NCBI RefSeq assembly: GCF_007750395.1
Contig: NZ_CP036281.1
Location: 4,115,001-4,179,000, forward strand
From: Polystyrenella longa
GTDB lineage: Bacteria; Planctomycetota; Planctomycetia; Planctomycetales; Planctomycetaceae
Direction of reading: 5' to 3'
Length of the DNA: 64,000 bases
The first letter of the stretch is position 1, and every line of letters begins with the position of its first letter. A program made the translations under genes and the position numbers. This document shows positions 1 through 64,000 of the stretch, in pieces. The notes under the pieces were generated by a model. The model worked only from the letters and a program-made list of their open reading frames with translations. It did not search any database and was not told where the DNA came from.

Positions 1-518
1 TTCTTTCCTCGTTTGGAAATCATCGGGTTGATCGTACTGATCGCATTCGGTGTAAAGAAGACGGGTGTCTTCAATCCAAACGCGGCAAGCCGGGCAATAG
101 CGCCCCCTTTGGAACTGTGTCCATGCACAATGTCGAAAGGACCTTGTTTTTTAAGGTAACGTCGTACACACAACGCGGCAGTAGAATCCGAAGGGCGAAT
201 TTTGGCGCTGATAGGACAAGAGAAAAGTGTTGCCCCGCTCTCTTCGAACTCCCTCATCTTGCTTTCAAAGCTACCACTCATGCGTAGCGGGGAATAAATC
301 AGATGAACGTCGACATCGCGATCAAGTAAACCTCCAACCATGTCGAGTACGTGCTGGCCAACGCCTGCGTTGGTCGCTTCCACAATGTGAGCAACCTTGA
401 GTCTGCGCATCTTATCAGAGTTCGGTTGCCCGGAGTTCGACTGCGAAGGTTGGCTTTTATCGTCGGACTCGGTCACACCGGGTGGCACTTGAGAGGGCAC
501 ATGGGGAGAAGTAGACAT
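1..518 (-). CDS. Glycosyltransferase, group 1/GT4 type (partial, N-terminal part)
   Basis: The first 172 codons of a glycosyltransferase that continues past the left edge. The ATG at 516-518 opens a Ser/Pro/Gln-rich lead of 36 residues, and the fold begins at residue 37 (MRRLKVAHIVEATNAGVGQH), so an internal start at position 410 is also possible. The motif HGHSSKGG at residues 132-139 is the typical N-domain loop of GT-B sugar transferases that act on lipid-linked or polysaccharide acceptors (family knowledge). The C-terminal donor-binding domain is not in the window. It lies 38 bases downstream of another glycosyltransferase on the same strand, so it is probably part of the same exopolysaccharide operon. 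Acceptor and sugar cannot be told from the sequence. Confidence 0.85.
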   Translation of the reverse strand, partial: MSTSPHVPSQVPPGVTESDDKSQPSQSNSGQPNSDKMRRLKVAHIVEATNAGVGQHVLDMVGGLLDRDVDVHLIYSPLRMSGSFESKMREFEESGATLFSCPISAKIRPSDSTAALCVRRYLKKQGPFDIVHGHSSKGGAIARLAAFGLKTPVFFTPNAISTINPMISKRGK

Positions 519-556
519 GATACTCGTATAGGGTAAAAGATTTTAGAAACGAAGAA

Positions 557-1783
557 TCAGGATGAGGTTAATGGAGCGTGTGCCTTTTTGTTCTGTTCAA
601 TCATCTGTTCGACAATCTCCACGAACTTTTTACCCGTTCGGGTGATTTCAAAATTATCGAGAGCAAATTGATATCCCTGCTGGCCTATGCGCTCGCGTTC
701 TTCGGCAGGTAAATCAATCATTTTATTGACCGCTCCAGCCAACGCCGCAGGATCGTTTTTGGGAACGATGACTCCATGCTCAAAGTCATTGAAACCAGCT
801 GGACGACCAGAACAGTCAGTCATGATCACGGGAAGTTCAGCGCCCATCGCTTCGACAACTGAAAGTGGCCAACCCTCCCAATGGGCGGAGTGGACGTAGA
901 TATCAGCCGATCGCAGAAGCAGGGGACAATCATTTCGCCACCCGGCGAAAAGGAAGCGATCATCCAGTTGGTGCTCTTTTAAAAACGCTTTTAATGAATT
1001 GAAATGATTCGTCATTTCGGCAGCATTGGGTCCATCGAGAACGTCGCCTACTTGAATCAACTTCGCTTTTCGACCACTGGCAATAATCTGCTGAAAGGCG
1101 CTGGTTAATACTTCCAGTCCTTTTTGAATATCGATGCGGCCAATGTTCACTAACATTAATTCATCAGGCTGGAGCTGAAACGCGTCGCGGGTTTGCTGGA
1201 TCTCTTCATCTGTCGCCTTGGGAAAGTTGAGTACATCAACTCCGTTGTACACGACACAAGTTCGTTCTTCAGGAATCGAGAACCGCTCCCGCATTTCATC
1301 TTCGACGGCAGTGCTGCTGCAGATTCCCATCGTCAGGTGATTCTGCATCGCTTTTCGGTAATAACTCTCTTTAAGACGCGGTACGAACATCGGCCCATGA
1401 AAGTGGTGCATGTTCTGTAAAGAAAGCACGCCAGGCAGCTTCAACCGGTTCGCTGTTTTTAAAGCAACCGAACGGTCCCGGGCATTCACACCAATGACGC
1501 AATCGGCACCGAACTCGCTGGCGATCTTGGCAGTCTTAGTAATGACAGAAGGAAATAACGGAAAAGCCAACTCCTCCAGCAGAACAGTCTGAATGCCCCC
1601 TTCATGCAGAGAGACCAGGAAGTTGGTCCGTTCGGTATTACTAGTATCAACCACCTTTGGTTCGGGACCATGAATCACCAGGACTTCATGACCTGCTCCA
1701 ATTAAAGCCTCGGCATAGAATTTGGCCATCTTGGAAGCGCCGGTGAAGTCCGGGAGACATAAAGTAATCGCAATACGAGACAT
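557..1783 (-). CDS. GT4 family glycosyltransferase (tandem paralogue A)
   Basis: A 408-residue GT-B fold glycosyltransferase, cytoplasmic, probably adding a sugar during exopolysaccharide repeat-unit assembly. The N-terminal Rossmann domain starts MSRIAITLCLPDFTGASKMA; the C-terminal domain has GRIDIQKGLEVL near residue 215 and the EX7E motif EGWPLSVVE near residue 303, which contacts the nucleotide sugar in this family. It closely resembles the next gene upstream (1897-3105): both share TGA-KMA, AGWRNDCP, ADIYVHSA-WEGW and VVEAMGA at matching positions, so the two are a tandem duplication. The ATG at 1781-1783 is the natural start because the beta-strand begins at once. The gap to the upstream gene is 113 bases. 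Confidence 0.9.
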   Translation of the reverse strand: MSRIAITLCLPDFTGASKMAKFYAEALIGAGHEVLVIHGPEPKVVDTSNTERTNFLVSLHEGGIQTVLLEELAFPLFPSVITKTAKIASEFGADCVIGVNARDRSVALKTANRLKLPGVLSLQNMHHFHGPMFVPRLKESYYRKAMQNHLTMGICSSTAVEDEMRERFSIPEERTCVVYNGVDVLNFPKATDEEIQQTRDAFQLQPDELMLVNIGRIDIQKGLEVLTSAFQQIIASGRKAKLIQVGDVLDGPNAAEMTNHFNSLKAFLKEHQLDDRFLFAGWRNDCPLLLRSADIYVHSAHWEGWPLSVVEAMGAELPVIMTDCSGRPAGFNDFEHGVIVPKNDPAALAGAVNKMIDLPAEERERIGQQGYQFALDNFEITRTGKKFVEIVEQMIEQNKKAHAPLTSS

Positions 1784-1896
1784 AATGAACGACCGAGTGG
1801 AATGGTTTCCAATACGAGAACGAAAGTGGGCTTTATTTACACGTTAAGATAATACCAACGGAAGTCAGGACCAGATAAGCCTGACCTTCCATCTCA

Positions 1897-3105
1897 TCAA
1901 CTGATTTTGGACGCCGGAGAAGTTTTTAGATTTTCTTCCACAAGCTGAACAAAACGCTGACTGGTTTTCTGGATTTCAAAATACTCGGCAGCAAACTGGA
2001 AGCCCGCTTCGCCGATTTCGGATCGTTTCTCGGCGGAGAACTCGATCATCTGTGCCATTGCATTCGACAGGGCTGACGCATCCCCCTTGGGAACGATGAA
2101 ACCATGTTTCCCTTGTTCATAATGTTCGGGAACGCCACAGCAATCAGTTTGAATTGAGGGCAACCGGGCTCCCATCGCTTCCACTACTGCCAGAGACCAC
2201 CCTTCCCATATCGCGGAATGAACGTAGATATCAGCAGCTTTCAATAACGTCGGACAGTCGTTTCTCCAACCCGCCATAATAAAGCAATCGGCGAGGCCAT
2301 GCGACTTCACATAGTCCACCAGTTTTTCGCGATACTTCAAAATGTTCTGTTGATTCGGTCCTGCGATGACATCGCCAACCTGAATCAGCTTGAACTTCTG
2401 ATCGGGATGACTCTTTTTGAATTGGACGACAGCCTGAGCCAGCGTTTCTAACCCCTTCTGTGGGTCAATACGCCCAACATTGATCAGCATTAATTCGTCA
2501 GACGCGATACCGAACTCGTCGCGAACCAGCTGACAGGCTTCCGGGCTGACTTCGGGGAAGTTCAACACTTCTACGCCATTGTAGACGACGCATGTTTTTT
2601 TCCTGAGAACTTTGAACCGCTGGACCACTTCTTCCTGCACCGCTGGACTGGTGCAGATACCCAGGGTTAATTCTTTGCGAACAAGCCGAGCGAAGATCGA
2701 TTCTTTCAGCTTGGGCAGCGGCCAGCGACCGTGGAAGGTATGCTGATTCTGAAAGGAGGTCAGCGCAGGCAAATTCAACTCTTTTGAGGCTTTCAGCGCC
2801 ACAGGAATGTCCCGCTGTTGAAACCCAATCAGACAATCGAGCGTGTATTTACGGGCTTGCTCAACCGTGTTTTTGATGACCGCCGGTCCGATCAGTTTAT
2901 TCATTTCGGGAATGAGTTCCGTTTCGAAACCATCCTCTCGCAGCGCGTCGATGAATGTCTGATCGTGGTTCTCCGAAGTAATTTCGGGACCATGGAGCAA
3001 AACGACGTCGTGTCCCGCCGCCAGAAAGGCTTGCCCATACAGTCTGGCCATTTTACACGCCCCGGTGTAATTCGGGTTCGCCAATGTCATTCCAATACGG
3101 GCCAT
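1897..3105 (-). CDS. GT4 family glycosyltransferase (tandem paralogue B)
   Basis: A 402-residue glycosyltransferase that aligns end to end with the 557-1783 product. It begins MARIGMTLANPNYTGACKMA, has GRIDPQKGLETL near residue 213 and the EX7E element EGWSLAVVE near residue 303. The donor-side loop differs slightly from its partner (WEGWSLAVV against WEGWPLSVV), which would fit related but different sugar or acceptor use; that is inference. Same strand and order as the neighbouring sugar transferases, but a strong hairpin at 3141-3179 separates it from the polyprenyl glycosylphosphotransferase upstream, so it may have its own promoter within 3106-3403. Confidence 0.9.
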   Translation of the reverse strand: MARIGMTLANPNYTGACKMARLYGQAFLAAGHDVVLLHGPEITSENHDQTFIDALREDGFETELIPEMNKLIGPAVIKNTVEQARKYTLDCLIGFQQRDIPVALKASKELNLPALTSFQNQHTFHGRWPLPKLKESIFARLVRKELTLGICTSPAVQEEVVQRFKVLRKKTCVVYNGVEVLNFPEVSPEACQLVRDEFGIASDELMLINVGRIDPQKGLETLAQAVVQFKKSHPDQKFKLIQVGDVIAGPNQQNILKYREKLVDYVKSHGLADCFIMAGWRNDCPTLLKAADIYVHSAIWEGWSLAVVEAMGARLPSIQTDCCGVPEHYEQGKHGFIVPKGDASALSNAMAQMIEFSAEKRSEIGEAGFQFAAEYFEIQKTSQRFVQLVEENLKTSPASKIS

Positions 3106-3140
3106 AAGTGGCAGACTTTTTCAATCTGAAATTAAAGAAA

Positions 3141-3179
3141 GATCGAGAGGAGTTACCTTAGCGGTTCTCTCCCTCGATC
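3141..3179 (-). terminator. Hairpin, probable intrinsic terminator between sugar transferase and GT genes
   Basis: GATCGAG (3141-3147) pairs with CTCGATC (3173-3179), and after a one-base bulge GGAG (3149-3152) pairs with CTCC (3169-3172), an 11-bp stem. On the minus strand it is followed by TTTCTTTAAT; on the plus strand by TGTTTTTC, so it could work both ways. It lies about 225 bases after the stop of the 3404-4945 gene and 36 bases before the start of the 1897-3105 gene, so attenuation of the downstream gene is also possible. Seen by eye only. Confidence 0.5.
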
Positions 3180-3403
3180 GTGTTTTTCACTATGTAATCT
3201 GGAACAAAGTCAATTAGGAGTAAGTCAGTAAGGTATCAATGTGACACCCCGTACTCTCTCGTGCGAAAATCGACTCTATCCAAATCTGAGTAAAATCGAT
3301 AGTCGCCGCTTATTGTTGTCGCGGCCTTGTCTCTATGAACGGATAAAAGCGTTCAAAAGACGTTAGAAGCGAACTAACGACTTTGCTAACAAAGGGACTC
3401 TAT

Positions 3404-4945
3404 TTAGTAGGCACCTTCGCGGAGCAGAACGACTTTCAGTGTTCTCATAAGAATGTGAATATCGAGCCACAAAGACCAGTTGCGAACATAGAAGCGGTCG
3501 TACTCGACGCGTTCGGCATAGGTTGTGTTGTTCCGTCCTGAAATCTGCCACAAGCCGGTCAGGCCAGGAGAGACTTCCGAATAGAGTCGAAATTCATCGC
3601 GATAACGGGGAATTTCGTCATCGAAGATCGGACGAGGACCAACGAGGCTCATGTCCCCTTTAAGGACATTCCACAACTGGGGAAGTTCATCCAAACTTGT
3701 TTTGCGAAGGAACTGTCCGATCCTGGTGACACGAGGGTCGTTTTTCAGCTTGCGGATTTTCTTCCATTCCGCTCGCATTTCGGGATTCTCTTCGAGGTAT
3801 TGATTCAAAACGTCATCGGCGTTACTCACCATCGACCGAAACTTCAGTGGGTGAATTTCTTTACCGTTTCTTCCAACGCGTTTGGTCGACAACAGCACGG
3901 GACCAGGCGATGAAAACTTGATGCAGATGGCAATAAACAGGAACAGTGGAGAAATCATTAAACCGCCAACAACGGTTAAAACGATATCCATGGTCCGTTT
4001 TAATAGACGCGGCCAAGGCAACATCAACCGTTCCTGAATGTTGATTCCGGTCAATCCATTACAGTCATGACAGCGGTTCCACAGTGTGGGAATCTGCATG
4101 TTATCAGGGATAATCACCACATTCGGAAACGAACCGGCCAGCTTTTCCACTTCATGTTCGAAGGTACGGGCATTCGAAGAGAGTTCACTTTGAACGACGA
4201 ATAACCAGTACGCTGAGTGCTGGCGGGCGACATCAACAATATTACTGGATTCTCCCAGATGAGGGACGTTAGCTTCTTTGCCTTCCGGCTCTGCACGCTG
4301 ATCGTAAACAAGACCGACAGGTTTGATTCCCTGACGACAGTTCTGATCCAGCGATTTATACAGTCGATCGGCTGTAGCCCCCTTACCCAGAATTAAAGCG
4401 GGTTGTCCCCACCATTTTGACTTTGTGCAAAACGAACGAATCCCGGAACGAAACGTGGGAATCAGGAATAAGCCTAACATCCAGGTCACGAAGATGCTTC
4501 CGAGAGGAGAAGGACCGGGTGAGTATGCGGCAATACAGACGGCAGAAAGCATCATGAATAAGGAAGTCCCCAGCAGAAGCTGACGGGTCTCCAGAACGCG
4601 ATGCATCCCGGCAGCGGGATAAAGTTCAAGAAAGCCAAACACGAGCAACATCGTGACTGACAACACTGGCAGGAGGGTACCCAGAGGAATATTGGGATAA
4701 CCGATCAGGGAAATTGCTACGTAGCTCCACCACGCAGAACAAACCAGAGCAGCCAGGTCAGAAAGAATCAAAGGAAGGGCAGTCAGCACGACTTGCCGAG
4801 AGAAACTCGCTCCTACGGGTACAATCCGCTGGGAGGTGCTATATCGAAACTGCTCAATTTCTTTCGAGTCCAGTGTAACAACATCAACTTCACGAGATGG
4901 CTCGTAGGAAAGTAACGTGCCAGATTCAGAATTGAGTACTGTCAT
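3404..4945 (-). CDS. Exopolysaccharide polyprenyl glycosylphosphotransferase (WcaJ/WbaP-type initiating enzyme)
   Basis: A 513-residue membrane enzyme that transfers a sugar-1-phosphate to undecaprenyl phosphate, the first step of repeat-unit synthesis. The N-terminal half has about four or five membrane segments (residues 45-170), then a nucleotide-binding-like domain beginning LILGKGATADRLYKSL near residue 184. The C-terminal catalytic domain (bacterial sugar transferase, PF02397 type) starts KRTMDIVLTVVGG and carries KFRSM, FLRKTSLDELPQLWNVLKGD, SLVGPRP and GLTGLWQISGRN. The start ATG at 4943-4945 has no Shine-Dalgarno in phase; the leader reads pyrimidine-rich just before it. It belongs with the flanking glycosyltransferases and the Wzc-like kinase, all on the minus strand. 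Confidence 0.93.
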   Translation of the reverse strand: MTVLNSESGTLLSYEPSREVDVVTLDSKEIEQFRYSTSQRIVPVGASFSRQVVLTALPLILSDLAALVCSAWWSYVAISLIGYPNIPLGTLLPVLSVTMLLVFGFLELYPAAGMHRVLETRQLLLGTSLFMMLSAVCIAAYSPGPSPLGSIFVTWMLGLFLIPTFRSGIRSFCTKSKWWGQPALILGKGATADRLYKSLDQNCRQGIKPVGLVYDQRAEPEGKEANVPHLGESSNIVDVARQHSAYWLFVVQSELSSNARTFEHEVEKLAGSFPNVVIIPDNMQIPTLWNRCHDCNGLTGINIQERLMLPWPRLLKRTMDIVLTVVGGLMISPLFLFIAICIKFSSPGPVLLSTKRVGRNGKEIHPLKFRSMVSNADDVLNQYLEENPEMRAEWKKIRKLKNDPRVTRIGQFLRKTSLDELPQLWNVLKGDMSLVGPRPIFDDEIPRYRDEFRLYSEVSPGLTGLWQISGRNNTTYAERVEYDRFYVRNWSLWLDIHILMRTLKVVLLREGAY

Positions 4946-5104
4946 TGAGGAGGAAGCCCTTCTTGAGTCCTTTAGAGGGACAATTCTTGAGTCAATCGAT
5001 AGGAATAAATCTGAGCATCGAGCGTCAATGAATTATCAATGCTTGCATGATTAAAGATTTAAAGAGCTGCGAAATAATGCAATCTGTTACAAAATCGTGC
5101 AACT

Positions 5105-5147
5105 GTGTCGGGCGTTTTGCGACACTTCACCGCAGGACACCCCCTGC
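5105..5147 (-). promoter_or_regulatory. Two adjacent hairpins in the leader region of the sugar transferase gene
   Basis: GTGTCG (5105-5110) pairs with CGACAC (5120-5125), and GCAGG (5132-5136) with CCTGC (5143-5147). Both are perfect, with loops of nine and six bases. They lie 160-200 bases upstream of the 3404-4945 start. They could be operator half-sites or leader RNA structure; no T-run follows, so they are unlikely to be a plain terminator. Confidence 0.3.
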
Positions 5148-5796
5148 TGTGTAAACTTTGCAAAACTCATTCCATAAATCATCATACATCCAATGTCGTG
5201 TCTGGTGCTGCTGAACCGGCGAGGGGAGCCTTTCAAAATACACCGTATAGACACTTTACGTAAACACTTCGATCTAGTTAAACATCCGTGACAAATATCT
5301 CGTGTTTTTCTGTCTATCTGCATGTTTGGGGGGACACAGGAAAACAGTGTGGGAACAGCAAGTCAAAGACCTTACTTAAACTGTTGCCTACATTTTGAAC
5401 TATACAGGCTGAGGGCACAAGCATGCTTAAGTAAGTTCAGGCATTTTTCACGAATTGTCGTTTTAGCCCTAACATACGTTCAATGCCGAGTGTGGATCTT
5501 AATATTTCCCCTGCGATGCCAGTTTCATTTCGTAATTTCCAAGAGCACGGAGGCACATCTTAGAGAGTTGATGAAGTAGATTCACGAGCCTGATTAGCAT
5601 CATCATCAAGTTTTCATCATTCAGCGAAAATGAACCACATCGAGCGCGATAATTGGGCAGGAGTCATTGGCGACTGAGTGTCGTGGACGGAATAAGGGAG
5701 GGTATGGGGGGCGAGGTTAATGGAAGGCGAAGCTGCACAAAGTAGATGCGAATCGCGTGCCTTTTCTTCAATTCATCTAACTAAGGGGGACGTTCT

Positions 5797-5898
5797 TAGA
5801 TCCTGTCCAGGATAAGTGCGGCGGCTATCGATCCCGAAAAGCCCTTAAATACAGCAGGCTACGCCGCCAGAACACGCTATGGATATCTGTAATGCGCT
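5797..5898 (+). repeat. 102-bp repeated intergenic element, copy A
   Basis: Begins TAGATCCTGTCCAGGATAA and ends GCGCT. A second copy at 52944-53045 has exactly the same length with no gaps; by hand count 85 of 102 positions agree. Shared parts are the near-perfect palindrome ATCCTG-tc-CAGGAT at the left end, GGCGGC paired with GCCGCC about 35 bases apart, the block CCGAAAAGCCCTT between them, and CGCTA followed by a 6-bp palindrome (GATATC here). No reading frame is conserved. It could be a MITE, an insertion-sequence remnant or a structured RNA. Confidence 0.8.
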
Positions 5899-5944
5899 CT
5901 ACTAAATAAGCAAAGGAAGAAACATCTTGCTTTAAGCAAAACAA

Positions 5945-5979
5945 ACCCCTCGAACCAGGCGGAACTGGATTCGAGGGGT
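5945..5979 (-). terminator. Intrinsic terminator of the tyrosine autokinase gene
   Basis: ACCCCTCGAA (5945-5954) pairs perfectly with TTCGAGGGGT (5970-5979), and inside it CCAG (5955-5958) pairs with CTGG (5965-5968), leaving a six-base loop. On the minus strand the stem is followed by TTGTTTTGCTT. It sits 33 bases after the stop codon of the 6013-8421 gene, the expected place for Rho-independent termination. Confidence 0.8.
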
Positions 5980-6012
5980 AAGTTGTTTTAAGTCGTCTTA
6001 CTCAAAGCGAAC

Positions 6013-8421
6013 TCAGACTTTTTCTTTACGAGCTGTTTTCGTGTAGGACGTATAGTAAGAACGAGATTCTTTGGCCCCAAAGCTGGTGTACTTGCTGGCG
6101 CTGTAGTACTGGCCGCCTTGTGAATCGTACCCAGTCATGGTGACACCCAGCACATCGGCGTCGACACTCTGGAGAATTTCCATCGCTCTAGTCGCTTCGG
6201 GACGTCCATTCTTTTTGAATCGTAGATTCAAGATCACAGAGTCCACACGAGGAGCAATCGCGGTTGCATCACTGACAACCAGCAATGGAGGAGAGTCAAT
6301 AATCACGTAGTCATATTGTTCTCGGACCACAGCCAGCAAACTAGTGAAAGACTCCTGGTTGAGTAATTCCGCAGGGTTATCTGGAACAGGTCCACAAACG
6401 AGAGCCGTCAACCCTTTGACTTCGGTCTCTTGAACGGCATCCTGAATTTCGGCCTCGCCACGGAGAACGTCCGAGAGCCCGACTGTTGTACTTAGACCGA
6501 ACAGTTTGTCCACCATTGGCAATCGCATATCGCAATCAATCAGCAATACCGACTTGCCAGTCTGGGCAAGAGAGATTGCCAGGTTAGCCGTCGTCACCGA
6601 CTTACCATCTTTCGGGTTCGGACTCGTGATCTGAACGACTTTGGGCGATTGACCATGGGTTCCGAAGTACAGATTTGTCCGCAGTGAACGGAAAATCTCG
6701 GCTTCAGGTGATTGCGGGATATGGTAAGTCACCAAGACAGGTGACAATTTCGATTTTTTATCCGCCAGCTTCGTCAAACGACGAACGTTCAACCGAGGAA
6801 CATGAGCTAGTACAGCGGTGTTCAAGGTGTTTCGAATCTGTTCCGGACTACGGAAGGTTGAATCGGCCAGGTCGATGACAAAGGCTAGTAACAGCCCGAA
6901 CATCATGCCGACGAAACCACCAGGAATAATACCGTACAGGATCGATACTTTCGCACTTTTGACGTCGTCAATGTTGCCCATCGACTGCACTTTCAGCAGT
7001 TCGTAGTCTTCCAGGAGGCTAATGTCTTCCAAACGACGGTTGCTGTTGGTAAACAGCTCTTTCTTAAGTTCTTTTTCGTCGCGAAGAAGCTCTTCATTCA
7101 GTTTGAATGTAGCCACTTCCTTCGCTTTCGCTTCTGCCATATCGCGGAATGTTACCAGAGTCGTTTCCTGACGAAGCAAGTCTTCAAGGTCTTTCTCAAG
7201 CAGACTTACGTAAGCTCGAATCAGGTCGGATGTATCAATCGGTGTCAGGGCTTCAGTACTCGGGGGAGGAACATCATCCTTCTTTTCCACCAAGAATTTT
7301 TCCAAGTCCTGCAAGTTTTCTTCAGCTTCAATCACCTTGGGGTGATTGTCAGCATACTCAGTTTTTTTGGCCTTAAGATCTAAGCGGGCAGAAAGCAGTT
7401 TATCAAACTCGGTATTCGCCGTTTCCGCTCGTGTGTACTGTTGTGCCTGAAACGCCTCGGAAGTCGCTGCATTTGTGGCAACACTGATTTCCAGATTTTC
7501 TACGCTTAGCAGCAGCCCCAAGCGTTCAACATGTTTGGAGTCGACCAGAGCCAGTCGCTGGTAATCGGTGAACCGCTCCATGTTCTCTGGTTCCAGAGAT
7601 TCTTTGATAATCTCTAACCGAGATTCCGCAGCATAACGTTCAAACTGGAGCAGACGTAACTGAGTTTCGTAGTCGTTAAGACTGTTCAGGTAGACGTTTA
7701 CCGTGTCTCCCGTCGTTGTGTAGATCTGGGAAGACTCCATGAATGTTTTGTATTTTTCTCGAATTCCCTCCCACTCTTCACGGGCTTTATTCGCAACCCC
7801 ACCGATGACCTGAGCGGCCTCGTTGACCGGGTTCTGGTAGGTCTCAGTGATGTGCTCCTGGTAGGCGGCGAGAATTGCTTTTAATACTCTAGGAGTGTCT
7901 GCTTCGTTAGTGTGTTCGAATGTCACATAAATCCAGTGACCACCATTGACGGCGATGTTGCCCTCTTCTCCCTGAAGGCTCAGGTAGAGATTATCGATCA
8001 CATAATCAATGGGGTTCTGATCATCCGCCAACTCTTCCATAATGGAAGGTAAGTTCATCATGTTGATCGGAGTGCCATCTTCGTTTTTCAGCCCTGCTTC
8101 CAGTGCTGCTTTGACGATTTTGTGGCTCGACATGATTTTCATCTGGTTAGCGAGTTCATCTTCCATTCGACGGAAGTCGTTCGGGCTGGAATTCTCGCTA
8201 CCCTCGGTTGCCAGATTCGGGTCATGGCGAATGATGTGGATCTGCGCCTGGGACTCCCATTTTTCGGGCAATTTCAGGATCGCCAAGGTTCCCAATGCGG
8301 CACCAACAATGATGCCGAACAGGATAATCCCTTTACGGCGGCGAATGATCGACAATACATCGAGCACTCCCTGCAGCGGGGATTGCGAAGTTTGTTGTTC
8401 AGGAGGTGGAGTAGTGGGCAT
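6013..8421 (-). CDS. Wzc-type polysaccharide co-polymerase / BY-family tyrosine autokinase
   Basis: An 802-residue inner-membrane protein controlling exopolysaccharide chain length and export. Order: short cytoplasmic N-terminus; TM1 near 33-52; a Wzz-type periplasmic part with long helices (about 55-490); TM2 near 492-517; then a cytoplasmic BY-kinase domain. The kinase has Walker A SPNPKDGKS (near 605), Walker A' LLIDCDMR (near 628) and Walker B YVIIDSPP (near 704). The last 45 residues hold a cluster of Tyr (QYYSASKY, SYYTSY), the usual autophosphorylation tail. Kinase and transmembrane parts are fused, as in Proteobacteria. The Walker A loop has NPKD where many relatives have PGEG. It lies 1 kb upstream of the sugar transferase on the same strand. 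Confidence 0.93.
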   Translation of the reverse strand: MPTTPPPEQQTSQSPLQGVLDVLSIIRRRKGIILFGIIVGAALGTLAILKLPEKWESQAQIHIIRHDPNLATEGSENSSPNDFRRMEDELANQMKIMSSHKIVKAALEAGLKNEDGTPINMMNLPSIMEELADDQNPIDYVIDNLYLSLQGEEGNIAVNGGHWIYVTFEHTNEADTPRVLKAILAAYQEHITETYQNPVNEAAQVIGGVANKAREEWEGIREKYKTFMESSQIYTTTGDTVNVYLNSLNDYETQLRLLQFERYAAESRLEIIKESLEPENMERFTDYQRLALVDSKHVERLGLLLSVENLEISVATNAATSEAFQAQQYTRAETANTEFDKLLSARLDLKAKKTEYADNHPKVIEAEENLQDLEKFLVEKKDDVPPPSTEALTPIDTSDLIRAYVSLLEKDLEDLLRQETTLVTFRDMAEAKAKEVATFKLNEELLRDEKELKKELFTNSNRRLEDISLLEDYELLKVQSMGNIDDVKSAKVSILYGIIPGGFVGMMFGLLLAFVIDLADSTFRSPEQIRNTLNTAVLAHVPRLNVRRLTKLADKKSKLSPVLVTYHIPQSPEAEIFRSLRTNLYFGTHGQSPKVVQITSPNPKDGKSVTTANLAISLAQTGKSVLLIDCDMRLPMVDKLFGLSTTVGLSDVLRGEAEIQDAVQETEVKGLTALVCGPVPDNPAELLNQESFTSLLAVVREQYDYVIIDSPPLLVVSDATAIAPRVDSVILNLRFKKNGRPEATRAMEILQSVDADVLGVTMTGYDSQGGQYYSASKYTSFGAKESRSYYTSYTKTARKEKV

Positions 8422-8790
8422 AATCGATACTCACAGGCAGATTAAAAATTACCAGGATGTCAGTCAGAAGCGCGCTTAGTGCGATGCAAAACAGGTCAGC
8501 TTTGCTTTTCAGAAGTAGTGACGATCAAATCACAATCCTGATACCAGTCAGTGAAACGAGACTGGTTCAGAGCGGGGCAACTGGGAGGGATACCTGAGGG
8601 GGAAAAGCCTGACCTTAAATACGCTAATTAACCCCATCGTGCCCACGTTTCGGGTCGACTGTCAAGTAGGTGTTTACGGAGTTGGGCTAAAAAAGAGAAA
8701 CTGTACTTGAGCAACCGGACGCTCAAGACAAAGTGGGTGGTTTAGTGAGATTTTTCTCGCGCGAGCTCGTCCCGGCAAGGGGTAAACCGA
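8422..8790. other. Intergenic region upstream of the tyrosine kinase gene
   Basis: 369 bases with no gene. It contains the probable terminator of the DUF1501 gene at 8706-8727 and must hold the promoter for the minus-strand kinase gene; I could not pick a convincing -35/-10 pair. Confidence 0.5.
8706..8727 (-). terminator. Probable intrinsic terminator of the DUF1501 gene
   Basis: CTTGAGC (8706-8712) pairs perfectly with GCTCAAG (8721-8727) around an eight-base loop. On the minus strand the stem is followed within ten bases by TTTCTCTTTTTT. It lies 64 bases after the stop of the 8791-10116 gene. The T-run is not directly at the stem, so efficiency is uncertain. Confidence 0.55.
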
Positions 8791-10116
8791 TCACATCCAC
8801 TCTTTAATCGGAGTCCCTTCGATCATCCGAATGGGTCGACCGTCCGCCGTATGAGCGAGAAGATCCTGTGGGATCCCCAACTTGGCATAGATGGTGGAGA
8901 CAATACTCGATGTCTTGTACTCATCTCGCGTCGGGTGACTGCCAGTGGCATCGGTCTCCCCCAGAATGTGTCCAGGGGGCACTCCTGCTCCTGCCATCAC
9001 AATAAATCCAGCAGAAGCCCAATGATCACGACCACTAGCCGAGTTCACGTTGGGCGTACGACCAAAATCCGTAAGCCAGACAACCAGGGTGTTATCCAAC
9101 ATTCCCCGTTCATCCAAGTCTTCGATCAGTGCTGAAATCCCTTGATCGGCTTTAGGTAACTTATTTTCAGCGAGTGATTTAAACAGATTCTGATGATTGT
9201 CCCAACCACCGTCAGTAACGGTAACAAACCGAACTCCAGATTCGATTAACCGTCGCGCTAATAGACAGCGATGTCCAAAACTGTGTTTGCCATATTTCTC
9301 GCGGGTCTCTTCCGACTCGGCTGCCATATCAAAGGCGGCCTGTGTTTCAGTCGCCGTAATCATATTCAGAGCCGCTTGATAGTTCTCATCCAGCGCGGAA
9401 TAGGCCTCGGGTTGCAAATCGATCTGACGTTGTAAATCGTCAATTTGTGACAATATCCCCCGTCGACGCTCGACCCGTTTAAGATCCACACCTGTGGGAG
9501 GTTGGATATCCGGGACTTTAAATTTGTCTGAAGCGGGATCGGCATTCAGTTCAAACGGATTGTGCTCCAGCCCAAGAATTCCCGCTGTTCCTCCACCAAA
9601 ACGACGGTCGATGCTGTTTCCCAATTGTACAAAGGGAGGCATCGCCGATTTGAATCCTTTGTGATAACTGACGACCGAACCCATCGTCGGATACGCTAAT
9701 GCCGGATTGAACTTGCGACCCGACATCACGTATTGATCCGCTAAACCGTGGCTTCCATTCTGAGGATTCCAGGACCGCATGAGCGCATAACGATGCAGAG
9801 AAGCGGCCAGTTTCGGCACATGTTCAGTAAAACGGACTCCCGGAATAGACGTGTCGATTGTTTTGTATTCGCCCCGTACACTGACAGGAGCGTCTGGTTT
9901 CGGGTCAACGGTGTCGTGATGACTCGTCCCTCCACGACTCCAGATCATGATGCAGTTCACATCCGAAGAAGGGCTGTTCGCCTGGGCTTTTTTCGCAGCC
10001 AGCAAGGTAGGCAGGCTAAGCCCCATACCTGTTCCTGCTAGTGTTCCTACCTGTAAGAAACTTCGCCGAGTGATCGATTCACAATCTTTACTGAGACGTG
10101 GAAAAAGATTCAACAT
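8791..10116 (-). CDS. DUF1501 family protein, Tat-exported
   Basis: A 441-residue protein of the DUF1501 family (alkaline-phosphatase/sulfatase-like fold), very common in planctomycetes. The frame is open further upstream, but the start is placed at the ATG 10114-10116: it directly precedes the Tat signal (SITRRSFLQVGTLAGTGMGL, residues 14-33), and a GAGAAGG ribosome-binding site lies about ten bases ahead. Domain marks include CIMIWSRGGTSHHDTVDPKP, GSHGLADQYVMSGRK, TDGGWDNH, WLTDFGRTP and GRDHW. These proteins are often encoded beside a DUF1549/DUF1553 cytochrome-like protein; no such partner is next to it here. Substrate unknown; metal-dependent hydrolase activity is inferred from the fold. 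Confidence 0.9.
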   Translation of the reverse strand: MLNLFPRLSKDCESITRRSFLQVGTLAGTGMGLSLPTLLAAKKAQANSPSSDVNCIMIWSRGGTSHHDTVDPKPDAPVSVRGEYKTIDTSIPGVRFTEHVPKLAASLHRYALMRSWNPQNGSHGLADQYVMSGRKFNPALAYPTMGSVVSYHKGFKSAMPPFVQLGNSIDRRFGGGTAGILGLEHNPFELNADPASDKFKVPDIQPPTGVDLKRVERRRGILSQIDDLQRQIDLQPEAYSALDENYQAALNMITATETQAAFDMAAESEETREKYGKHSFGHRCLLARRLIESGVRFVTVTDGGWDNHQNLFKSLAENKLPKADQGISALIEDLDERGMLDNTLVVWLTDFGRTPNVNSASGRDHWASAGFIVMAGAGVPPGHILGETDATGSHPTRDEYKTSSIVSTIYAKLGIPQDLLAHTADGRPIRMIEGTPIKEWM

Positions 10117-10572
10117 CGAGAAGACCTTCTCAGGAAACGGAGAAAACGAGGGGGGGAATGGTAGGGCCGGACGAACGTCCGCATGATTGAATCGATTGCG
10201 CGAATCACAATCGACCTCAGAAGGGGTGGCTACGCAGAGACAAAACAGCCCAAAGGGAGTTTCGCAAAGAGATCTCGCAGAAACGGACGGGAAACGTCGT
10301 TCATTTAATGTTAATGAATATTCCCCATTCATCAACAACTATTTATGAGATACGTGAGAATGTGCCTATTCAACCGTAATCTGAGCGCAAGGCGATTCGT
10401 CTGTGTACTTCGATCGCAGAACGATTCCTGAAGGAATAATTTCTCGACGGATTTTGTTTATCACGCCCAACCTGGGAAGACTTAATTTTCGGGATACGCT
10501 GAACTTAGAGTACGACGATTCATGCATACTTCTCATCTCATGCGTCGATCTCATCCGCAACCGACCTGTCCG
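10117..10572. other. Intergenic region before the DUF1501 gene
   Basis: 456 bases. The in-frame extension of DUF1501 (to 10338) and a 64-codon minus-strand frame at 10366-10560 look like chance: Arg/Ser-rich with no domain features. A small hairpin ATTCC/GGAAT (10424-10437) is the only structure seen. Confidence 0.5.
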
Positions 10573-11010
10573 TTAGGGATCCGCTTCGACTGCTGGGGCG
10601 TCTTCACCGTCCGGGGATACATCGCTATTAAAAAGCTGCGGCAAGAAGATAAAGGCGGCCATCAGGAAAGCAACGACGATCAACAATGAGATCGTCGCGA
10701 CCAGGCTGATCATCAAAACGCGTTTGTCCGCTTTTACCTTCGGACGGTCCGGTTTCGCCTTGCTCTTTTCTTTGGGAGCGGGGGGAGCCTTTTTACTGGA
10801 AACACTCTGTCGGCGGGAAGCGATCGGTTGCAGTGTACGAATCTCATCGGTGATTGAAGATTCACCTTCTTCAGGTTCGGCATCACCTTCGGGCTTCAGA
10901 ACCATCGCTCCACCGCATTTTTTACAGTGGGTCTTTTTCCCGATTAGACTGTCATCGGGAATTTTGAACTTGGCCTTACAAGTCGGGCATTGAGCAGTGA
11001 AGGCAGGCAA
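10573..11010 (-). CDS. MJ0042-type zinc-ribbon, single-pass membrane protein
   Basis: A 145-residue protein. Residues 8-33 form a zinc ribbon (CPTCKAKFKIPDDSLIGKKTHCKKCG) of the MJ0042 type, with two CxxC pairs. A Lys/Pro/Ser-rich linker follows (about 50-97), then one membrane segment near 100-127 (VLMISLVATISLLIVVAFLM) and a short acidic tail. Such proteins are abundant in planctomycetes and deltaproteobacteria; the ribbon is thought to bind metal or partners in the cytoplasm, and no enzyme activity is known. It is a single-gene unit here, head to tail with DUF1501 but 456 bases away. Confidence 0.8.
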   Translation of the reverse strand: MPAFTAQCPTCKAKFKIPDDSLIGKKTHCKKCGGAMVLKPEGDAEPEEGESSITDEIRTLQPIASRRQSVSSKKAPPAPKEKSKAKPDRPKVKADKRVLMISLVATISLLIVVAFLMAAFIFLPQLFNSDVSPDGEDAPAVEADP

Positions 11011-11713
11011 GAGAGTCTCTCCAAATGGAAGAAATCATCGCTTCCTATTGAATGCTTTAGACTCGGAAATTCATTCCGCAGCCTAAATTCAATCGGACAA
11101 GGGAAGTAATTATATGAAGGAAATCTCCGGTCAGACAAGGTGAGGGTATGATTGTCTATCATGGAGCCGGAGGGCGGGAAGGTGAGGTACATTCAACATA
11201 CACCACAGTTTGAGGATTGATAACCCCTACACCACCGATTTCCGACCGTGTTGTCGTTGATAAAATGCGTGTGAATCATTTGTACCGTTTTTAGTGACTC
11301 GCTTGCGTCCATTTTCATGTTTGTTCGTACACCGCACATATCTGACTCTGAATTTCAACAGATCAACATGTGCTGCATGTCGCTAAATAGAAATTCAAAA
11401 TTTTGATGCCAACCAGTAAATGCAAATAGAACAGCAGAAAATCAAACTACCAAGAACCGAAAACACTCACTGATGACGAGGCCCTTGATGAGCGAGCCGA
11501 GGTCGTTGTCTGGACTGGGAATACGGGACGTGGCTCGCTATTGTTTAGCACGGTTTGACAACTGGGTTTCCGGTTTCAGGATAAAGATCTTTACTGATTC
11601 TTCGAGGCGGTTCTTCTATCTAGTTCAGACCTAACCGAGTGGTCCACTTCTTTGTTTCGACTTGGCCTCTTTTTTGTCAACAGCCTCTTCTGTCATAAGG
11701 ATGTCCCCCCAAG
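11011..11713. other. Intergenic region between divergent MJ0042 and MFS genes
   Basis: 703 bases, AT-rich in the middle, containing the promoters of two divergent genes. No gene-like frame is seen. The only clear structure is the inverted repeat at 11491-11539. A TTGACA at 11555-11560 could be a -35 box for the MFS gene, but the matching -10 is poor (GATAAA at a 19-base spacing). Confidence 0.5.
11491..11539 (+). promoter_or_regulatory. Inverted repeat upstream of the MFS gene
   Basis: AGCGAGCC (11491-11498) is the perfect complement of GGCTCGCT (11532-11539), with 33 bases between the arms. It lies 175 bases before the MFS start and is not followed by a T-run. It may be an operator pair or part of a structured leader. 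Confidence 0.3.
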
Positions 11714-13237
11714 ATGGCTAGTACAACAGAATCAGATGTACCCCCGTTATGGCGAGACCGTTCATTCTGGGGAATGACCATCACTCAGTTCCTGGGCGCC
11801 TTTAACGACAATCTTTTCAAACAGACGATCTTGCTATTTTGCATCGACCTCTATCTGGCTGGAGGAACCAATCACCAGACAACGGCAACCGGCTTGTTCT
11901 CTCTGGCTTTTGTCCTGTTCTCTGGATTCGCAGGATACCTGGCGGACAAATACAGCAAACGCAAAATCATTGTGCTCTGTAAAGTTGCCGAAATCGTCGT
12001 CATGCTTCTGGGATTGCTCGCTTTTGCCGTTGGAGTCTGGGTACCTGGTCCCCTGTTATGGATGCTGATCGTTGTTCTGTGCTGTATGGGAATTCAAAGT
12101 GCGTTCTTCGGTCCGTCCAAGTATGGCATCCTTCCGGAAATGTTGCACAACGATGATCTCCCTCAAGCGAACGGCCTCATCCAGATGACCACCTTCGTGG
12201 CCATTATAATGGGCACAGCTCTCGCCGGTTACGGTAAAGAATCAAGTGAAGGAGCTCTCTGGGTGATCGGTCTGTTTTGTGTCATCATTGCCGTTGTTGG
12301 CACACTGACGTCCCTTCTTATTCGCCGCACCCCGATCGCAAAACCTGATTTGCAGTTTCAACCCTCAGCGATGGTTATGACCCCCAGCACCCGTAAGATG
12401 CTATGGGGAGACAAACTGCTGTTGTCTGTTCTGCTGATCTCTTCCCTCTTCTGGTTTGTTGGTGGCGCTGTTCTGATGGCAGTCAACCTATTGGGTAAAG
12501 AGCTAATGCAGCTCGGTGACGGAAGAACCAGCATCCTTTCTGCCTGCATGGGGGCTGGGATCGGTATCGGGTGCCTGCTCGCTGGCCGATTGTCGCATCA
12601 GCAAATCAACTTCAAACTGGTTCGCAATGGAGCCTGGGGAATTGCTGGTTTCCTGATGCTAGTCCCGCTCATGGGACAGTACAGCGTACTTCCATTGCCT
12701 GCCTCCTCCGAATTAGTTGCCGCACAGACTGAAGAACAATCAGTAACAGCAGACACAGAGATCGAACCCATTACGAACACAGACGGAGTGGTTGCTGAAG
12801 ACGATGCTTTAACCGCATACTGGAAATCAGAATCGCTGTGGGACAAAATGATCCCGATTAATTTCTGGGAATTTGCCACCCGGTTTTCTTTAATGGGAGT
12901 GGGACTCTTTGCAGGGCTCTTCGCCGTGCCGTTACAAACGTTTATGCAGTCGCGTCCGCCTGCCGATCAAAAAGGCCAAATGATTGGTGCGATGAACCTG
13001 ATCAACTGGATTGGTATTCTGTTGTCAGCCATATTCCTGGGAGTCATGGATTCGATCCTGATGAAGGCCGGGCTATCCCAGAAGTGGATATTTCCGATAC
13101 TCGCCGTGATGATGATTCCTGTCGCCCTGTTCTTCAAACCATCAAGTGAAAAACTATCCCACTCGGTTACTCCCCGCGCCAGTGAACCTGCTACGAATCC
13201 CGACAACGCCTCGGAGAATGCTGAGCCCAATTCCTGA
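11714..13237 (+). CDS. MFS transporter, LplT-like (lysophospholipid flippase family)
   Basis: A 507-residue major-facilitator protein with about twelve membrane segments. The start of TM1 (GMTITQFLGAFNDNLFKQTI) carries FNDN-FKQ, the signature of the LplT/AAS-linked group that moves lysophospholipids across the inner membrane. Loop 2-3 has GYLADKYSKRK, the MFS motif A. TM4-5 has FFGPSKYGILPEM, also typical of LplT. A hydrophilic acidic insert at about residues 335-375 separates the two halves. Many relatives are fused to an acyl-ACP synthetase; this one is not, and an SDR gene follows 63 bases later, probably in the same transcript. Substrate is inferred from the family. Confidence 0.8.
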   Translation: MASTTESDVPPLWRDRSFWGMTITQFLGAFNDNLFKQTILLFCIDLYLAGGTNHQTTATGLFSLAFVLFSGFAGYLADKYSKRKIIVLCKVAEIVVMLLGLLAFAVGVWVPGPLLWMLIVVLCCMGIQSAFFGPSKYGILPEMLHNDDLPQANGLIQMTTFVAIIMGTALAGYGKESSEGALWVIGLFCVIIAVVGTLTSLLIRRTPIAKPDLQFQPSAMVMTPSTRKMLWGDKLLLSVLLISSLFWFVGGAVLMAVNLLGKELMQLGDGRTSILSACMGAGIGIGCLLAGRLSHQQINFKLVRNGAWGIAGFLMLVPLMGQYSVLPLPASSELVAAQTEEQSVTADTEIEPITNTDGVVAEDDALTAYWKSESLWDKMIPINFWEFATRFSLMGVGLFAGLFAVPLQTFMQSRPPADQKGQMIGAMNLINWIGILLSAIFLGVMDSILMKAGLSQKWIFPILAVMMIPVALFFKPSSEKLSHSVTPRASEPATNPDNASENAEPNS

Positions 13238-13300
13238 GTGATGATCGAGGGATCGGATAATTGTTATAAGATCGTATCTTTTCTTAAGGACCAATTTGCG

Positions 13301-14068
13301 ATGCGTCTGGCAAATAAAGTTGTAGTCGTAACCGGCGGTGGGACCGGAATTGGAAAAGCGATCTGTCTCCGTTTCGCCGAAGAGGGAGGCGAGATTATTG
13401 TCGTTGATCAGAACCAGGAAACCGGTAAGCAAACAGCAGAGGAAATCGAATCCGCGGGAGGTAAGGCCTGTTACCTCTTCTGCGATCTTTCACTAGAGAC
13501 GGAGATCCTCGCGCTCACAGCATCGATTCAAAACAAATACGATCGCATCGACGTGCTCGTCAACAATGCGGCGATGTTTCTGCTCAAAGGGATCGACGCC
13601 ACTCGAGAAGATTGGGAACAGATTCTGTCAGTGAATGTCATTGGTTATGCGCTTACCTGCAAACACCTCCTCCCGTTACTCCGGAAGTCGAGTGCAGGAG
13701 CGATCGTGAACCTGGGATCCATATCCAGCTTTATTGCCCAACCCCAGTTCGTTACTTACAACGCTACGAAAGCGGCCATTGTAAGTATGACTCGCTGCCT
13801 GGCGTTGGATCTCGCTCCTGAGAATATCCGCGTAAATGCCGTCTGCCCAGGAACCATCTGGACACAAATCGTGGAACGGCTCACTAAGGAAGCAGGCTTA
13901 ACCCGTGAACAAGCAGACGCCCACCCCGACTGGGGAGGGGCTCATATGATCCCCCGCATTGCCGACCCTCGGGAAGTCGCCAATGCCGCACTCTTCCTAG
14001 CGTCGGAAGAGGCTTCTTTTATCACTGCTGAATGCCTGATGGTCGATGGCGGCTACACTGCTAAGTAA
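13301..14068 (+). CDS. Short-chain dehydrogenase/reductase (SDR)
   Basis: A 255-residue classical SDR oxidoreductase using NAD(P)H. Start chosen at ATG 13301 because the first strand and Rossmann loop begin at once (MRLANKVVVVTGGGTGIGKA, Gly motif at 11-18) and a TTAAGGA lies about 12 bases upstream; the open frame reaches back to 13238 without family-like residues. Visible are NNA at 88-90, catalytic Ser near 140-142, Tyr153 and Lys157 (YNATK), and the PG motif AVCPGTIWT. An Asp (VVDQN, residue 36) at the end of the second strand suggests NAD rather than NADP. Substrate unknown. It follows the MFS gene by 63 bases. Confidence 0.9.
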   Translation: MRLANKVVVVTGGGTGIGKAICLRFAEEGGEIIVVDQNQETGKQTAEEIESAGGKACYLFCDLSLETEILALTASIQNKYDRIDVLVNNAAMFLLKGIDATREDWEQILSVNVIGYALTCKHLLPLLRKSSAGAIVNLGSISSFIAQPQFVTYNATKAAIVSMTRCLALDLAPENIRVNAVCPGTIWTQIVERLTKEAGLTREQADAHPDWGGAHMIPRIADPREVANAALFLASEEASFITAECLMVDGGYTAK

Positions 14069-14333
14069 CCAAACAGCTAATTCAGGAGAGTTCAACGGGA
14101 CAATTCCGCTACCCGTAGGCTAAATATTCGACGTAAGGTGTTAAGCTGAGCAAAACCGGTAAGTTTCACTTGAAACCATTTCTGATTAGACCGACAACAA
14201 TCGCCGAGTCGACCTGAATTCGGCTTGACCCGTTTGGAATTATCTGCGAAAAGCCCGCTACTCTCTCTCCACTACGTCATTCAATCTGACTCTCTTGGCC
14301 AAACCGCCTGCGCGGTAAGGGGCATGCTGCGTT

Positions 14334-16667
14334 ATGACCAGGATCATTCCGTTTTGCGGTTTCATGACTCTCGCAATCTGTTTAGTAGGTTGCTCTCACT
14401 TCATGGAAACCCAAACGTTAAAACAATTCGTTTCTGCACTTGAAGAAGAAAATCTGGACGACCTGCGTGCGGCCAGTTCAAAAAGCTTCAAAGATAAAGC
14501 TCTTCGGTTGGATGAATCCGCCGAAGACCTGAAACGATTGCGCATTCCAACCGAAGACTTAAAAGTCGTAGAGGTCGAAGACGAGTCGGAAACGTCTAAG
14601 CTCGTTAATGTAAAAATTGGTGATGCGACTAAAACCATCGTTTATCGCATGGTTAAAGAAGAAGGTTCTCGAAAATGGGTTGTCGATGACATCATTCAGA
14701 AGAAACGTCACGACGGTAACCTGAAAGTCGCCAAAAAAGTGACTGAACAGATGGACTTGTATCTCAGCGTTCGCGAATTCATGCAGAAATGGAGCCGCAA
14801 AAACCGGGAAGAGATCGAAGCCCAGATGACAGTCGAATTTGCCGGTGTCATGCATGAACTACCAAATGACTACTTCGATCATCTTTACGAAAAAGTGGGC
14901 GATGTTGAATCGGCCCTTGAACGTTTTCGACCAGAAGCGACTTTAAATGAAGACACTGCCGTTGTCCGCATCAGTCGTAAGAAGGGTCGTTTGGATATCG
15001 GCATGAAGCTGGTAGATGATCGCTGGCTGGTCCGAGACATGGCCGTCGAATCGAGTCGCGATACCGAATACATTTCTTCGATGATAAAATCGGCTGATGC
15101 ATTACGATCTGTCGCCATCTTCCTCAAAGGATATTCCGCTGCCGACAAAACAACTATTAAAGAAGTCTCCGAGCCCAATTTTTACAAGAATGCAATTATG
15201 CCGGGTGAACTGGCTGCCGTCAGTCTTCCTGCTGCTGAATCATTGAATAACGATTCGCGAATGACTATTCGCGGAGACCGCATCGATGTGAATATCCCTT
15301 TCAATGGAGAGATAGCCTCGCTCACTTTGAAGTCAATTGATCGTCCGGAAGGCCAGTGGAAGCAACATGGCTATCACGTGACCGATGTTTCTTTAATTCG
15401 CAGTGGTGCTACAGGTGAAAATCGCAAACTTTCAGCTCTGCTAACATCTAAGGCCCGAGTCGACATTTTCCACGAAGCTCTTGTGAAACGTGATTTGAAA
15501 ACACTCACTTATTCTTCTTCATACGATTTCAACACGCGTGTCTGGAAAAACGTGGACGAAGAGATTCTGGCTCAGCTTCCAATCGACCTCCCCAAACAGG
15601 GCAAGTTCGAAATTGAAGACATCGTCTTTAACGGCAGTGTGACCCAGGTCTACACTCTCTTCGATGAGATTCCTATTACCTACATTCTGCGAGAACATTC
15701 CGGCGAGTTACGCATCGATGACGTGCAGTTCCCCATGGCAGGGAAACCGAATTCGGTCAAAACACTTCTGGAAGTCGTTATTCCTGCTTACCAGTTTGCT
15801 CAAACGGCTTCCAAATCATCTCCTACTGAGGAGATTGCATCGCCAAAGTCATTAAAAGACGTTCAAAAGTTGGGACAACATTACAACCAGATCATCAGCA
15901 GAATGAGTAATGTCTGTTCGTTCGACTTCAACTATTTTGTCTGGAAAGAAACGGACGTTGTTCCAGAACCCTTCTTCAACTGTAGCGAACATCTCGAAAC
16001 CGCGATCACTTCAGTTCAACCGCTGAATGCCAACGGCACCGAACAGATGATTCAGTTCGGTGACGAACATTGGGGTGCCCAAGTGAAAGTCATTCAGCAG
16101 CAGGGCAGCTTCCGAGTCGACGATGTTAAACTGGTTGCGGGTAAAGATGTCGGATACGATCTGAAAATTGCCGCTCGCGACCAGCTTAACGAGAAAGGTC
16201 GCTCCCTGCGTTCGATCTACCCACTACTGCACCTGCAGGAAGGGGAAGCCATGGCGATTGAAACGCAACTGGCGAAGGATTTCGACAACCAGAACATCGA
16301 AGGCGGCAATGTGATCAGCAGTGAGAAAGGTGGTGTCGTTGAAGAATACCAGTTCAGCGAGAATACACCCTCAATGAATCAGGCTCCGGCTGGCAATCCG
16401 TTCAAGGAGTTCGCTCCAGCTCAACCACAATCGAACCCGATTCAGCAAGTCGCCGGTTGGGACGATTTCAACCACCAAAGTGAGAAGCAACCTGCCTCGT
16501 CCGGAATTCAGAATTCACTCCATGAAGAGGACGTCTTTCCGGATTATGTTCCTCCGAATAAGTCAACGAGCCCCACGACAGATGCTGGCAATACGCGAAC
16601 AGCAGATTCTACTGCTGCCGAATTCCCCGAAGAATTTCCACCATTGGAAACATACCCGGGCAATTAG
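14334..16667 (+). CDS. Large repetitive lipoprotein, function unknown
   Basis: A 777-residue protein I do not recognise. The N-terminus is a lipoprotein signal (hydrophobic stretch, then LVGC with Cys20 and Ser next), so it is probably anchored to a membrane facing the periplasm. The mature part has several similar alpha+beta units of about 90-130 residues. Each starts with a helix (LKQFVSALEEENLDDLRAA; VDIFHEALVKRDLKTLTYSS; LGQHYNQIISRMSNVCSFDF), goes through strands, and ends W/R-V/I-DD (KWVVDDI, RWLVRDM, ELRIDDVQF, SFRVDDVKL). This is the layout of NTF2/SnoaL-like repeats, by eye only. The last 120 residues are low-complexity and Pro/Asn/Ser-rich. No enzyme motif seen. It is a single-gene unit. 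Confidence 0.8.
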   Translation: MTRIIPFCGFMTLAICLVGCSHFMETQTLKQFVSALEEENLDDLRAASSKSFKDKALRLDESAEDLKRLRIPTEDLKVVEVEDESETSKLVNVKIGDATKTIVYRMVKEEGSRKWVVDDIIQKKRHDGNLKVAKKVTEQMDLYLSVREFMQKWSRKNREEIEAQMTVEFAGVMHELPNDYFDHLYEKVGDVESALERFRPEATLNEDTAVVRISRKKGRLDIGMKLVDDRWLVRDMAVESSRDTEYISSMIKSADALRSVAIFLKGYSAADKTTIKEVSEPNFYKNAIMPGELAAVSLPAAESLNNDSRMTIRGDRIDVNIPFNGEIASLTLKSIDRPEGQWKQHGYHVTDVSLIRSGATGENRKLSALLTSKARVDIFHEALVKRDLKTLTYSSSYDFNTRVWKNVDEEILAQLPIDLPKQGKFEIEDIVFNGSVTQVYTLFDEIPITYILREHSGELRIDDVQFPMAGKPNSVKTLLEVVIPAYQFAQTASKSSPTEEIASPKSLKDVQKLGQHYNQIISRMSNVCSFDFNYFVWKETDVVPEPFFNCSEHLETAITSVQPLNANGTEQMIQFGDEHWGAQVKVIQQQGSFRVDDVKLVAGKDVGYDLKIAARDQLNEKGRSLRSIYPLLHLQEGEAMAIETQLAKDFDNQNIEGGNVISSEKGGVVEEYQFSENTPSMNQAPAGNPFKEFAPAQPQSNPIQQVAGWDDFNHQSEKQPASSGIQNSLHEEDVFPDYVPPNKSTSPTTDAGNTRTADSTAAEFPEEFPPLETYPGN

Positions 16668-16725
16668 AACCAGCAGCAGTTGATTGTAATAAGCTATAGG
16701 CAGTAACTGCTTAGCGACTTCAAAG

Positions 16726-16753
16726 CTGAACAGAGACATCATGCTCTGTTCAG
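16726..16753. terminator. Hairpin between convergent lipoprotein and PFK genes
   Basis: CTGAACAGAG (16726-16735) pairs perfectly with CTCTGTTCAG (16744-16753) around an eight-base loop. It overlaps the last codons of the minus-strand PFK gene and lies 58 bases after the plus-strand lipoprotein stop. T-runs on either side are poor (GTCTT, GCTTTG), so a shared bidirectional terminator is likely but not certain. Confidence 0.5.
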
Positions 16754-18129
16754 TCTTCGAGATAACGAATTCGTTTTTGCATATCGACGTTCACGGACTG
16801 ATACCGCGAAGTCAGATTTCCCCGTTGGAAAAAGGTACTGCGAAAAAGTTCGAGGTCATCGGAACCGATCGCGTTATTGAAAATGGGGGAAAGATAATCG
16901 ATCCCCAGTCGCGAAGGCTGAAAGCGATGGTCATCGTACAAGCTGGGATGAACTGTCCTGGCATGAATTCGCCCCCACTGATCGCGTAATTTGTTCGCAT
17001 GAAGTGCCCCCAGTGAAAACCCGGAGTTCTCCTGGTAGCACAAAGTCGAAAGTGAGTTATTCTGCCCCTCAACCAGCAGGTCGACCGCCTTCCCGCCCAG
17101 TTGAGTGGCGTAAAAACGATCAAAGCGAATTGGACGTCCGCCGCGTTGTGTATGCCCGACCTTACGCGTGAAGATCGCTTGAGCTGCCGACTCATGCCGT
17201 CGCAGATTGCTGAAGTATTCGCTACCAAAATCATCTGCCAACATTTTCTTTAATGATTCGGCCGCTCCATCGAGAAGAATATTTCCGGCCGGGTCGGTGC
17301 TGGCATGGGCGGCTCCAAGTGGTTTTCCTTCCTGGTCTACAATCCCTTCTCCGACAACGATGACCACGTTTTTCTGGCGATCATAAAGTTCCCGGACACG
17401 TTGGCTGAATGCAGGAAAGTCGAGCGGGACTTCGGGAAGCAGAATCATATCTGGTTGGCCGTAAGCCGATCCGAGTGCAATGTAACCGGAATGACGGCCC
17501 ATGACTTCAACAATCGCAATTCGCCGATGACTCTCGGCAGTCGTCCGAATACGCTCAATCGCCTGAACAGCCACAAAGACGGCAGTGGCATATCCGGGCG
17601 TCGCGTAGTTGACGATCTCATCCAGAGCGATAGATTCATGCTCTCGTCGATGATGAAATCCCGGTTGTTCGTCTGTTTCTGGATTCAGATGCCACTCATT
17701 GGGTTCGTTGATGTAATTTAACCCCAAGTCATTATCAATCGTTTTGGGGGCTAGCACGCAGGGGAACAACTCGCACAGCGATTGCATTCCACTGATCGTT
17801 CCATCCCCGCCGATACAGACAACTCCATCAATCTTCAATTGCTTCAGTCGGTGAGCAATCTTCTGGAGTTCCTGCGCGTCTTCTGAAGAGATATACGTCC
17901 GCGAGGCTCCAATAGCGGTCCCTCCACAGCAGGGGTCGATTTCGGGGATCGTTACAAATAATGGATTCAGATTTACGTGAGGGACTCGGCTATCCAGCAG
18001 ACCAGAGAATCCCTTCATAATGCCATAAACTTCGATACCAAGCTGATTAGACCGTTCAACCGCCCCATAAATGGTGGCATTCAAAGCGGGAGTATCTCCT
18101 CCTGCGGTCAGAATAGCGATGCGTCGCAT
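16750..18129 (-). CDS. 6-phosphofructokinase (ATP-type by key residues)
   Basis: A 459-residue phosphofructokinase making fructose 1,6-bisphosphate in glycolysis. The frame is open back to 18330, but ATG 18127-18129 starts exactly at the first strand (MRRIAILTAGGDTPALNA) and has AGGACAGG just upstream. GGDG ends at Gly110, and PKTIDND has Lys129. In this family Gly at the first site (E. coli 104) means ATP use while Asp means pyrophosphate; Lys at the second (E. coli 124) is typical of the long plant/trypanosome-like clade. So it is predicted to be ATP-dependent and not of the short PfkA type. Also seen: VEVMGRHSGYIA and GHTQRGGRP (active-site and effector regions). Single gene, divergent from the HtrA-like gene. 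Confidence 0.9.
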   Translation of the reverse strand: MRRIAILTAGGDTPALNATIYGAVERSNQLGIEVYGIMKGFSGLLDSRVPHVNLNPLFVTIPEIDPCCGGTAIGASRTYISSEDAQELQKIAHRLKQLKIDGVVCIGGDGTISGMQSLCELFPCVLAPKTIDNDLGLNYINEPNEWHLNPETDEQPGFHHRREHESIALDEIVNYATPGYATAVFVAVQAIERIRTTAESHRRIAIVEVMGRHSGYIALGSAYGQPDMILLPEVPLDFPAFSQRVRELYDRQKNVVIVVGEGIVDQEGKPLGAAHASTDPAGNILLDGAAESLKKMLADDFGSEYFSNLRRHESAAQAIFTRKVGHTQRGGRPIRFDRFYATQLGGKAVDLLVEGQNNSLSTLCYQENSGFSLGALHANKLRDQWGRIHARTVHPSLYDDHRFQPSRLGIDYLSPIFNNAIGSDDLELFRSTFFQRGNLTSRYQSVNVDMQKRIRYLED

Positions 18130-18502
18130 AAAAACCTGTCCTGGCAGGCTGGGCAACCTGTCTGCAATCATGCAGATCCAGAGCCACCATAGCCGTTTGA
18201 GTTCTATATAAAAGGTCGACATCGAAAACGACGTCGGCGGAATAACGTTCTGATTTGACAGTTTTTCGCAACCATAAAACAAGTTGGAGGTTGGTAAAGC
18301 AGAGAAACTGTCAGGAGAGCACTTGAGCAAAGCGAATAAACAATTTATACCAAGTAGACTGATTTGTCATCTATACACCATTTTCGACATAAACCATTTT
18401 GGATTGCCCCGTAGCGGAGCAGTCCAGAACCGCATTCATAAACAGATTCGCCCCCAATCCGTTTTTTCGGTATGAGGATGCCGCGAATCTCAAGGAGGAT
18501 TG
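18130..18502. other. Divergent promoter region, PFK and HtrA-like genes
   Basis: 373 bases holding both promoters. Just before the PFK start, CCTG (18135-18138) can pair with CAGG (18145-18148), which would partly hide the PFK ribosome-binding site on the minus-strand RNA. For the protease gene, AAGGAGGA (18492-18499) is a strong ribosome-binding site. No other feature is seen. Confidence 0.5.
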
Positions 18503-19720
18503 ATGCGTCTGCTCATCGCCTGTTTTGCGTCTGCTTTACTTGCCAGCCTGTTCACTGTCTGGCTGACCTCTAACTCCCAATCAAATTCGGTCCTCGCCCA
18601 GACGGGAACAGGCACCTCGATTCTGGAGGCCCCTCGAAATAAGGAACAGGTTCCGCTATTCGAAGAGAACCTCGATAACAATGGCAAAGAACAGCGTCCG
18701 CAGAGCGAATCAACTGCGCTCCGAATCACAAACGAAGAGGCGGTGAACGTCGCTGTTTATGAACGAGTCAACAAAAGTGTGGTGAATATCACCGCTCGTT
18801 CCCAGGCCGGAGGTTTGTTCTTTCGCAACATTCCGGCGGAAGGGGCAGGATCGGGAATGGTGATCGACACGGAAGGCCATATCTTGACCAATTTCCACGT
18901 GATCGAAGATGCGACTCAGGTTGAAGTCAACCTGTTCGATGGCTCCAGCTACGAAGCCTCTCTCATCGGTGCCGACCCGGTAAACGATATCGCCGTTATT
19001 AAAATTAATGCAGAACTAGACGTTCTACATCCAGTCACGCTGGGCGAATCGAGCGAACTAAAAGTTGGCATGAAGGTTTACACCATCGGCAACCCCTTTG
19101 GCTTGGAACGAACGATGACCACCGGCATCATTTCCAGTTTGAACCGAACATTGAATGTTCGTGATAACCGTACCATTAAAGCCATCATTCAGATTGATGC
19201 CGCCGTTAATCCGGGAAACTCCGGCGGTCCGCTGCTTGATACTCAGGGACATCTGATTGGGGTGAATACCGCCATTGCCAGCAAGAACGGACAGAACGCA
19301 GGCGTTGGATTTGCCATTCCCGTAAATCTGATTGCACGAGTCGTGCCTCAGTTAATTAAATTCGGAAGAATCATTCGACCGGAAATCGGAATCCAACATG
19401 TCTACGAAACAGACGCTGGGCTACTGATTGAGACTTTAACTTCCGGCGGCCCTGCGGAACTGGCCGGTTTACGTGCCCCCAAAATTGTGTCTCAACGTCG
19501 TGGACCCTTCGTCGTAGAACGACTCGATCGTTCCTTCGCGGATTTGATCGTGGGCATCGATGGACAGGAAGTGCAGACAGTCGACGACTTCCTGACCTAC
19601 ATCGAAACCAAAAAGCCAGGAGACCGCGTTATCGTCGAGGTCCTGCGAGAAGGCGAGAAGCTCCGTGTGCCGGTCCAACTGACAGGTAGTGCTCCAATCA
19701 CCCGCAAGGCAACTCCTTAA
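18503..19720 (+). CDS. HtrA/DegP-like S1C serine protease with one PDZ domain
   Basis: A 405-residue periplasmic quality-control protease. Signal peptide or anchor at residues 1-30 (LLIACFASALLASLFTVWL). Trypsin-like domain about 80-290 with the full triad: His132 (NFHVIED), Asp162 (NDIAVIK) and Ser240 (NPGNSGGPL). The C-terminal part (about 300-400) is a single PDZ domain (LLIETLTSGGPAELAGL, DFLTYIETKKPGDRVIVEVLREG). A linker of about 50 charged residues follows the signal. ATG 18503 is preferred over the TTG three bases earlier because AAGGAGGA would otherwise sit on the start. DegP has two PDZ domains; one PDZ suggests a DegS- or HhoA-like form. Confidence 0.92.
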   Translation: MRLLIACFASALLASLFTVWLTSNSQSNSVLAQTGTGTSILEAPRNKEQVPLFEENLDNNGKEQRPQSESTALRITNEEAVNVAVYERVNKSVVNITARSQAGGLFFRNIPAEGAGSGMVIDTEGHILTNFHVIEDATQVEVNLFDGSSYEASLIGADPVNDIAVIKINAELDVLHPVTLGESSELKVGMKVYTIGNPFGLERTMTTGIISSLNRTLNVRDNRTIKAIIQIDAAVNPGNSGGPLLDTQGHLIGVNTAIASKNGQNAGVGFAIPVNLIARVVPQLIKFGRIIRPEIGIQHVYETDAGLLIETLTSGGPAELAGLRAPKIVSQRRGPFVVERLDRSFADLIVGIDGQEVQTVDDFLTYIETKKPGDRVIVEVLREGEKLRVPVQLTGSAPITRKATP

Positions 19721-19847
19721 TCAGAAGGCGAGGGTGTGCAGTCGCTCCAGATTTTTTTTAAAATCCGCGGGACGGCTCGTCTCCTGATACCTCTGATCTG
19801 TGACCTTAGACTCGAAGACATCTAATTCCCAAACATAATTATCACGA

Positions 19848-20930
19848 ATGGTTTCCCAAAGAATGGCCTCGCTGATTCATAAAGACTTGTCCACATTGCG
19901 GTGGGATGGTGAACTTCCCGGCACTCTGAACATGATCGATCAAACGCTCCTGCCGGAGCAATTCCTGCGGATCGATTGCAATACCCCTGAAGAAACCTGG
20001 CAAGCCATAAAACGCCTCTCTGTGAGAGGCGCCCCTGCGATCGGTGTCGCCGCCGCCTACGGGCTGATACTGGGTGTTCAACACAACGCTCACCTGTCGC
20101 AGAATGAGTTTTTAGAGAAGCTGAACATCACAGCCGATTACCTCGCGGAAAGTCGCCCCACTGCCGTCAACCTGTTCTGGGCTCTCGACCGCATGCGACA
20201 GACGGCTGCTACGCATGCCGACCTGGAGACTCCCCAATTACTCGAACGCTTGCTGGCCGAAGCCCGCGCTATCGAACAGGAAGACCAGGCGATGTGCATC
20301 GCCATGGGCGAATTCGGTCAAACACTGCTGAAAGAAGGGCAGGGAGTATTAACTCATTGCAATGCGGGGGCCCTGGCGACTTCCGGATCAGGCACCGCGC
20401 TGTCGGTTTTTTACGCCGCAGCCCGTGCCGGCAAAAAGATTCATGTTTACGCCGACGAAACCCGTCCGCTGCTCCAAGGCGCTCGATTAACCTCGTGGGA
20501 ACTCCAGAACAACGACATCGAAGTCACCCTTATCTGTGACTCCATGGCAGGTTGGGTGATGAAAGAAAAAAGAGTCCAAGCCGTTATCACCGGTGCTGAC
20601 CGGGTCGCCGCCAATGGAGATGCCGCCAACAAAATCGGGACCTACTCCGTATCACTACTGGCGAAGGCACATGGAATTCCTTTTTACATAGTGGCCCCTT
20701 CCAGCACGTTTGATTTCGCTCTAGCGACGGGAGACTCCATTCCTATTGAGCAACGGGATCCGACCGAGATTTCTCATGGCTGTGGCAAACAGACGGCCCC
20801 CGCCGGAGTGCATATCTACAATCCGGCGTTCGATGTGACCCCTGCAGAGAACATCACCGCGATCGTCACGGAGAAGGGAATCATCTCTCCCGTGACTACG
20901 GAAAACATCGCCGCAATGCTCAAAGGTTAA
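19848..20930 (+). CDS. mtnA: S-methyl-5-thioribose-1-phosphate isomerase
   Basis: A 360-residue enzyme of the methionine salvage pathway that turns methylthioribose-1-phosphate into methylthioribulose-1-phosphate in the cytoplasm. It has RGAPAIGVAAAYG near residue 64, the catalytic Cys in THCNAGALAT near 169, and the catalytic Asp in TGADRVAANGDAANKIGTYS near 250, the MtnA signatures that set it apart from the paralogous eIF2B subunits. The length is normal. A second ATG at 19863 is an equally possible start; neither has a clear ribosome-binding site. No other methionine-salvage gene is nearby, so it seems to be a stand-alone gene between the protease and dihydroorotase. Confidence 0.92.
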   Translation: MVSQRMASLIHKDLSTLRWDGELPGTLNMIDQTLLPEQFLRIDCNTPEETWQAIKRLSVRGAPAIGVAAAYGLILGVQHNAHLSQNEFLEKLNITADYLAESRPTAVNLFWALDRMRQTAATHADLETPQLLERLLAEARAIEQEDQAMCIAMGEFGQTLLKEGQGVLTHCNAGALATSGSGTALSVFYAAARAGKKIHVYADETRPLLQGARLTSWELQNNDIEVTLICDSMAGWVMKEKRVQAVITGADRVAANGDAANKIGTYSVSLLAKAHGIPFYIVAPSSTFDFALATGDSIPIEQRDPTEISHGCGKQTAPAGVHIYNPAFDVTPAENITAIVTEKGIISPVTTENIAAMLKG

Positions 20931-21060
20931 CGCTTGCGATTGAACAACAGGGACGTCATTACTCGGCAGGGTTGAACAACGGTCGGGAGAAAACTAAAAC
21001 GGGGACAGGCACCCTCCATTCTCCATCTCATAGATCATCCAGCTTAAAGTTAGTCCTCCC

Positions 21061-22392
21061 ATGCGCACGTTAATTGAAAATGCCACCTGTGTTCTGCCCG
21101 ACGGTACCCGAACTGCTTCCGTTTTGATCGATAACGGAAAAATCGAAGCGATCGATCCCAGTGACGCCGGTGCTGTGGATGCTAGAATCGACGGCAGCGG
21201 ACACGTGCTGATTCCGGGTGTCATCGATGACCAGGTTCATTTCCGAGACCCCGGGTTAACCCACAAGGAAGACCTGCACACCGGTAGTCTGGCTTGCGCG
21301 AAGGGAGGCGTGACCACCTTCTTCGAAATGCCCAATACGAATCCGGCGACCATCACTAAAGAAGAACTGGAGAAAAAGTACGAACTCGCCGCAGGTAAGT
21401 CAGTCGTCAACTTTGGATTCTATATCGGAGCGACCCCGGACAACGTAAAAGAACTCCAACAGGTCGATCAGGCCCCCGGAATTAAAATCTTCATCGGTTC
21501 GAGTACCGGAAACTTGCTCGTGGATGAACAAGCCGCACTGGAAAGAATCTTCGCGGAAACGACTCTTCCCATCTGTGCACATTGCGAAGATGAAACGACC
21601 GTCCGTGACAACCAGAAGCGCATCGGTGGCGGAACCGAGTTCTCTGATCACAGCCGCATTCGCAACGTCGAAGCAGCCGTCGTCGCTACCCGTCGGGCGA
21701 TTGATCTCGCCCATCGACATCAGCATCGCTTCCACGTTCTCCACGTTTCGACCGCCGCAGAGTTGCCTTTAATCAAGGATCACCAGAACCTGATTTCGGC
21801 CGAAGTTTGTCCACATCATTTGCTGTTCAACACCGACGATTATGCCCGTTTAGGCTCCCTCGTCCAAATGAATCCCTCCATCAAATCCGCAGAGGACAAC
21901 GCCGCACTATGGGAGGCTCTTCTGGATGGAACTGTGCAGGTCATTGCCACCGACCATGCACCGCACACTCTTGAGGAGAAAGACCAACCCTACCCGAAAT
22001 CTCCGTCCGGACTTCCCGCTGTGGAAAATTCACTGGCATTGATGCTGGACCGGGTGAATCAGGGATTATGCACTCTAGAGCAAGTCGTCCATTGGATGTG
22101 CGAAGCGCCCGCCCGTGTCTGGGATGTCGTTGACAAGGGAGCGATCAAAACAGGTTTCGACGCCGACCTGGTCCTGATTGATATGAACAAAGAGCAAACC
22201 ATCCGAAACGAAGATCAGTTGACCAAATGTGGCTGGACCCCTTGGGACGGCGTCAAGCTCACCGGCTGGCCCGTCATGACCTGGGTCGGTGGTCAACTCG
22301 TCTACAACGACGGCAAAGTCAACCCCGACCTTCGCGGTCAAGCCGCCCGCTTCGACCACTCCCGTGGTGGTTACTGGAATTACTCGCTGTAA
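21061..22392 (+). CDS. pyrC: Dihydroorotase (amidohydrolase family)
   Basis: A 443-residue enzyme closing carbamoyl-aspartate to dihydroorotate in pyrimidine synthesis. Metal-site residues: His60, Lys142 (GIKIFIGSS, the likely carboxylated lysine), His174 (CAHCED), His228 or 225 (RFHVLHVST), and Asp298 (IATDHAPH). The usual DxHxH pair reads DDQVH, so the first metal His is Gln58. I recall the same DDQVHFREPG in Bacteroidetes dihydroorotases (for example that of Porphyromonas), so it is a subfamily mark rather than damage; this is from memory. The match with that subgroup continues in GSSTGN-LVD and EVCPHHL. ATG 21061 starts at the first strand. It is 130 bases after mtnA, with no sign of coupling. 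Confidence 0.88.
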
Positions 22393-22538
22393 TTCCGCTC
22401 TAATGAAGACGACTCCAGAAAATACTTAACACCGGCGAGAACTCTTTTGCTAGATTGGAAAGTGTTGCAAACGGGAGTTGATTCGAGTTTACTGGAAGGA
22501 CCAAACTCCGATTTGTTTTCACTTCCAGAGGCTGCTCC

Positions 22539-24749
22539 ATGTCATCGAGTCCCCTGTCCCGTATCTGTATCGCACTGCTTTTTCTCAGCACTTCGATTGC
22601 GACCCTGCCAGCCGACAAACCGGCGAACACTGAACCAGTTATCGAACCCGCTCGAACTGCCGTTCACCAGGTTCTGAAACCGGACGAATCGCTTCCCGAT
22701 GCCCGAATTAAACAACCCCGTCACACCCGCGATAAGTTTCACCCCTGGACACCTCCGACCGATTTGGAATCTTGGTTGGCAGAGCGCCAAAAACTGAAAA
22801 CCCAAGTCGCCGTTAGCAATGGCCTCTGGCCAATGCCTCCCCAGGAACCGCTCAACCCGACCATTCATGGGAAGATTAATCGGGGCGACTACACGATCGA
22901 GAAAGTCTATTTCGAATCGCATCCGGGGCATTATGTCAGCGGAAATCTTTATCGACCTGTGCATTATTCGGGGCGCATTCCGGGAATTCTCTGCCCGCAT
23001 GGTCACTGGCAGGACGGGCGGTTTTATAAAGCTCCTGAAGAGAAAGCGATGGGCCAACTGGCCAATGGAGCCGAAAAACATCTCTCCGGTGCGTATTACC
23101 CCGTTCAGGCCCGGATGGCACAACTTGCCAGGTTAGGTTGCGTTGTGTTTCATTATGACATGGTTGGTTACGCCGATAGCCAGCAGGTTGGTCATGGAGG
23201 CTGGTTCCAGAATGTCGATGCCGAACTTCGACTGCAAAACGGGATGGGATTACAAACATTCAATTCCATTCGAAGTCTTGACTTCCTGCTGTCGCTGCCC
23301 GAAGTCGATCCGGATCGAATTGGGGTTACCGGGTCCAGCGGAGGAGGAACACAGACTTTTATGTTATGTGCCTTGGATGAACGTCCGGATGTCGCATTTC
23401 CCGCAGTGATGGTTTCGACAGGCATGCAGGGAGGATGTGTCTGCGAAAACGCCTCCTATCTCCGTCAGGACATTAACAATGTCGCCATCGCGGCCCTCTT
23501 CGCCCCCAAACCGTTGGCGATGTCAGGAGCGAACGACTGGACCATCGAAATCGAAACTAAAGGACTACCAGAATTAAAAACGATCTATTCTCTCTATGGA
23601 AAAGAACAGTGGGTAGCGGCACAGGCATGGCCGGAATTCCAGCACAATTACAACAGCGTGGCGCGTGAGGCGATGTACAGTTGGATGATTGAATATCTCG
23701 ATCTAGATGCGGACATTCCGCTGATTGAGGAAGACTTCTGGCCCGTGCCTCCAGAAGAGTTGAGCGTATTTGACGACGATCATCCCCTTCCTGCGAATGC
23801 GAAAACGGGGGCCGAGTTGGCCGCCTACATGACTGAGTACTCCCAAACCCAATGGGATGCGATGGTGAACCATCCGGGACAAATCTACGCGGAATACCAA
23901 CGGGTGATGGAAGGAGCCGTTCCCGTCTTACTGGGAGAGTCGCTATCGGCCATCAACACAGTCGAGGCAGACCTGAAAGCGACCACGCTGAATGACTCGC
24001 AAATCGGTGAGCTGCAATTGAAAAAGGGACTGTTAAAACGAGAAGCCAATGGCGCCGCAATTCCTTATATTTACCTCCAGGGCGAAAACTTTAATGGTGA
24101 GGTTGTTCTCTGGATGGCCGATGCCTGTAAGCAGCATCTTTTCACAGAACAGGGAGACTTACGGGAACCTGTCCGACAAACATTGAAGAACGGTTACGCG
24201 ATCGCGGCATGTGATCTCTTCCTTTCAGCGGAGTCGCTTCAAGGCAAATCATTTGCAGAGCAATGGCAGGTTGATGAAAGTTTCCCCGGTTACACGTTCT
24301 GCTTCAACAAGCCGCTACTGACTCATCGGGTACAGGACATTCTGACTACCATTCGATTTCTGCAGCAGTCAGATGCTGTGAAAAAAATCCATTTGAAAGC
24401 GGACGGCAACGCGGCGGTGGCGTCACTGCTGGCGAACGGACGGATGAACATCACCGACAAGTTGGGACAGTTAAAACTGGATCTCGGCCAATTCGATTTT
24501 TCAAAAGTCACTTCAAGTCTCGATCCCGCATTCTTACCCGGTGCCTTGAAGTACGGCGGTCTTTTTCATCTCGGATTAATGCAAGCTCCATTTGAATCCA
24601 TCACGTTATACGGCGTTGGTTTCGGGGGAGAATCCTATTCCGAGTTCTCGCCTAAATACACTTCATGGCTTCGTTCCCCCGTGACTCGTCGCGCCACGAT
24701 TAATATGAACACCGATAGCAGCAACCTGGCGGAACAAATCTGGGAATGA
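22539..24749 (+). CDS. Secreted alpha/beta hydrolase, acetylxylan-esterase-like
   Basis: A 736-residue exported protein. Signal peptide in the first 25 residues (ICIALLFLSTSIATLPA). An alpha/beta hydrolase domain covers about 90-410: oxyanion region GILCPHGHWQDGRF, nucleophile elbow GVTGSSGGGTQT (Ser near 266), a candidate Asp in GANDWTIE, and His in EFQHNYN. The pattern fits esterases acting on acetylated plant polysaccharides, common in planctomycetes. The C-terminal 300 residues look like a second, degenerate alpha/beta unit (IPYIYLQGENFNGEVVLWMADACKQHL) without a clear nucleophile. The start ATG 22539 gives MSSSPLSRICIALL. Single-gene unit; substrate inferred only. Confidence 0.85.
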   Translation: MSSSPLSRICIALLFLSTSIATLPADKPANTEPVIEPARTAVHQVLKPDESLPDARIKQPRHTRDKFHPWTPPTDLESWLAERQKLKTQVAVSNGLWPMPPQEPLNPTIHGKINRGDYTIEKVYFESHPGHYVSGNLYRPVHYSGRIPGILCPHGHWQDGRFYKAPEEKAMGQLANGAEKHLSGAYYPVQARMAQLARLGCVVFHYDMVGYADSQQVGHGGWFQNVDAELRLQNGMGLQTFNSIRSLDFLLSLPEVDPDRIGVTGSSGGGTQTFMLCALDERPDVAFPAVMVSTGMQGGCVCENASYLRQDINNVAIAALFAPKPLAMSGANDWTIEIETKGLPELKTIYSLYGKEQWVAAQAWPEFQHNYNSVAREAMYSWMIEYLDLDADIPLIEEDFWPVPPEELSVFDDDHPLPANAKTGAELAAYMTEYSQTQWDAMVNHPGQIYAEYQRVMEGAVPVLLGESLSAINTVEADLKATTLNDSQIGELQLKKGLLKREANGAAIPYIYLQGENFNGEVVLWMADACKQHLFTEQGDLREPVRQTLKNGYAIAACDLFLSAESLQGKSFAEQWQVDESFPGYTFCFNKPLLTHRVQDILTTIRFLQQSDAVKKIHLKADGNAAVASLLANGRMNITDKLGQLKLDLGQFDFSKVTSSLDPAFLPGALKYGGLFHLGLMQAPFESITLYGVGFGGESYSEFSPKYTSWLRSPVTRRATINMNTDSSNLAEQIWE

Positions 24750-25075
24750 ACAATCCGTCGAAAGAAGTGGCGTCCACGAAGCCGTTTAATAGCATACTCA
24801 CTCTATGCTGAATTCTGGAGGGAATCGGAAGCGTTTTTAGTCTCAGGACTATCAACGCTGTAGTTGTCTGACAGTATCTTCGTCCAGAGACAATTCAGTC
24901 GTAACTGATTAATGTAAATGGAGTTACCACCTAATTTCCCAGCGATTCCAGAACGCACATCCGTATACAGTCCTTGACCGAATAAGATTATCGACGCACA
25001 ATTGAGGTGAGATCATCACACCCTTGGGCAATCCACTGCCGCGTTCTTAAAGCAATCTTTAGACAGGGAGATACG
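24750..25075. other. Intergenic region with two hairpins
   Basis: 326 bases without a gene. Hairpin 1: AGCAT (24791-24795) with ATGCT (24805-24809). Hairpin 2: AGCGTT (24830-24835) with AACGCT (24854-24859), an internal loop of two bases each side, then TAGTC (24838-24842) with GACTA (24847-24851) around the tetraloop TCAG. No T-run follows, so this does not look like an ordinary terminator of the upstream esterase gene. The promoter of the decarboxylase gene should lie downstream of them. Confidence 0.45.
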
Positions 25076-26845
25076 ATGGCCAGCAATTCCACTTCCGGTA
25101 AGTCGACCCGCTCCAAAAAGACAGTCAAGAATAAAGCGACAGGCGTGTCGCGCCGGAGCCAGCATACACAATCATCATCCACTGATCGGAAACAGAAGCT
25201 GCAGGAGAATAAACTTTCTGTTGGCGAATACCTGATTCAGCGATTGCAGGATTACGGGCTCAAAGATTTGTTCGGAATTCCGGGGGACTTCATTCTTGGG
25301 TTCTATGGAATGCTGGAGGAAAGCCCAATCCGTGTCGTGGGAACCACTCGCGAAGACAATGCGGGGTACGCAGCGGATGCCTATGCTCGTATTAATGGTT
25401 TGGGCGCCATTTGTGTGACTTACTGCGTTGGCGGTCTGAGTGTGACGAACTCCATCGCTGGAGCTTACGCTGAGAAGTCTCCTGTGATCGTGATTACGGG
25501 AGCGCCAGGTTTGAAAGAGCGAGCCTCTGATCCACTGCTGCATCATCGAGTCCGCGACTTCAGCACACAACGAGAGGTATTCGAAAAAATCACGGTCGCG
25601 AGTACGTCCTTGGAAGATCCTTTAACCGCCTTCCGAGAGATTGATCGCTGTCTGGAAGCGGCCGTTCGTTATAAGCGCCCCGTTTACATCGAGATTCCTC
25701 GCGACCAGGTTGATGTCGTTCCCGACATTCCCTATCAACCACACAAAAGCCAAGTTAAAAGTGAACCCAACGCGTTATCAGAAGCGCTGAAGGAGGCGGA
25801 AGAACTGATCAAGAAGGCTTCCAAACCGATGATCATAGCGGGAGTGGAAGTCCATCGATTTGGTCTTCATGAGCAGGTCGTCAAATTGGCGGAAGCCCAC
25901 AACATTCCAATCTGCACCACGTTACTTGGCAAGTCAGCCATCAGTGAAAAGCACCCGCTTCATATTGGTGTTTACGAAGGAGCGATGGGTCGGGCAGGTG
26001 TTCAGGAATTTGTGGAAGAATCTGACCTGGTCATTATGATCGGGACCTTCATGACAGACATCAATTTGGGAATCTACACAGCGCATCTCGATCCGGGGCG
26101 TTGTCTCTATGTGACCAGCGAAAAGCTCCGCATGGGTTATCATCATTTTCATGATGTCCTCCTGACTGACTTCATCAATGGTTTGACCAAACTCAAAGGA
26201 AGTAAAAAGAAACGGACGATCCCCGCTGAGCTGAAACCAAAGCTCAAACCGTACAAGCTGGATGCCGACCGGAAGATCACGGTCAGCCGCCTCTTTACGC
26301 GTCTCAATCAGCAACTGGCAGATGACACCGTTGTCGTTGCGGATGTGGGCGACTCACTGTTCGCTTCCGCCGATCTGACGATTTATCAACACACCGAGTT
26401 TTTAAGCCCAGCTTACTACACGTCCATGGGGTTTGCCATCCCGGCTGCTCTCGGCGTACAGGTGGCGAATCGAGAATTACGGCCTCTTGTTCTGGTCGGC
26501 GATGGGGCCTTCCAGATGACCTGTAACGAACTGGCGACAACATTGAGGTATGAGTTTAATCCAATCGTGATCGTCCTGAACAACAAAGGATACACGACAG
26601 AGCGATTCATCCAGGAGGGACCGTTCAACGATATTCCTAACTGGAACTACCACCGCATCCCCGACCTGTTCGGTGGCGGATGGGGGTTCGAGATTCACAC
26701 GGAAGGTGATTTTGAGAAAGCTTTAAACGCTTCTCTCGGAAATGAAGACGCCTTCAGCTTGCTGAATGTGCATCTTGATCCACTCGACACGAGCCAGGCC
26801 CTGAATCGACTGGCTAAACGGATTGGCAAAGGGATCGTCAGTTAA
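25076..26845 (+). CDS. ThDP-dependent 2-oxo acid decarboxylase (pyruvate/indolepyruvate decarboxylase type)
   Basis: A 589-residue enzyme using thiamin diphosphate, most like pyruvate/indolepyruvate decarboxylases: it would turn a 2-oxo acid into an aldehyde and CO2. The ATG at 25076 has AGGGAGA just upstream; an earlier in-frame start at 25007 adds no family residues. Residues 1-45 are Ser/Lys/Arg-rich and not part of the fold. The PYR domain has [11 protein letters not shown] and the catalytic Glu in [15 protein letters not shown]. The C-terminal PP domain has the ThDP motif GDGAF...NN ([12 protein letters not shown] to VIVLNN). The two His of an HH motif expected in true pyruvate decarboxylases are seen only as LLHHRVRDF. 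Substrate is uncertain. Followed by a strong terminator. Confidence 0.88.
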
Positions 26846-26875
26846 CCTCAGCCCGGCTGACCTTATTTTGAAACG

Positions 26876-26911
26876 AAAAAAGCGAACGGCGCTTTGCACC
26901 GTTCGCTTTTT
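26876..26911. terminator. Bidirectional intrinsic terminator
   Basis: A perfect 13-bp stem: AAAAAGCGAACGG (26877-26889) with CCGTTCGCTTTTT (26899-26911), nine-base loop. The T-run is part of the stem on both strands, so it ends the plus-strand decarboxylase gene (31 bases after its stop) and the minus-strand rpmA gene (about 60 bases after its stop). This is the clearest terminator in the window. Confidence 0.92.
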
Positions 26912-26971
26912 AAATGTCTTGTTTGCGAGAGAGACTGGTAACCAGACTACAGTCGCCATTGCCAATCAACT

Positions 26972-27235
26972 TTAGTTGCTGACGGCCACTTCTTGGGCTT
27001 TTACGTTCATACGACGACCTTTTTGATCGAAGTAAACTTCTCCGTCAACCAGAGCGAACAGGGTGAAATCGTTCCCCATTCCGACATTCCGGCCCGGATG
27101 CCATTTGGTGCCAACCTGACGTGCGAGAATATTCCCGGCGATGACAGCCTGACCACCGAATTTTTTGATACCACGACGTTGGGCGTTTGAATCGCGACCG
27201 TTACGACTGGAGCCCTGTCCCTTCTTATGTGCCAT
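26972..27235 (-). CDS. rpmA: 50S ribosomal protein L27
   Basis: An 87-residue ribosomal protein of the large subunit, near the peptidyl-transferase centre and P-site tRNA. The N-terminus [17 protein letters not shown] is the typical L27 head with no cleaved extension; [36 protein letters not shown] is the family core. The ribosome-binding site GGAAGAG lies about seven bases before the ATG. In most bacteria rpmA follows rplU (L21) directly and often precedes obg. Here the gene upstream on the same strand is a secreted hypothetical protein and no L21 is in the window. Confidence 0.98.
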
Positions 27236-27415
27236 TGTACTCTTCCGTTCCTCTGATTACTTAAGAGGGAAATTATGTATACTATTGAATATATTTGATT
27301 CGTAACAAACTGGTGTCCCGGCGGACTTCTCCTACGGAGGAGAGAATTTATCGAATTTATCGGGTTCGATGCAAGTCTGTCGGCTGTTCCTACCGCAAAA
27401 AGCGGACATCTCGGT

Positions 27416-27443
27416 GGAAAACAGTCTCTTTAGAGACGTTTCC
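27416..27443 (-). terminator. Hairpin just after the secreted hypothetical gene
   Basis: GGAAA-AC (27416-27422) pairs with GTTTCC (27438-27443) with one bulged A, and GTCTC (27424-27428) pairs with GAGAC (27433-27437) around the loop TTTA. It begins three bases after the stop of the 27446-28252 gene. The T-run is inside the stem, so terminator strength is doubtful. Confidence 0.35.
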
Positions 27444-27445
27444 GA

Positions 27446-28252
27446 CTACTTCGATGCGGTTTGGTCGACTTTGACTTCCGTGGGGCGGTAGATCCATACG
27501 GGATCATTCTGAGGCCGAAACTCTCGTTCGACTTCTTCGTATTCGTCACCTGGCCGGGCATACTCCATGACAATTGTCCGCTTCTGCAGGACCTTGTTTT
27601 CTGGATTGATCCGATAGGCGCTGGAAAACCCACTCACATAGAGCGTAAAAAAGTCGGTGTTTGGGTCGACGTCCGTCCAGATCGCTACGCCATATTGGAA
27701 TTCGTCGGTTCCTACTTTTCCAAGATCGCCCGAGATGGCGATGGAGGATTTCAACGGCAACCGTTCTCGTTTTGCAATCAGGGCGACTGCTTCCGGGTGA
27801 ATGACATCGCGGTAGGAACGAGTCTGGTCGTTGTCGTGGGTCACCAGTTCAAATTCAGGTACAAAAATATTCCCAATTCGACGGTCGTCCTCAATATTAA
27901 TTGGGACCTGATTCGCAGCATCGGCGGGACGGTCCACGGGGGTATTTCGGATTTTATAAACGAGATACCAAACAGTCTGTCGCTCTTTTTCACCTGTCTT
28001 TGGGTTCGTCATCTGTAGTGGGATCATTCGCATTGGCTTGAATGCGACGTCGAGAATCCACAGGTCTTCCTGCTGATCGATCTCTGCACTGGACGGGTTT
28101 CGCTGTAGAATTGGCAGAAAACCGCCCGTCTGCTCGTTCTTTTGCTGCACCGCATCGGCATTCAGGTCCGCTCCCGAATCCTGAGCCAAAACAGGCGAGC
28201 AGAACCAGACAAGAGCGAGACCGAACCCAAACAGGGGCTTTAAGTCAAACAT
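27446..28252 (-). CDS. Conserved-looking secreted protein, function unknown
   Basis: A 268-residue protein I cannot assign. Start placed at ATG 28250-28252: it gives a clean signal peptide (MFDLKPLFGFGLALVWFCSPVLAQ, cleavage after LAQ) with GGAAAG about eight bases ahead; the frame is open to 28318. The mature chain is rich in beta strands and has VWYLVYKIRNTPVDRP near residue 100 and FTLYVSGFSSAYRINPENKVLQKRTIVMEYARPGDEYEEVER near 210. No catalytic motif or membrane segment is seen after the signal. It lies 211 bases upstream of rpmA on the same strand with a hairpin between, so they are probably separate units. Confidence 0.75.
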   Translation of the reverse strand: MFDLKPLFGFGLALVWFCSPVLAQDSGADLNADAVQQKNEQTGGFLPILQRNPSSAEIDQQEDLWILDVAFKPMRMIPLQMTNPKTGEKERQTVWYLVYKIRNTPVDRPADAANQVPINIEDDRRIGNIFVPEFELVTHDNDQTRSYRDVIHPEAVALIAKRERLPLKSSIAISGDLGKVGTDEFQYGVAIWTDVDPNTDFFTLYVSGFSSAYRINPENKVLQKRTIVMEYARPGDEYEEVEREFRPQNDPVWIYRPTEVKVDQTASK

Positions 28253-28589
28253 AGTTGGACTTTCCGTCATGTAAAATACCCCCGCCAAAGCAGAGGAACC
28301 CGCTGTATTTGATAACAACGGGTGGAAGCGTATAGAGAAAACCAGCGCGGAAGGGTCATATTAACCAGTTTTCGAGTATACCAGTCGACGAAAATAAGGG
28401 TCAAGGTGCTATTCAAGCAGAAATCGAGTTCATCCCAGCAGTTATAACGACTGCACCGGATGGTCACCTACCCTGAATTCCGGTCTCACCAACGGGGAAA
28501 ACCTCGGGGTTTACAGCAAAACTGAGATCTGTACCGGGAAAATGCATAGTCTCGCAATCTGGCCTCGCACTCTGGTTTCGCATTAAGAA
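28253..28589. other. Intergenic region between kinase and secreted-protein genes
   Basis: 337 bases, with both flanking genes on the minus strand. A short inverted repeat ACCCG/CGGGT lies near 28300-28322. No gene, T-run terminator or clear promoter seen. Confidence 0.4.
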
Positions 28590-30026
28590 TCAATAATCAT
28601 CCATACCGGTCAGTACTTTTTCGACCGAGTCTGCCTTTTCGGCGACTTCGAGGACGCTGCGGTAGACTTCTTCAACATCGACCGTGCTTCGCGGGTAGTT
28701 TTCTACCATGACAAAATAATTGGTTCCGTCGATCTCCCTAAGGGCCAAGCCACCGTGGGGAATTTCGGAATTAAGAAAGAGTGCCCGTTCATAAAATCGC
28801 TCTTCAGCCGGTCCGCAAATACTGTAAATCTTGAGCAATCGATCTGTCAGGGAGTGTTCGCTGGGTTCAATATAGACGCGCTGCTTTCGCCCATTGGAAA
28901 AACTGATCAGCATCGTGTACTTCTGGTCGATCCGTTCCCAACTGATATTCTGATGTCCGGAGAAGGCCGATTGGAGAAGACTTTCGATGTCGGGGATTTG
29001 TCCCCAGATTGCGTGTAACCATTGCGCCGCTTCCAAACCGTTGGCCGGTCGATTTTCGGGAGCCTTCGCCAACATGTTGTAAACGCAGTCGACCATCTCA
29101 ATGGAAACGAACGGGGCCTGTTTACGAATCGAGGGGATTTTATGTTGCTGAACTTTCTGGCTCAGGTCTTCCAGCGACTCCCCGATAAAAGGCAAGTGCC
29201 CTGTTAACAGTTGGTAATAGCAAACTCCCAACGAGTAGACATCGCTTTGCGGTGTGGCCGGTTCTCCTCGTAGAACTTCCGGCGCCATGAAATGCGGCGT
29301 GCCTGCCAGTTCGTTGGGAATTGATTTATCAAACACTCGCTTAGCCAAGCCAAAATCGGCAATCTTCGGCACACCTTGTAAGGTCAACAGGATGTTGTCC
29401 GGTTTAAGATCGCGATGGAGGATTTCATGTCGGTGCGCTTGCGCCAGTCCGTCAGCGATCTGGGTCGCCAAAGCTGTCGCACGTATCGGAGTGAGTCGAC
29501 CTTCTCCTTCGATGATCTGTTGCAATGTTGGACCTGTAACCAGTTCCATCTCCAGGAAATGATGACCGTCGACTTCGCCCATGGCGTGCGTCGTCACGAT
29601 ATGAGGATGCACCAGCTTTGCAGAAGAAGTTCCTTCGGAATAAAACCGTTCGAGAAAACTATCGTGGTGCGACATCATCCGTCCGGAAAGAACTTTCAAG
29701 GCACACTTACGTTTCAATTGTTGATGGTGCGCCAGATAAACTTTCCCCATGCTTCCCTGACCGAGCAATAACTCACACTGATAGACGCTCAGCAATTTGC
29801 CAATCAAACAGGAATCGATTTCTTCCGATCCTGCTGCATTGGGATCTATCTTCCCCGTGATGGAAAGTAAGTCACGAGCGTAAATCGAATTGGCCAGACT
29901 GCTTTCCAGTGAAGCAAGCAGAGGCTGTAAACAGCGAGGACAGTTCTGGTCCTGTTCCCGTTGCCGGTAGGCTATATTGCAGCCTTGGCAGTAGCGGATG
30001 AGTTGCGGAGATGTTTCAGTTACCAT
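28590..30026 (-). CDS. Hanks-type Ser/Thr protein kinase with N-terminal zinc ribbon
   Basis: A 478-residue cytoplasmic kinase. Residues 13-32 form a four-Cys ribbon (Cys13, Cys16, Cys29, Cys32). The kinase domain (about 75-345) is complete: Gly loop LLGQGSMGKVYLAH, VAIK-type Lys in CALKVL, catalytic loop ILHRDLKPDN, DFG in IADFGLAKR, and APE in HFMAPEVL. The C-terminal 130 residues (after about 350) are unassigned; they may sense a signal. There is no membrane segment, unlike many PknB relatives. It is divergently transcribed from the UbiC-like gene, and targets cannot be guessed. Kinases of this sort are numerous in planctomycetes. Confidence 0.92.
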   Translation of the reverse strand: MVTETSPQLIRYCQGCNIAYRQREQDQNCPRCLQPLLASLESSLANSIYARDLLSITGKIDPNAAGSEEIDSCLIGKLLSVYQCELLLGQGSMGKVYLAHHQQLKRKCALKVLSGRMMSHHDSFLERFYSEGTSSAKLVHPHIVTTHAMGEVDGHHFLEMELVTGPTLQQIIEGEGRLTPIRATALATQIADGLAQAHRHEILHRDLKPDNILLTLQGVPKIADFGLAKRVFDKSIPNELAGTPHFMAPEVLRGEPATPQSDVYSLGVCYYQLLTGHLPFIGESLEDLSQKVQQHKIPSIRKQAPFVSIEMVDCVYNMLAKAPENRPANGLEAAQWLHAIWGQIPDIESLLQSAFSGHQNISWERIDQKYTMLISFSNGRKQRVYIEPSEHSLTDRLLKIYSICGPAEERFYERALFLNSEIPHGGLALREIDGTNYFVMVENYPRSTVDVEEVYRSVLEVAEKADSVEKVLTGMDDY

Positions 30027-30483
30027 GTTGGAACGTCTAAGAAGGGCACTCTTAACGGTTCAGCAAACCAGTGATAATTCTATCAACTGTCGACTTGCGG
30101 GCTCGCCACAAGCTGCTCACACTATAGCAATCTTTTTTTCGGGAATGTAGATCTGTTTATCTGAGTCTATCTGTTTTCCGGAGATGGATCACTCAAATAA
30201 TCAGAAATTGGCTCGAAACCTGCATACGGAATCATGTGATAATGGCGTGGTTGACGGTTCTCCCTTGAAACCATCGCTCAAGTCTGAAAAGATTACGTGG
30301 TATTTGAATTCAATATCCAAAAAGACCAACGCTGATCGATCTGAACCGCGATTCACCGAACTCAAAAGAACTGCACTCTCAACTCTAGCCCACTCTACTG
30401 CACAGTTGCTGTCCTTCCCCCGCAAGGGGACCTGCCCGCCCCTTTCTGTAATTAACTCCTTCCTGTAACTAATATGAGCTGCC
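30027..30483. other. Divergent promoter region, kinase and UbiC-like genes
   Basis: 457 bases. Frames at 30184-30468 (plus) and 30201-30425 (minus) are low-quality and opposed to each other, so I do not call genes. TTGAATTCAA (near 30305) is a 10-bp palindrome. No other structure seen. Confidence 0.45.
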
Positions 30484-31032
30484 GTGAATCCACATGATGA
30501 ATTAACTGCTCTGTTGCAACTGTTCCCTCAGACAGAGCCGCTGGTTGAAAGTGCAGAGCACGTTCCCGCTGCTCTTGTCCCCGATGCTTTCAAACGTCTG
30601 CTCGCCCATGATCATCACATGACGGTCACGATGGAAGAATTCTTTCATTGCGAAGTCAGTGTGCGTGTTCTGGAAGCAAAAGAACAAGAGGGTTTGTACT
30701 GCCGCATGATTCTGCTTGAGAGTAACGAGACTGGACAGGTCGTGCAGTTTGGTATTGTGCGGTTTAATTTTGAGTACGTCACCGAGGCCGTTAAAGAAGA
30801 AATTCTGTCCCGGAAGATTCCATTAGGACGAGTACTGATCAATCACAACGTGTTACGACACATCGATCTCGGTGCTGTGTTGAAAATTAAAGTGGGTCCT
30901 AAAATGGCAGAATACTTTGATGTCCCTGTCGGCATGAAAACCTATGGACGACTGGCGACAATTTTCTGCAATGGTCAACCTGCGGTCGATCTACTCGAGA
31001 TTGCGACTCCGCTTGCTCAGGATGTTGGCTGA
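30484..31032 (+). CDS. UbiC/chorismate-lyase-like protein
   Basis: A 182-residue protein starting at GTG 30484 (no ATG in frame before the domain; no clear ribosome-binding site). The C-terminal half matches the chorismate pyruvate-lyase fold by eye: IPLGRVLINHNVLRHIDLG resembles the LGR..F...LTRD stretch of E. coli UbiC, and YGRLATIFCNGQPAVDLLEIATP resembles its WGRRSRL..SGKPLLLTELFLP. Arg74, Gly115 and Glu172 line up with UbiC residues Arg76, Gly114 and Glu155. UbiC makes 4-hydroxybenzoate and pyruvate from chorismate. Planctomycetes mostly use menaquinone, so its role may differ, or it may be a UTRA-like ligand sensor without a DNA-binding domain. Assignment is inference from motifs only. 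Confidence 0.6.
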   Translation: MNPHDELTALLQLFPQTEPLVESAEHVPAALVPDAFKRLLAHDHHMTVTMEEFFHCEVSVRVLEAKEQEGLYCRMILLESNETGQVVQFGIVRFNFEYVTEAVKEEILSRKIPLGRVLINHNVLRHIDLGAVLKIKVGPKMAEYFDVPVGMKTYGRLATIFCNGQPAVDLLEIATPLAQDVG

Positions 31033-31511
31033 TTTCTCAAGCATTTACTCGATTCCCTTAGTCCGCTTCTCCTTGTCCTCCGCCTAAACATTAAGCGAAT
31101 CTGCGCGCCTGCTTAACATCGTTGTGCCCGTCGCTGGGGCCGGGTGAGATATCAGACTTTCCTAACCGGTTGTTGAGTAGTCTCTTAGGGACGAATGCGC
31201 CCGTCACGAAGTAAAATGTGAGGCTTATTGAATCGTGCGCGGTACCGGAGTTGCTATACCGATCCTAACGTGATTGCTCCACGGGGAGAGTTTAAATTGT
31301 CGCGACGAAAAGTCAGTCAATTGAATAATTCCCTATACCTTTCCAGTCTACTGTCTTTCACTAAGTCCTCATGCTTCATGATAAAAAAATGGTAAACACA
31401 CGTTTTATTTATCTATTCGAAGGGGTTTACCCCACACATCTGGTCAATTTCGTCTGTTCAGAAACACGATAATAAGAATAAGATTAAATCCGATTCAGGA
31501 GGAATCTGGGT
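31033..31511. other. Intergenic region upstream of the giant PQQ gene
   Basis: 479 bases. TTAAGC/GCTTAA (31091-31116) is a weak hairpin after the UbiC-like gene. Two overlapping hairpins lie at 31391-31433. AGGAGG at 31497-31502 is a strong ribosome-binding site nine bases before the ATG at 31512. No gene is seen. Confidence 0.5.
31391..31433 (+). promoter_or_regulatory. Mutually exclusive hairpins in the leader of the giant PQQ gene
   Basis: GGTAAAC (31391-31397) is a perfect complement of GTTTACC (31425-31431). The same right arm can instead fold on itself: GGGG (31422-31425) with CCCC (31430-31433) around TTTA. Both cannot form at once. They lie 80-120 bases before the 31512 start. It may be a switch-like leader or an operator; by eye only. 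Confidence 0.3.
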
Positions 31512-34500
31512 ATGAATGTGCCAGGATGGTCCGGCCGGATACTTACTAAGTTATCCCGGCCACACCCGATGTTAGTATGGCTCAGCCTGCTATGCTGGAT
31601 GAGTCCCCAATCTCTTTTCGCCGACCCGGGGGGATTACAGGAGAGACTCCATCCCCCGCCCGACGAACCCATAGCCAGTTCCGACCATCCCTCTTTAGAG
31701 TCCTTTCAGAACCGCCAGGCACTTCTGCCACTGCTATATCGAGACCGCCATCAAGAAGCGGTCTATCACGAGATCAGCCGAGCTTTCGAGGCCGGCCGCA
31801 CCGTCGAAGCTCTGCAACTACTGCAACAACTTTTTGACTCTGACGAAGACAGTTTTTACTGGCCGTCCACTTCTCCCGCTCCGGTCTCGATTCGCTATGC
31901 CTCCCGGTCCCTCTTCTTTCAGCAATCCCCGGATGTCTGGCAACTTTACGAGCAATTGAACGCTTCCACTGCGAACGCTCTTCTGGAAGACGCACAAGGT
32001 CAACAGGACAAGACCTGCTACCACGACCTGATCCATCGCTTCCCTTTCACATCAGCCGGCCGGGAAGCGCGCCGACACCTGATTTATTACGCATTGGATC
32101 GGCATCGATTTCATGAAGCCCATCATCATCTGAATCAGTTATTCCATTCAAAGATTCATCAAGAAGCCTTGCATGAAAGCGATCATCATTTACATCGTTT
32201 CCTGAAGCATCAGATTCAACCGGACAGTTGGAACGAAAGTATTGCTCAAGACTACGAACTGCGAACAGCGATGGTCGAAGGAAACAATGAGATTGGCTAT
32301 CCAATCCTGCAGGTCTCTCAATCTGATACGGAAGAAAACTACTTCGCCACGGTTGCCCACGGCAAAAGACGTACTCACTGGCAGGAAGTAACTCCGCCGT
32401 ACCTACGAGAAGTCTGGTCCGCATCGCATATGAATTCGTCGCGCAAGTTACTGGATCAGACGATGCAATTCTGGGAAGAAGAACAAGCAAGTGAACTGAA
32501 GCCAGCTGCCGTAGGTTGGAAACCGGTTGTCGTTGGCGAGACTGTCTATGTTCGTAATTATGACGAAGTCACAGCATTCGATCTTCACTCTGGAAGTATG
32601 TTGTGGCGTTATCCCTGCCAAAGTCAATTCAGCCCTCTACTTGAGAGTTTCCGTCCGCATAGCCGTCTCCACAGCCGAACACAATTTTCTCAGCTGACTT
32701 CTGAATTGAATCTGGAAGAGCTGCTGGTGGGGAATAATCTCTTAGGAACATTAACGCATGACTCGGAACGACTTTATCTCATAGATGAAGTCGAACTCGA
32801 AGCCCTTAAGGCTCCGGTGCCCGCCGGTATTATCACACATGCTGATAACCCTCATGACAACTCAGAAGCGCGTCGCCGCAGCAATCGATTGATTGCATTG
32901 CCGCTTAGCCAGACCGAAACGCTGCAGTCTCTGCCAGTGAAACCGGAGTGGTCCGTGGGCGGAATTCTTGAACTGGAAAACACACGTCTAAACAATGCCT
33001 TGTCCGGGCATTTTATTCTGGGACCTCCGCTCGTTGATGGAGGAACCCTCTTTGTATTGTCTGAGTTCGAGCAACAGATCAACCTAAGCGCTTTGAACGC
33101 TGAAAATGGTAAGCTTCTCTGGACCCAGGGAATCGGGTGGGTTGAGTTCATGATTGATCAGGATGTCTTTCGATCTCATCGATCGGCTACACCAATCCTG
33201 GCGCACAATCTACTTCTCTGCCCCTGTCAGACAGGGATGCTAGTTGCTGTTGATCGGTCCTCGGGAACTCTGCGTTGGGTTTACGATTATCGTGAATTGA
33301 ACGAAAGCCAAAGACACCGTCACTGGTCACGACGTCGAAATTCACAAAGAGGTCATCTTGGTTTTGATGATCAACCGGTTGTGCAGGGAGACCGAGTTCT
33401 TTACCTGCCTCACCAATCAGAGAATCTACATTGTCTCGATCTCAATACGGGCCGAGTCGTTTGGAAAGAAGTGCGTAAGGATGCTGATTACATCGCCACG
33501 TCGGATCACAACCTTGCCTTCGTGGTAGGTCGAAAGTCCTGCCGCGGACTTTCTTTAAGAAACGGTTCGGAAGTCTGGTCGGCTCGACTGGGAACCCCTT
33601 CCGGAACAGGAACACGCGCAGGTCATGTTTATTTACTCCCGCTGCAATCGGGGCGAATCGCTTCGATCAATATTCAAACCGGTGATTATTCCGGGTTGAG
33701 CCATCTCCATACACGCGTCGAGTCGGACTTGGTTCAATTGGTTAATCAGGAAGCGGTAAGTGAAACGTCGTATGCGACAACAAATTATTACGAAGAAGGG
33801 TTTTCACCCGGATGGACTCCGGGAAATCTGATTGCTTGCCAAGACTATATTCTTTCGGCCGGTCCACGAGGGATCACGTTATTTCCCCAGTCTGGTAGCG
33901 AACTTTATCGAAATCCGGTACACGCCGATCGTACGATTGAAATGTCGTCGGGTGACGAGAAGATCCGGGAGACTTCCGTCACCGACGCATTTCTTCGACA
34001 GGCTGAACTGAACCTGATTCTGGATCGTCTGGAAGAAGCACAACAATACCTGGAGCGATGTCTAGAAACAAAAGATTCGTTAATTACCGAACAGCGTTAT
34101 ATGGCAGAACATTTGCTGCAGGAAGTTTTGTACGCCCGACTCCGCTCTGAACCTGCCAGTCGCGATCTCCATTTTACTAAGTTGCAGTCATTCGTACACG
34201 GCGATCTGGAGCAGGGCCGTCTGTTGATGGAAGAAGCGGAGTTCCAATTAGCCAATGGAAACCATCAAACAGCGTGGCAACGTGTTGTCGATCTTTCTAC
34301 ATACGATCTGAATCTCCCATTGAATGACACCACGGATGCCACTTGGAAAGTCACTCCTCGCAGCTGGATTCCTTTGATGAGGGAGCGTTTAATATCCACG
34401 GGCGGTAATGACTTTTTGCACCTGTTGGAAGTGCAGTGCGAACGTTACCTGGATGATGCACTCAACGAGGAGCTCAGCGAAAAGAATGAAGGGAAACTGG

Positions 34501-36215
34501 AGATTTTCCTCACTCTCTTCGGTGAAGGCGAACCAGCTGCAGTTGCCAAACTCAAACTCGCGGCTCGCTATCGTGAAGAAGGGAAATATCATCTAGCCGA
34601 GCAGTTGTGGATGAGCGTTCGCGAAACGCGTTTTCCCCGCCTGGCTTCAATTGCGAGTCAGAACCTGATTACCCTCTGGCGACAATTCGGTATGTATCAA
34701 CTGGCTGCCAATGAAATCGAATCGAGCGGTTTGAGTTCTCATTATGCTGCCACTCATTATAATGGGACCGAAATTGATAGCATGTTGCAACTTTGCCTGA
34801 AACAGAGTCAACGACCGGACGAAAAAATTGCTCACGTACGCATCAGCGAAAGGCGTTGGTCCGATGAAGGAACCGATATGCAAGGCTACCGAATTGCCTT
34901 GCATCCGACTGCAACTCAGGATTTCACTTTACTTACGAAAGGTTCGGGGCATACAGGAAAACTGACCTTACTCGATCGGTTATCGGGTCAGATTCTTGAT
35001 GACGTGGACGTTCCGACGGGAACATTATCAAATCAACTTTCTCGCCATCAACTTTCGGGGACCCAACTCTGTTTGGGTGGAAGTAACACGGCGATTGGTC
35101 TTTCCCTGTTAACTCGTAAGCCTGTCTGGGAAGTTTCCCCTGTCACTAATTTACGTACGGAATCGTTATCCGTATTTACGATCAATTCAAACTTCACTGT
35201 TCTACGCAACCGCCATCAGATGGCGGTCGTTGATACCGCGACAGGGAATGTTCTCTGGCAACGTGACAAAATCAGTCCCGCCGGTAACCGCATTAACACG
35301 GGGCAAGCTGGTGTAATGGGTGACAACCAGTCGCTAATCATGTTTGAAGACCATCTCAATTATACTGTCTTCGACATTCGCACCGGGGATGAACGACGTC
35401 AGGGCCAGTTTGCCTTTGATCCGAGCGAACGGCATTATATTTTTGGTCGTAAGATTTTCTACTTTGAACCCAACGGCGATGAAAACTCAATCGGTCTGTA
35501 TGACCCACATGAAAACCGCTACCTGATGCGGCGTTCCTCAAACCGGGCCGTGTTGAGTGTACGCACATCCGATGACAAACTTGCATTGCTGAGTCCAGTG
35601 GATGGGGACACAGGGGATGGGGCGGTTGATCATCTTCGTTTGGAAATCATTGATCCTGAAATGGAAACCCGACTGCTTGATTATAAACTTAAGGATGAGT
35701 TAGCACAGAAGCTGAGTTTCTTGCGGGTGTTCGATGATCGGGATCATTATTACGTCAATTTACAACATCACGAAAAACCGCTCGACCTTCCCCGTCAGTT
35801 TTACCCTGCGGGTGATACGCTTTTGAACAATGTCACCATCCGAGGCAAGTTGCTGGCGTTCGAAAAGAAAACGGGCAAGTTGTTATGGATGCGTGATTTC
35901 CAACCCGCATCCGTCATTCAGCTTGCTCCGCATCAACTTCCGATTCTTATCCTTGTCAGCCGTACTCGCGATCGAATGAATCCGAGTTTACATTCTCTGG
36001 CCATCGAAACTGTCGATGCCCGCACCGGTGAAAGCCTGGGGTATCATGATGAAATCTTGACTGACCGACTGGTCCATGCAGCGTACGATCCTGACGCGAG
36101 ACGGGTTTCTCTGATCGGTCATCGGACGTGCGTGCATCTGGATATGCACTCTAAAAAGGAAGCGGCCTGGAAAGAAGAGTGTCATTATTATCCTGCCGGG
36201 GTCGCTGTCAGATAA
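31512..36215 (+). CDS. Giant secreted PQQ-type beta-propeller / TPR protein
   Basis: A 1,567-residue exported protein. Signal peptide in residues 1-38 (MLVWLSLLCWMSPQSLFA). Residues about 60-250 are helical with TPR-like spacing. From about 330 to 760 there are BamB/PQQ-like propeller blades (EVTAFDLHSGSMLWRYPC, LSALNAENGKLLWTQGIGW, MLVAVDRSSGTLRWVYDY, LHCLDLNTGRVVWKEV). A helical part (about 830-1090, many TPR-like pairs) follows, then a second propeller (about 1130-1550: VVDTATGNVLWQRD, LLAFEKKTGKLLWMRD). The AxDxxTGxxxW blade motif does not by itself prove PQQ binding. Likely a scaffold in the envelope. It is followed by two genes within 95 bases each, a possible operon. No catalytic motif seen. 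Confidence 0.88.
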   Translation: MNVPGWSGRILTKLSRPHPMLVWLSLLCWMSPQSLFADPGGLQERLHPPPDEPIASSDHPSLESFQNRQALLPLLYRDRHQEAVYHEISRAFEAGRTVEALQLLQQLFDSDEDSFYWPSTSPAPVSIRYASRSLFFQQSPDVWQLYEQLNASTANALLEDAQGQQDKTCYHDLIHRFPFTSAGREARRHLIYYALDRHRFHEAHHHLNQLFHSKIHQEALHESDHHLHRFLKHQIQPDSWNESIAQDYELRTAMVEGNNEIGYPILQVSQSDTEENYFATVAHGKRRTHWQEVTPPYLREVWSASHMNSSRKLLDQTMQFWEEEQASELKPAAVGWKPVVVGETVYVRNYDEVTAFDLHSGSMLWRYPCQSQFSPLLESFRPHSRLHSRTQFSQLTSELNLEELLVGNNLLGTLTHDSERLYLIDEVELEALKAPVPAGIITHADNPHDNSEARRRSNRLIALPLSQTETLQSLPVKPEWSVGGILELENTRLNNALSGHFILGPPLVDGGTLFVLSEFEQQINLSALNAENGKLLWTQGIGWVEFMIDQDVFRSHRSATPILAHNLLLCPCQTGMLVAVDRSSGTLRWVYDYRELNESQRHRHWSRRRNSQRGHLGFDDQPVVQGDRVLYLPHQSENLHCLDLNTGRVVWKEVRKDADYIATSDHNLAFVVGRKSCRGLSLRNGSEVWSARLGTPSGTGTRAGHVYLLPLQSGRIASINIQTGDYSGLSHLHTRVESDLVQLVNQEAVSETSYATTNYYEEGFSPGWTPGNLIACQDYILSAGPRGITLFPQSGSELYRNPVHADRTIEMSSGDEKIRETSVTDAFLRQAELNLILDRLEEAQQYLERCLETKDSLITEQRYMAEHLLQEVLYARLRSEPASRDLHFTKLQSFVHGDLEQGRLLMEEAEFQLANGNHQTAWQRVVDLSTYDLNLPLNDTTDATWKVTPRSWIPLMRERLISTGGNDFLHLLEVQCERYLDDALNEELSEKNEGKLEIFLTLFGEGEPAAVAKLKLAARYREEGKYHLAEQLWMSVRETRFPRLASIASQNLITLWRQFGMYQLAANEIESSGLSSHYAATHYNGTEIDSMLQLCLKQSQRPDEKIAHVRISERRWSDEGTDMQGYRIALHPTATQDFTLLTKGSGHTGKLTLLDRLSGQILDDVDVPTGTLSNQLSRHQLSGTQLCLGGSNTAIGLSLLTRKPVWEVSPVTNLRTESLSVFTINSNFTVLRNRHQMAVVDTATGNVLWQRDKISPAGNRINTGQAGVMGDNQSLIMFEDHLNYTVFDIRTGDERRQGQFAFDPSERHYIFGRKIFYFEPNGDENSIGLYDPHENRYLMRRSSNRAVLSVRTSDDKLALLSPVDGDTGDGAVDHLRLEIIDPEMETRLLDYKLKDELAQKLSFLRVFDDRDHYYVNLQHHEKPLDLPRQFYPAGDTLLNNVTIRGKLLAFEKKTGKLLWMRDFQPASVIQLAPHQLPILILVSRTRDRMNPSLHSLAIETVDARTGESLGYHDEILTDRLVHAAYDPDARRVSLIGHRTCVHLDMHSKKEAAWKEECHYYPAGVAVR

Positions 36216-36309
36216 TTTGCTACAGCGGCGTATTTTCGGATGAAGTACTTCCGACTGAAGCTCTGAGTTCTGCTCCCACGTGACTATTTCTGCTAAGCTG
36301 ATATGATGA

Positions 36310-37071
36310 ATGCTTGTTCCTGGAACTGCTATCCAGGATGCTGGCCCTGTCTCTCTGCTTACTGAAAAGATCGCTCGACGCATGCTTCAGGATGACAAGT
36401 ACCAAGCTGGTGAACCGGCCTTGCCTGAGGAGATCTCTGACGCCGAGATCATCATCAGCTCCGATACTCGACGCGAGAACCGAATCCCCCCCAATCAGGT
36501 TCGCACTCGCAAGTGGCCGGTGCTACAGGCAGGGGTGATTCCCGTAATTGAACCAGAGAGTTGGTCACTGGAAGTGACAGGACTCGTTGAGCACCCCTTC
36601 CAATTGAACTGGGCTCAGTTCAAAGAAATGTCGCGTGTTCGTGTTTTTTCTGATTTTCATTGTGTCACCCGGTGGTCTCGGCTGGGTAACGTATGGGAAG
36701 GGGTTTCTACGGCAGAGATCGCTCAACGTGCTGGAATTCGCCCCGAAGCGAAGTTTGTAGTCGCTCATGCATTCGATGACAGTTGGTCCACCAATCTTCC
36801 GTTGGAGCAATTTTTGTCACCCGATGCTTTGCTCGTCGATTTACACGATGGGGAACCACTGACGGCGGACCATGGTGCTCCCGTTCGCCTGGTAGTACCA
36901 CTGCTGTATGCCTGGAAGAGTGCGAAGTGGTTGAAAGGAATTGAATTCGTCGCCGAGGATAAACCTGGGTACTGGGAACGAGTCGGATATCACCATCATG
37001 GCGATCCGTGGAAAGAAGAACGTTTCGAAGGGGATCAACCGGATAGTTATTCGGACAATGCCGGTATCTGA
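36310..37071 (+). CDS. Molybdopterin-dependent oxidoreductase, sulfite-oxidase-like (YuiH family)
   Basis: A 253-residue single-domain protein of the sulfite oxidase/YedY fold. Residues 45-70 have IIISSDTRRENRIPPNQVRTRKWPVL, then WSLEVTGLVEHP; the Mo-ligating Cys118 lies in FHCVTRWS; LVVPLLYAWKSAKWLKGIEF and PGYWERVGYHHHGDPWKEERF are the hallmark C-terminal stretches of the YuiH-type subfamily. No signal peptide is seen, so it is probably cytoplasmic, and it lacks the heme and dimer domains of animal sulfite oxidase. Activity on sulfite is not proven for this subgroup. It sits between a secreted PQQ protein (94 bases before) and a sulfatase (73 bases after), which hints at sulfate-ester metabolism. 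Confidence 0.9.
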   Translation: MLVPGTAIQDAGPVSLLTEKIARRMLQDDKYQAGEPALPEEISDAEIIISSDTRRENRIPPNQVRTRKWPVLQAGVIPVIEPESWSLEVTGLVEHPFQLNWAQFKEMSRVRVFSDFHCVTRWSRLGNVWEGVSTAEIAQRAGIRPEAKFVVAHAFDDSWSTNLPLEQFLSPDALLVDLHDGEPLTADHGAPVRLVVPLLYAWKSAKWLKGIEFVAEDKPGYWERVGYHHHGDPWKEERFEGDQPDSYSDNAGI

Positions 37072-37144
37072 CCTTTATATTCACAAACGAAACAAACAGA
37101 GGCTGGAATTTCCTGCCGTCTCAAGATCAACTGAAAGTATTCCC

Positions 37145-38554
37145 ATGTTGTCTCGCGGGTTCACAGAGCGGCGTCTGGCGTCTCTTCTTCTGATTCTATT
37201 TATTGGCTCTCCCATCACATTGATTGAAGGAGCGGAACCAAAATCAAAACAGAGCCGCCCGAACATCGTGATCATGTTGACGGATGATCTCGGATATAAT
37301 GACTTGGGATGTTATGACCACCCGGCAATCAAAACTCCTGCGCTTGATCAACTGGCGGCGGAAGGCACGCTATTTACGGACTGTTACGCAGCGGCACCAG
37401 TTTGTTCTCCTTCTCGCGCTGGCATGCTTTCTGGCCGCACACCGCATCGTCTGGGGGTCTTCGACTGGATTCCGGATGGCAGTCCCATGCACATGAAGGC
37501 AGACGAGACGACGTTCGCCACGATCCTGAAAGAGCAGGGGTACCAGACAGCGCACATCGGGAAATGGCATTGCAATGGTCAGTTTAATCTTCCCAGCCAA
37601 CCCCAACCGAACGACCATGGATTCGACTACTGGTTCTCGACTCAGAACAACGCTCTTCCTACCCATCACGCGCCTGTGAACTTCGTCCGCAATGGAGAAG
37701 AAGTCGGTCAACTGGAGGGATACTCCAGCGACATCATCGTTGACGATGCCATCGACTGGCTGCGAAACCGGCAGGACGACCAACCCTTCTGTCTGGTTGT
37801 CTGGTTTCATTCTCCCCATGAAGTTATTGCCACGGCACCGGAATTCGTAAAGCAATACCAAGAGCATGAACCACTGGAACGGGCGGAATACTATGGCAAC
37901 GTGGCTCAGATGGATGCGGCTGCCGGGCGCCTTCTGGGTGAACTGGATCAACAGCAGTTGCGTGATAACTCGTTCGTAATGTTTACCAGCGACAATGGCC
38001 CGGAAACGCTGAACCGATATGGACCTCGTTCCAGTCGATCCTATGGTTTACCTGATCCCCTTCGTGGAATGAAATTGCATGTTTATGAAGGCGGAATTCG
38101 TGTGCCAGGAATCATTCGCTGGCCCGGACATGCAGCAGCAGGCTCTGTCAGCAACGAACCGATTTCGGGTGTCGATGTCCTGCCGACCGTCTGTGCCCTT
38201 GCTGAGATCGAAGTGAACGTGAAAAAAACACTCGACGGTGCCAACATATTACCCGCGTTGGCTCAGCAGCCGATTGATCGTCCGCATCCATTGTACTGGC
38301 GCTATGACCGGGCTCTATCCGATCCTAAAATCGCCATTCGCGATGGTGAATGGAAATTGCTCGTGCGGGGTGACTACTCCGAACCAGAACTGTATCACTT
38401 GACCGAAGACGTCAGCGAAACGCAGAACATGGCCAGCAAAGAGCCTGGTCGATTAAAAGCGATGCAGGCGCAATTGAAAACATTGAATGAAGAGATCGCA
38501 GCAGAAGCTCCTACTTGGCCGAAGCAGGATGCCAAACAGAAATCGAATAAGTAA
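37145..38554 (+). CDS. Secreted sulfatase (arylsulfatase family, S1)
   Basis: A 469-residue type I sulfatase hydrolysing sulfate esters, probably on polysaccharides. The frame is open back to 36941 inside the previous gene, but ATG 37145 is chosen because a signal peptide follows at once (residues 10-30, LASLLLILFIGSPITLIEGA). RPNIVIMLTDDLGYNDLGCY binds the metal; CSPSRAGMLSGRTPHR carries the Cys87 that must be converted to formylglycine; HIGKWHCNG, VMFTSDNGPE and the ending GEWKLLVRG/ELYHLTEDVSETQNMA are typical. It needs a formylglycine-generating enzyme, not seen in the window. Expanded family in marine planctomycetes. Confidence 0.95.
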   Translation: MLSRGFTERRLASLLLILFIGSPITLIEGAEPKSKQSRPNIVIMLTDDLGYNDLGCYDHPAIKTPALDQLAAEGTLFTDCYAAAPVCSPSRAGMLSGRTPHRLGVFDWIPDGSPMHMKADETTFATILKEQGYQTAHIGKWHCNGQFNLPSQPQPNDHGFDYWFSTQNNALPTHHAPVNFVRNGEEVGQLEGYSSDIIVDDAIDWLRNRQDDQPFCLVVWFHSPHEVIATAPEFVKQYQEHEPLERAEYYGNVAQMDAAAGRLLGELDQQQLRDNSFVMFTSDNGPETLNRYGPRSSRSYGLPDPLRGMKLHVYEGGIRVPGIIRWPGHAAAGSVSNEPISGVDVLPTVCALAEIEVNVKKTLDGANILPALAQQPIDRPHPLYWRYDRALSDPKIAIRDGEWKLLVRGDYSEPELYHLTEDVSETQNMASKEPGRLKAMQAQLKTLNEEIAAEAPTWPKQDAKQKSNK

Positions 38555-38600
38555 ATTGACCTGCAGGACTCTGAGTTCGATCTGCTTAAAATCTGATTGT

Positions 38601-39428
38601 TTAAGCGGCGCGGAAGTCGAGTTCGTCTTCTTCGACAATTTCGATTTCATGTTCGAGGTATCGTAGAAATGTGGGGAGCGGTTCGCGCTGGGGACCGACA
38701 TATTTCTTACGATCTCGACCATCTAACACTGCTGTCAGGTAGCAACAGAGAGAGATACTGCCAAAGAAGAGCAGTATGGCAATGAAACCGGTTAGCTCCG
38801 TGTACTCGTCATCATCAAGATCACTCATCAATGGGAAAGTGTTCGTGGTGAGGGCACCCTGTTGCAATGCATCCCGGTTTTGCTTCGCGACCCAATCGGT
38901 CTGTTCCTGTATCGTCATTTTGCCAAAATCGGGTTCCGGGGTGGCCACAATTGCGGGCTGACTGGTCACTCCGTCTGCGACATCGACGGCCTGCGACTCA
39001 GCGATGGTGCTGCTGATTTCAGACATACAAAAGGGTACGAAAAGTAGAAACATCGGGAACGTCAGGAAAAAGCCGAAACGACCCATCCAACCCCAGATTG
39101 AACGGGGCATGAAGAGCAACATCCAGCGCCGGGAAGATTCCAGAATGGAGGTGTGACTGTCGACGGTGTACAACGTTTCGACCATCAGGATATCGAGCTC
39201 CCGAGCGACGTAATGATCAATGTGCTGCTGACGATCCTGGGGACTAATCGTGGCCTGTGTTTTTCGCCAGGTATCGAGAAAAGAAACCCGCTTTTCCGCT
39301 TGCTGCAGCTTCTGATAAAGCCGGTGATCCTGGCGCTGTTCTTCTCGCCATTTAGAGAAGATTTGCATCCCCGATATTACCGCCCCGATAACGGCACCGA
39401 GAGCGACGATCAATTCCTGCTTTTCCAC
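38601..39428 (-). CDS. Multi-pass membrane protein, function unknown
   Basis: About 275 residues, not recognised. It has a membrane segment close to the N-terminus (ELIVALGAVIGAVISGMQIF), a charged helical stretch (EEQRQDHRLYQKLQQAEKRVSFLDTW), a second segment near residue 133 (FGFFLTFPMFLLFVPFCM) and a third near residue 220 (LTGFIAILLFFGSISLCCYL). The start is uncertain: GTG 39426-39428 with AAGGAT about ten bases before is chosen; a TTG at 39491 would add 21 polar residues with no ribosome-binding site. It ends 46 bases from the sulfatase stop, convergent. No domain or motif suggests an activity. Confidence 0.7.
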   Translation of the reverse strand: MEKQELIVALGAVIGAVISGMQIFSKWREEQRQDHRLYQKLQQAEKRVSFLDTWRKTQATISPQDRQQHIDHYVARELDILMVETLYTVDSHTSILESSRRWMLLFMPRSIWGWMGRFGFFLTFPMFLLFVPFCMSEISSTIAESQAVDVADGVTSQPAIVATPEPDFGKMTIQEQTDWVAKQNRDALQQGALTTNTFPLMSDLDDDEYTELTGFIAILLFFGSISLCCYLTAVLDGRDRKKYVGPQREPLPTFLRYLEHEIEIVEEDELDFRAA

Positions 39429-39793
39429 CGGACGACATCCTTGTCTCTTGGTTTTGTCTGTGGGAGAGTCTGTTGAGGAGCCTTGTCTCAAGATGACAAA
39501 GTCAGTTGTCAGGAATCCACTACCGGATTCATATATCGATGAATAGCCGTATAAGAAATTTCACCGTTTCTGGCCAGACCGATCTGACATCGATAGCCCC
39601 TGCGCCTCCATATGTACACATTATATTATGCTATCGGCGTTCTCTGAATCATTGATTAGCCCATCCGGGATGAGGTATAAGGTGTCTCGACGAGAAGTCA
39701 GCTTCACAAACAGCCTGAATCAGTTGCCAGCGGGGCGGGGCAGGGCTCAAAAGACTTACAGAGAAACACTTTAGCACAATTGAATTACGTTCT
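39429..39793. other. Divergent intergenic region before sua5/tsaC
   Basis: 365 bases holding promoters for the membrane protein and the Sua5-like gene. AATCC (39514-39518) with GGATT (39525-39529) and ATTCAT (39527-39532) with ATGAAT (39539-39544) overlap and cannot form together; short stems, low weight. No gene seen. Confidence 0.4.
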
Positions 39794-40771
39794 ATGGCAT
39801 GTCAGGTGGGACAAGATATCCCTCGAGCAGCAAAACTGCTGCGGGAAGGGAAACTCGTTGCCTTCGCAACGGAAACCGTTTACGGCCTGGGAGCGCACGC
39901 CCTTGATGAACAGGCGGCGGCGCGGATTTTTGCTGCGAAAGACCGTCCCACGTTTGATCCCTTGATCGTTCACGTTGCCGAGAGAAGCCAGTTGAACGAC
40001 TTGGTCCTCGAAGTTCCCGATAAAGCGGCGGCTCTAATGGATGCCTGCTGGCCGGGCCCATTGACCTTAGTACTTCCCAAAACAGCAGCAGTTCCCGATC
40101 TCGTCACTTCCGGTTTACCGAGTGTCGCTGTACGAATTCCTGCTCATCCTGTCGCCCGAGATTTACTATTTCAAGTCGGTTTGCCTATCGCCGCCCCCAG
40201 CGCCAATCTGTTCGGTCAGGTTAGCCCGACGACTGCTGAACATGTTCGGGAACAACTGGGGGACCGCATTGACTATATCCTTGATGGTGGACCCTGTTCT
40301 GTCGGACTCGAATCGACGGTGGTTTCCGTTAATGGAGATCAGGTGACCTTGCTGAGACCGGGGGGCACTCCACTGGAAGAATTGGAACGTATTGTCGGAG
40401 AGGTGAAGTCGACTTTTCCAACAGCACAACCTTCGGAGACATCTGCCCAACATGCCCCCGGGATGCTGTCCAAACATTACGCTCCGGGCACGCCTTTATT
40501 CATTGTGGATAACTTGGATCAGGCTGTCCGTCGTTTTTCAGCTTCCTCAACCGGCGTTCTGCTCTTTGGTGAAAACGACGGGGCGGCCCCATTCGCGACT
40601 GTCGAACAACTTTCCTCCACATCTGATCTCACCGAAGCAGCGGCCCGCTTTTTTGCAGCCGTCCGCAGACTGGACCGGGCTGACATTCAGCAGATAGTCG
40701 CCATGCCCTTTCCTGAAGAAGGATTGGGGCGTGCTCTTAATGATCGGCTGCGGCGCGCCAGTATTCGTTGA
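39794..40771 (+). CDS. tsaC: L-threonylcarbamoyladenylate synthase (Sua5/TsaC type)
   Basis: A 325-residue enzyme that makes threonylcarbamoyl-AMP from threonine, bicarbonate and ATP for the t6A37 tRNA modification. The N-terminal YrdC domain (1-190) has FATETVYGLGAHALD, IFAAKDRPTFDPLIVHV, PGPLTLVLPK, VRIPAHP, PIAAPSANLFGQVSPTTAEHV and GLESTVV. A linker with SAQHAPGMLSKHYAP and a Sua5 C-terminal domain (from about 235) make this the two-domain Sua5 form rather than the short TsaC. ATG 39794 opens before the first helix. Essential in most bacteria. No tsaB/tsaD partner is in the window. Confidence 0.95.
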   Translation: MACQVGQDIPRAAKLLREGKLVAFATETVYGLGAHALDEQAAARIFAAKDRPTFDPLIVHVAERSQLNDLVLEVPDKAAALMDACWPGPLTLVLPKTAAVPDLVTSGLPSVAVRIPAHPVARDLLFQVGLPIAAPSANLFGQVSPTTAEHVREQLGDRIDYILDGGPCSVGLESTVVSVNGDQVTLLRPGGTPLEELERIVGEVKSTFPTAQPSETSAQHAPGMLSKHYAPGTPLFIVDNLDQAVRRFSASSTGVLLFGENDGAAPFATVEQLSSTSDLTEAAARFFAAVRRLDRADIQQIVAMPFPEEGLGRALNDRLRRASIR

Positions 40772-40956
40772 ACGGGACGCAAATTCGCCGAGTCTCGGGT
40801 TTTTCTCTATTCGATATAGTTTTCATTCCGGCTGACGTAGTATTTTCGGACAGAGCCATCTATTTATGTTGGACGCACGGTAGCTAAGACAACTGCGTTC
40901 CATTAATGCTACCGGGGTTGCTCTGGATTGATTCTTACTACTCGGATTTGTGTTCC

Positions 40957-42636
40957 ATGGATGTATGGCATTTACTGCTGGATATTGTTCTGTTGCTCAG
41001 CGCCTCTTTGCTGTTTGGAGGCATCTGTTTGCGATTCGGCCAGAGTCCGCTCGTCGGCTATCTACTGGCCGGGATGCTGCTTGGTGGCCCAGGTGGTGTC
41101 GAGTTAATCCACCCGAGCCATGAAATCGATTCGATCGCCGAGTTGGGCGTCTCACTTTTGTTGTTCGGTCTGGGGCTGGAATTTTCGTGGGGTCGGTTAA
41201 CGTCCCTCGGTAAAAAGACTCTCTTCAGTGGGTTCCTGCAAGTCATCATTACGGCGACATTAGGTACCGGGACAGCCCTGCTATTCCACTTGGGAATAAC
41301 GGAGGCAATTGCAATCGGTGCAATGGTCGCCCTGAGCAGCACCGCCTGCGTATTACGAGTACTGAATGACCAGGCTCAGATTGACAGCAGCTACGGACGG
41401 AACGCATTGGCAATTCTGCTCGTTCAGGATATCGCTGTCGTCCCTCTGGCGATGCTGATGAGCGTACTGGCTCAACCTGATTCAGATACTTCGTTTATCT
41501 GGCCACTTCTTAAAATTCTCGGCATGACCGCCGTGCTGATTGTTGCTCTGTATATCCTTCTAAACTTTGTGGCCGTTCGCGCCCTGGGAAGACTCACGCT
41601 GAAAGAAAACCGGGAACTAACGGTTCTGCTGGCAGTAGCCACAGGATTGGGATCGGCCTGGGCTGCACACGCGGCCGGCATTTCTCCCGCGATGGGGGCC
41701 TTTGTCGCCGGGATGTTCCTCGGGAATTCCCCCTTTGCCACACAGATTCGTGCTGACATTTCATCCTTACGTGTCGTGTTACTGACCCTCTTCTTTGGGG
41801 CGGTGGGAATGGTGGCCGACCCCTTCTGGCTGATCCAGAACTGGTTGCAGGTTTCGGCAGTCGTTCTCATGCTGCTTGCAGGCAAAACGATAATCATTAC
41901 CGCTATTCTGGTTCTATTGGGCAAGCCGTTTCGAATTGCGGTCGCGACTGGTTTGTGCCTCTCGCAAATTGGAGAATTCGCCTTCGTATTGGGAACGATT
42001 GGTAAAGAGGCTTCGGTCCTGTCGGACGAGACATATCAATTAATCGTATCGTCCACGATCGTCACCTTGTTTCTCAGTCCGTACCTGGTGATCAATGCCC
42101 AACGCTGGGGAACCTGGATTGAACGATTGGTGAAACCGGGAAGTCGTCAGCATGAACATGTTGAACCGGAATCTGATCATCCCCAGCCCGACTTTATCAT
42201 CGTCGGTTTTGGGCCAGCCGGACAGAGGGCGAGTGTCCCTCTGCAGGATGTCGCCGAACGTGTATTAGTGCTCGATTTAAATTCTAATGGAATCAAAAAA
42301 GCCCGTGAGTTCGGTTTCGCAGGACAGGTAGGAGATTCGAGCCAGACAGAAGTGCTGGAGCATGCGGGAGCGGCAACAGCCCACACTGTGATCATTACTG
42401 TTCCACATCACAATACTGCATTGCAGACTCTGGAAGGGGTGAAGGCTCTAAATGCGGAAGCGAGAGTCTTCGTCCGATGCCGCTACCAAATCCATACGCA
42501 GGAGTTTCTCGATGCGGGTGCGTACCTGGTCGCCGGGGATGAAGAAAATGTGGGTGATCAACTGGCCGCCAGTATCCGCGAAGAGATCCAATTGCTGGAC
42601 CATCTCACGGTCTTATCAACGGAAGATCAACATTGA
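40957..42636 (+). CDS. KefB-like monovalent cation:proton antiporter with TrkA-N domain
   Basis: A 559-residue inner-membrane protein. Start at ATG 40957 (MDVWHLLLDIVLLLS) gives a natural first segment; an in-frame ATG at 40906 adds 17 residues. About 12-13 membrane segments of the CPA2 Na+/H+ exchanger family (LVGYLLAGMLLGGPGG, LLLFGLGLEFSWGRL, AMVALSSTACVLRVL, NALAILLVQDIAVVPLAML, ISPAMGAFVAGMFLG). The cytoplasmic C-terminus (from about 405) is a TrkA-N/RCK domain: FIIVGFGPAGQ for nucleotide binding, then QVGDSSQTEVLEHAGA. It would export K+ or Na+ in exchange for H+, gated by a nucleotide. A KefF-like partner is not seen. Confidence 0.92.
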   Translation: MDVWHLLLDIVLLLSASLLFGGICLRFGQSPLVGYLLAGMLLGGPGGVELIHPSHEIDSIAELGVSLLLFGLGLEFSWGRLTSLGKKTLFSGFLQVIITATLGTGTALLFHLGITEAIAIGAMVALSSTACVLRVLNDQAQIDSSYGRNALAILLVQDIAVVPLAMLMSVLAQPDSDTSFIWPLLKILGMTAVLIVALYILLNFVAVRALGRLTLKENRELTVLLAVATGLGSAWAAHAAGISPAMGAFVAGMFLGNSPFATQIRADISSLRVVLLTLFFGAVGMVADPFWLIQNWLQVSAVVLMLLAGKTIIITAILVLLGKPFRIAVATGLCLSQIGEFAFVLGTIGKEASVLSDETYQLIVSSTIVTLFLSPYLVINAQRWGTWIERLVKPGSRQHEHVEPESDHPQPDFIIVGFGPAGQRASVPLQDVAERVLVLDLNSNGIKKAREFGFAGQVGDSSQTEVLEHAGAATAHTVIITVPHHNTALQTLEGVKALNAEARVFVRCRYQIHTQEFLDAGAYLVAGDEENVGDQLAASIREEIQLLDHLTVLSTEDQH

Positions 42637-42763
42637 TTGACTGAAAGTCGACCTCGACTTTGAGATGAACATGCGGACCTCCGCCCCTTTACAGAGGGGG
42701 ACCCGTGAGGCAGAATCAAGGTTGGTTTATTTCCAATTCCTTGTTCTTCCTCTGTTGATTGAG

Positions 42764-43534
42764 ATGCTGATGTATTTACGAGCCGCGGTCTTCTGTTCTG
42801 TTTTTCTGTTCTTTTCAATTGCGGGTATCCCGCAGTCTGTCGTCTGTGCCGACGAGATCGTGACTGAAAATAATGTCAGCGAAGAAGGTGCAGCGGAAAT
42901 TGAATTGAAAGCGAGTTTTCAATATCTCACTTTCCTGCCGAAGGATTACGATCAACAGGAAAAATGGCCGCTCGTGCTCTTCTTACATGGGGCTGGCGAG
43001 CGGGGTGACGATCTGGAAAAAGTGAAAGTCCACGGCCCTCCGATGCAAGCGGCAGCGGGAAGAGAATTTCCGTTTATTCTGGTGGCTCCCCAATGCCCAA
43101 AAGGGTACTGGTGGTATCCAAATGAACTCGCCGGTTTGCTCGATCAATTGGAAGAGAAGTACAATGTCGACCCGGACCGCATCTATGTGACGGGACTGAG
43201 TATGGGCGGATACGGAACCTGGTCACTTGCTTCGTATTGCCCGGAACGGTTGGCTGCCGTCGCGCCCGTATGCGGAGGAGGCGTCGCGTACTTGACGACA
43301 GAATACCAAGACCTCGCCGTCTGGGCATTTCATGGAGACCAGGACTCGGTAGTCAGTTTACGAAGTAGCGAAGAGCTGATTGAACGTCTTAAAAAGCGCG
43401 GGGCAAAAGAAATTCGCTTCACAGTATATGAAGGGATCGGTCACAACTCCTGGACGAAGGCGTATGACACTCCCGAGTTTTACGACTGGTTGCTCCAACA
43501 GCGACGCGGAGCAGCGCCAACTGAAGCAAAGTAA
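42764..43534 (+). CDS. Secreted alpha/beta hydrolase, peptidase/esterase-like (COG4099 type)
   Basis: About 256 residues. The frame is open to 42665, but ATG 42764 or 42770 starts a good signal peptide (YLRAAVFCSVFLFFSIAGIPQSVVCA), so one of these is preferred. Fold marks: strand and oxyanion loop WPLVLFLHGAGERGDD, nucleophile elbow TGLSMGGYGTW (Ser147), acid Asp194 in FHGDQDSVV, and His227 in GIGHNSW, a full catalytic triad. This matches the predicted-peptidase/poly-3-hydroxybutyrate depolymerase-like group. Substrate unknown, probably an ester outside the cytoplasm. It ends only nine bases from the DUF481 stop codon on the other strand. Confidence 0.88.
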   Translation: MLMYLRAAVFCSVFLFFSIAGIPQSVVCADEIVTENNVSEEGAAEIELKASFQYLTFLPKDYDQQEKWPLVLFLHGAGERGDDLEKVKVHGPPMQAAAGREFPFILVAPQCPKGYWWYPNELAGLLDQLEEKYNVDPDRIYVTGLSMGGYGTWSLASYCPERLAAVAPVCGGGVAYLTTEYQDLAVWAFHGDQDSVVSLRSSEELIERLKKRGAKEIRFTVYEGIGHNSWTKAYDTPEFYDWLLQQRRGAAPTEAK

Positions 43535-43543
43535 GTAATCGGA

Positions 43544-44905
43544 TTACTTCAGGGTATATACCAGTTGGAAAACCGTTGTGAAGTCTGATTTTTTCTTCAG
43601 TGCGGCGGGGGCCGAGTTGTACTCTTGTTTGACCCCCAGTTTAAATTGCCAGGAAGACTGTTCATCCAACTGCACCAGGACAGCCATGTCGTTGGTGAAC
43701 CGGAAGACTTCGTAGTCTTCGATGCTGGGGCGAATCGTCGATTTACTTTCGAAATGAGTCCGATCAAAAAGCGGCCATTGTAGCTCTGCCTCTGCGAAGA
43801 TGTCTGCCGTGACGCGGTCGTTACCGGGGGTGCTATATTCTTCCGCTGTCACACCAGGACCAAGTCGAGTAATGAATCGTCGTTCTTCGTCATCGAGAAA
43901 ACGGTAACCAACCCCGGCTGAAAGTGTTCCTCGGTAGTCAAGGTCCTGTAATTCGTCGTACTGGTTCTGATTCGTGACGAAGAAGATCCAGCTTCCGACT
44001 TCACCAAAGTCCATGTTGGCGTTCGCAAACAGCTGATTCGAAATCTGCACATCCCGTGCTCGGCCCCATTTGGCACCCATGTCGATACGTGTCGTGTAGT
44101 CGGAATAGCGATTTTCAAAGCGGGCTTCAGAGTTGATCGTCTTTTCCTCACTGTTCCCGTCCAGGAAACGCGCTCCGATCTCGAATCGTTTGGTCCAGGC
44201 TTTCATCTGTTGACGAGAGAATCGATAGCTGAAGGTGACTGGTTCCGGCAATGGGGCCACAACGGTTTCTTCCCATTGTGTCAACTGAAACAGGGCATCT
44301 TCCGCTTCGGTATCGACGTCTTCTGCGGACTGTTTTTCGGCGCCATCATCGTCATCAGCCGTCGATGAAGCGGAGGCCTCTGCGGCAGCCAGCTCTTCCT
44401 CGGGAAGCGCCGCTGGTTCTTCACTTATTTCAGATTGGTCGATGGGTTCGATTAACCCCTGAGCCGAGGGGCCAGAAAACATCTCTTCCGGCTTGATTAA
44501 TGGAGATTCCTCGAGGGGAACCACTTTCTCTTTTATTGGTTTGACGTCGATCTTTTCCACCATCGTCAGCGGGATCGAAACGGTCTCTCCAGTCGGAACT
44601 GTCCAAGTCAGTTGAAAAGTCGTTAAACCAGACAACTGCCCGAGAAGCTGTCGCCCATCTTTAAGGGTCAACATTCCAACGGACTCGGCCAGTAAAGTCT
44701 TTGCTGCAGGCTGTGGAGCCGAAGCTGCGGACTGCTGACTAATGGGGCCGGAAGACGCAATTTCTGCGGCTCCCACGCCAGAGCAGGGAAGGCTCGATAT
44801 CCCACTACACAGAAGAATCACCGTCAGAACTTGACGGAGGTGTCTGTGCAATATCGCCTTAATAGAGGCGACAGGTATTGGGATAAACGGTGAAAAAAAA
44901 TGCAT
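43544..44905 (-). CDS. DUF481 outer-membrane-like protein with acidic linker
   Basis: A 453-residue exported protein. Signal region in residues 20-46 (VLTVILLCSGISSLPCSGVGA). Residues about 75-115 form a small beta domain (GMLTLKDGRQLLGQLSGLTTFQLTW). An acidic Glu/Ala-rich linker follows (about 130-205). The C-terminal half (about 215-453) is a DUF481 (YdiY-like) beta-barrel with alternating aromatic strands (ARFENRYSDYTTRIDMGAKWGR, SWQFKLGVKQEYNSAPAAL) ending TVFQLVYTLK, an outer-membrane style C-terminus. No function is established for the family. The ATG 44903-44905 is likely but a later start is possible. A hairpin lies 26 bases upstream. Confidence 0.85.
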   Translation of the reverse strand: MHFFSPFIPIPVASIKAILHRHLRQVLTVILLCSGISSLPCSGVGAAEIASSGPISQQSAASAPQPAAKTLLAESVGMLTLKDGRQLLGQLSGLTTFQLTWTVPTGETVSIPLTMVEKIDVKPIKEKVVPLEESPLIKPEEMFSGPSAQGLIEPIDQSEISEEPAALPEEELAAAEASASSTADDDDGAEKQSAEDVDTEAEDALFQLTQWEETVVAPLPEPVTFSYRFSRQQMKAWTKRFEIGARFLDGNSEEKTINSEARFENRYSDYTTRIDMGAKWGRARDVQISNQLFANANMDFGEVGSWIFFVTNQNQYDELQDLDYRGTLSAGVGYRFLDDEERRFITRLGPGVTAEEYSTPGNDRVTADIFAEAELQWPLFDRTHFESKSTIRPSIEDYEVFRFTNDMAVLVQLDEQSSWQFKLGVKQEYNSAPAALKKKSDFTTVFQLVYTLK

Positions 44906-45352
44906 CTAACGTCCTTGTACGATTCGATCCCGTCGATCCTTCGACGAGCAACCGGCCACGGTAATTTCCATTCACAGGCAAGTGAAGGTTCTTTATAAAT
45001 TGGGTGGGGGATTCTAGATTGAACGTAAAATGCTGGCAATGCGAGTTTTAAGCCTGAAAACAGTCACAAAATTCTTTTTTAGCGATCTTTTTCTGATGCC
45101 GCTGGAGATATTCTTTCCTGCCGTGCCAACGAGACGTAGGCTGAAAGAGGTAAATTGCAGGCGGACTGTTTTCGACGCCTCGGGGAAATGGTACAGTAAT
45201 TCCGACCTCTCAATCCCTGATTCGCAGGAATATGGACATTCATTCAGAGCTTCGATTGTTCGTCGGATAATGTGGCGTTTCTCTTTCTGGCCAATCGAAG
45301 CCAGTCTACCAGCTCATCCACCGGCACAAGCTGAGCCAACCGAGAATTATCT
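44906..45352. other. Divergent intergenic region before the FHA kinase gene
   Basis: 447 bases. It holds the hairpin CGTCGA-tcct-TCGACG (44931-44946), 26-41 bases before the DUF481 start. The rest has promoters for two divergent genes; no convincing -35/-10 pair or extra gene is seen. Confidence 0.45.
44931..44946 (-). promoter_or_regulatory. Perfect hairpin in the DUF481 leader
   Basis: CGTCGA (44931-44936) with TCGACG (44941-44946), tetraloop TCCT. It lies close to the start codon of the 43544-44905 gene, where it could affect translation or be an operator. Confidence 0.35.
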
Positions 45353-48300
45353 GTGCGAGCTCCCAACCGCAAACAATCTGATCCACCCTATGCCCGATTA
45401 GTCATCGAGCGAGATCAGGGTCCGCCCATTGTAAAAGATGTTCACCGGGCGACCACGCTCGTCGGTTCGGCTCCTGGTTGTAATATTCAGCTCATCTCGA
45501 CCGTCGTCGCACCAGCGCACGCGGTCGTTACGCTGGAACGCAACCAGTTTCGACTCCGCGACCTGCGCACTACGAGCGGGACATTCGTCAACGCCGAAAA
45601 GACAGAGCTAACCACCCTGAACGATGGTGACGAAATACGAATTGGCGGCGTAAAGCTTCGATTTGAAACCAACCTGTATCGTTCTTCCCTGTCGGAACAT
45701 TCTGATACCCAACTGCTGATGGCGCTCCATCATGAGCCAAGCGCCGCGGCGAACATCAGCCACGACTACACTGTCGACGAAGCGGACCGATTGCGCCGGG
45801 GTTCTGCGTTCGCTCGACTGAAGTTTACCCACTCGTCGGGGAGTGTCGGGTTTAAAGACATCCTTCGGAACACGACGCTCATCGGTTCTGCCCCCGGGGC
45901 TAACATCCAGTTGATCGCCGAAACGATTGCGCCGGCCCATGCGTTGATGACGCTTGAATCGGAACAGCTCGTTCTGAGGGACTTGCGTACTCGGGAAGGA
46001 ACCCGTGTTAACGGACGCCGAGTTGAAGTTCAGGAACTGCAGAATGGTGATCGGATCGAGATCGGTAATTTTCTGTTTACTTTTGAAACAGACCTCTCCG
46101 TCGAAACCGAAGACATCAACTCCCTGCAGGACACTCAGTACACAATGTCCGCAATCCCGGACCTATCGGGGACCGATCCTGATTTACCAGCTGAGTCCCC
46201 TTCGCTGGAGAAAGAACTCACTGAAACGACTCCTGAGAAACATTCGAAAGAGAAAACGACTCCGGAAGAGTTATCGCAGACGATGGAAATCGAGATCCCT
46301 CAACAAATTCTCACTCATCCGACGGAAAGTGGTATCACCGACCAGCACCAGCGAGAGAATCTTGAACAGCTGCTCCATGAAATTCATCAACGGGAAGAAC
46401 GCTGTCACGAGCGGGATGAAGAATTGGAAGCACGGCAGAAAGAGATTGAACACCGCGAAGCGGAACTGACTCAAAGAGAGAGAGAATTGGATTCAGCCGA
46501 TTCTCGATTATTAAAAACGGCGCAGGATTTTCGAATTCAATATGAACATTTCCAGCACGAACAAAGCCATCGGAGTGCCACCGAAGAGCAGATAGAAACA
46601 CGTCATCGATCCTTACAGGAACTCGAAACGACTCTGGTTAGGCGTCAGGCCGATCTGGAAGAGAAGCAAGCCGAGCTGAATCAACAGGAAAACGCATTAA
46701 GCAAGGAAAAAGAACAACTCAAATCATCCCATGCGGAGATTTACGAGAAGCAGGAAGAACTGCAGTACCAGCTATCCGAACTGCAGAAACAGACTGACCT
46801 GATCGAGACACACAAAGAAGAGATTGTTACCCGCGTTCGTAAGCTGGAATCGAATGAGGCGATTCTGGAAACTGCCCAGGAACAATTGCATACATCCCGG
46901 GAAGAACTTGCCAAACAACAAGCAGCAGTCGAACAACTACAGATAGAATTGCAAGAACAACAGGCCCGCCTTCACGAAGAACAAAAAGAGAACTCAGAAA
47001 AACAGGAATCGAATTCAGGCGAGATCGCCTTGCTCTCGGCCGAATTAGCAGAACGTCAAAACGAAATTGATTCGCGGCTTCAGGAGATCAACACACTTAC
47101 GGAGCAACTCCAGGCACGGGATCAATCTCTTCAGGAGAGAGAAACCCAACTTGAGCAGCAGCAAGCTCTTATTCAATCTCAGACGGAAGAGATCGCAGAA
47201 AGACAATCTCGTTTGGAGGAAGCGACAACCGCGTTCGAACAACGGGAGAAAGAGCTTCAACAGCGAAGCAGCAGTCTGGAGCAGCTTCAGCGTCAGCACG
47301 AAGAGGATCGTCAGAAATGGCAGTCCGAACTCGAACAACTGAAACAAACCCTTGCCGCACAGCAGGCGAATCAGGCCGAATTCAGTTCGCAACAACAGCA
47401 ATTGGCGAACTGGAAAGAAAGTCTGAATCGGGGTCTGAATTCACTCGAAAAAGGCCGTACCCGATATTGGAAACTGCTCCGCCTCGATGCTCGCGAGAGC
47501 GTGAACGATATGACCATCGCCAAATCTCTGCTGGTCCACGGGAAGATTACCCGCTACCAAGCAGAATGGATGATCAATGGACGTTTTCCTCCCTTCAAAA
47601 TCGATCATTATGAAGTCGAATCACTCTTAGATACAGGTGGCATGGGTTGGCTGTATAAAGGGGTCGATACACGAACGAATAAGCCGGTCGCTTTGAAGCT
47701 GATCAATCGGCAGTCACTGACCGACAATTCATTACTCACCCGTTTTCAACTGGAAGCGAAAGCAGGTCTGCGGGTAAAACACCCGAACGTGATCCACACC
47801 TTGGAAATTGGCGAGAACGAACTCTTCGATTACCTGTCGACGGAACTGATCGAGGGCATCAACCTGAGTGAATATCGTGAACTCCACGATCGACTTCCGT
47901 GGCAGCAGGCTTGCGATTTTGCACTGCAAACAGCGAAAGGATTGAAGGCAATCCACGACGCCGAACTGATCCACCGGGACATCAAACCCTCCAATCTAGT
48001 GATAGACGATACCGGGAAAGTGAAGATTCTCGATTTTGGTCTCGCCATGATGAGAGACGAAGAAGACGAGTTCACGCTCGCGATGATTTACGGACATGAT
48101 TGTGTCGGGACGGCGGACTACATTGCTCCCGAACAATCGCTGGACAGTTTCAAAGTCGGTCCTCAGGCCGATTTCTATTCGCTGGGTTGCACCTTGTATC
48201 TCTGGCTCGCCGGACGAGTTCCCTTTCCCGCGAAGCCAATCCGGGAGAAACTGGATGGTCATCGCCATCACGAACCAACACCACTGGAAGAATTAGCCAA

Positions 48301-48580
48301 CGACGTACCACCCGACGTCATCGCGATTGTTCTTAAGCTGATGAAAAAAGACCCAGCGGACAGATATCAGACTGCGGACGAAATCATCACCAGTCTGACG
48401 CCTCTTGCCGAACGACGGCATTGCTGGTTCGATTATCCGGCGATTCTATTAGTCAGATCGGCCGAAGCCCGAGCAAGGATTCGTATTCAAGCGAAGAATA
48501 CGAGCGACATCACCAATGAGCTACCGGGTTCCACGAATGACATTCGACGCGAAGCGAAGGCTACGCGAAGCAACCAATAG
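45353..48580 (+). CDS. Ser/Thr protein kinase with tandem FHA domains and long coiled coil
   Basis: A 1,075-residue protein starting at GTG 45353. Two FHA-like domains (about 13-106 and 153-246) share the same unusual core: GR is replaced by GS (LVGSAPG, LIGSAPG) and S-R-x-H by A-P-A-H, while the following D-L-R-T...G-T-x-V-N is kept. A linker leads to an extended Glu/Gln-rich coiled coil (about 330-690, heptad-like ERQ/EEL/LQ repeats). The kinase domain covers about 750-1025: Gly loop LLDTGGMGWLYKG (first Gly missing), Lys in VALKLI, HRDIKPSN near 872, DFG in ILDFGLAMM near 892, and TADYIAPEQ. Cytoplasmic. Its targets and the FHA ligands are unknown. Single-gene unit, convergent with the GT39-like gene. 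Confidence 0.9.
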   Translation: MRAPNRKQSDPPYARLVIERDQGPPIVKDVHRATTLVGSAPGCNIQLISTVVAPAHAVVTLERNQFRLRDLRTTSGTFVNAEKTELTTLNDGDEIRIGGVKLRFETNLYRSSLSEHSDTQLLMALHHEPSAAANISHDYTVDEADRLRRGSAFARLKFTHSSGSVGFKDILRNTTLIGSAPGANIQLIAETIAPAHALMTLESEQLVLRDLRTREGTRVNGRRVEVQELQNGDRIEIGNFLFTFETDLSVETEDINSLQDTQYTMSAIPDLSGTDPDLPAESPSLEKELTETTPEKHSKEKTTPEELSQTMEIEIPQQILTHPTESGITDQHQRENLEQLLHEIHQREERCHERDEELEARQKEIEHREAELTQRERELDSADSRLLKTAQDFRIQYEHFQHEQSHRSATEEQIETRHRSLQELETTLVRRQADLEEKQAELNQQENALSKEKEQLKSSHAEIYEKQEELQYQLSELQKQTDLIETHKEEIVTRVRKLESNEAILETAQEQLHTSREELAKQQAAVEQLQIELQEQQARLHEEQKENSEKQESNSGEIALLSAELAERQNEIDSRLQEINTLTEQLQARDQSLQERETQLEQQQALIQSQTEEIAERQSRLEEATTAFEQREKELQQRSSSLEQLQRQHEEDRQKWQSELEQLKQTLAAQQANQAEFSSQQQQLANWKESLNRGLNSLEKGRTRYWKLLRLDARESVNDMTIAKSLLVHGKITRYQAEWMINGRFPPFKIDHYEVESLLDTGGMGWLYKGVDTRTNKPVALKLINRQSLTDNSLLTRFQLEAKAGLRVKHPNVIHTLEIGENELFDYLSTELIEGINLSEYRELHDRLPWQQACDFALQTAKGLKAIHDAELIHRDIKPSNLVIDDTGKVKILDFGLAMMRDEEDEFTLAMIYGHDCVGTADYIAPEQSLDSFKVGPQADFYSLGCTLYLWLAGRVPFPAKPIREKLDGHRHHEPTPLEELANDVPPDVIAIVLKLMKKDPADRYQTADEIITSLTPLAERRHCWFDYPAILLVRSAEARARIRIQAKNTSDITNELPGSTNDIRREAKATRSNQ

Positions 48581-48640
48581 TCCAAGTGCACGCATAAGTC
48601 ATTTTGCACCGCCAACCTTTCGCAGTCGTTCACCGCGTTT

Positions 48641-50626
48641 TTATTCGCTATTGTCTTCCAGTTCCGAAGCGAACGGATTGACGAATGCCCTCACATCGCT
48701 GCATTCCACCATTTGCCAGACATGTTGAGTCAACAGAACTCCACGACCGTCCGAAACAGTCTGTCGAAATCGCACTATGCCAAAGGGAACGTCTGTCGTC
48801 CACCAAGCCATGCAGTAGTACCTTCGGCTCGGCTTCTCTGGGGACGCTTTCAATGCCAGCGAAGCGGTTGCCCGCAGACAGCGAAATGCTTCCGGACGGA
48901 GGGATGTATGCAAGTATCGATTGTCCCGGACTCGGAAGTAAGTTGCTTTAGGACCACCCGATAACCAATCAATCAACCATTTTCTATTCGATGGATCGAC
49001 ATTCTCTGCGAACTGAAGCATCTCCCGCGCCGCCGCTCCCTGCTCGAACTTCTTCCGATCAACCTCAACAATGATCGGTTCCGCAAGGTCATTTCGCTCA
49101 ATAGTCAATTCCACCGAAGTGGCTTCACCTTTTGCGGTTAGCTTGGTTGACTGCGGTTCTCCGTGAAGTGACTCACGGGAGAATTCCGCCCATTCAGTCT
49201 TACCTTCTTTAGGTAAGGTTTGAATCCAGATTTGTCGTTCGAAATTCACTTGGGGAACCGGGTCGCTGTAATCGATTACCTGAGCTTGCGTCATCCATTG
49301 GAACAACCAGGGATGTTGCCAGGGATTGTGTAGTGGATACAGCGCGGAGAAAACGGAAACGACTAACAGTGGAGAAACTACCAGCCAGAAGCTGGCTTGT
49401 TTGAAGTAGCGATCACAGGCCGGAATCATTCCCATTATCCAGAACGGAATTAACCAGAACGTCCATCGCAGCCCCGCAGTCATGCCACCGTAGTTATAGT
49501 TTTCCGTGCGGCTGAGATAGAAGCAAAACAGGAAAATAGTCAGCCCCAACCCTGACCACATAATGTAGCGCATTCCTTGAGTCATTTCAGACTGCTGTTG
49601 CCGGGCAAGATACCAACCGTAAGGAATCAATAGAAAGACCGGCGTCAATGAGAAGATGCCATGATGCCCGATTGTGCAGTGCCACAGGTACTGCAGCGGC
49701 GAATCGGTGCTTTTGTCAATTCCGCCCGGATGAAACCAGTAGCTTGGAATACCATTGTCGACAAACAGGTACTTTTCTGTTCCGTAATACATGTAAAACG
49801 GCTTCAGTCCACCGGTGGAAAGATACGTCGACAGGAAGAAAGCAGACAGCGGAATAATGGCTGCGGGTACATAATACTTCGCCGTTCGCTGCCAGTCGTG
49901 TCGTACCAGAATGAAGAAACTGATGAGACCGTACAGAGCAGCTGGCAACTCATTAGTGCAGGTGAACGCAGCGAAAAAACCAGCGAGAAAATACAATCGG
50001 GGGCGATTGGCCTGTTCTGGTGGTGCATCTAAGATACGAAGCAGAGCATATAAAGAAATCAAGAGGCTGAATGCGGCAATCGTATGATTATTGAGCGTCA
50101 CGTAAAACGGCGTTAACAGGGTGCCCATGCCAGCGACAGTTAGCAGGAACAGTCGTGTATAAAAGCGGGCCGCGTATCTTTCGAGGAGCAGACACCAGAT
50201 AAGCAGCGAAAATACAAACGGTAGGACATTGACAATGAACAGGATTACCCGAGTGGTGGTCTCTGTTTGTGACAACAGATCGAGGCCAGTCGTCACCTTC
50301 ACCATCCGGTAAATGCCAGCGACGAGCGTCGGAAAGAGGGCCGGCTTCGTCGAATAGAAATGCCCCTCATGTTTGACCTTGTCGATCGTGTCCCAACCGG
50401 GCTGACGCATAATGTCGTCGATCTGGTAGGTTTTCTGTTCCACCAATGACCAGACGGTACACCAGCGAGAGCGATCGTTTCCACTTGCCAACGTTTTCGC
50501 TTTGAACAGTCCGACCAATACGACAGCCAGCGAGAGTGCGATGATCAGCGTGTAGACGCTCCAGCGTACGGACTGTGCAGGTTCGTTGCCGGATTGATTC
50601 AGTTCCACCGGAGTTGGCGTTGGCAT
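48641..50626 (-). CDS. Multi-pass membrane glycosyltransferase-like protein (GT39/ArnT-like)
   Basis: A 661-residue protein with about ten or eleven membrane segments. Start at ATG 50624-50626; the frame is open to a TTG at 50758, which would add 44 Pro/Ser-rich residues. After TM1 (VYTLIIALSLAVVLVGLFK) comes a loop with an acidic DD pair (KTYQIDDIMRQ) and FYSTKPALFPTLVAGIY, the layout of lipid-linked sugar transferases (PMT/ArnT, GT-C fold), where acidic residues in the first loop are catalytic. Soluble part near 480-660 rich in strands. This placement is by topology and pattern, not strong identity. Likely role in envelope glycosylation; donor and acceptor unknown. Confidence 0.65.
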   Translation of the reverse strand: MPTPTPVELNQSGNEPAQSVRWSVYTLIIALSLAVVLVGLFKAKTLASGNDRSRWCTVWSLVEQKTYQIDDIMRQPGWDTIDKVKHEGHFYSTKPALFPTLVAGIYRMVKVTTGLDLLSQTETTTRVILFIVNVLPFVFSLLIWCLLLERYAARFYTRLFLLTVAGMGTLLTPFYVTLNNHTIAAFSLLISLYALLRILDAPPEQANRPRLYFLAGFFAAFTCTNELPAALYGLISFFILVRHDWQRTAKYYVPAAIIPLSAFFLSTYLSTGGLKPFYMYYGTEKYLFVDNGIPSYWFHPGGIDKSTDSPLQYLWHCTIGHHGIFSLTPVFLLIPYGWYLARQQQSEMTQGMRYIMWSGLGLTIFLFCFYLSRTENYNYGGMTAGLRWTFWLIPFWIMGMIPACDRYFKQASFWLVVSPLLVVSVFSALYPLHNPWQHPWLFQWMTQAQVIDYSDPVPQVNFERQIWIQTLPKEGKTEWAEFSRESLHGEPQSTKLTAKGEATSVELTIERNDLAEPIIVEVDRKKFEQGAAAREMLQFAENVDPSNRKWLIDWLSGGPKATYFRVRDNRYLHTSLRPEAFRCLRATASLALKASPEKPSRRYYCMAWWTTDVPFGIVRFRQTVSDGRGVLLTQHVWQMVECSDVRAFVNPFASELEDNSE

Positions 50627-50960
50627 GGCAGGGTGAGGTCTTGAGGGGCGAGAGTGTGAATAGTAAGTCACGGGCAACACATCAGGGCGTTTTAAAGACG
50701 GATGAGAAGATGTGCCCCGTGGAATAACGGGCGATTGTACCGGGTCTGGATCGGACAAAAAAGGAGTTATCGGAGTTCATCAGGTGATTTTCGAGGTTCG
50801 ATTCCAGTGATAACGCCCCACCTTCAAGCTCCCTTTTTGACAACTGATTGCGTTCGCTTCCGCTTTCTGTCATATTCGATCTTCTGGTGAAATCGCCCCA
50901 TCAGCGGCTCTCGCCCAATTACACTACCTTCGACTTTCCCTCTTTGATCGGGATTATCCC
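50627..50960. other. Divergent intergenic region
   Basis: 334 bases between a membrane protein and a PQQ protein gene. GGTTCGATTCC at 50795-50805 resembles a tRNA T-loop but no tRNA surrounds it. No gene or hairpin with a T-run is seen. Confidence 0.4.
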
Positions 50961-52613
50961 ATGAAGCTGCTTCTCATTCGCGTCCTGGTTTTATCCGTCT
51001 CGATATTGAGTTTCTTAATTCTGGCAATTTCCAAGACTCCAGCAGCGGAACCGGCTCGTTATCCCCTCAGTGACGATCTGCAAACGCTGGCAGACGACCT
51101 TGATAATGAGGGATATCAGGAGATCGTCTCTAACATGATTCGGAACGACCTGGAGGAAGAGTGGAAACGCGTTGCGACCGCCGACAACTATATTCGCTTT
51201 CGGGAACAGCAGGGTGGGCTCGAAAAGATCAATCAGGATCCGGAACTAAAAGCCGCTTATGAGCAACGCAAAGAAATTGCCGAACGCTACTTGAAGATGA
51301 TGGAAGATGCTTACGCGGCACTGAAGAAACCTTCTAAAGTCCTGCAAGGGGCAGAACTCGAACAATTCCTTGCCGAACCACCCGCGATGGCGAACCAGCT
51401 GAAGGCCGATAAGAGTACTACGATCACGCCTTATCTCGTCGTCGATGAAGCGGAACTGGGCGAGACCTGGCCGCAGTTTCGAGGCCCCACAGGCCAGGGG
51501 AAGGTTCTGCAGAACCAAGTCCCACTTCAATGGGGACCTGACAAGAATGTTGTCTGGAAACAGACGGTAGAAGGAACAGGGCATAGCTCCCCCGTGATCT
51601 GGAAAGACGACCTGTTCCTGACCCGATCTAGCGAAGATGGATTATCGCGAGAACTTCTTTGCTACGACGTCCACACTGGTGATTTGCGTTGGCAGCGGAA
51701 AGTGCCGGAACCGGAAACCACCGAGCGATTGTATTGGAAAAACTCCTACGCCAGTTCGACTCCCGTGACTGACGGCGAACGTGTTGTCGTTTTCATGGGA
51801 AACAGCGGATTGACCAGTTTCTCTGTGGATGGAACTCAGGAATGGCACCAACCCTTTGAACCTTTCGAAACCATTCATGGTCCGGCGGCAAGCCCGATCA
51901 TCTATAAGGACCTGGTCATTCTCGTTCAGGACCAGAACAAGGGCGATTCTTTATTCGTCGCTTATAATAAACAGACTGGCGATTTAGTCTGGCGACAACC
52001 TCGGGAGCAGAATCCCGGCTGGGCGAGCCCCACTTTGTTCAACGTGAATGGGAAAGTGGAACTGGTTCATAATGGTTCGCACTTCGTTCGAGGTTACGAT
52101 CCAGCAACGGGTGCAGAACTCTGGCAACTGGCGGGGCCTTCACGCGAGGCTGTCCCCAATCTAATCACCGGCCAGAATGCTTTGTACTCTGTTTCGGGAC
52201 GAAACGGTCCCATCCTCGCTTTTCTTCCCGGAGGCAAAGGGGACGTGACTGAAACGCATCTTCTCTGGAAGAACAAGCGTGGCGGCCCGCACGTTCCCTC
52301 CCCCGCATACCACGATGGCCGGTTATACATCGCAACCGACACCGGTATTCTGAGATGTCTCGACGCCAGTACCGGTAAATCCTTGTGGCAGGAACGTCTC
52401 TCGGGCAAGTTCTCTGCCTCACCGCTCATCGTCGGGGATCTCCTGTACTTCACGAATGAAATGGGGAAGACATACATCTTCCGCTCGGGAGAGAAGTTCG
52501 ATCCCGTTGAGACCAATGACCTTGAAGAATACATGCTGGCCAGCGCCGCCGTCGCCCACAATCGCATCTACTTCCGCACGCAAACAACGCTCTACTGCAT
52601 CGGTCAACCTTAA
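50961..52613 (+). CDS. Secreted PQQ-like beta-propeller protein
   Basis: A 550-residue exported protein. Signal or anchor in residues 1-29 (LLLIRVLVLSVSILSFLILAISKTPAAE). A helical part (about 40-140) is followed by a BamB-like propeller from about 168: WPQFRGPTGQGKVL is the typical planctomycete opening; blades end in repeats such as LLCYDVHTGDLRWQRKV, FVAYNKQTGDLVWRQPR, VRGYDPATGAELWQLAG and LRCLDASTGKSLWQERL. WPQFRGP proteins are a large planctomycete family of unknown exact role; the W-x-Q-F-R-G opening does not prove PQQ binding. Single-gene unit, 521 bases from the convergent guaA. Confidence 0.92.
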   Translation: MKLLLIRVLVLSVSILSFLILAISKTPAAEPARYPLSDDLQTLADDLDNEGYQEIVSNMIRNDLEEEWKRVATADNYIRFREQQGGLEKINQDPELKAAYEQRKEIAERYLKMMEDAYAALKKPSKVLQGAELEQFLAEPPAMANQLKADKSTTITPYLVVDEAELGETWPQFRGPTGQGKVLQNQVPLQWGPDKNVVWKQTVEGTGHSSPVIWKDDLFLTRSSEDGLSRELLCYDVHTGDLRWQRKVPEPETTERLYWKNSYASSTPVTDGERVVVFMGNSGLTSFSVDGTQEWHQPFEPFETIHGPAASPIIYKDLVILVQDQNKGDSLFVAYNKQTGDLVWRQPREQNPGWASPTLFNVNGKVELVHNGSHFVRGYDPATGAELWQLAGPSREAVPNLITGQNALYSVSGRNGPILAFLPGGKGDVTETHLLWKNKRGGPHVPSPAYHDGRLYIATDTGILRCLDASTGKSLWQERLSGKFSASPLIVGDLLYFTNEMGKTYIFRSGEKFDPVETNDLEEYMLASAAVAHNRIYFRTQTTLYCIGQP

Positions 52614-53134
52614 GCTTGGTTCCGAGCCTCAAGTGCTTTGTTGAAAAGCTTTGTTGAATGGATTGCTAAGTTAGCATCGTCAGTGAGTGATAGCGACAAA
52701 ATACTCTCGACACTTTCGATCCAACGCACCGGTAGCACGATAAATATTTTCAACAGGGCAATGAAACGGTAGGCAAGCACTCGCTTCTTGTCTCCGCATT
52801 CGCACTGCTGGATAAGCCAGACAGTGGCACCCGAAGAGCGTCAGAGCACTCTCGAATTGAACGAGCGGGCTCATCTTATCTCTGGATTCGCATGGTTAAC
52901 CAAGCAAACCGTGGCATACGAAACGTGCCAGAATTAAACGGACTAGATCCTGTCCAGGATAATTATGGCGGCTCTCGGTTCCGAAAAGCCCTTGAAAACA
53001 GGTGGTTACGCCGCCAGAAAACGCTACGGTTAACTGGGATGCGCTATAGCATATGTTTAAGCTCACTAGGCAGCGCAACTCCACGCAATGATCAACGACC
53101 GAGACCCACAAGCTGCTCCATCGAACAGGACGGC
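52614..53134. other. Intergenic region between convergent PQQ and guaA genes
   Basis: 521 bases, long for two convergent genes that need no promoter here. It holds a 13-base palindrome TGCTAA-G-TTAGCA (52664-52676) and copy B of the 102-bp repeat (52944-53045). A 64-codon minus-strand frame at 52680-52874 and a plus-strand frame crossing the repeat are not supported as genes. The region may be a remnant of a mobile element. Confidence 0.5.
52944..53045 (+). repeat. 102-bp repeated intergenic element, copy B
   Basis: Same length and orientation as 5797-5898, about 83% identical by hand count with no gaps. It keeps ATCCTG-tc-CAGGAT, the GGCGGC/GCCGCC pair, CCGAAAAGCCCTT and CGCTA; the inner palindrome is GTTAAC here instead of GATATC. 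It lies 90-190 bases after the end of guaA on the opposite strand. Confidence 0.8.
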
Positions 53135-54739
53135 TCATTCCCATTCGATGGTGCTGGGAGGTTTTGAGCTAATGTCGTAGACGACTCTATTGATACCGCG
53201 AATACTGTTGATGATGCGGGTCGACATCTTCTGCAGGACTTCATAAGGAAGCGGATACCAGTCAGCCGTCATGAAGTCGTCTGTCTCGACGGCTCGGATG
53301 GCGAGGGTATCTTCGTAGGTACGGGCATCGCCCATGACTCCGACTGACTGCACAGGCAGGAGAACGGCGAAGGCCTGTTGCACTTCACGATAAAGGCCAG
53401 CGTTGTGCAGTTCTTCAATAACAATGGCATCAGCATCACGCAGGGTGACGAGACGGTCTTCAGAGATCGCACCCAGACAACGCACAGCAAGGCCGGGTCC
53501 GGGGAAGGGATGCCGCCAGATCAGTTCGGGTGGGAGACCCAGTTCTAATCCCATCGCGCGGACTTCGTCTTTGAAGAGATCACGGAGTGGCTCGATTAAC
53601 TCGAAACCGAGTTCCGCAGGTAGCCCACCGACATTGTGGTGTGATTTGATCGTATGAGCAGGTCCATCCGCATTGGCACCCGATTCAATGACATCGGGAT
53701 ACAATGTGCCCTGTGCAAGGAAGTGGGCATCTTCGATTGACTCCGCTTCAGTGCGGAAACATTCAATGAACACTCGTCCGATGATTTTACGTTTCTGCTG
53801 AGGGTCAGTGACTCCCGCCAGTTCATCCAGGAACCGGTCCCGGGCGTCGACCACGTGCAGGTCTGTTTTGAAGTGATTAGTAAACTCGTTGCGAACCTGT
53901 TCCACTTCCCCTTTGCGAAGCAGTCCGTTGTCGACAAAAATACACGAAAGCTGTGGCCCGATTGATTTATAAAGTAATGCCGCGACGACGGAGGAGTCGA
54001 CTCCTCCGGAGAGGCCGCAGATGACACGCCTGTTGCCAACATATTCTCGTATGGCTTCCACTTCGCGTTCGATCAGCGAGGCTATTTGCCAAGTCCCTTT
54101 CGCTCCGCAAATCGTGCGGACAAAGTTTTTAAGCAGCTGTGAACCGAATTTTGTGTGGGTCACTTCAGGATGAAACTGCAAACCGTAGATCGATTTGGAT
54201 TCATGACGAACCGCGGCGTGGGGGCAAGTGCTTGTTTTGGCAAGAGAGACAAAACCTTCGGGCAGGTTTTCGACCTGGTCACCGTGGCTCATCCAGACCA
54301 CCGATTCTTCCGGAATTTCTTTGAAGAGATCGGCGTTCGGGTCGATTGACTGACAATCTGCTCGGCCAAACTCGCGGACATCGCCCGCTTTCACGCTTTC
54401 TCCGGAGGCATGGCAGATGGTCTGCATGCCGTAGCAGATGCCGAGAATCGGAATGCCGAGATCGAAGATTTCCGGGTCAGGTTTCGGAGCCGTTTCTCCG
54501 TAAACGCTTTCCGGTCCACCAGATAGAATCAGGCCTATCGGGTTGAGTTCTTTGATTCGTTCTACAGAAAGATCGTGCCGTACGAGCATACAGAGGACAT
54601 CCTGCTCTCGGACGCGACGGGCAATTAACTGCGCCGTCTGAGAACCAAAATCAAGGACGAGGATTTTCTCCTCATGTTCCAGATCGCTCCAGCTTCGGTA
54701 TTTGTTGATGGAGGCTAAATGGGTTCCACTCTCTGTCAT
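53135..54739 (-). CDS. guaA: GMP synthase (glutamine-hydrolysing)
   Basis: A 534-residue enzyme converting XMP to GMP with ATP and glutamine. The ATG at 54737-54739 is preferred; a TTG at 54778 adds 13 residues. It has a short N-terminal lead of about 25 residues, longer than E. coli. Class I amidotransferase domain: [12 protein letters not shown], Cys102 in GICYGMQ, His190 and Glu192 in [11 protein letters not shown] pyrophosphatase domain: P-loop SGGVDSS at 244-250. C-terminal dimer domain ends in [22 protein letters not shown], the universal GuaA terminus. Full length and intact. Single gene, convergent with the PQQ gene. Confidence 0.98.
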
Positions 54740-54897
54740 TCTGCTTAAACCTGTTAATGCATACACGGAACGTGGCAAAAAGTACCAAACCGCAGATTTT
54801 AGCGTCCCACCTGAAAAATAAAAGCCGGTTCGATCCTCTGCTCCTAGATTTCAAGGGAACCTTTACCTGTGTTCACTAAAAATCGGCTCAAAACGCA

Positions 54898-54930
54898 AAC
54901 TGGCTTGCCACAAGATGTAGCAAGCCAGTT
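54898..54930 (-). terminator. Hairpin after the sugar-hydrolase-like gene
   Basis: AACTGGCTTGC (54898-54908) pairs perfectly with GCAAGCCAGTT (54920-54930), an 11-bp stem with an 11-base loop. It lies 37 bases after the stop of the 54968-56443 gene. On the minus strand it is followed by TGCGTTTTGAG, a weak T-run, so termination is likely but not strong. Confidence 0.65.
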
Positions 54931-54967
54931 AAAGTCGCTTCGATTTCAAGGCTTATCGTCTGATTGC

Positions 54968-56443
54968 CTATTTCTCGAATTTGATCGAGTACAGGTCGGC
55001 GTCTTTCATTTTGAAATGCAACCGGACCGGTTTACCAGCGAGCGAACTGACGTCTGCCCCTGATTTCCAACGGATCGTGCGGGAGATTTCGTTGCCAATG
55101 CTCCGAACGGAATCGTCCATGGTGAATCCAGGGATCGGAGTGCCGTCGGCATCCTGAATCTCGGTGAAGATCTCTCCAGCAGCAGAAGTGGCGAAGTTAA
55201 CCGTTAATTCTTTGCCATCGAAGATGAACGGTTTTGTGGTCGCAGTTCCCCCATCGTAGTCGGCATGAATCGAAGCAAAGCCATCCAGACGCATCGAAAA
55301 TCGGCGAAGGTAGGCGGTCGGTTGACCGTAGTTCATATTCGCGTAAACCGACATTTCATTCTCACCCGTTGGGACACATCCCAGTGCAGGGTAGTTCGTT
55401 CTTGATACCCAGTTCTCATATCCAATCCCCGGACGAATGAAACCTTCCATGAAGGTTCGGTCGTAGTCAGTTCCACCACGAGTCGTCATGAAGATACCGT
55501 CGGAGATGTCTTTGAAGTAGCTGGGATGAACCCCCACTTCTTCGGCCTGCTCTTTGTCGAGTACTTGTCGGCCTGGAAAAAAGCGAGCCGCTGTTGAGAC
55601 ATAGATGTGAGGAGCGCGGAAGTATGGGCGAGTCTGGTTGGTGTAAAGGTGTTCGGCCGGTTTGTCTTTGTAGCCCATTAATTTAGGCTCGGTCCAATTG
55701 ACGAAGTCGTCCGACTCACAGCGAGAGATACGGCGAATTCCATCAACGAAGACACGCAGATAACAGATATATTTTTGCTCGGAAGCGGACCACATGGGAA
55801 CATTCTGAGAATCAAAAGCCCCTTGGGTAATCACTGGCTCTTCTTGGATTTCGGTCCAGTTAATCCCATCGGGAGATTTAAAGGCGACCAATCCGCCGCC
55901 ACTTTTCGTTCCACCTAGAGCTTTGTATCGAGCATCTGCAGCAGCATTGGGGTTTCCATCCAGCATCGGACAGAAGTTGTGAGTTTCTGGTGCATGTTTC
56001 CCAAAGACAATGTTGTTCTCTTTGGAACCATCGAATTCAAACAGTCCCAGTTTAGGCTTTTCCCAATGAATACCATCTTTAGAGGTCGCCATAGCGTAAG
56101 CCTCTGCAATATTACCATCTTTCCCAGCTTGAGGGAGAGCGCGGTAATAACAACGGTATTCGTCGCCATCTTTTATGATGGTGACGTATCCACAGAATGC
56201 GCCTTCCCATGGATTATCGAATTGGATGACGGGACCCTCATCACGCAACTTTGATAACTGCTGCTCTGTTCCATCCAAGGTATCGATCAGGTAGTCATCG
56301 ACGAATAACTCTCGTTTGTCACCAATATCGAGAACGGAGTCTTGCGCCTGAATGGAGACCGAAGAAAGCAGGGCGACGACGACACTAATTCCCCCTAACA
56401 TTCGAACTGCGTGGGTAAAACGATTCTGCTTCAGGTTAACCAT
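54968..56443 (-). CDS. Secreted glycosidase-like protein (five-bladed propeller, GH32/43-like)
   Basis: A 491-residue exported protein. Signal peptide in residues 1-34 (MLGGISVVVALLSSVSIQAQ). The mature chain has repeated strand-turn units of a furanosidase-like propeller: GDKRELFVDDYLID near 40, IIKDGDEYRCYYRAL, AMATSKDGIHWEKPKLGLFEFDGSKENN near 120, AFKSPDGINWTEI, and ESDDFVNWTEPKLM. A jelly-roll-like C-terminal part (about 400-491) follows. Such proteins are frequent in planctomycetes near sulfatases and act, by inference, on plant or algal sugars. I could not place the catalytic acidic trio. No close neighbour on the same strand; divergent from the P450. Confidence 0.75.
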   Translation of the reverse strand: MVNLKQNRFTHAVRMLGGISVVVALLSSVSIQAQDSVLDIGDKRELFVDDYLIDTLDGTEQQLSKLRDEGPVIQFDNPWEGAFCGYVTIIKDGDEYRCYYRALPQAGKDGNIAEAYAMATSKDGIHWEKPKLGLFEFDGSKENNIVFGKHAPETHNFCPMLDGNPNAAADARYKALGGTKSGGGLVAFKSPDGINWTEIQEEPVITQGAFDSQNVPMWSASEQKYICYLRVFVDGIRRISRCESDDFVNWTEPKLMGYKDKPAEHLYTNQTRPYFRAPHIYVSTAARFFPGRQVLDKEQAEEVGVHPSYFKDISDGIFMTTRGGTDYDRTFMEGFIRPGIGYENWVSRTNYPALGCVPTGENEMSVYANMNYGQPTAYLRRFSMRLDGFASIHADYDGGTATTKPFIFDGKELTVNFATSAAGEIFTEIQDADGTPIPGFTMDDSVRSIGNEISRTIRWKSGADVSSLAGKPVRLHFKMKDADLYSIKFEK

Positions 56444-56840
56444 CTGGGAGTGACCCTCTCTTAGAAACCATGATCGGAAATAGGAGCGAAATAAGTTTGA
56501 ATCTCAAATAATGAGACCGTGTATTGTAGGTAGAGACTTAAACCGTTCGCAACGCTTGATTATCGGTTCCAGCAAAACTGAACTGAAACCCACTGCAACT
56601 CTCAAATTGTAACTTTTACCAACCCCCCGGATCCACCAGCAATCTGCTCTTAATCAAGCTTGACCTATTTTCAGTTTCTAGGTATTTCATGCTTCCGGAA
56701 AGCGGGTTTCGTAGAGGGACCGGGGAATGAATCCCCGATCCGATCGTTCTCAGCCGCGATTCTCGCACCTTTTCCTGTTTTCCGGTGGCACCTTTCATTC
56801 TCACCTGGCGAACTGGTTGATCTGCAGAAAAATCGGAAAA
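56444..56840. other. Divergent promoter region, glycosidase-like and P450 genes
   Basis: 397 bases. It holds promoters for two divergent genes. The open frame before the P450 start (56727-56840) is not family-like and is treated as non-coding. No strong hairpin or box found. Confidence 0.45.
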
Positions 56841-58274
56841 ATGGAATTACCCGAATCGATCCCCTTTTCCTCCGTCGATGAAAAACTCCCTGTTTCTCAG
56901 GGCGATTTCCGAGACTTTGCTGAGGATCCCATTGCTGAAATGCGGAAGCTCTATGCCGAGCATGGATCGCTTGCTCTGCTGCAGGATGGCTTTAAGAAAG
57001 TCGCTTTTGCGTTTGGTCCCGTTTGGAATCAACCTGTTCTCAGCAACGCCCAGGATTACCACTCGATGTTCTTCGCCATTCGTGGCTCCCGAAATTCCTC
57101 GCTCCGTCGTCTGACCAGTGGCTTGCTCAGCATGAACGAAGATGAACATCGGGAACACCGACGAATGTTGATGGGGCCATTCGCCCGTAAGTCATTCGAA
57201 AAATACTTTGAAGGCATCGATTTTCTCACGGCCGAGATGCTGAACAGCTGGAAAGTAGGCGACGAAAAAGACATCCTCGCCGAGATGACGCAATTCATGC
57301 TTCGCGTCACCAGTGGTATGCTATTCGGGCTCGACAACCCTGAGTTCGCGTACAAGCTCGGACACATGCTGCACGAGTGGGTGCAGATGAATCACGAGAT
57401 TGGTACCGGTGCCTTTGTTGCTGATTCCAAATACACAGAACGCTACCAGGACCTGCTGACACTTTCCGACGAACTTGAAGTGCAGCTCAAAAGACTACTG
57501 GAGATGAAACGTCAGAATCCTGGTGACGGAAAAGATGTACTGTCGATTTTGATGAAAGCGTATCAGGAAGAAGATGCTGTCGATGATGCCAAATTGATGG
57601 GGCATATCGCGCTGTTATTCGCCGCCTCACATCTGACAACTGCGCATACTTTTACCTGGACCTTCCTTCTGCTGTCACAACATCCCTCAGTCATGCAGGA
57701 ACTCCATACTGAATTGCAGGCAGGCGTGCTGTCCAATCCACTTAATCCGAACAGTACCGAGACATCGCTCGATCGCATCCTGAAAGAAAGCATGCGTGTG
57801 CTGCCAGCCTCGGCTTACTCGCAGCGAATCTGTGCCCGCGACATGACTCTCGGCCCATTGCAACTGACTATGGGGACGCCCGTCGTCTTCAGTCAGTACA
57901 TGACCCACCACATGTCCGCCCTTTATCCCAATCCAGATCAGTTCCAACCGGAACGCTGGCTCGATATCAAACCGTCACCGTACGCGTACTTACCGTTCGG
58001 GACTGGTCCTCGAATGTGTATCGGTGGTCCACTGGCGATGGTCATTCTGAAGATGGTGATCCCTAAAATTCTTAGCCGCTTCAAGCTATCCACCGTTCCG
58101 AATTCGACAATCAACGGTCGTGTCATCTCTACCATGCTGACGCCTACCAGCACCGTTCCGTTGCTTCTTGAAGAGCAAGACGGAAATTTCACTTCCGCAC
58201 CGATTCAAGGCAGCATTCACAACCTTGTCCATCTGCCCTCTGCAGGAAAAGACGCGATCCGCCACGCGGCTTAG
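56841..58274 (+). CDS. Cytochrome P450
   Basis: A 477-residue heme monooxygenase, soluble (no membrane anchor at the chosen start). ATG 56841 is used because the sequence before it is unlike the family. K-helix ExxR in KESMRVLP; PERW in QFQPERWLDI; heme loop LPFGTGPRMCIGG with Cys near residue 393. The I-helix reads FAASHLTTAHTF: the usual acid before the Thr pair (A-G-x-D/E-T-T) is a Leu. Loss of that acid is seen in some P450s with altered oxygen activation or peroxide use. No ferredoxin or reductase gene is nearby, so redox partners are encoded elsewhere. Substrate unknown. Base composition is like its neighbours. Confidence 0.92.
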   Translation: MELPESIPFSSVDEKLPVSQGDFRDFAEDPIAEMRKLYAEHGSLALLQDGFKKVAFAFGPVWNQPVLSNAQDYHSMFFAIRGSRNSSLRRLTSGLLSMNEDEHREHRRMLMGPFARKSFEKYFEGIDFLTAEMLNSWKVGDEKDILAEMTQFMLRVTSGMLFGLDNPEFAYKLGHMLHEWVQMNHEIGTGAFVADSKYTERYQDLLTLSDELEVQLKRLLEMKRQNPGDGKDVLSILMKAYQEEDAVDDAKLMGHIALLFAASHLTTAHTFTWTFLLLSQHPSVMQELHTELQAGVLSNPLNPNSTETSLDRILKESMRVLPASAYSQRICARDMTLGPLQLTMGTPVVFSQYMTHHMSALYPNPDQFQPERWLDIKPSPYAYLPFGTGPRMCIGGPLAMVILKMVIPKILSRFKLSTVPNSTINGRVISTMLTPTSTVPLLLEEQDGNFTSAPIQGSIHNLVHLPSAGKDAIRHAA

Positions 58275-58574
58275 TCCATCTGTAGAAGCTGTCTCAAATC
58301 CCCGTACAATAGGTTCGTAAAATCTTTCAGGGGGAGGCCTGCTCAGGTTTCGTGACGTCTGAAACTAGCGATTAGAGCGAATGCAGAAGAATGCATTTAA
58401 TTCTCAGACACTCTCTATTGTTGGTGACGAGTTCCATTTCGCTGTAGAATATGGATTAGAAAGCCCCTCATCTACTTCAAGAATCCCTGGACAGTGAATG
58501 TTTTTTGCAAAGAAAAACTACTGATCTCAATGAGAGATCCGGCAACCTACCGTTTCCACCAGACCAGGAATTAC

Positions 58575-58677
58575 TACTGCGGTGAAGGTTGATCGCTCTA
58601 TAAACGAATCGAATTTCATCAGCCGGCCGGAGATCTTTCGTGATCAGGGCACGAATAGCTAGAGTGCCTCCGCAGTA
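58575..58677 (+). promoter_or_regulatory. Candidate multi-branched structure upstream of ftr
   Basis: Outer stem TACTGCGG (58575-58582) with CCGCAGTA (58670-58677), perfect over 8 bp. Inside: TGAT (from 58589) with ATCA, GATC (58633-58636) with GATC (58642-58645), and GGCAC (58648-58652) with GTGCC (58664-58668). It lies about 105-205 bases before the ftr start and directly before a TTGACA box. If the promoter is at 58681 the structure is not in the ftr mRNA and would be a DNA site or a separate RNA. Confidence 0.3.
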
Positions 58678-58680
58678 ACG

Positions 58681-58709
58681 TTGACAAGTACTCCGGATTC
58701 GACATTAAT
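58681..58709 (+). promoter_or_regulatory. Putative sigma-70-type promoter for ftr
   Basis: TTGACA (58681-58686), a 17-base spacer and ATTAAT (58704-58709). The -35 is perfect and the spacing ideal, but the -10 is only moderate. It lies 74 bases before the ftr start codon. Confidence 0.4.
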
Positions 58710-58782
58710 TTGTATTATGTCGCAGTTAAATCGCCTCCGACCAACACGTCTTTAATCCTTCCAACCAGATCGCAAAGAGTGT

Positions 58783-59691
58783 ATGGAAACCTTCCTCTGT
58801 CACAAGACGAACGTCGCGGATACTTTTGCGGAAGCATTCCCGGTTGTCGGAACTCGAATTCTCATCACGGCGGATAGCAATTATTGGGCTGAACAAGCGG
58901 GAAGAGAAGTCACAGGGCATGCCACCAGTGTGATCGCCTGCGATGTGGAAGCCTCTATCGAACGGGCGCTGGCCGAATCGGAATCTCCTGACGGACGTCC
59001 GGGCGTGAGTGTGCTGATGTTTGCTTTTGATCGCAAGTCATTGCAGAAAGCGATTGTGAATCGAGTAGGGCAGAATGTACTCACCTGTCCCACAACCGCT
59101 TGCTATAACGGCATCACAGACTACGATCCAGAGAAAGCAATTTCACTGGGAGGACAACTCCGCTTTTTCGGCGATGGTTTTCAGAGTTCGAAAAAACTGG
59201 GGGATCGTCGTTTCTGGCGGATACCAGTAATGGATGGTGAGTTCCTGTGCGACGAGCAGGTGGGAACCTGTAAAGGGGTCGGTGGTGGCAACCTGATTCT
59301 TTGCGGGGAATCGAATAGCTCCGTTCTCCACGCTGCGGAGACAGCCGTTGCCGCGATTCGGAAACTCACAGACATCGCTCTCCCATTTCCAGGGGGCATC
59401 GTGCGCAGTGGAAGCAAAGTGGGTTCGAAATACTCTGGCCTGAAAGCGAGTACGAACGAAGCCTACTGCCCGACATTAACCTCTCGCGTTGAAACTGAGT
59501 TGCCCGAGGGAACCAATAGCGTGTTGGAAATTGTCATGGATGGGCTCAGTTATAAAGCAATCACTCAAGGCATGCAGGCCGGCATCAATGCGGCAGCAGT
59601 ATGCGACGGCTTGACGCTGATCACTGCGGGAAACTACGGCGGCAAGTTAGGTCCACACCTGTTTCACCTGCGAGAACTAGTCGGAGTATGA
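58783..59691 (+). CDS. ftr: Formylmethanofuran:tetrahydromethanopterin formyltransferase
   Basis: A 302-residue cytoplasmic enzyme (Ftr, FhcD in methylotrophs) moving a formyl group between methanofuran and tetrahydromethanopterin. The start is TVADTFAEAF-like (KTNVADTFAEAFPVVGTRILIT, canonical at the N-terminus of the family), followed by PGVSVLMF, NRVGQNVLTCPTTACYNG, FGDGFQSSKKL, FLCDEQVGTCKGVGGGNLILCG, FPGGIVRSGSKVGSKYSGLKAS and the ending GNYGGKLGPHLFHLREL. Full length and intact. Archaeal-type C1 genes are known in planctomycetes, where they serve formaldehyde oxidation/detoxification. No fhcA/B/C, mch or fae gene lies beside it, so the pathway genes are scattered. Confidence 0.97.
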   Translation: METFLCHKTNVADTFAEAFPVVGTRILITADSNYWAEQAGREVTGHATSVIACDVEASIERALAESESPDGRPGVSVLMFAFDRKSLQKAIVNRVGQNVLTCPTTACYNGITDYDPEKAISLGGQLRFFGDGFQSSKKLGDRRFWRIPVMDGEFLCDEQVGTCKGVGGGNLILCGESNSSVLHAAETAVAAIRKLTDIALPFPGGIVRSGSKVGSKYSGLKASTNEAYCPTLTSRVETELPEGTNSVLEIVMDGLSYKAITQGMQAGINAAAVCDGLTLITAGNYGGKLGPHLFHLRELVGV

Positions 59692-59820
59692 GAAGACTCT
59701 TCTTCCAAATATTATACTTTTTTATAAGCCCTCTAGTAGATTGAATTGTGAGAGAGACTTAAATGACAATGCCTACTGCACTCTATGACTCCATTCAAGT
59801 CTAGATAATCAGCATGCTTA

Positions 59821-60300
59821 TCAGGGAAATATTATTTCTTTGTCTTTAACAAGATCATAGTCGGATGTCCAACCACCATACATATTATGGTTCCCGGGCA
59901 AAAATGTGTCTCTCCTGTATTTATATGAAATAGTAATAGTTACGGTAACAGCCTTGTCCAGTTTTTCACCAGACAGTTTGAGTATAAACTTGTCTTTCAA
60001 ATCAAAATCAAGATTTGCTTCTAACTTCTCTATCCTCTTACGGTTTGCGTCTTCTGTATTTGCAGACAGGATTCTAGTTGCTCCTATATACTTCTCATAA
60101 TCATCTTCCAGATTGACTGAGACGAAGATGAGTTCACTGGGAGTACGTGACTTAAGCTTCCAAGACCACGGAGGAGGGTCATAAGTATACTCGTTTTTAG
60201 TGTCGGCCAGCCTTATTAAAGATTGAACTGCTGCTACAGCAGCGCAGAGAGTCATGACTAAGAGGATAATAAGAAATGTTCTTGAACGATATATATCCAT
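59821..60300 (-). CDS. AT-rich membrane-anchored hypothetical protein
   Basis: A 159-residue protein I do not recognise. One N-terminal membrane segment or signal (residues 8-28, FLIILLVMTLCAAVAAVQSLI), then a soluble domain with PPPWSWKLKSRTPSELIFVSVNLEDDYEKYIG, a charged helix (NRKRIEKLEANLDFDLKDKF), and strands (VTVTITISYKYRRDTFLPG). It is clearly poorer in GC than its surroundings: three sampled 60-base lines count 33-38% GC, against about 52% in one sampled line of the neighbouring ftr gene, and codons end often in A or T. This suggests recent transfer. The start ATG is at 60298-60300. No partner gene adjacent. Confidence 0.7.
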   Translation of the reverse strand: MDIYRSRTFLIILLVMTLCAAVAAVQSLIRLADTKNEYTYDPPPWSWKLKSRTPSELIFVSVNLEDDYEKYIGATRILSANTEDANRKRIEKLEANLDFDLKDKFILKLSGEKLDKAVTVTITISYKYRRDTFLPGNHNMYGGWTSDYDLVKDKEIIFP

Positions 60301-60472
60301 AATGTGCTTTCGTGCTACCGCCTAGCATTGTGGTATCCATGACTCTCATGCGTTGTCTCGAATAGACGTAACTTTTCCAAGCCAGTGTGCCTTAGCGAAA
60401 ACGACGCGGAGTCCCTCTTATTCTACCGGAAACAGCCTCTTGGATAAATTTCCTTCCGAGGGAGATACTGCA

Positions 60473-61828
60473 CTACGCCAATCGTTTCACATCAGTGGCA
60501 AATCCGGTGAAGGTATTCGCATCGAGCTGGATGGCCGAGGTTTCGGCACCGACTTGAATGCCTACGCTGCCTGCCGTCGATCGTGTCTCTTTTAGTTGAT
60601 TATTGACGATATTGAGATTCGCGGTCATGCCCTGTATATCTATTCCCAAGGCTTGCTTAGCTCCGTTGTTCAATAGTTCGTTTTCTTCGACTCGATTGTG
60701 ATCGCCTGTGAAGCCTTCGCCGCGTTCGGGACGGAATAGAATTCCGTATTCGCCACAGTTGCGGATTTTGTTTTTCGTGATCAGGTTGTGCGTGTCACGA
60801 TGTCCAACAGAAATGCCGGATTGCCGGCAAGCGTTGATTTCGTTTTCTTCGGCGAGCCCGAATTTCACTCCCCAGCAGAAGAAGATCCCAATGTTATTCT
60901 CGTCCAGCTTACAGTTGCGGATGATTGGGCGCTGTGAACCGGAGCCCGGATGGAGCCCCAGATCGGCATTGTGATGAGAATGACAATTCTCCACGGTTAC
61001 GTCGTGACAAATCTGCCAGGAAAATCCATCGCCGTTGTAGTTTCTGGATTCCACATTTTGGAACAACATTTGATGGCAGTCCTGAGCAAAGATATTTCCG
61101 CCATAGTTGCCATTCAGGTTCGGGTTGTTCTCGCGGTTACCATCCAGAACAAGATTGCTGATTTCGATATCATGAATCTGGTCGCACTGAATCAACGAGA
61201 ACAAGCTTTTCGCATGCGCCTGTCCAATTTTCCAATAGTTGTTACGGAGTGCGCGATCCAGTTTGAAACGATCTCCCGACCGCGCGACTAGAGTTCGCGT
61301 CAGCACCGTCTGAGTACCATTGTCCGTATTCTTCGTAATCAGGCAGACGCCATCACCGACATTAAATCCGTGCCCTGGTTTAAACGTCACTTCCTGATCG
61401 AACCAGTCTGAATCTTCCGTCAGTTCAGTCTGTTTAACGTTATTCTTTTTAAAGATCGTCTCACTGCCAGAGCCCGTCAACCGGACTTGTGAAGACATCT
61501 GGATTCCATTGTCAAACCGATATTCGCCCGGAAGAACGTTCACCGTCCCTCCGCCCAACCGGGAGACATAGTCCACAGCGGCCTGAATTGCTTTATCAGT
61601 CTTACCTGTGAGATCACCCGTTTTCTGTCCCACGGTGATGGTTAACATCTCATCCCAGGCTGGTTGATGTTTAACATCACCTGATGTCGCTCGAGGATCC
61701 ACAACCGCAGGACGGTCTGCCGCCTGAGCAGTGCGAAGTCCTCCCCATAATGCGGTTCCCGTAGCCAGGGCGGTCGTGCTGAGGGTTGTGCCCAGAAATG
61801 ATCTACGGTTAAAGCGTGGTGTTTTCAT
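60473..61828 (-). CDS. Right-handed parallel beta-helix protein, Tat-exported
   Basis: A 451-residue exported protein. The Tat signal has NRRSFLGTT at residues 6-14, then a long hydrophobic Ala/Thr stretch ending AQA (near 36). After about residue 70 (DKAIQAAVDYVSRLGGGTVNVLPGEYRF, the pectate-lyase/rhamnogalacturonase-like opening) it forms repeated coils with Asn ladders (ISNLVLDGNRENN, LFQNVESRNYNGDGFSWQICHDVTVENCHSHHNADLGLHPG, NLITKNKIRNCGEYGI). It fits polysaccharide lyase or glycosidase families with the beta-helix fold; the catalytic residues are not evident. Small gene 61905-62060 lies just upstream on the same strand. Confidence 0.85.
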   Translation of the reverse strand: MKTPRFNRRSFLGTTLSTTALATGTALWGGLRTAQAADRPAVVDPRATSGDVKHQPAWDEMLTITVGQKTGDLTGKTDKAIQAAVDYVSRLGGGTVNVLPGEYRFDNGIQMSSQVRLTGSGSETIFKKNNVKQTELTEDSDWFDQEVTFKPGHGFNVGDGVCLITKNTDNGTQTVLTRTLVARSGDRFKLDRALRNNYWKIGQAHAKSLFSLIQCDQIHDIEISNLVLDGNRENNPNLNGNYGGNIFAQDCHQMLFQNVESRNYNGDGFSWQICHDVTVENCHSHHNADLGLHPGSGSQRPIIRNCKLDENNIGIFFCWGVKFGLAEENEINACRQSGISVGHRDTHNLITKNKIRNCGEYGILFRPERGEGFTGDHNRVEENELLNNGAKQALGIDIQGMTANLNIVNNQLKETRSTAGSVGIQVGAETSAIQLDANTFTGFATDVKRLA

Positions 61829-61904
61829 TCTGGTAATTCCAGCGAGTTGTTTTCAAGAAAATATGGGGGTAAGACGTCAGCCTCTGCCAATAGTCTGATT
61901 GAAG

Positions 61905-62060
61905 TTATGCCTTTCTCTGCAGGCCTCTTACATTATTGTGATCTACACAGAAATGAATCGCAACAGGTTCCCCGTCTGAGAAAACTAGAAAGTCTGACTC
62001 TATTAAATTAGTCTTCATTTCACAGACCACGCCTTTACAGTTCGAAGTTTCGTCCTTCAT
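61905..62060 (-). CDS. Possible small protein, 51 residues
   Basis: A short open frame starting at ATG 62058-62060, with AGAGAG about ten bases upstream. The product has three Cys (NCKGVVCE, IHFCVDH) and the segment FLVFSDGEPVAIHFCVDHN, which reads like folded protein rather than random sequence. The frame extends in phase to 62120. It is 76 bases upstream of the beta-helix gene on the same strand and could be its leader gene. Could still be chance. Confidence 0.35.
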   Translation of the reverse strand: MKDETSNCKGVVCEMKTNLIESDFLVFSDGEPVAIHFCVDHNNVRGLQRKA

Positions 62061-62160
62061 AATGAACGTTCTCTCTGTGTTCTCTTCATGGGGCTTGATT
62101 CTCAGCTTGCTCCATTGCACTGCACCTCACATATTATTCCCACTCAACGAGAACTAAACC

Positions 62161-64000
62161 ATGCCCAGACTGCTCCGCAGGATTTTGTTGCTGGTCGTCT
62201 TGACTGGATTACCCGTCAGCTCCCTCCAGGCCGAAGACTGGCCTACCTACATGCACGACAACACCCGTCGTGGCAGCACCACCGAGGAACTGACATTCCC
62301 ATTGCAACTCAATTGGGAAATTAAATCTCCGGCGACTCCGCATACAGCATGGGAAGGACAAAAAGGACGAATCCATGAGGGCAAAGAAATGGGCGACCGC
62401 GTCCGTTTTGACGATGCCTTTCATGTCACCACTAAAGAAGGCCGTGTGTATTACGGCTCGACCGTCGATCACCAGGTCCATTGCGTGGATCAAAAGACGG
62501 GCGAAGAATTATGGACCTTCTTCACTGATGGACCAGTACGACTCGCACCAACCTTGTGGAACAACTTCGCCTTGTTTGGATCGGATGACGGCTACGTTTA
62601 CTGCGTCGATGCCACTGATGGTTCGCAGCAATGGAAGTTTCGTGCCGGACCAGAAGACTACTGGTTGCTAGGACGCGGTGATATGGTATCTCGCTGGCCC
62701 GTACGAACCAGCATCACGGTATCTGAGGACGGAACAGCGTACTTCGGTGCAGGGCTCTTCCCCTACGAAAACGTTTTTCTGTACGCCTTGAAAGCTGAAT
62801 CTGGTGAGGTAATCTGGAAAAGAAATAACATCAGTCAGTTCAGTGCCAACAGAAGCGACATCGCTCCCCAGGGTTATCTGCTGGTTGAAAACGACGTGCT
62901 CGTTGTACCCTCAGGACGATCTCTTCCAGCTGTCTTCAATCGACAGTCGGGCGACTTCATGCATAAACGAACATTCGGTTGGCGAGGCGATGCCGGTGGA
63001 GTCATTGGTGGCACACGCGCCTTTCTGGCAGATGGTCAAATCTACGCTGCTGGACCACACCACATGCTGGCCATGGATCAGGAAACAGGCGATATCGGTT
63101 TCGGTTATTTCCAAGGCAAGCAAGTAGCCGTTTCTGAAGACCTCGTCTTCACTTTGCATGACGGGAAGATTACCTGTTACACACGCATTCCTTACGCAGA
63201 GGCCAGTCTGGAACGACACGCGCTTCAACAAGAGATTAATGGCCTGCAACGAAAACTGTGGAAAGCCAAAGGAGAAGAAGCCGACAACTTGAGAAAAGAG
63301 ATGGCGGCGATCGAACAAAAGATTGCGGATTCGATGCCCACCGGTCAGCTATGGGAAGCGGGATGCGCCCTTGAGGGGTCACTCGCGATCTGCGGAAATG
63401 CTGTCGTCGCGGGTGGGGAACAACGGGTTCAAATATTTGATCGCAAAACCGGCGATCAACTTGAACAACATGAAGTAGAAGGGGAAGCTACCGGGTTTGC
63501 CATTGCAAACGGTTCTCTATTCGTCAGCACGACCACAGGAAACATTTATAATTTCTCTCCTGAGAAAACTTCCGGAGACAAACAAGGCTCTACAGCCAAA
63601 CTCACTTTTTCTGATCAGGATGAAAATGTTGAATTGATTCAACAGGCAGCCGATAAGATCCTCAAGGCAACAGATAGCGATATTGGCTTCTGCTTGATCG
63701 TCGGGGCTGAACGGGGACGCCTCGCTTATGAGCTAGCTCAACGTTCCAACCTGAAGATTTATGGTATCGAGCCCGACCCTGCCAAAGTTCGGGAAGCACG
63801 CGAGAAACTGAAAGCGTCCAACCTCTACGGTCACCGTGTTGTCATCCACCAGGCGGATCTGGCCGACATTCCCTACGCGAACTACTTTGCCAACCTGGTG
63901 GTCTCCGAGACAGAAATCCTCACTGGAGAACTGCCAGCCGACCCAGAGTTGATCGTTCGGCATGTCAAACCGCTCGGAGGACAGGTGTGTTTGCAAGCGA
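62161..64000 (+). CDS. PQQ-like beta-propeller fused to SAM-dependent methyltransferase (partial, 3' end cut)
   Basis: An open frame of at least 613 codons that runs off the right edge. ATG 62161 starts a signal peptide (RILLLVVLTGLPVSSLQA, residues 7-24). Then comes DWPTYMHDNTRRGSTTEEL and a BamB-like propeller: VHCVDQKTGEELWTFF, VYCVDATDGSQQWKFRAG, LYALKAESGEVIWKR and MLAMDQETGDIGFGYF. A helical hairpin (about 350-400: EINGLQRKLWKAKGEEADNL) precedes more blades. From about residue 515 the fold changes: FCLIVGAERGRLAYELAQ is a methyltransferase motif I (GxE-G-G-like), IYGIEPDPAKVREAREKL binds the ribose, and FANLVVSETEIL follows. A secreted propeller carrying a methyltransferase is odd; no frameshift is seen. 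Confidence 0.85.
   Translation, partial: MPRLLRRILLLVVLTGLPVSSLQAEDWPTYMHDNTRRGSTTEELTFPLQLNWEIKSPATPHTAWEGQKGRIHEGKEMGDRVRFDDAFHVTTKEGRVYYGSTVDHQVHCVDQKTGEELWTFFTDGPVRLAPTLWNNFALFGSDDGYVYCVDATDGSQQWKFRAGPEDYWLLGRGDMVSRWPVRTSITVSEDGTAYFGAGLFPYENVFLYALKAESGEVIWKRNNISQFSANRSDIAPQGYLLVENDVLVVPSGRSLPAVFNRQSGDFMHKRTFGWRGDAGGVIGGTRAFLADGQIYAAGPHHMLAMDQETGDIGFGYFQGKQVAVSEDLVFTLHDGKITCYTRIPYAEASLERHALQQEINGLQRKLWKAKGEEADNLRKEMAAIEQKIADSMPTGQLWEAGCALEGSLAICGNAVVAGGEQRVQIFDRKTGDQLEQHEVEGEATGFAIANGSLFVSTTTGNIYNFSPEKTSGDKQGSTAKLTFSDQDENVELIQQAADKILKATDSDIGFCLIVGAERGRLAYELAQRSNLKIYGIEPDPAKVREAREKLKASNLYGHRVVIHQADLADIPYANYFANLVVSETEILTGELPADPELIVRHVKPLGGQVCLQA

Follow-up and report, generated by a model that had tools for sequence, protein, structure and literature searches.

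A dispersed planctomycete repeat of about 101 bp as a probable MITE of the IS630 kind

Our sequence comparisons indicate that a short repeat found twice in the window, the 64-kb stretch of DNA analyzed here (bases 4115001-4179000 of the complete 6,125,480-base [6.1-Mb] chromosome of genome G000), is very probably a gene-less MITE of about 101 bp and of the IS630/Tc1-mariner kind that was moved in trans by an IS630-type transposase. The sharp ends of the repeat, the flanking TA duplication, and the imperfect terminal inverted repeats identify it as a MITE, and the match of its right end to IS630 elements suggests that it works like the pneumococcal RUP. The first-pass annotation had offered a MITE, an IS end remnant, or a dispersed structured RNA as identities for the repeat, and these features bear out the first of them.

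The two copies in the window and their family

The two copies had been described as equal in length and orientation and as matching without gaps at 85 of 102 bases, and we obtained the same count over positions 5797-5898 and 52944-53045. The true ends lie slightly outside these spans. From TA to TA, the copies occupy 5797-5901 and 52944-53048 (105 bp each) and are identical at 87/105 positions, with copy 1 matching the family consensus at 99/105 positions and copy 2 at 93/105. As the annotation had stated, both copies are intergenic and keep no protein frame; we observed no conserved frame and no coding capacity at 101 to 105 bp. Copy 2 is bordered by a gene for a PQQ-repeat protein on one side and by the 3' end of guaA on the other. 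The features of the two copies are as follows.

5797..5901, plus strand: putative MITE copy 1 with flanking TAs (element proper 5799-5899, 101 bp)
5797..5798, unstranded: left TA target-site duplication of copy 1 (context tTAG)
5799..5826, plus strand: left terminal repeat of copy 1, containing the palindrome ATCCTG-TC-CAGGAT and the GGCGGC block
5874..5899, minus strand: right terminal repeat of copy 1 (consensus GAGCGCATTCCAGATAACCGTAGC, read inward), the end matching planctomycete IS630 right ends (a family match)
5900..5901, unstranded: right TA target-site duplication of copy 1 (context TAc)
52944..53048, plus strand: putative MITE copy 2 with flanking TAs (element proper 52946-53046)
52944..52945, unstranded: left TA target-site duplication of copy 2 (context cTAG)
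53047..53048, unstranded: right TA target-site duplication of copy 2 (context TAg)

In the chromosome, at least 52 complete or nearly complete copies share their ends but are surrounded by unrelated sequence, and two of them lie in the window. A left-end pattern allowing up to three mismatches detected 52 sites, compared to none for a reversed-pattern control, which is well above chance; this number is a lower bound, as the pattern search requires the left end. A chromosome search with copy 1 scored at least 40 matches (E values of 1.8e-60 to 9e-27), nearly all of which spanned the same 105 bases. Further copies in this genome and in relatives, which the first-pass annotation had proposed as a check, were thus present in the chromosome and in two congeneric genomes, and among 59 genomes searched as relatives, the element occurred in these three only. 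In a wider scan with a degenerate pattern, we found the element only in contigs of the metagenome assemblies NAT128 and HKST-UBA56, which we judged to be the same two relatives (G002 and G001, respectively). Copies diverge from the consensus by 3 to 12% in most cases and by up to 28%.

Two additional observations concern individual copies. The copies at L084 and L130/L131 (G000:5771206 and 5557820) share the same left flank and a neighboring 310-amino-acid ORF, suggesting that a segmental duplication, and not transposition, gave rise to one of them. A further MITE family, about 100 bp in length and likewise duplicating TA, is TAGAGGCCATTTCAAAACCCGGTTGTGG...GGGTTTTGAAACTACTTGTA (L120 interior 1562-1650, L122, the L028 flank, and L256-L259), which is nested with exact TA duplication in two copies of the first family, abuts a third, and is also present in G001 and G002.

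Ends, target site, and position at stop codons

When the copies were aligned, matching stopped abruptly at both ends. One end of the element reads TAGATCYTGTCCARGATAA and the other ..GCGCTCTA. With its surroundings, the left end of the family reads Y-TA-GATCCTGTCCAGGATAAGTGTGGCGGC and the right end reads ...GCTACGGTTATCTGGAATGCGCTC-TA-G. The terminal inverted repeats are imperfect (TAGATCCTGTCCAGGATAA.. versus TAGAGCGCATTCCAGATAA..), and the two ends pair in the predicted fold. The target-site duplications that the first-pass annotation had suggested looking for were found as TA at both ends: the right end was readable with its TA in 41 copies, and the left TA was also intact in most of these. 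Outer bases of YTA|TAG were present in 33 of the 41 copies, with T and C equally frequent as the left Y and with G as the right base in 37. One copy (L120) splits a REP palindrome that neighbors a RAYT gene and provides an empty site within the same genome, since the intact palindromes adjacent to it read gagCTAGCCGTGG (empty, gag-CTAG-CCGTGG; filled, ...C-TA-[element]-TA-GCCGTGG). We rejected a 4-bp duplication of CTAG, given that in this genome the right C is invariant and the left Y is not. A 3-bp duplication of TAG may have occurred in place of TA, but the right flank is not G in 4 of the 41 copies.

The target was read in one direction. We counted 17 TTA|TAG sites versus 1 CTA|TAA site in this genome, and 26 versus 2 over the three genomes G000, G001, and G002 (p=3e-6). 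In contrast, full IS630 copies showed target orientations of 4 versus 4, with no one-way use. Our preferred explanation leaves this one-way YTAR target, with its free left Y and fixed right G, unaccounted for, and a symmetric transposase would not predict such a bias, which counts against that explanation. One-way target use therefore presents a testable puzzle for the IS630 mechanism.

Copies were also enriched at stop codons. Using mechanically defined ORFs of at least 130 residues, we observed that 18 of the 52 copies end a neighboring ORF exactly at their own TAG, 8 with the left end and 10 with the right end, compared to 11 of 277 noncoding YTAG sites near copies that fell on a stop codon in a background of crude ORFs (Fisher p=2e-9). 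Because the target reads YTAG, the frame had in nearly all 18 cases already stopped at that codon before insertion, and both ends of the element read TAG inward, recreating the stop. Consistent with this, the orthologous gatB and tsaD genes (products assigned as NCBIfam equivalogs) of both relatives end at the same codon and lack the element at that codon, and gatB of G001 has an independent copy 8 bases beyond its end codon. A transposon with a YTAG target and TAG ends could thus enter essential genes, gatB and tsaD among them, at their final codon and leave the protein unchanged. Neighboring genes were convergent at 21 copies and divergent at 4, whereas these two classes of gene pairs must be equal in number on a circular chromosome. 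The simplest cause of the stop-codon bias would be that only harmless insertions persist, and the copies may possibly also have a role at 3' ends.

Relation to IS630 elements

The right terminal repeat of the MITE was identical at 23/26 and 22/26 positions to the right ends of IS630 elements from another genus (L178 and L177, respectively), whereas the best of 300 shuffles reached 18/26. The matching IS630 ends either overlap the stop codon of the transposase gene or follow it immediately. Within the same genus, a contig of G001 opens with the tail of an IS630 transposase (L141 ORF; DDE_3, E=2e-19; IS630, E=8e-23), and its stop codon is directly overlapped by CGCTACGCTTAAGTGTTACGCGCTCTAG, which is identical to the MITE right end at 20/26 positions. 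Relatives of this transposase were detected in 93 of 398 planctomycete genomes; those in G080 and G083 finish with TAGAGCGCATCACAGTTAACCGTAGC or a close variant of it (23 and 22 of 26 positions shared with the MITE right end). The full-length IS630 relatives measure about 1.03 kb between TAs and are located at Y-TA/TA-R.

The left end of the MITE matched IS630 ends at no more than 17/26 positions, a value that the right-end shuffles also gave by chance. The suggestion of an IS end in the first-pass annotation therefore holds for the right end, and the left end has no recognizable match, indicating that it has either diverged or come from another IS630. We did not detect a full-length IS630 carrying both MITE ends among the IS630 elements compared, in which the G001 gene is cut by the contig edge with its left end outside the contig; this, too, counts against the preferred explanation. 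We also did not detect an intact IS630 in the complete genome of the element itself, in which a PF13358 search gave weak matches, mostly to IS3-like ORFs, and the sole IS630 trace was a 68-amino-acid scrap. The lack of an intact relative suggests that the family is probably orphaned and, together with the divergence of the copies, that it is probably no longer moving in the complete genome. These findings suggest an old and immobile family.

We observed a sister MITE family in another genus (G161, G167, G169, and G171; L150, L151, and L260-L271), with the ends TAGAGCGCATCCCACCTAACTGTGGCG...GTGCGACCCGCACTA and finishing in GCACTA. There were 20 matches to this family in G171, and at least 40 were scored in each of G167 and G169, and the existence of this family supports the view that this IS630 clade has repeatedly yielded such elements.

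These observations are consistent with a model in which an IS630-family transposase supplied in trans would bind both ends and excise the element, which would then insert at the TA within a YTAG target and duplicate the TA. In ISY100, the IS630 transposase alone cuts the ends, inserts at TA, and duplicates TA (PMC2170065). Surviving copies are intergenic, most often at the 3' ends of genes, with about a third exactly on a stop codon, where insertion would be harmless since each end begins with TAG inward and recreates the stop.

Alternative readings and known systems

The position of the copies could also reflect retention of the MITE as a two-way 3'-end element, either a terminator or an mRNA-end hairpin, which would add a role to the IS630 explanation and leave the origin the same. 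The 18 of 52 copies that start exactly at a stop codon, the 21:4 ratio of convergent to divergent neighbors, and the strong hairpin potential predicted on both strands are in line with such a role, but selection removing insertions from promoters and genes yields the same bias, no T run follows the hairpin, copies decay to 3 to 28% from the consensus, and the orthologues in sister species end without the element at that codon; we consider retention for this role rather improbable. An extended form of this proposal, a one-way MITE that prefers stop codons, restores them with its TAG ends, carries a two-way 3' hairpin, spread at low cost, and maybe persisted beyond transposase loss as a terminator or 3'-end module, likewise appears unlikely. 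The predicted fold also bears on the suggestion of the first-pass annotation that the repeat is a dispersed structured RNA, regulatory or catalytic, with a fold under selection. The consensus is predicted to fold as a long hairpin (-36.6 kcal/mol), length and orientation are fixed, and a base pair in the left palindrome differs at both positions between lineages (C-G to T-A). However, a long hairpin is expected from terminal inverted repeats anyway, the fold predictions of the three genomes conflict, and the pooled fold retains only the six pairs of the GGCGGC/GCCGCC helix with one compensatory cell. We detected no covariation beyond the one inherited two-sided change in the short left palindrome, and no Rfam family matched at the gathering threshold in the 64-kb window. 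Since the copies are also inserted precisely, with duplication of TA, and have no constant gene partner, the suggestion did not hold up, and we give a structured RNA hardly any credence.

A derivative of single-strand IS200/IS605 or REP-RAYT elements would have been inserted by a tyrosine transposase 3' of YTAG, with end hairpins and no target duplication. Such an origin would fit the directional target with its almost constant right G and the perfect hairpin at the left end of the element, and the genome has two RAYT genes and one IS200-type gene. The empty site is expected under this and the IS630 model alike, since both give YTAG. The right end, however, matches IS630 rather than IS200, and the two ends form inverted repeats. 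The sister elements, as well as full IS630 copies whose ends are related, are bounded by TA in the same way. Furthermore, other palindromes (GTGCCAC...GTGGCAC) flank the RAYT genes, where the element occurs only as one copy inserted in such a palindrome. These findings make an IS200/IS605 or REP-RAYT origin very unlikely, and we rejected the RAYT and IS200-type genes as partners because their flanks differ from the element. The RAYT genes themselves (L138 and L139; G000:5948645 and 1213333) have the palindromes GTGCCACGGTTTGC.. / GTGCCACTGCTGGC..GCAGTGGCACCC and represent planctomycete REP systems with different REPs for each gene.

The IS630 explanation places the repeat in a well-known kind of element, of which the family appears to be a new and undescribed member; our literature search for planctomycete IS630 MITEs found no paper describing it. 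Like the Correia/NEMIS and ERIC elements (PMC2229807), the repeat is short and TA flanked, has inverted repeats, and behaves as a MITE, but its sequence and hosts are different and we saw no fusion to ORFs. It resembles the GTAG/CGTC REPs with RAYTs (PMC3733652) as a small palindromic intergenic repeat, and REPs of other sequence occur in the same genome. In contrast to REPs, which are 20 to 40 bp long and lack terminal inverted repeats with TA duplication, it has both of these features. With the planctomycete IS630 elements (L177, L178, and relatives), the MITE shares 22 to 23 of 26 right-repeat positions, the TA duplication, and the Y-TA-R target, but those elements encode a transposase and show symmetric target use (4:4), in contrast to the one-way use by the MITE (17:1). 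The closest parallel in behavior is RUP (Repeat Unit of Pneumococcus), a 107-bp MITE mobilized in trans by IS630-Spn1 (PMC2229807, PMC3049150), to which we claim no sequence relation. The present family differs from RUP in that the complete genome lacks the partner IS, the two ends are unlike one another, and one-third of the copies fall exactly on stop codons. Both are of nearly equal length, without a gene, with TA termini and IS630-like terminal repeats, and dispersed as intergenic copies (about 100 for RUP and at least 52 here) with proposed movement in trans. With this family, planctomycetes have a RUP-like MITE that probably derives from an IS630 and has a sister family in a different genus.
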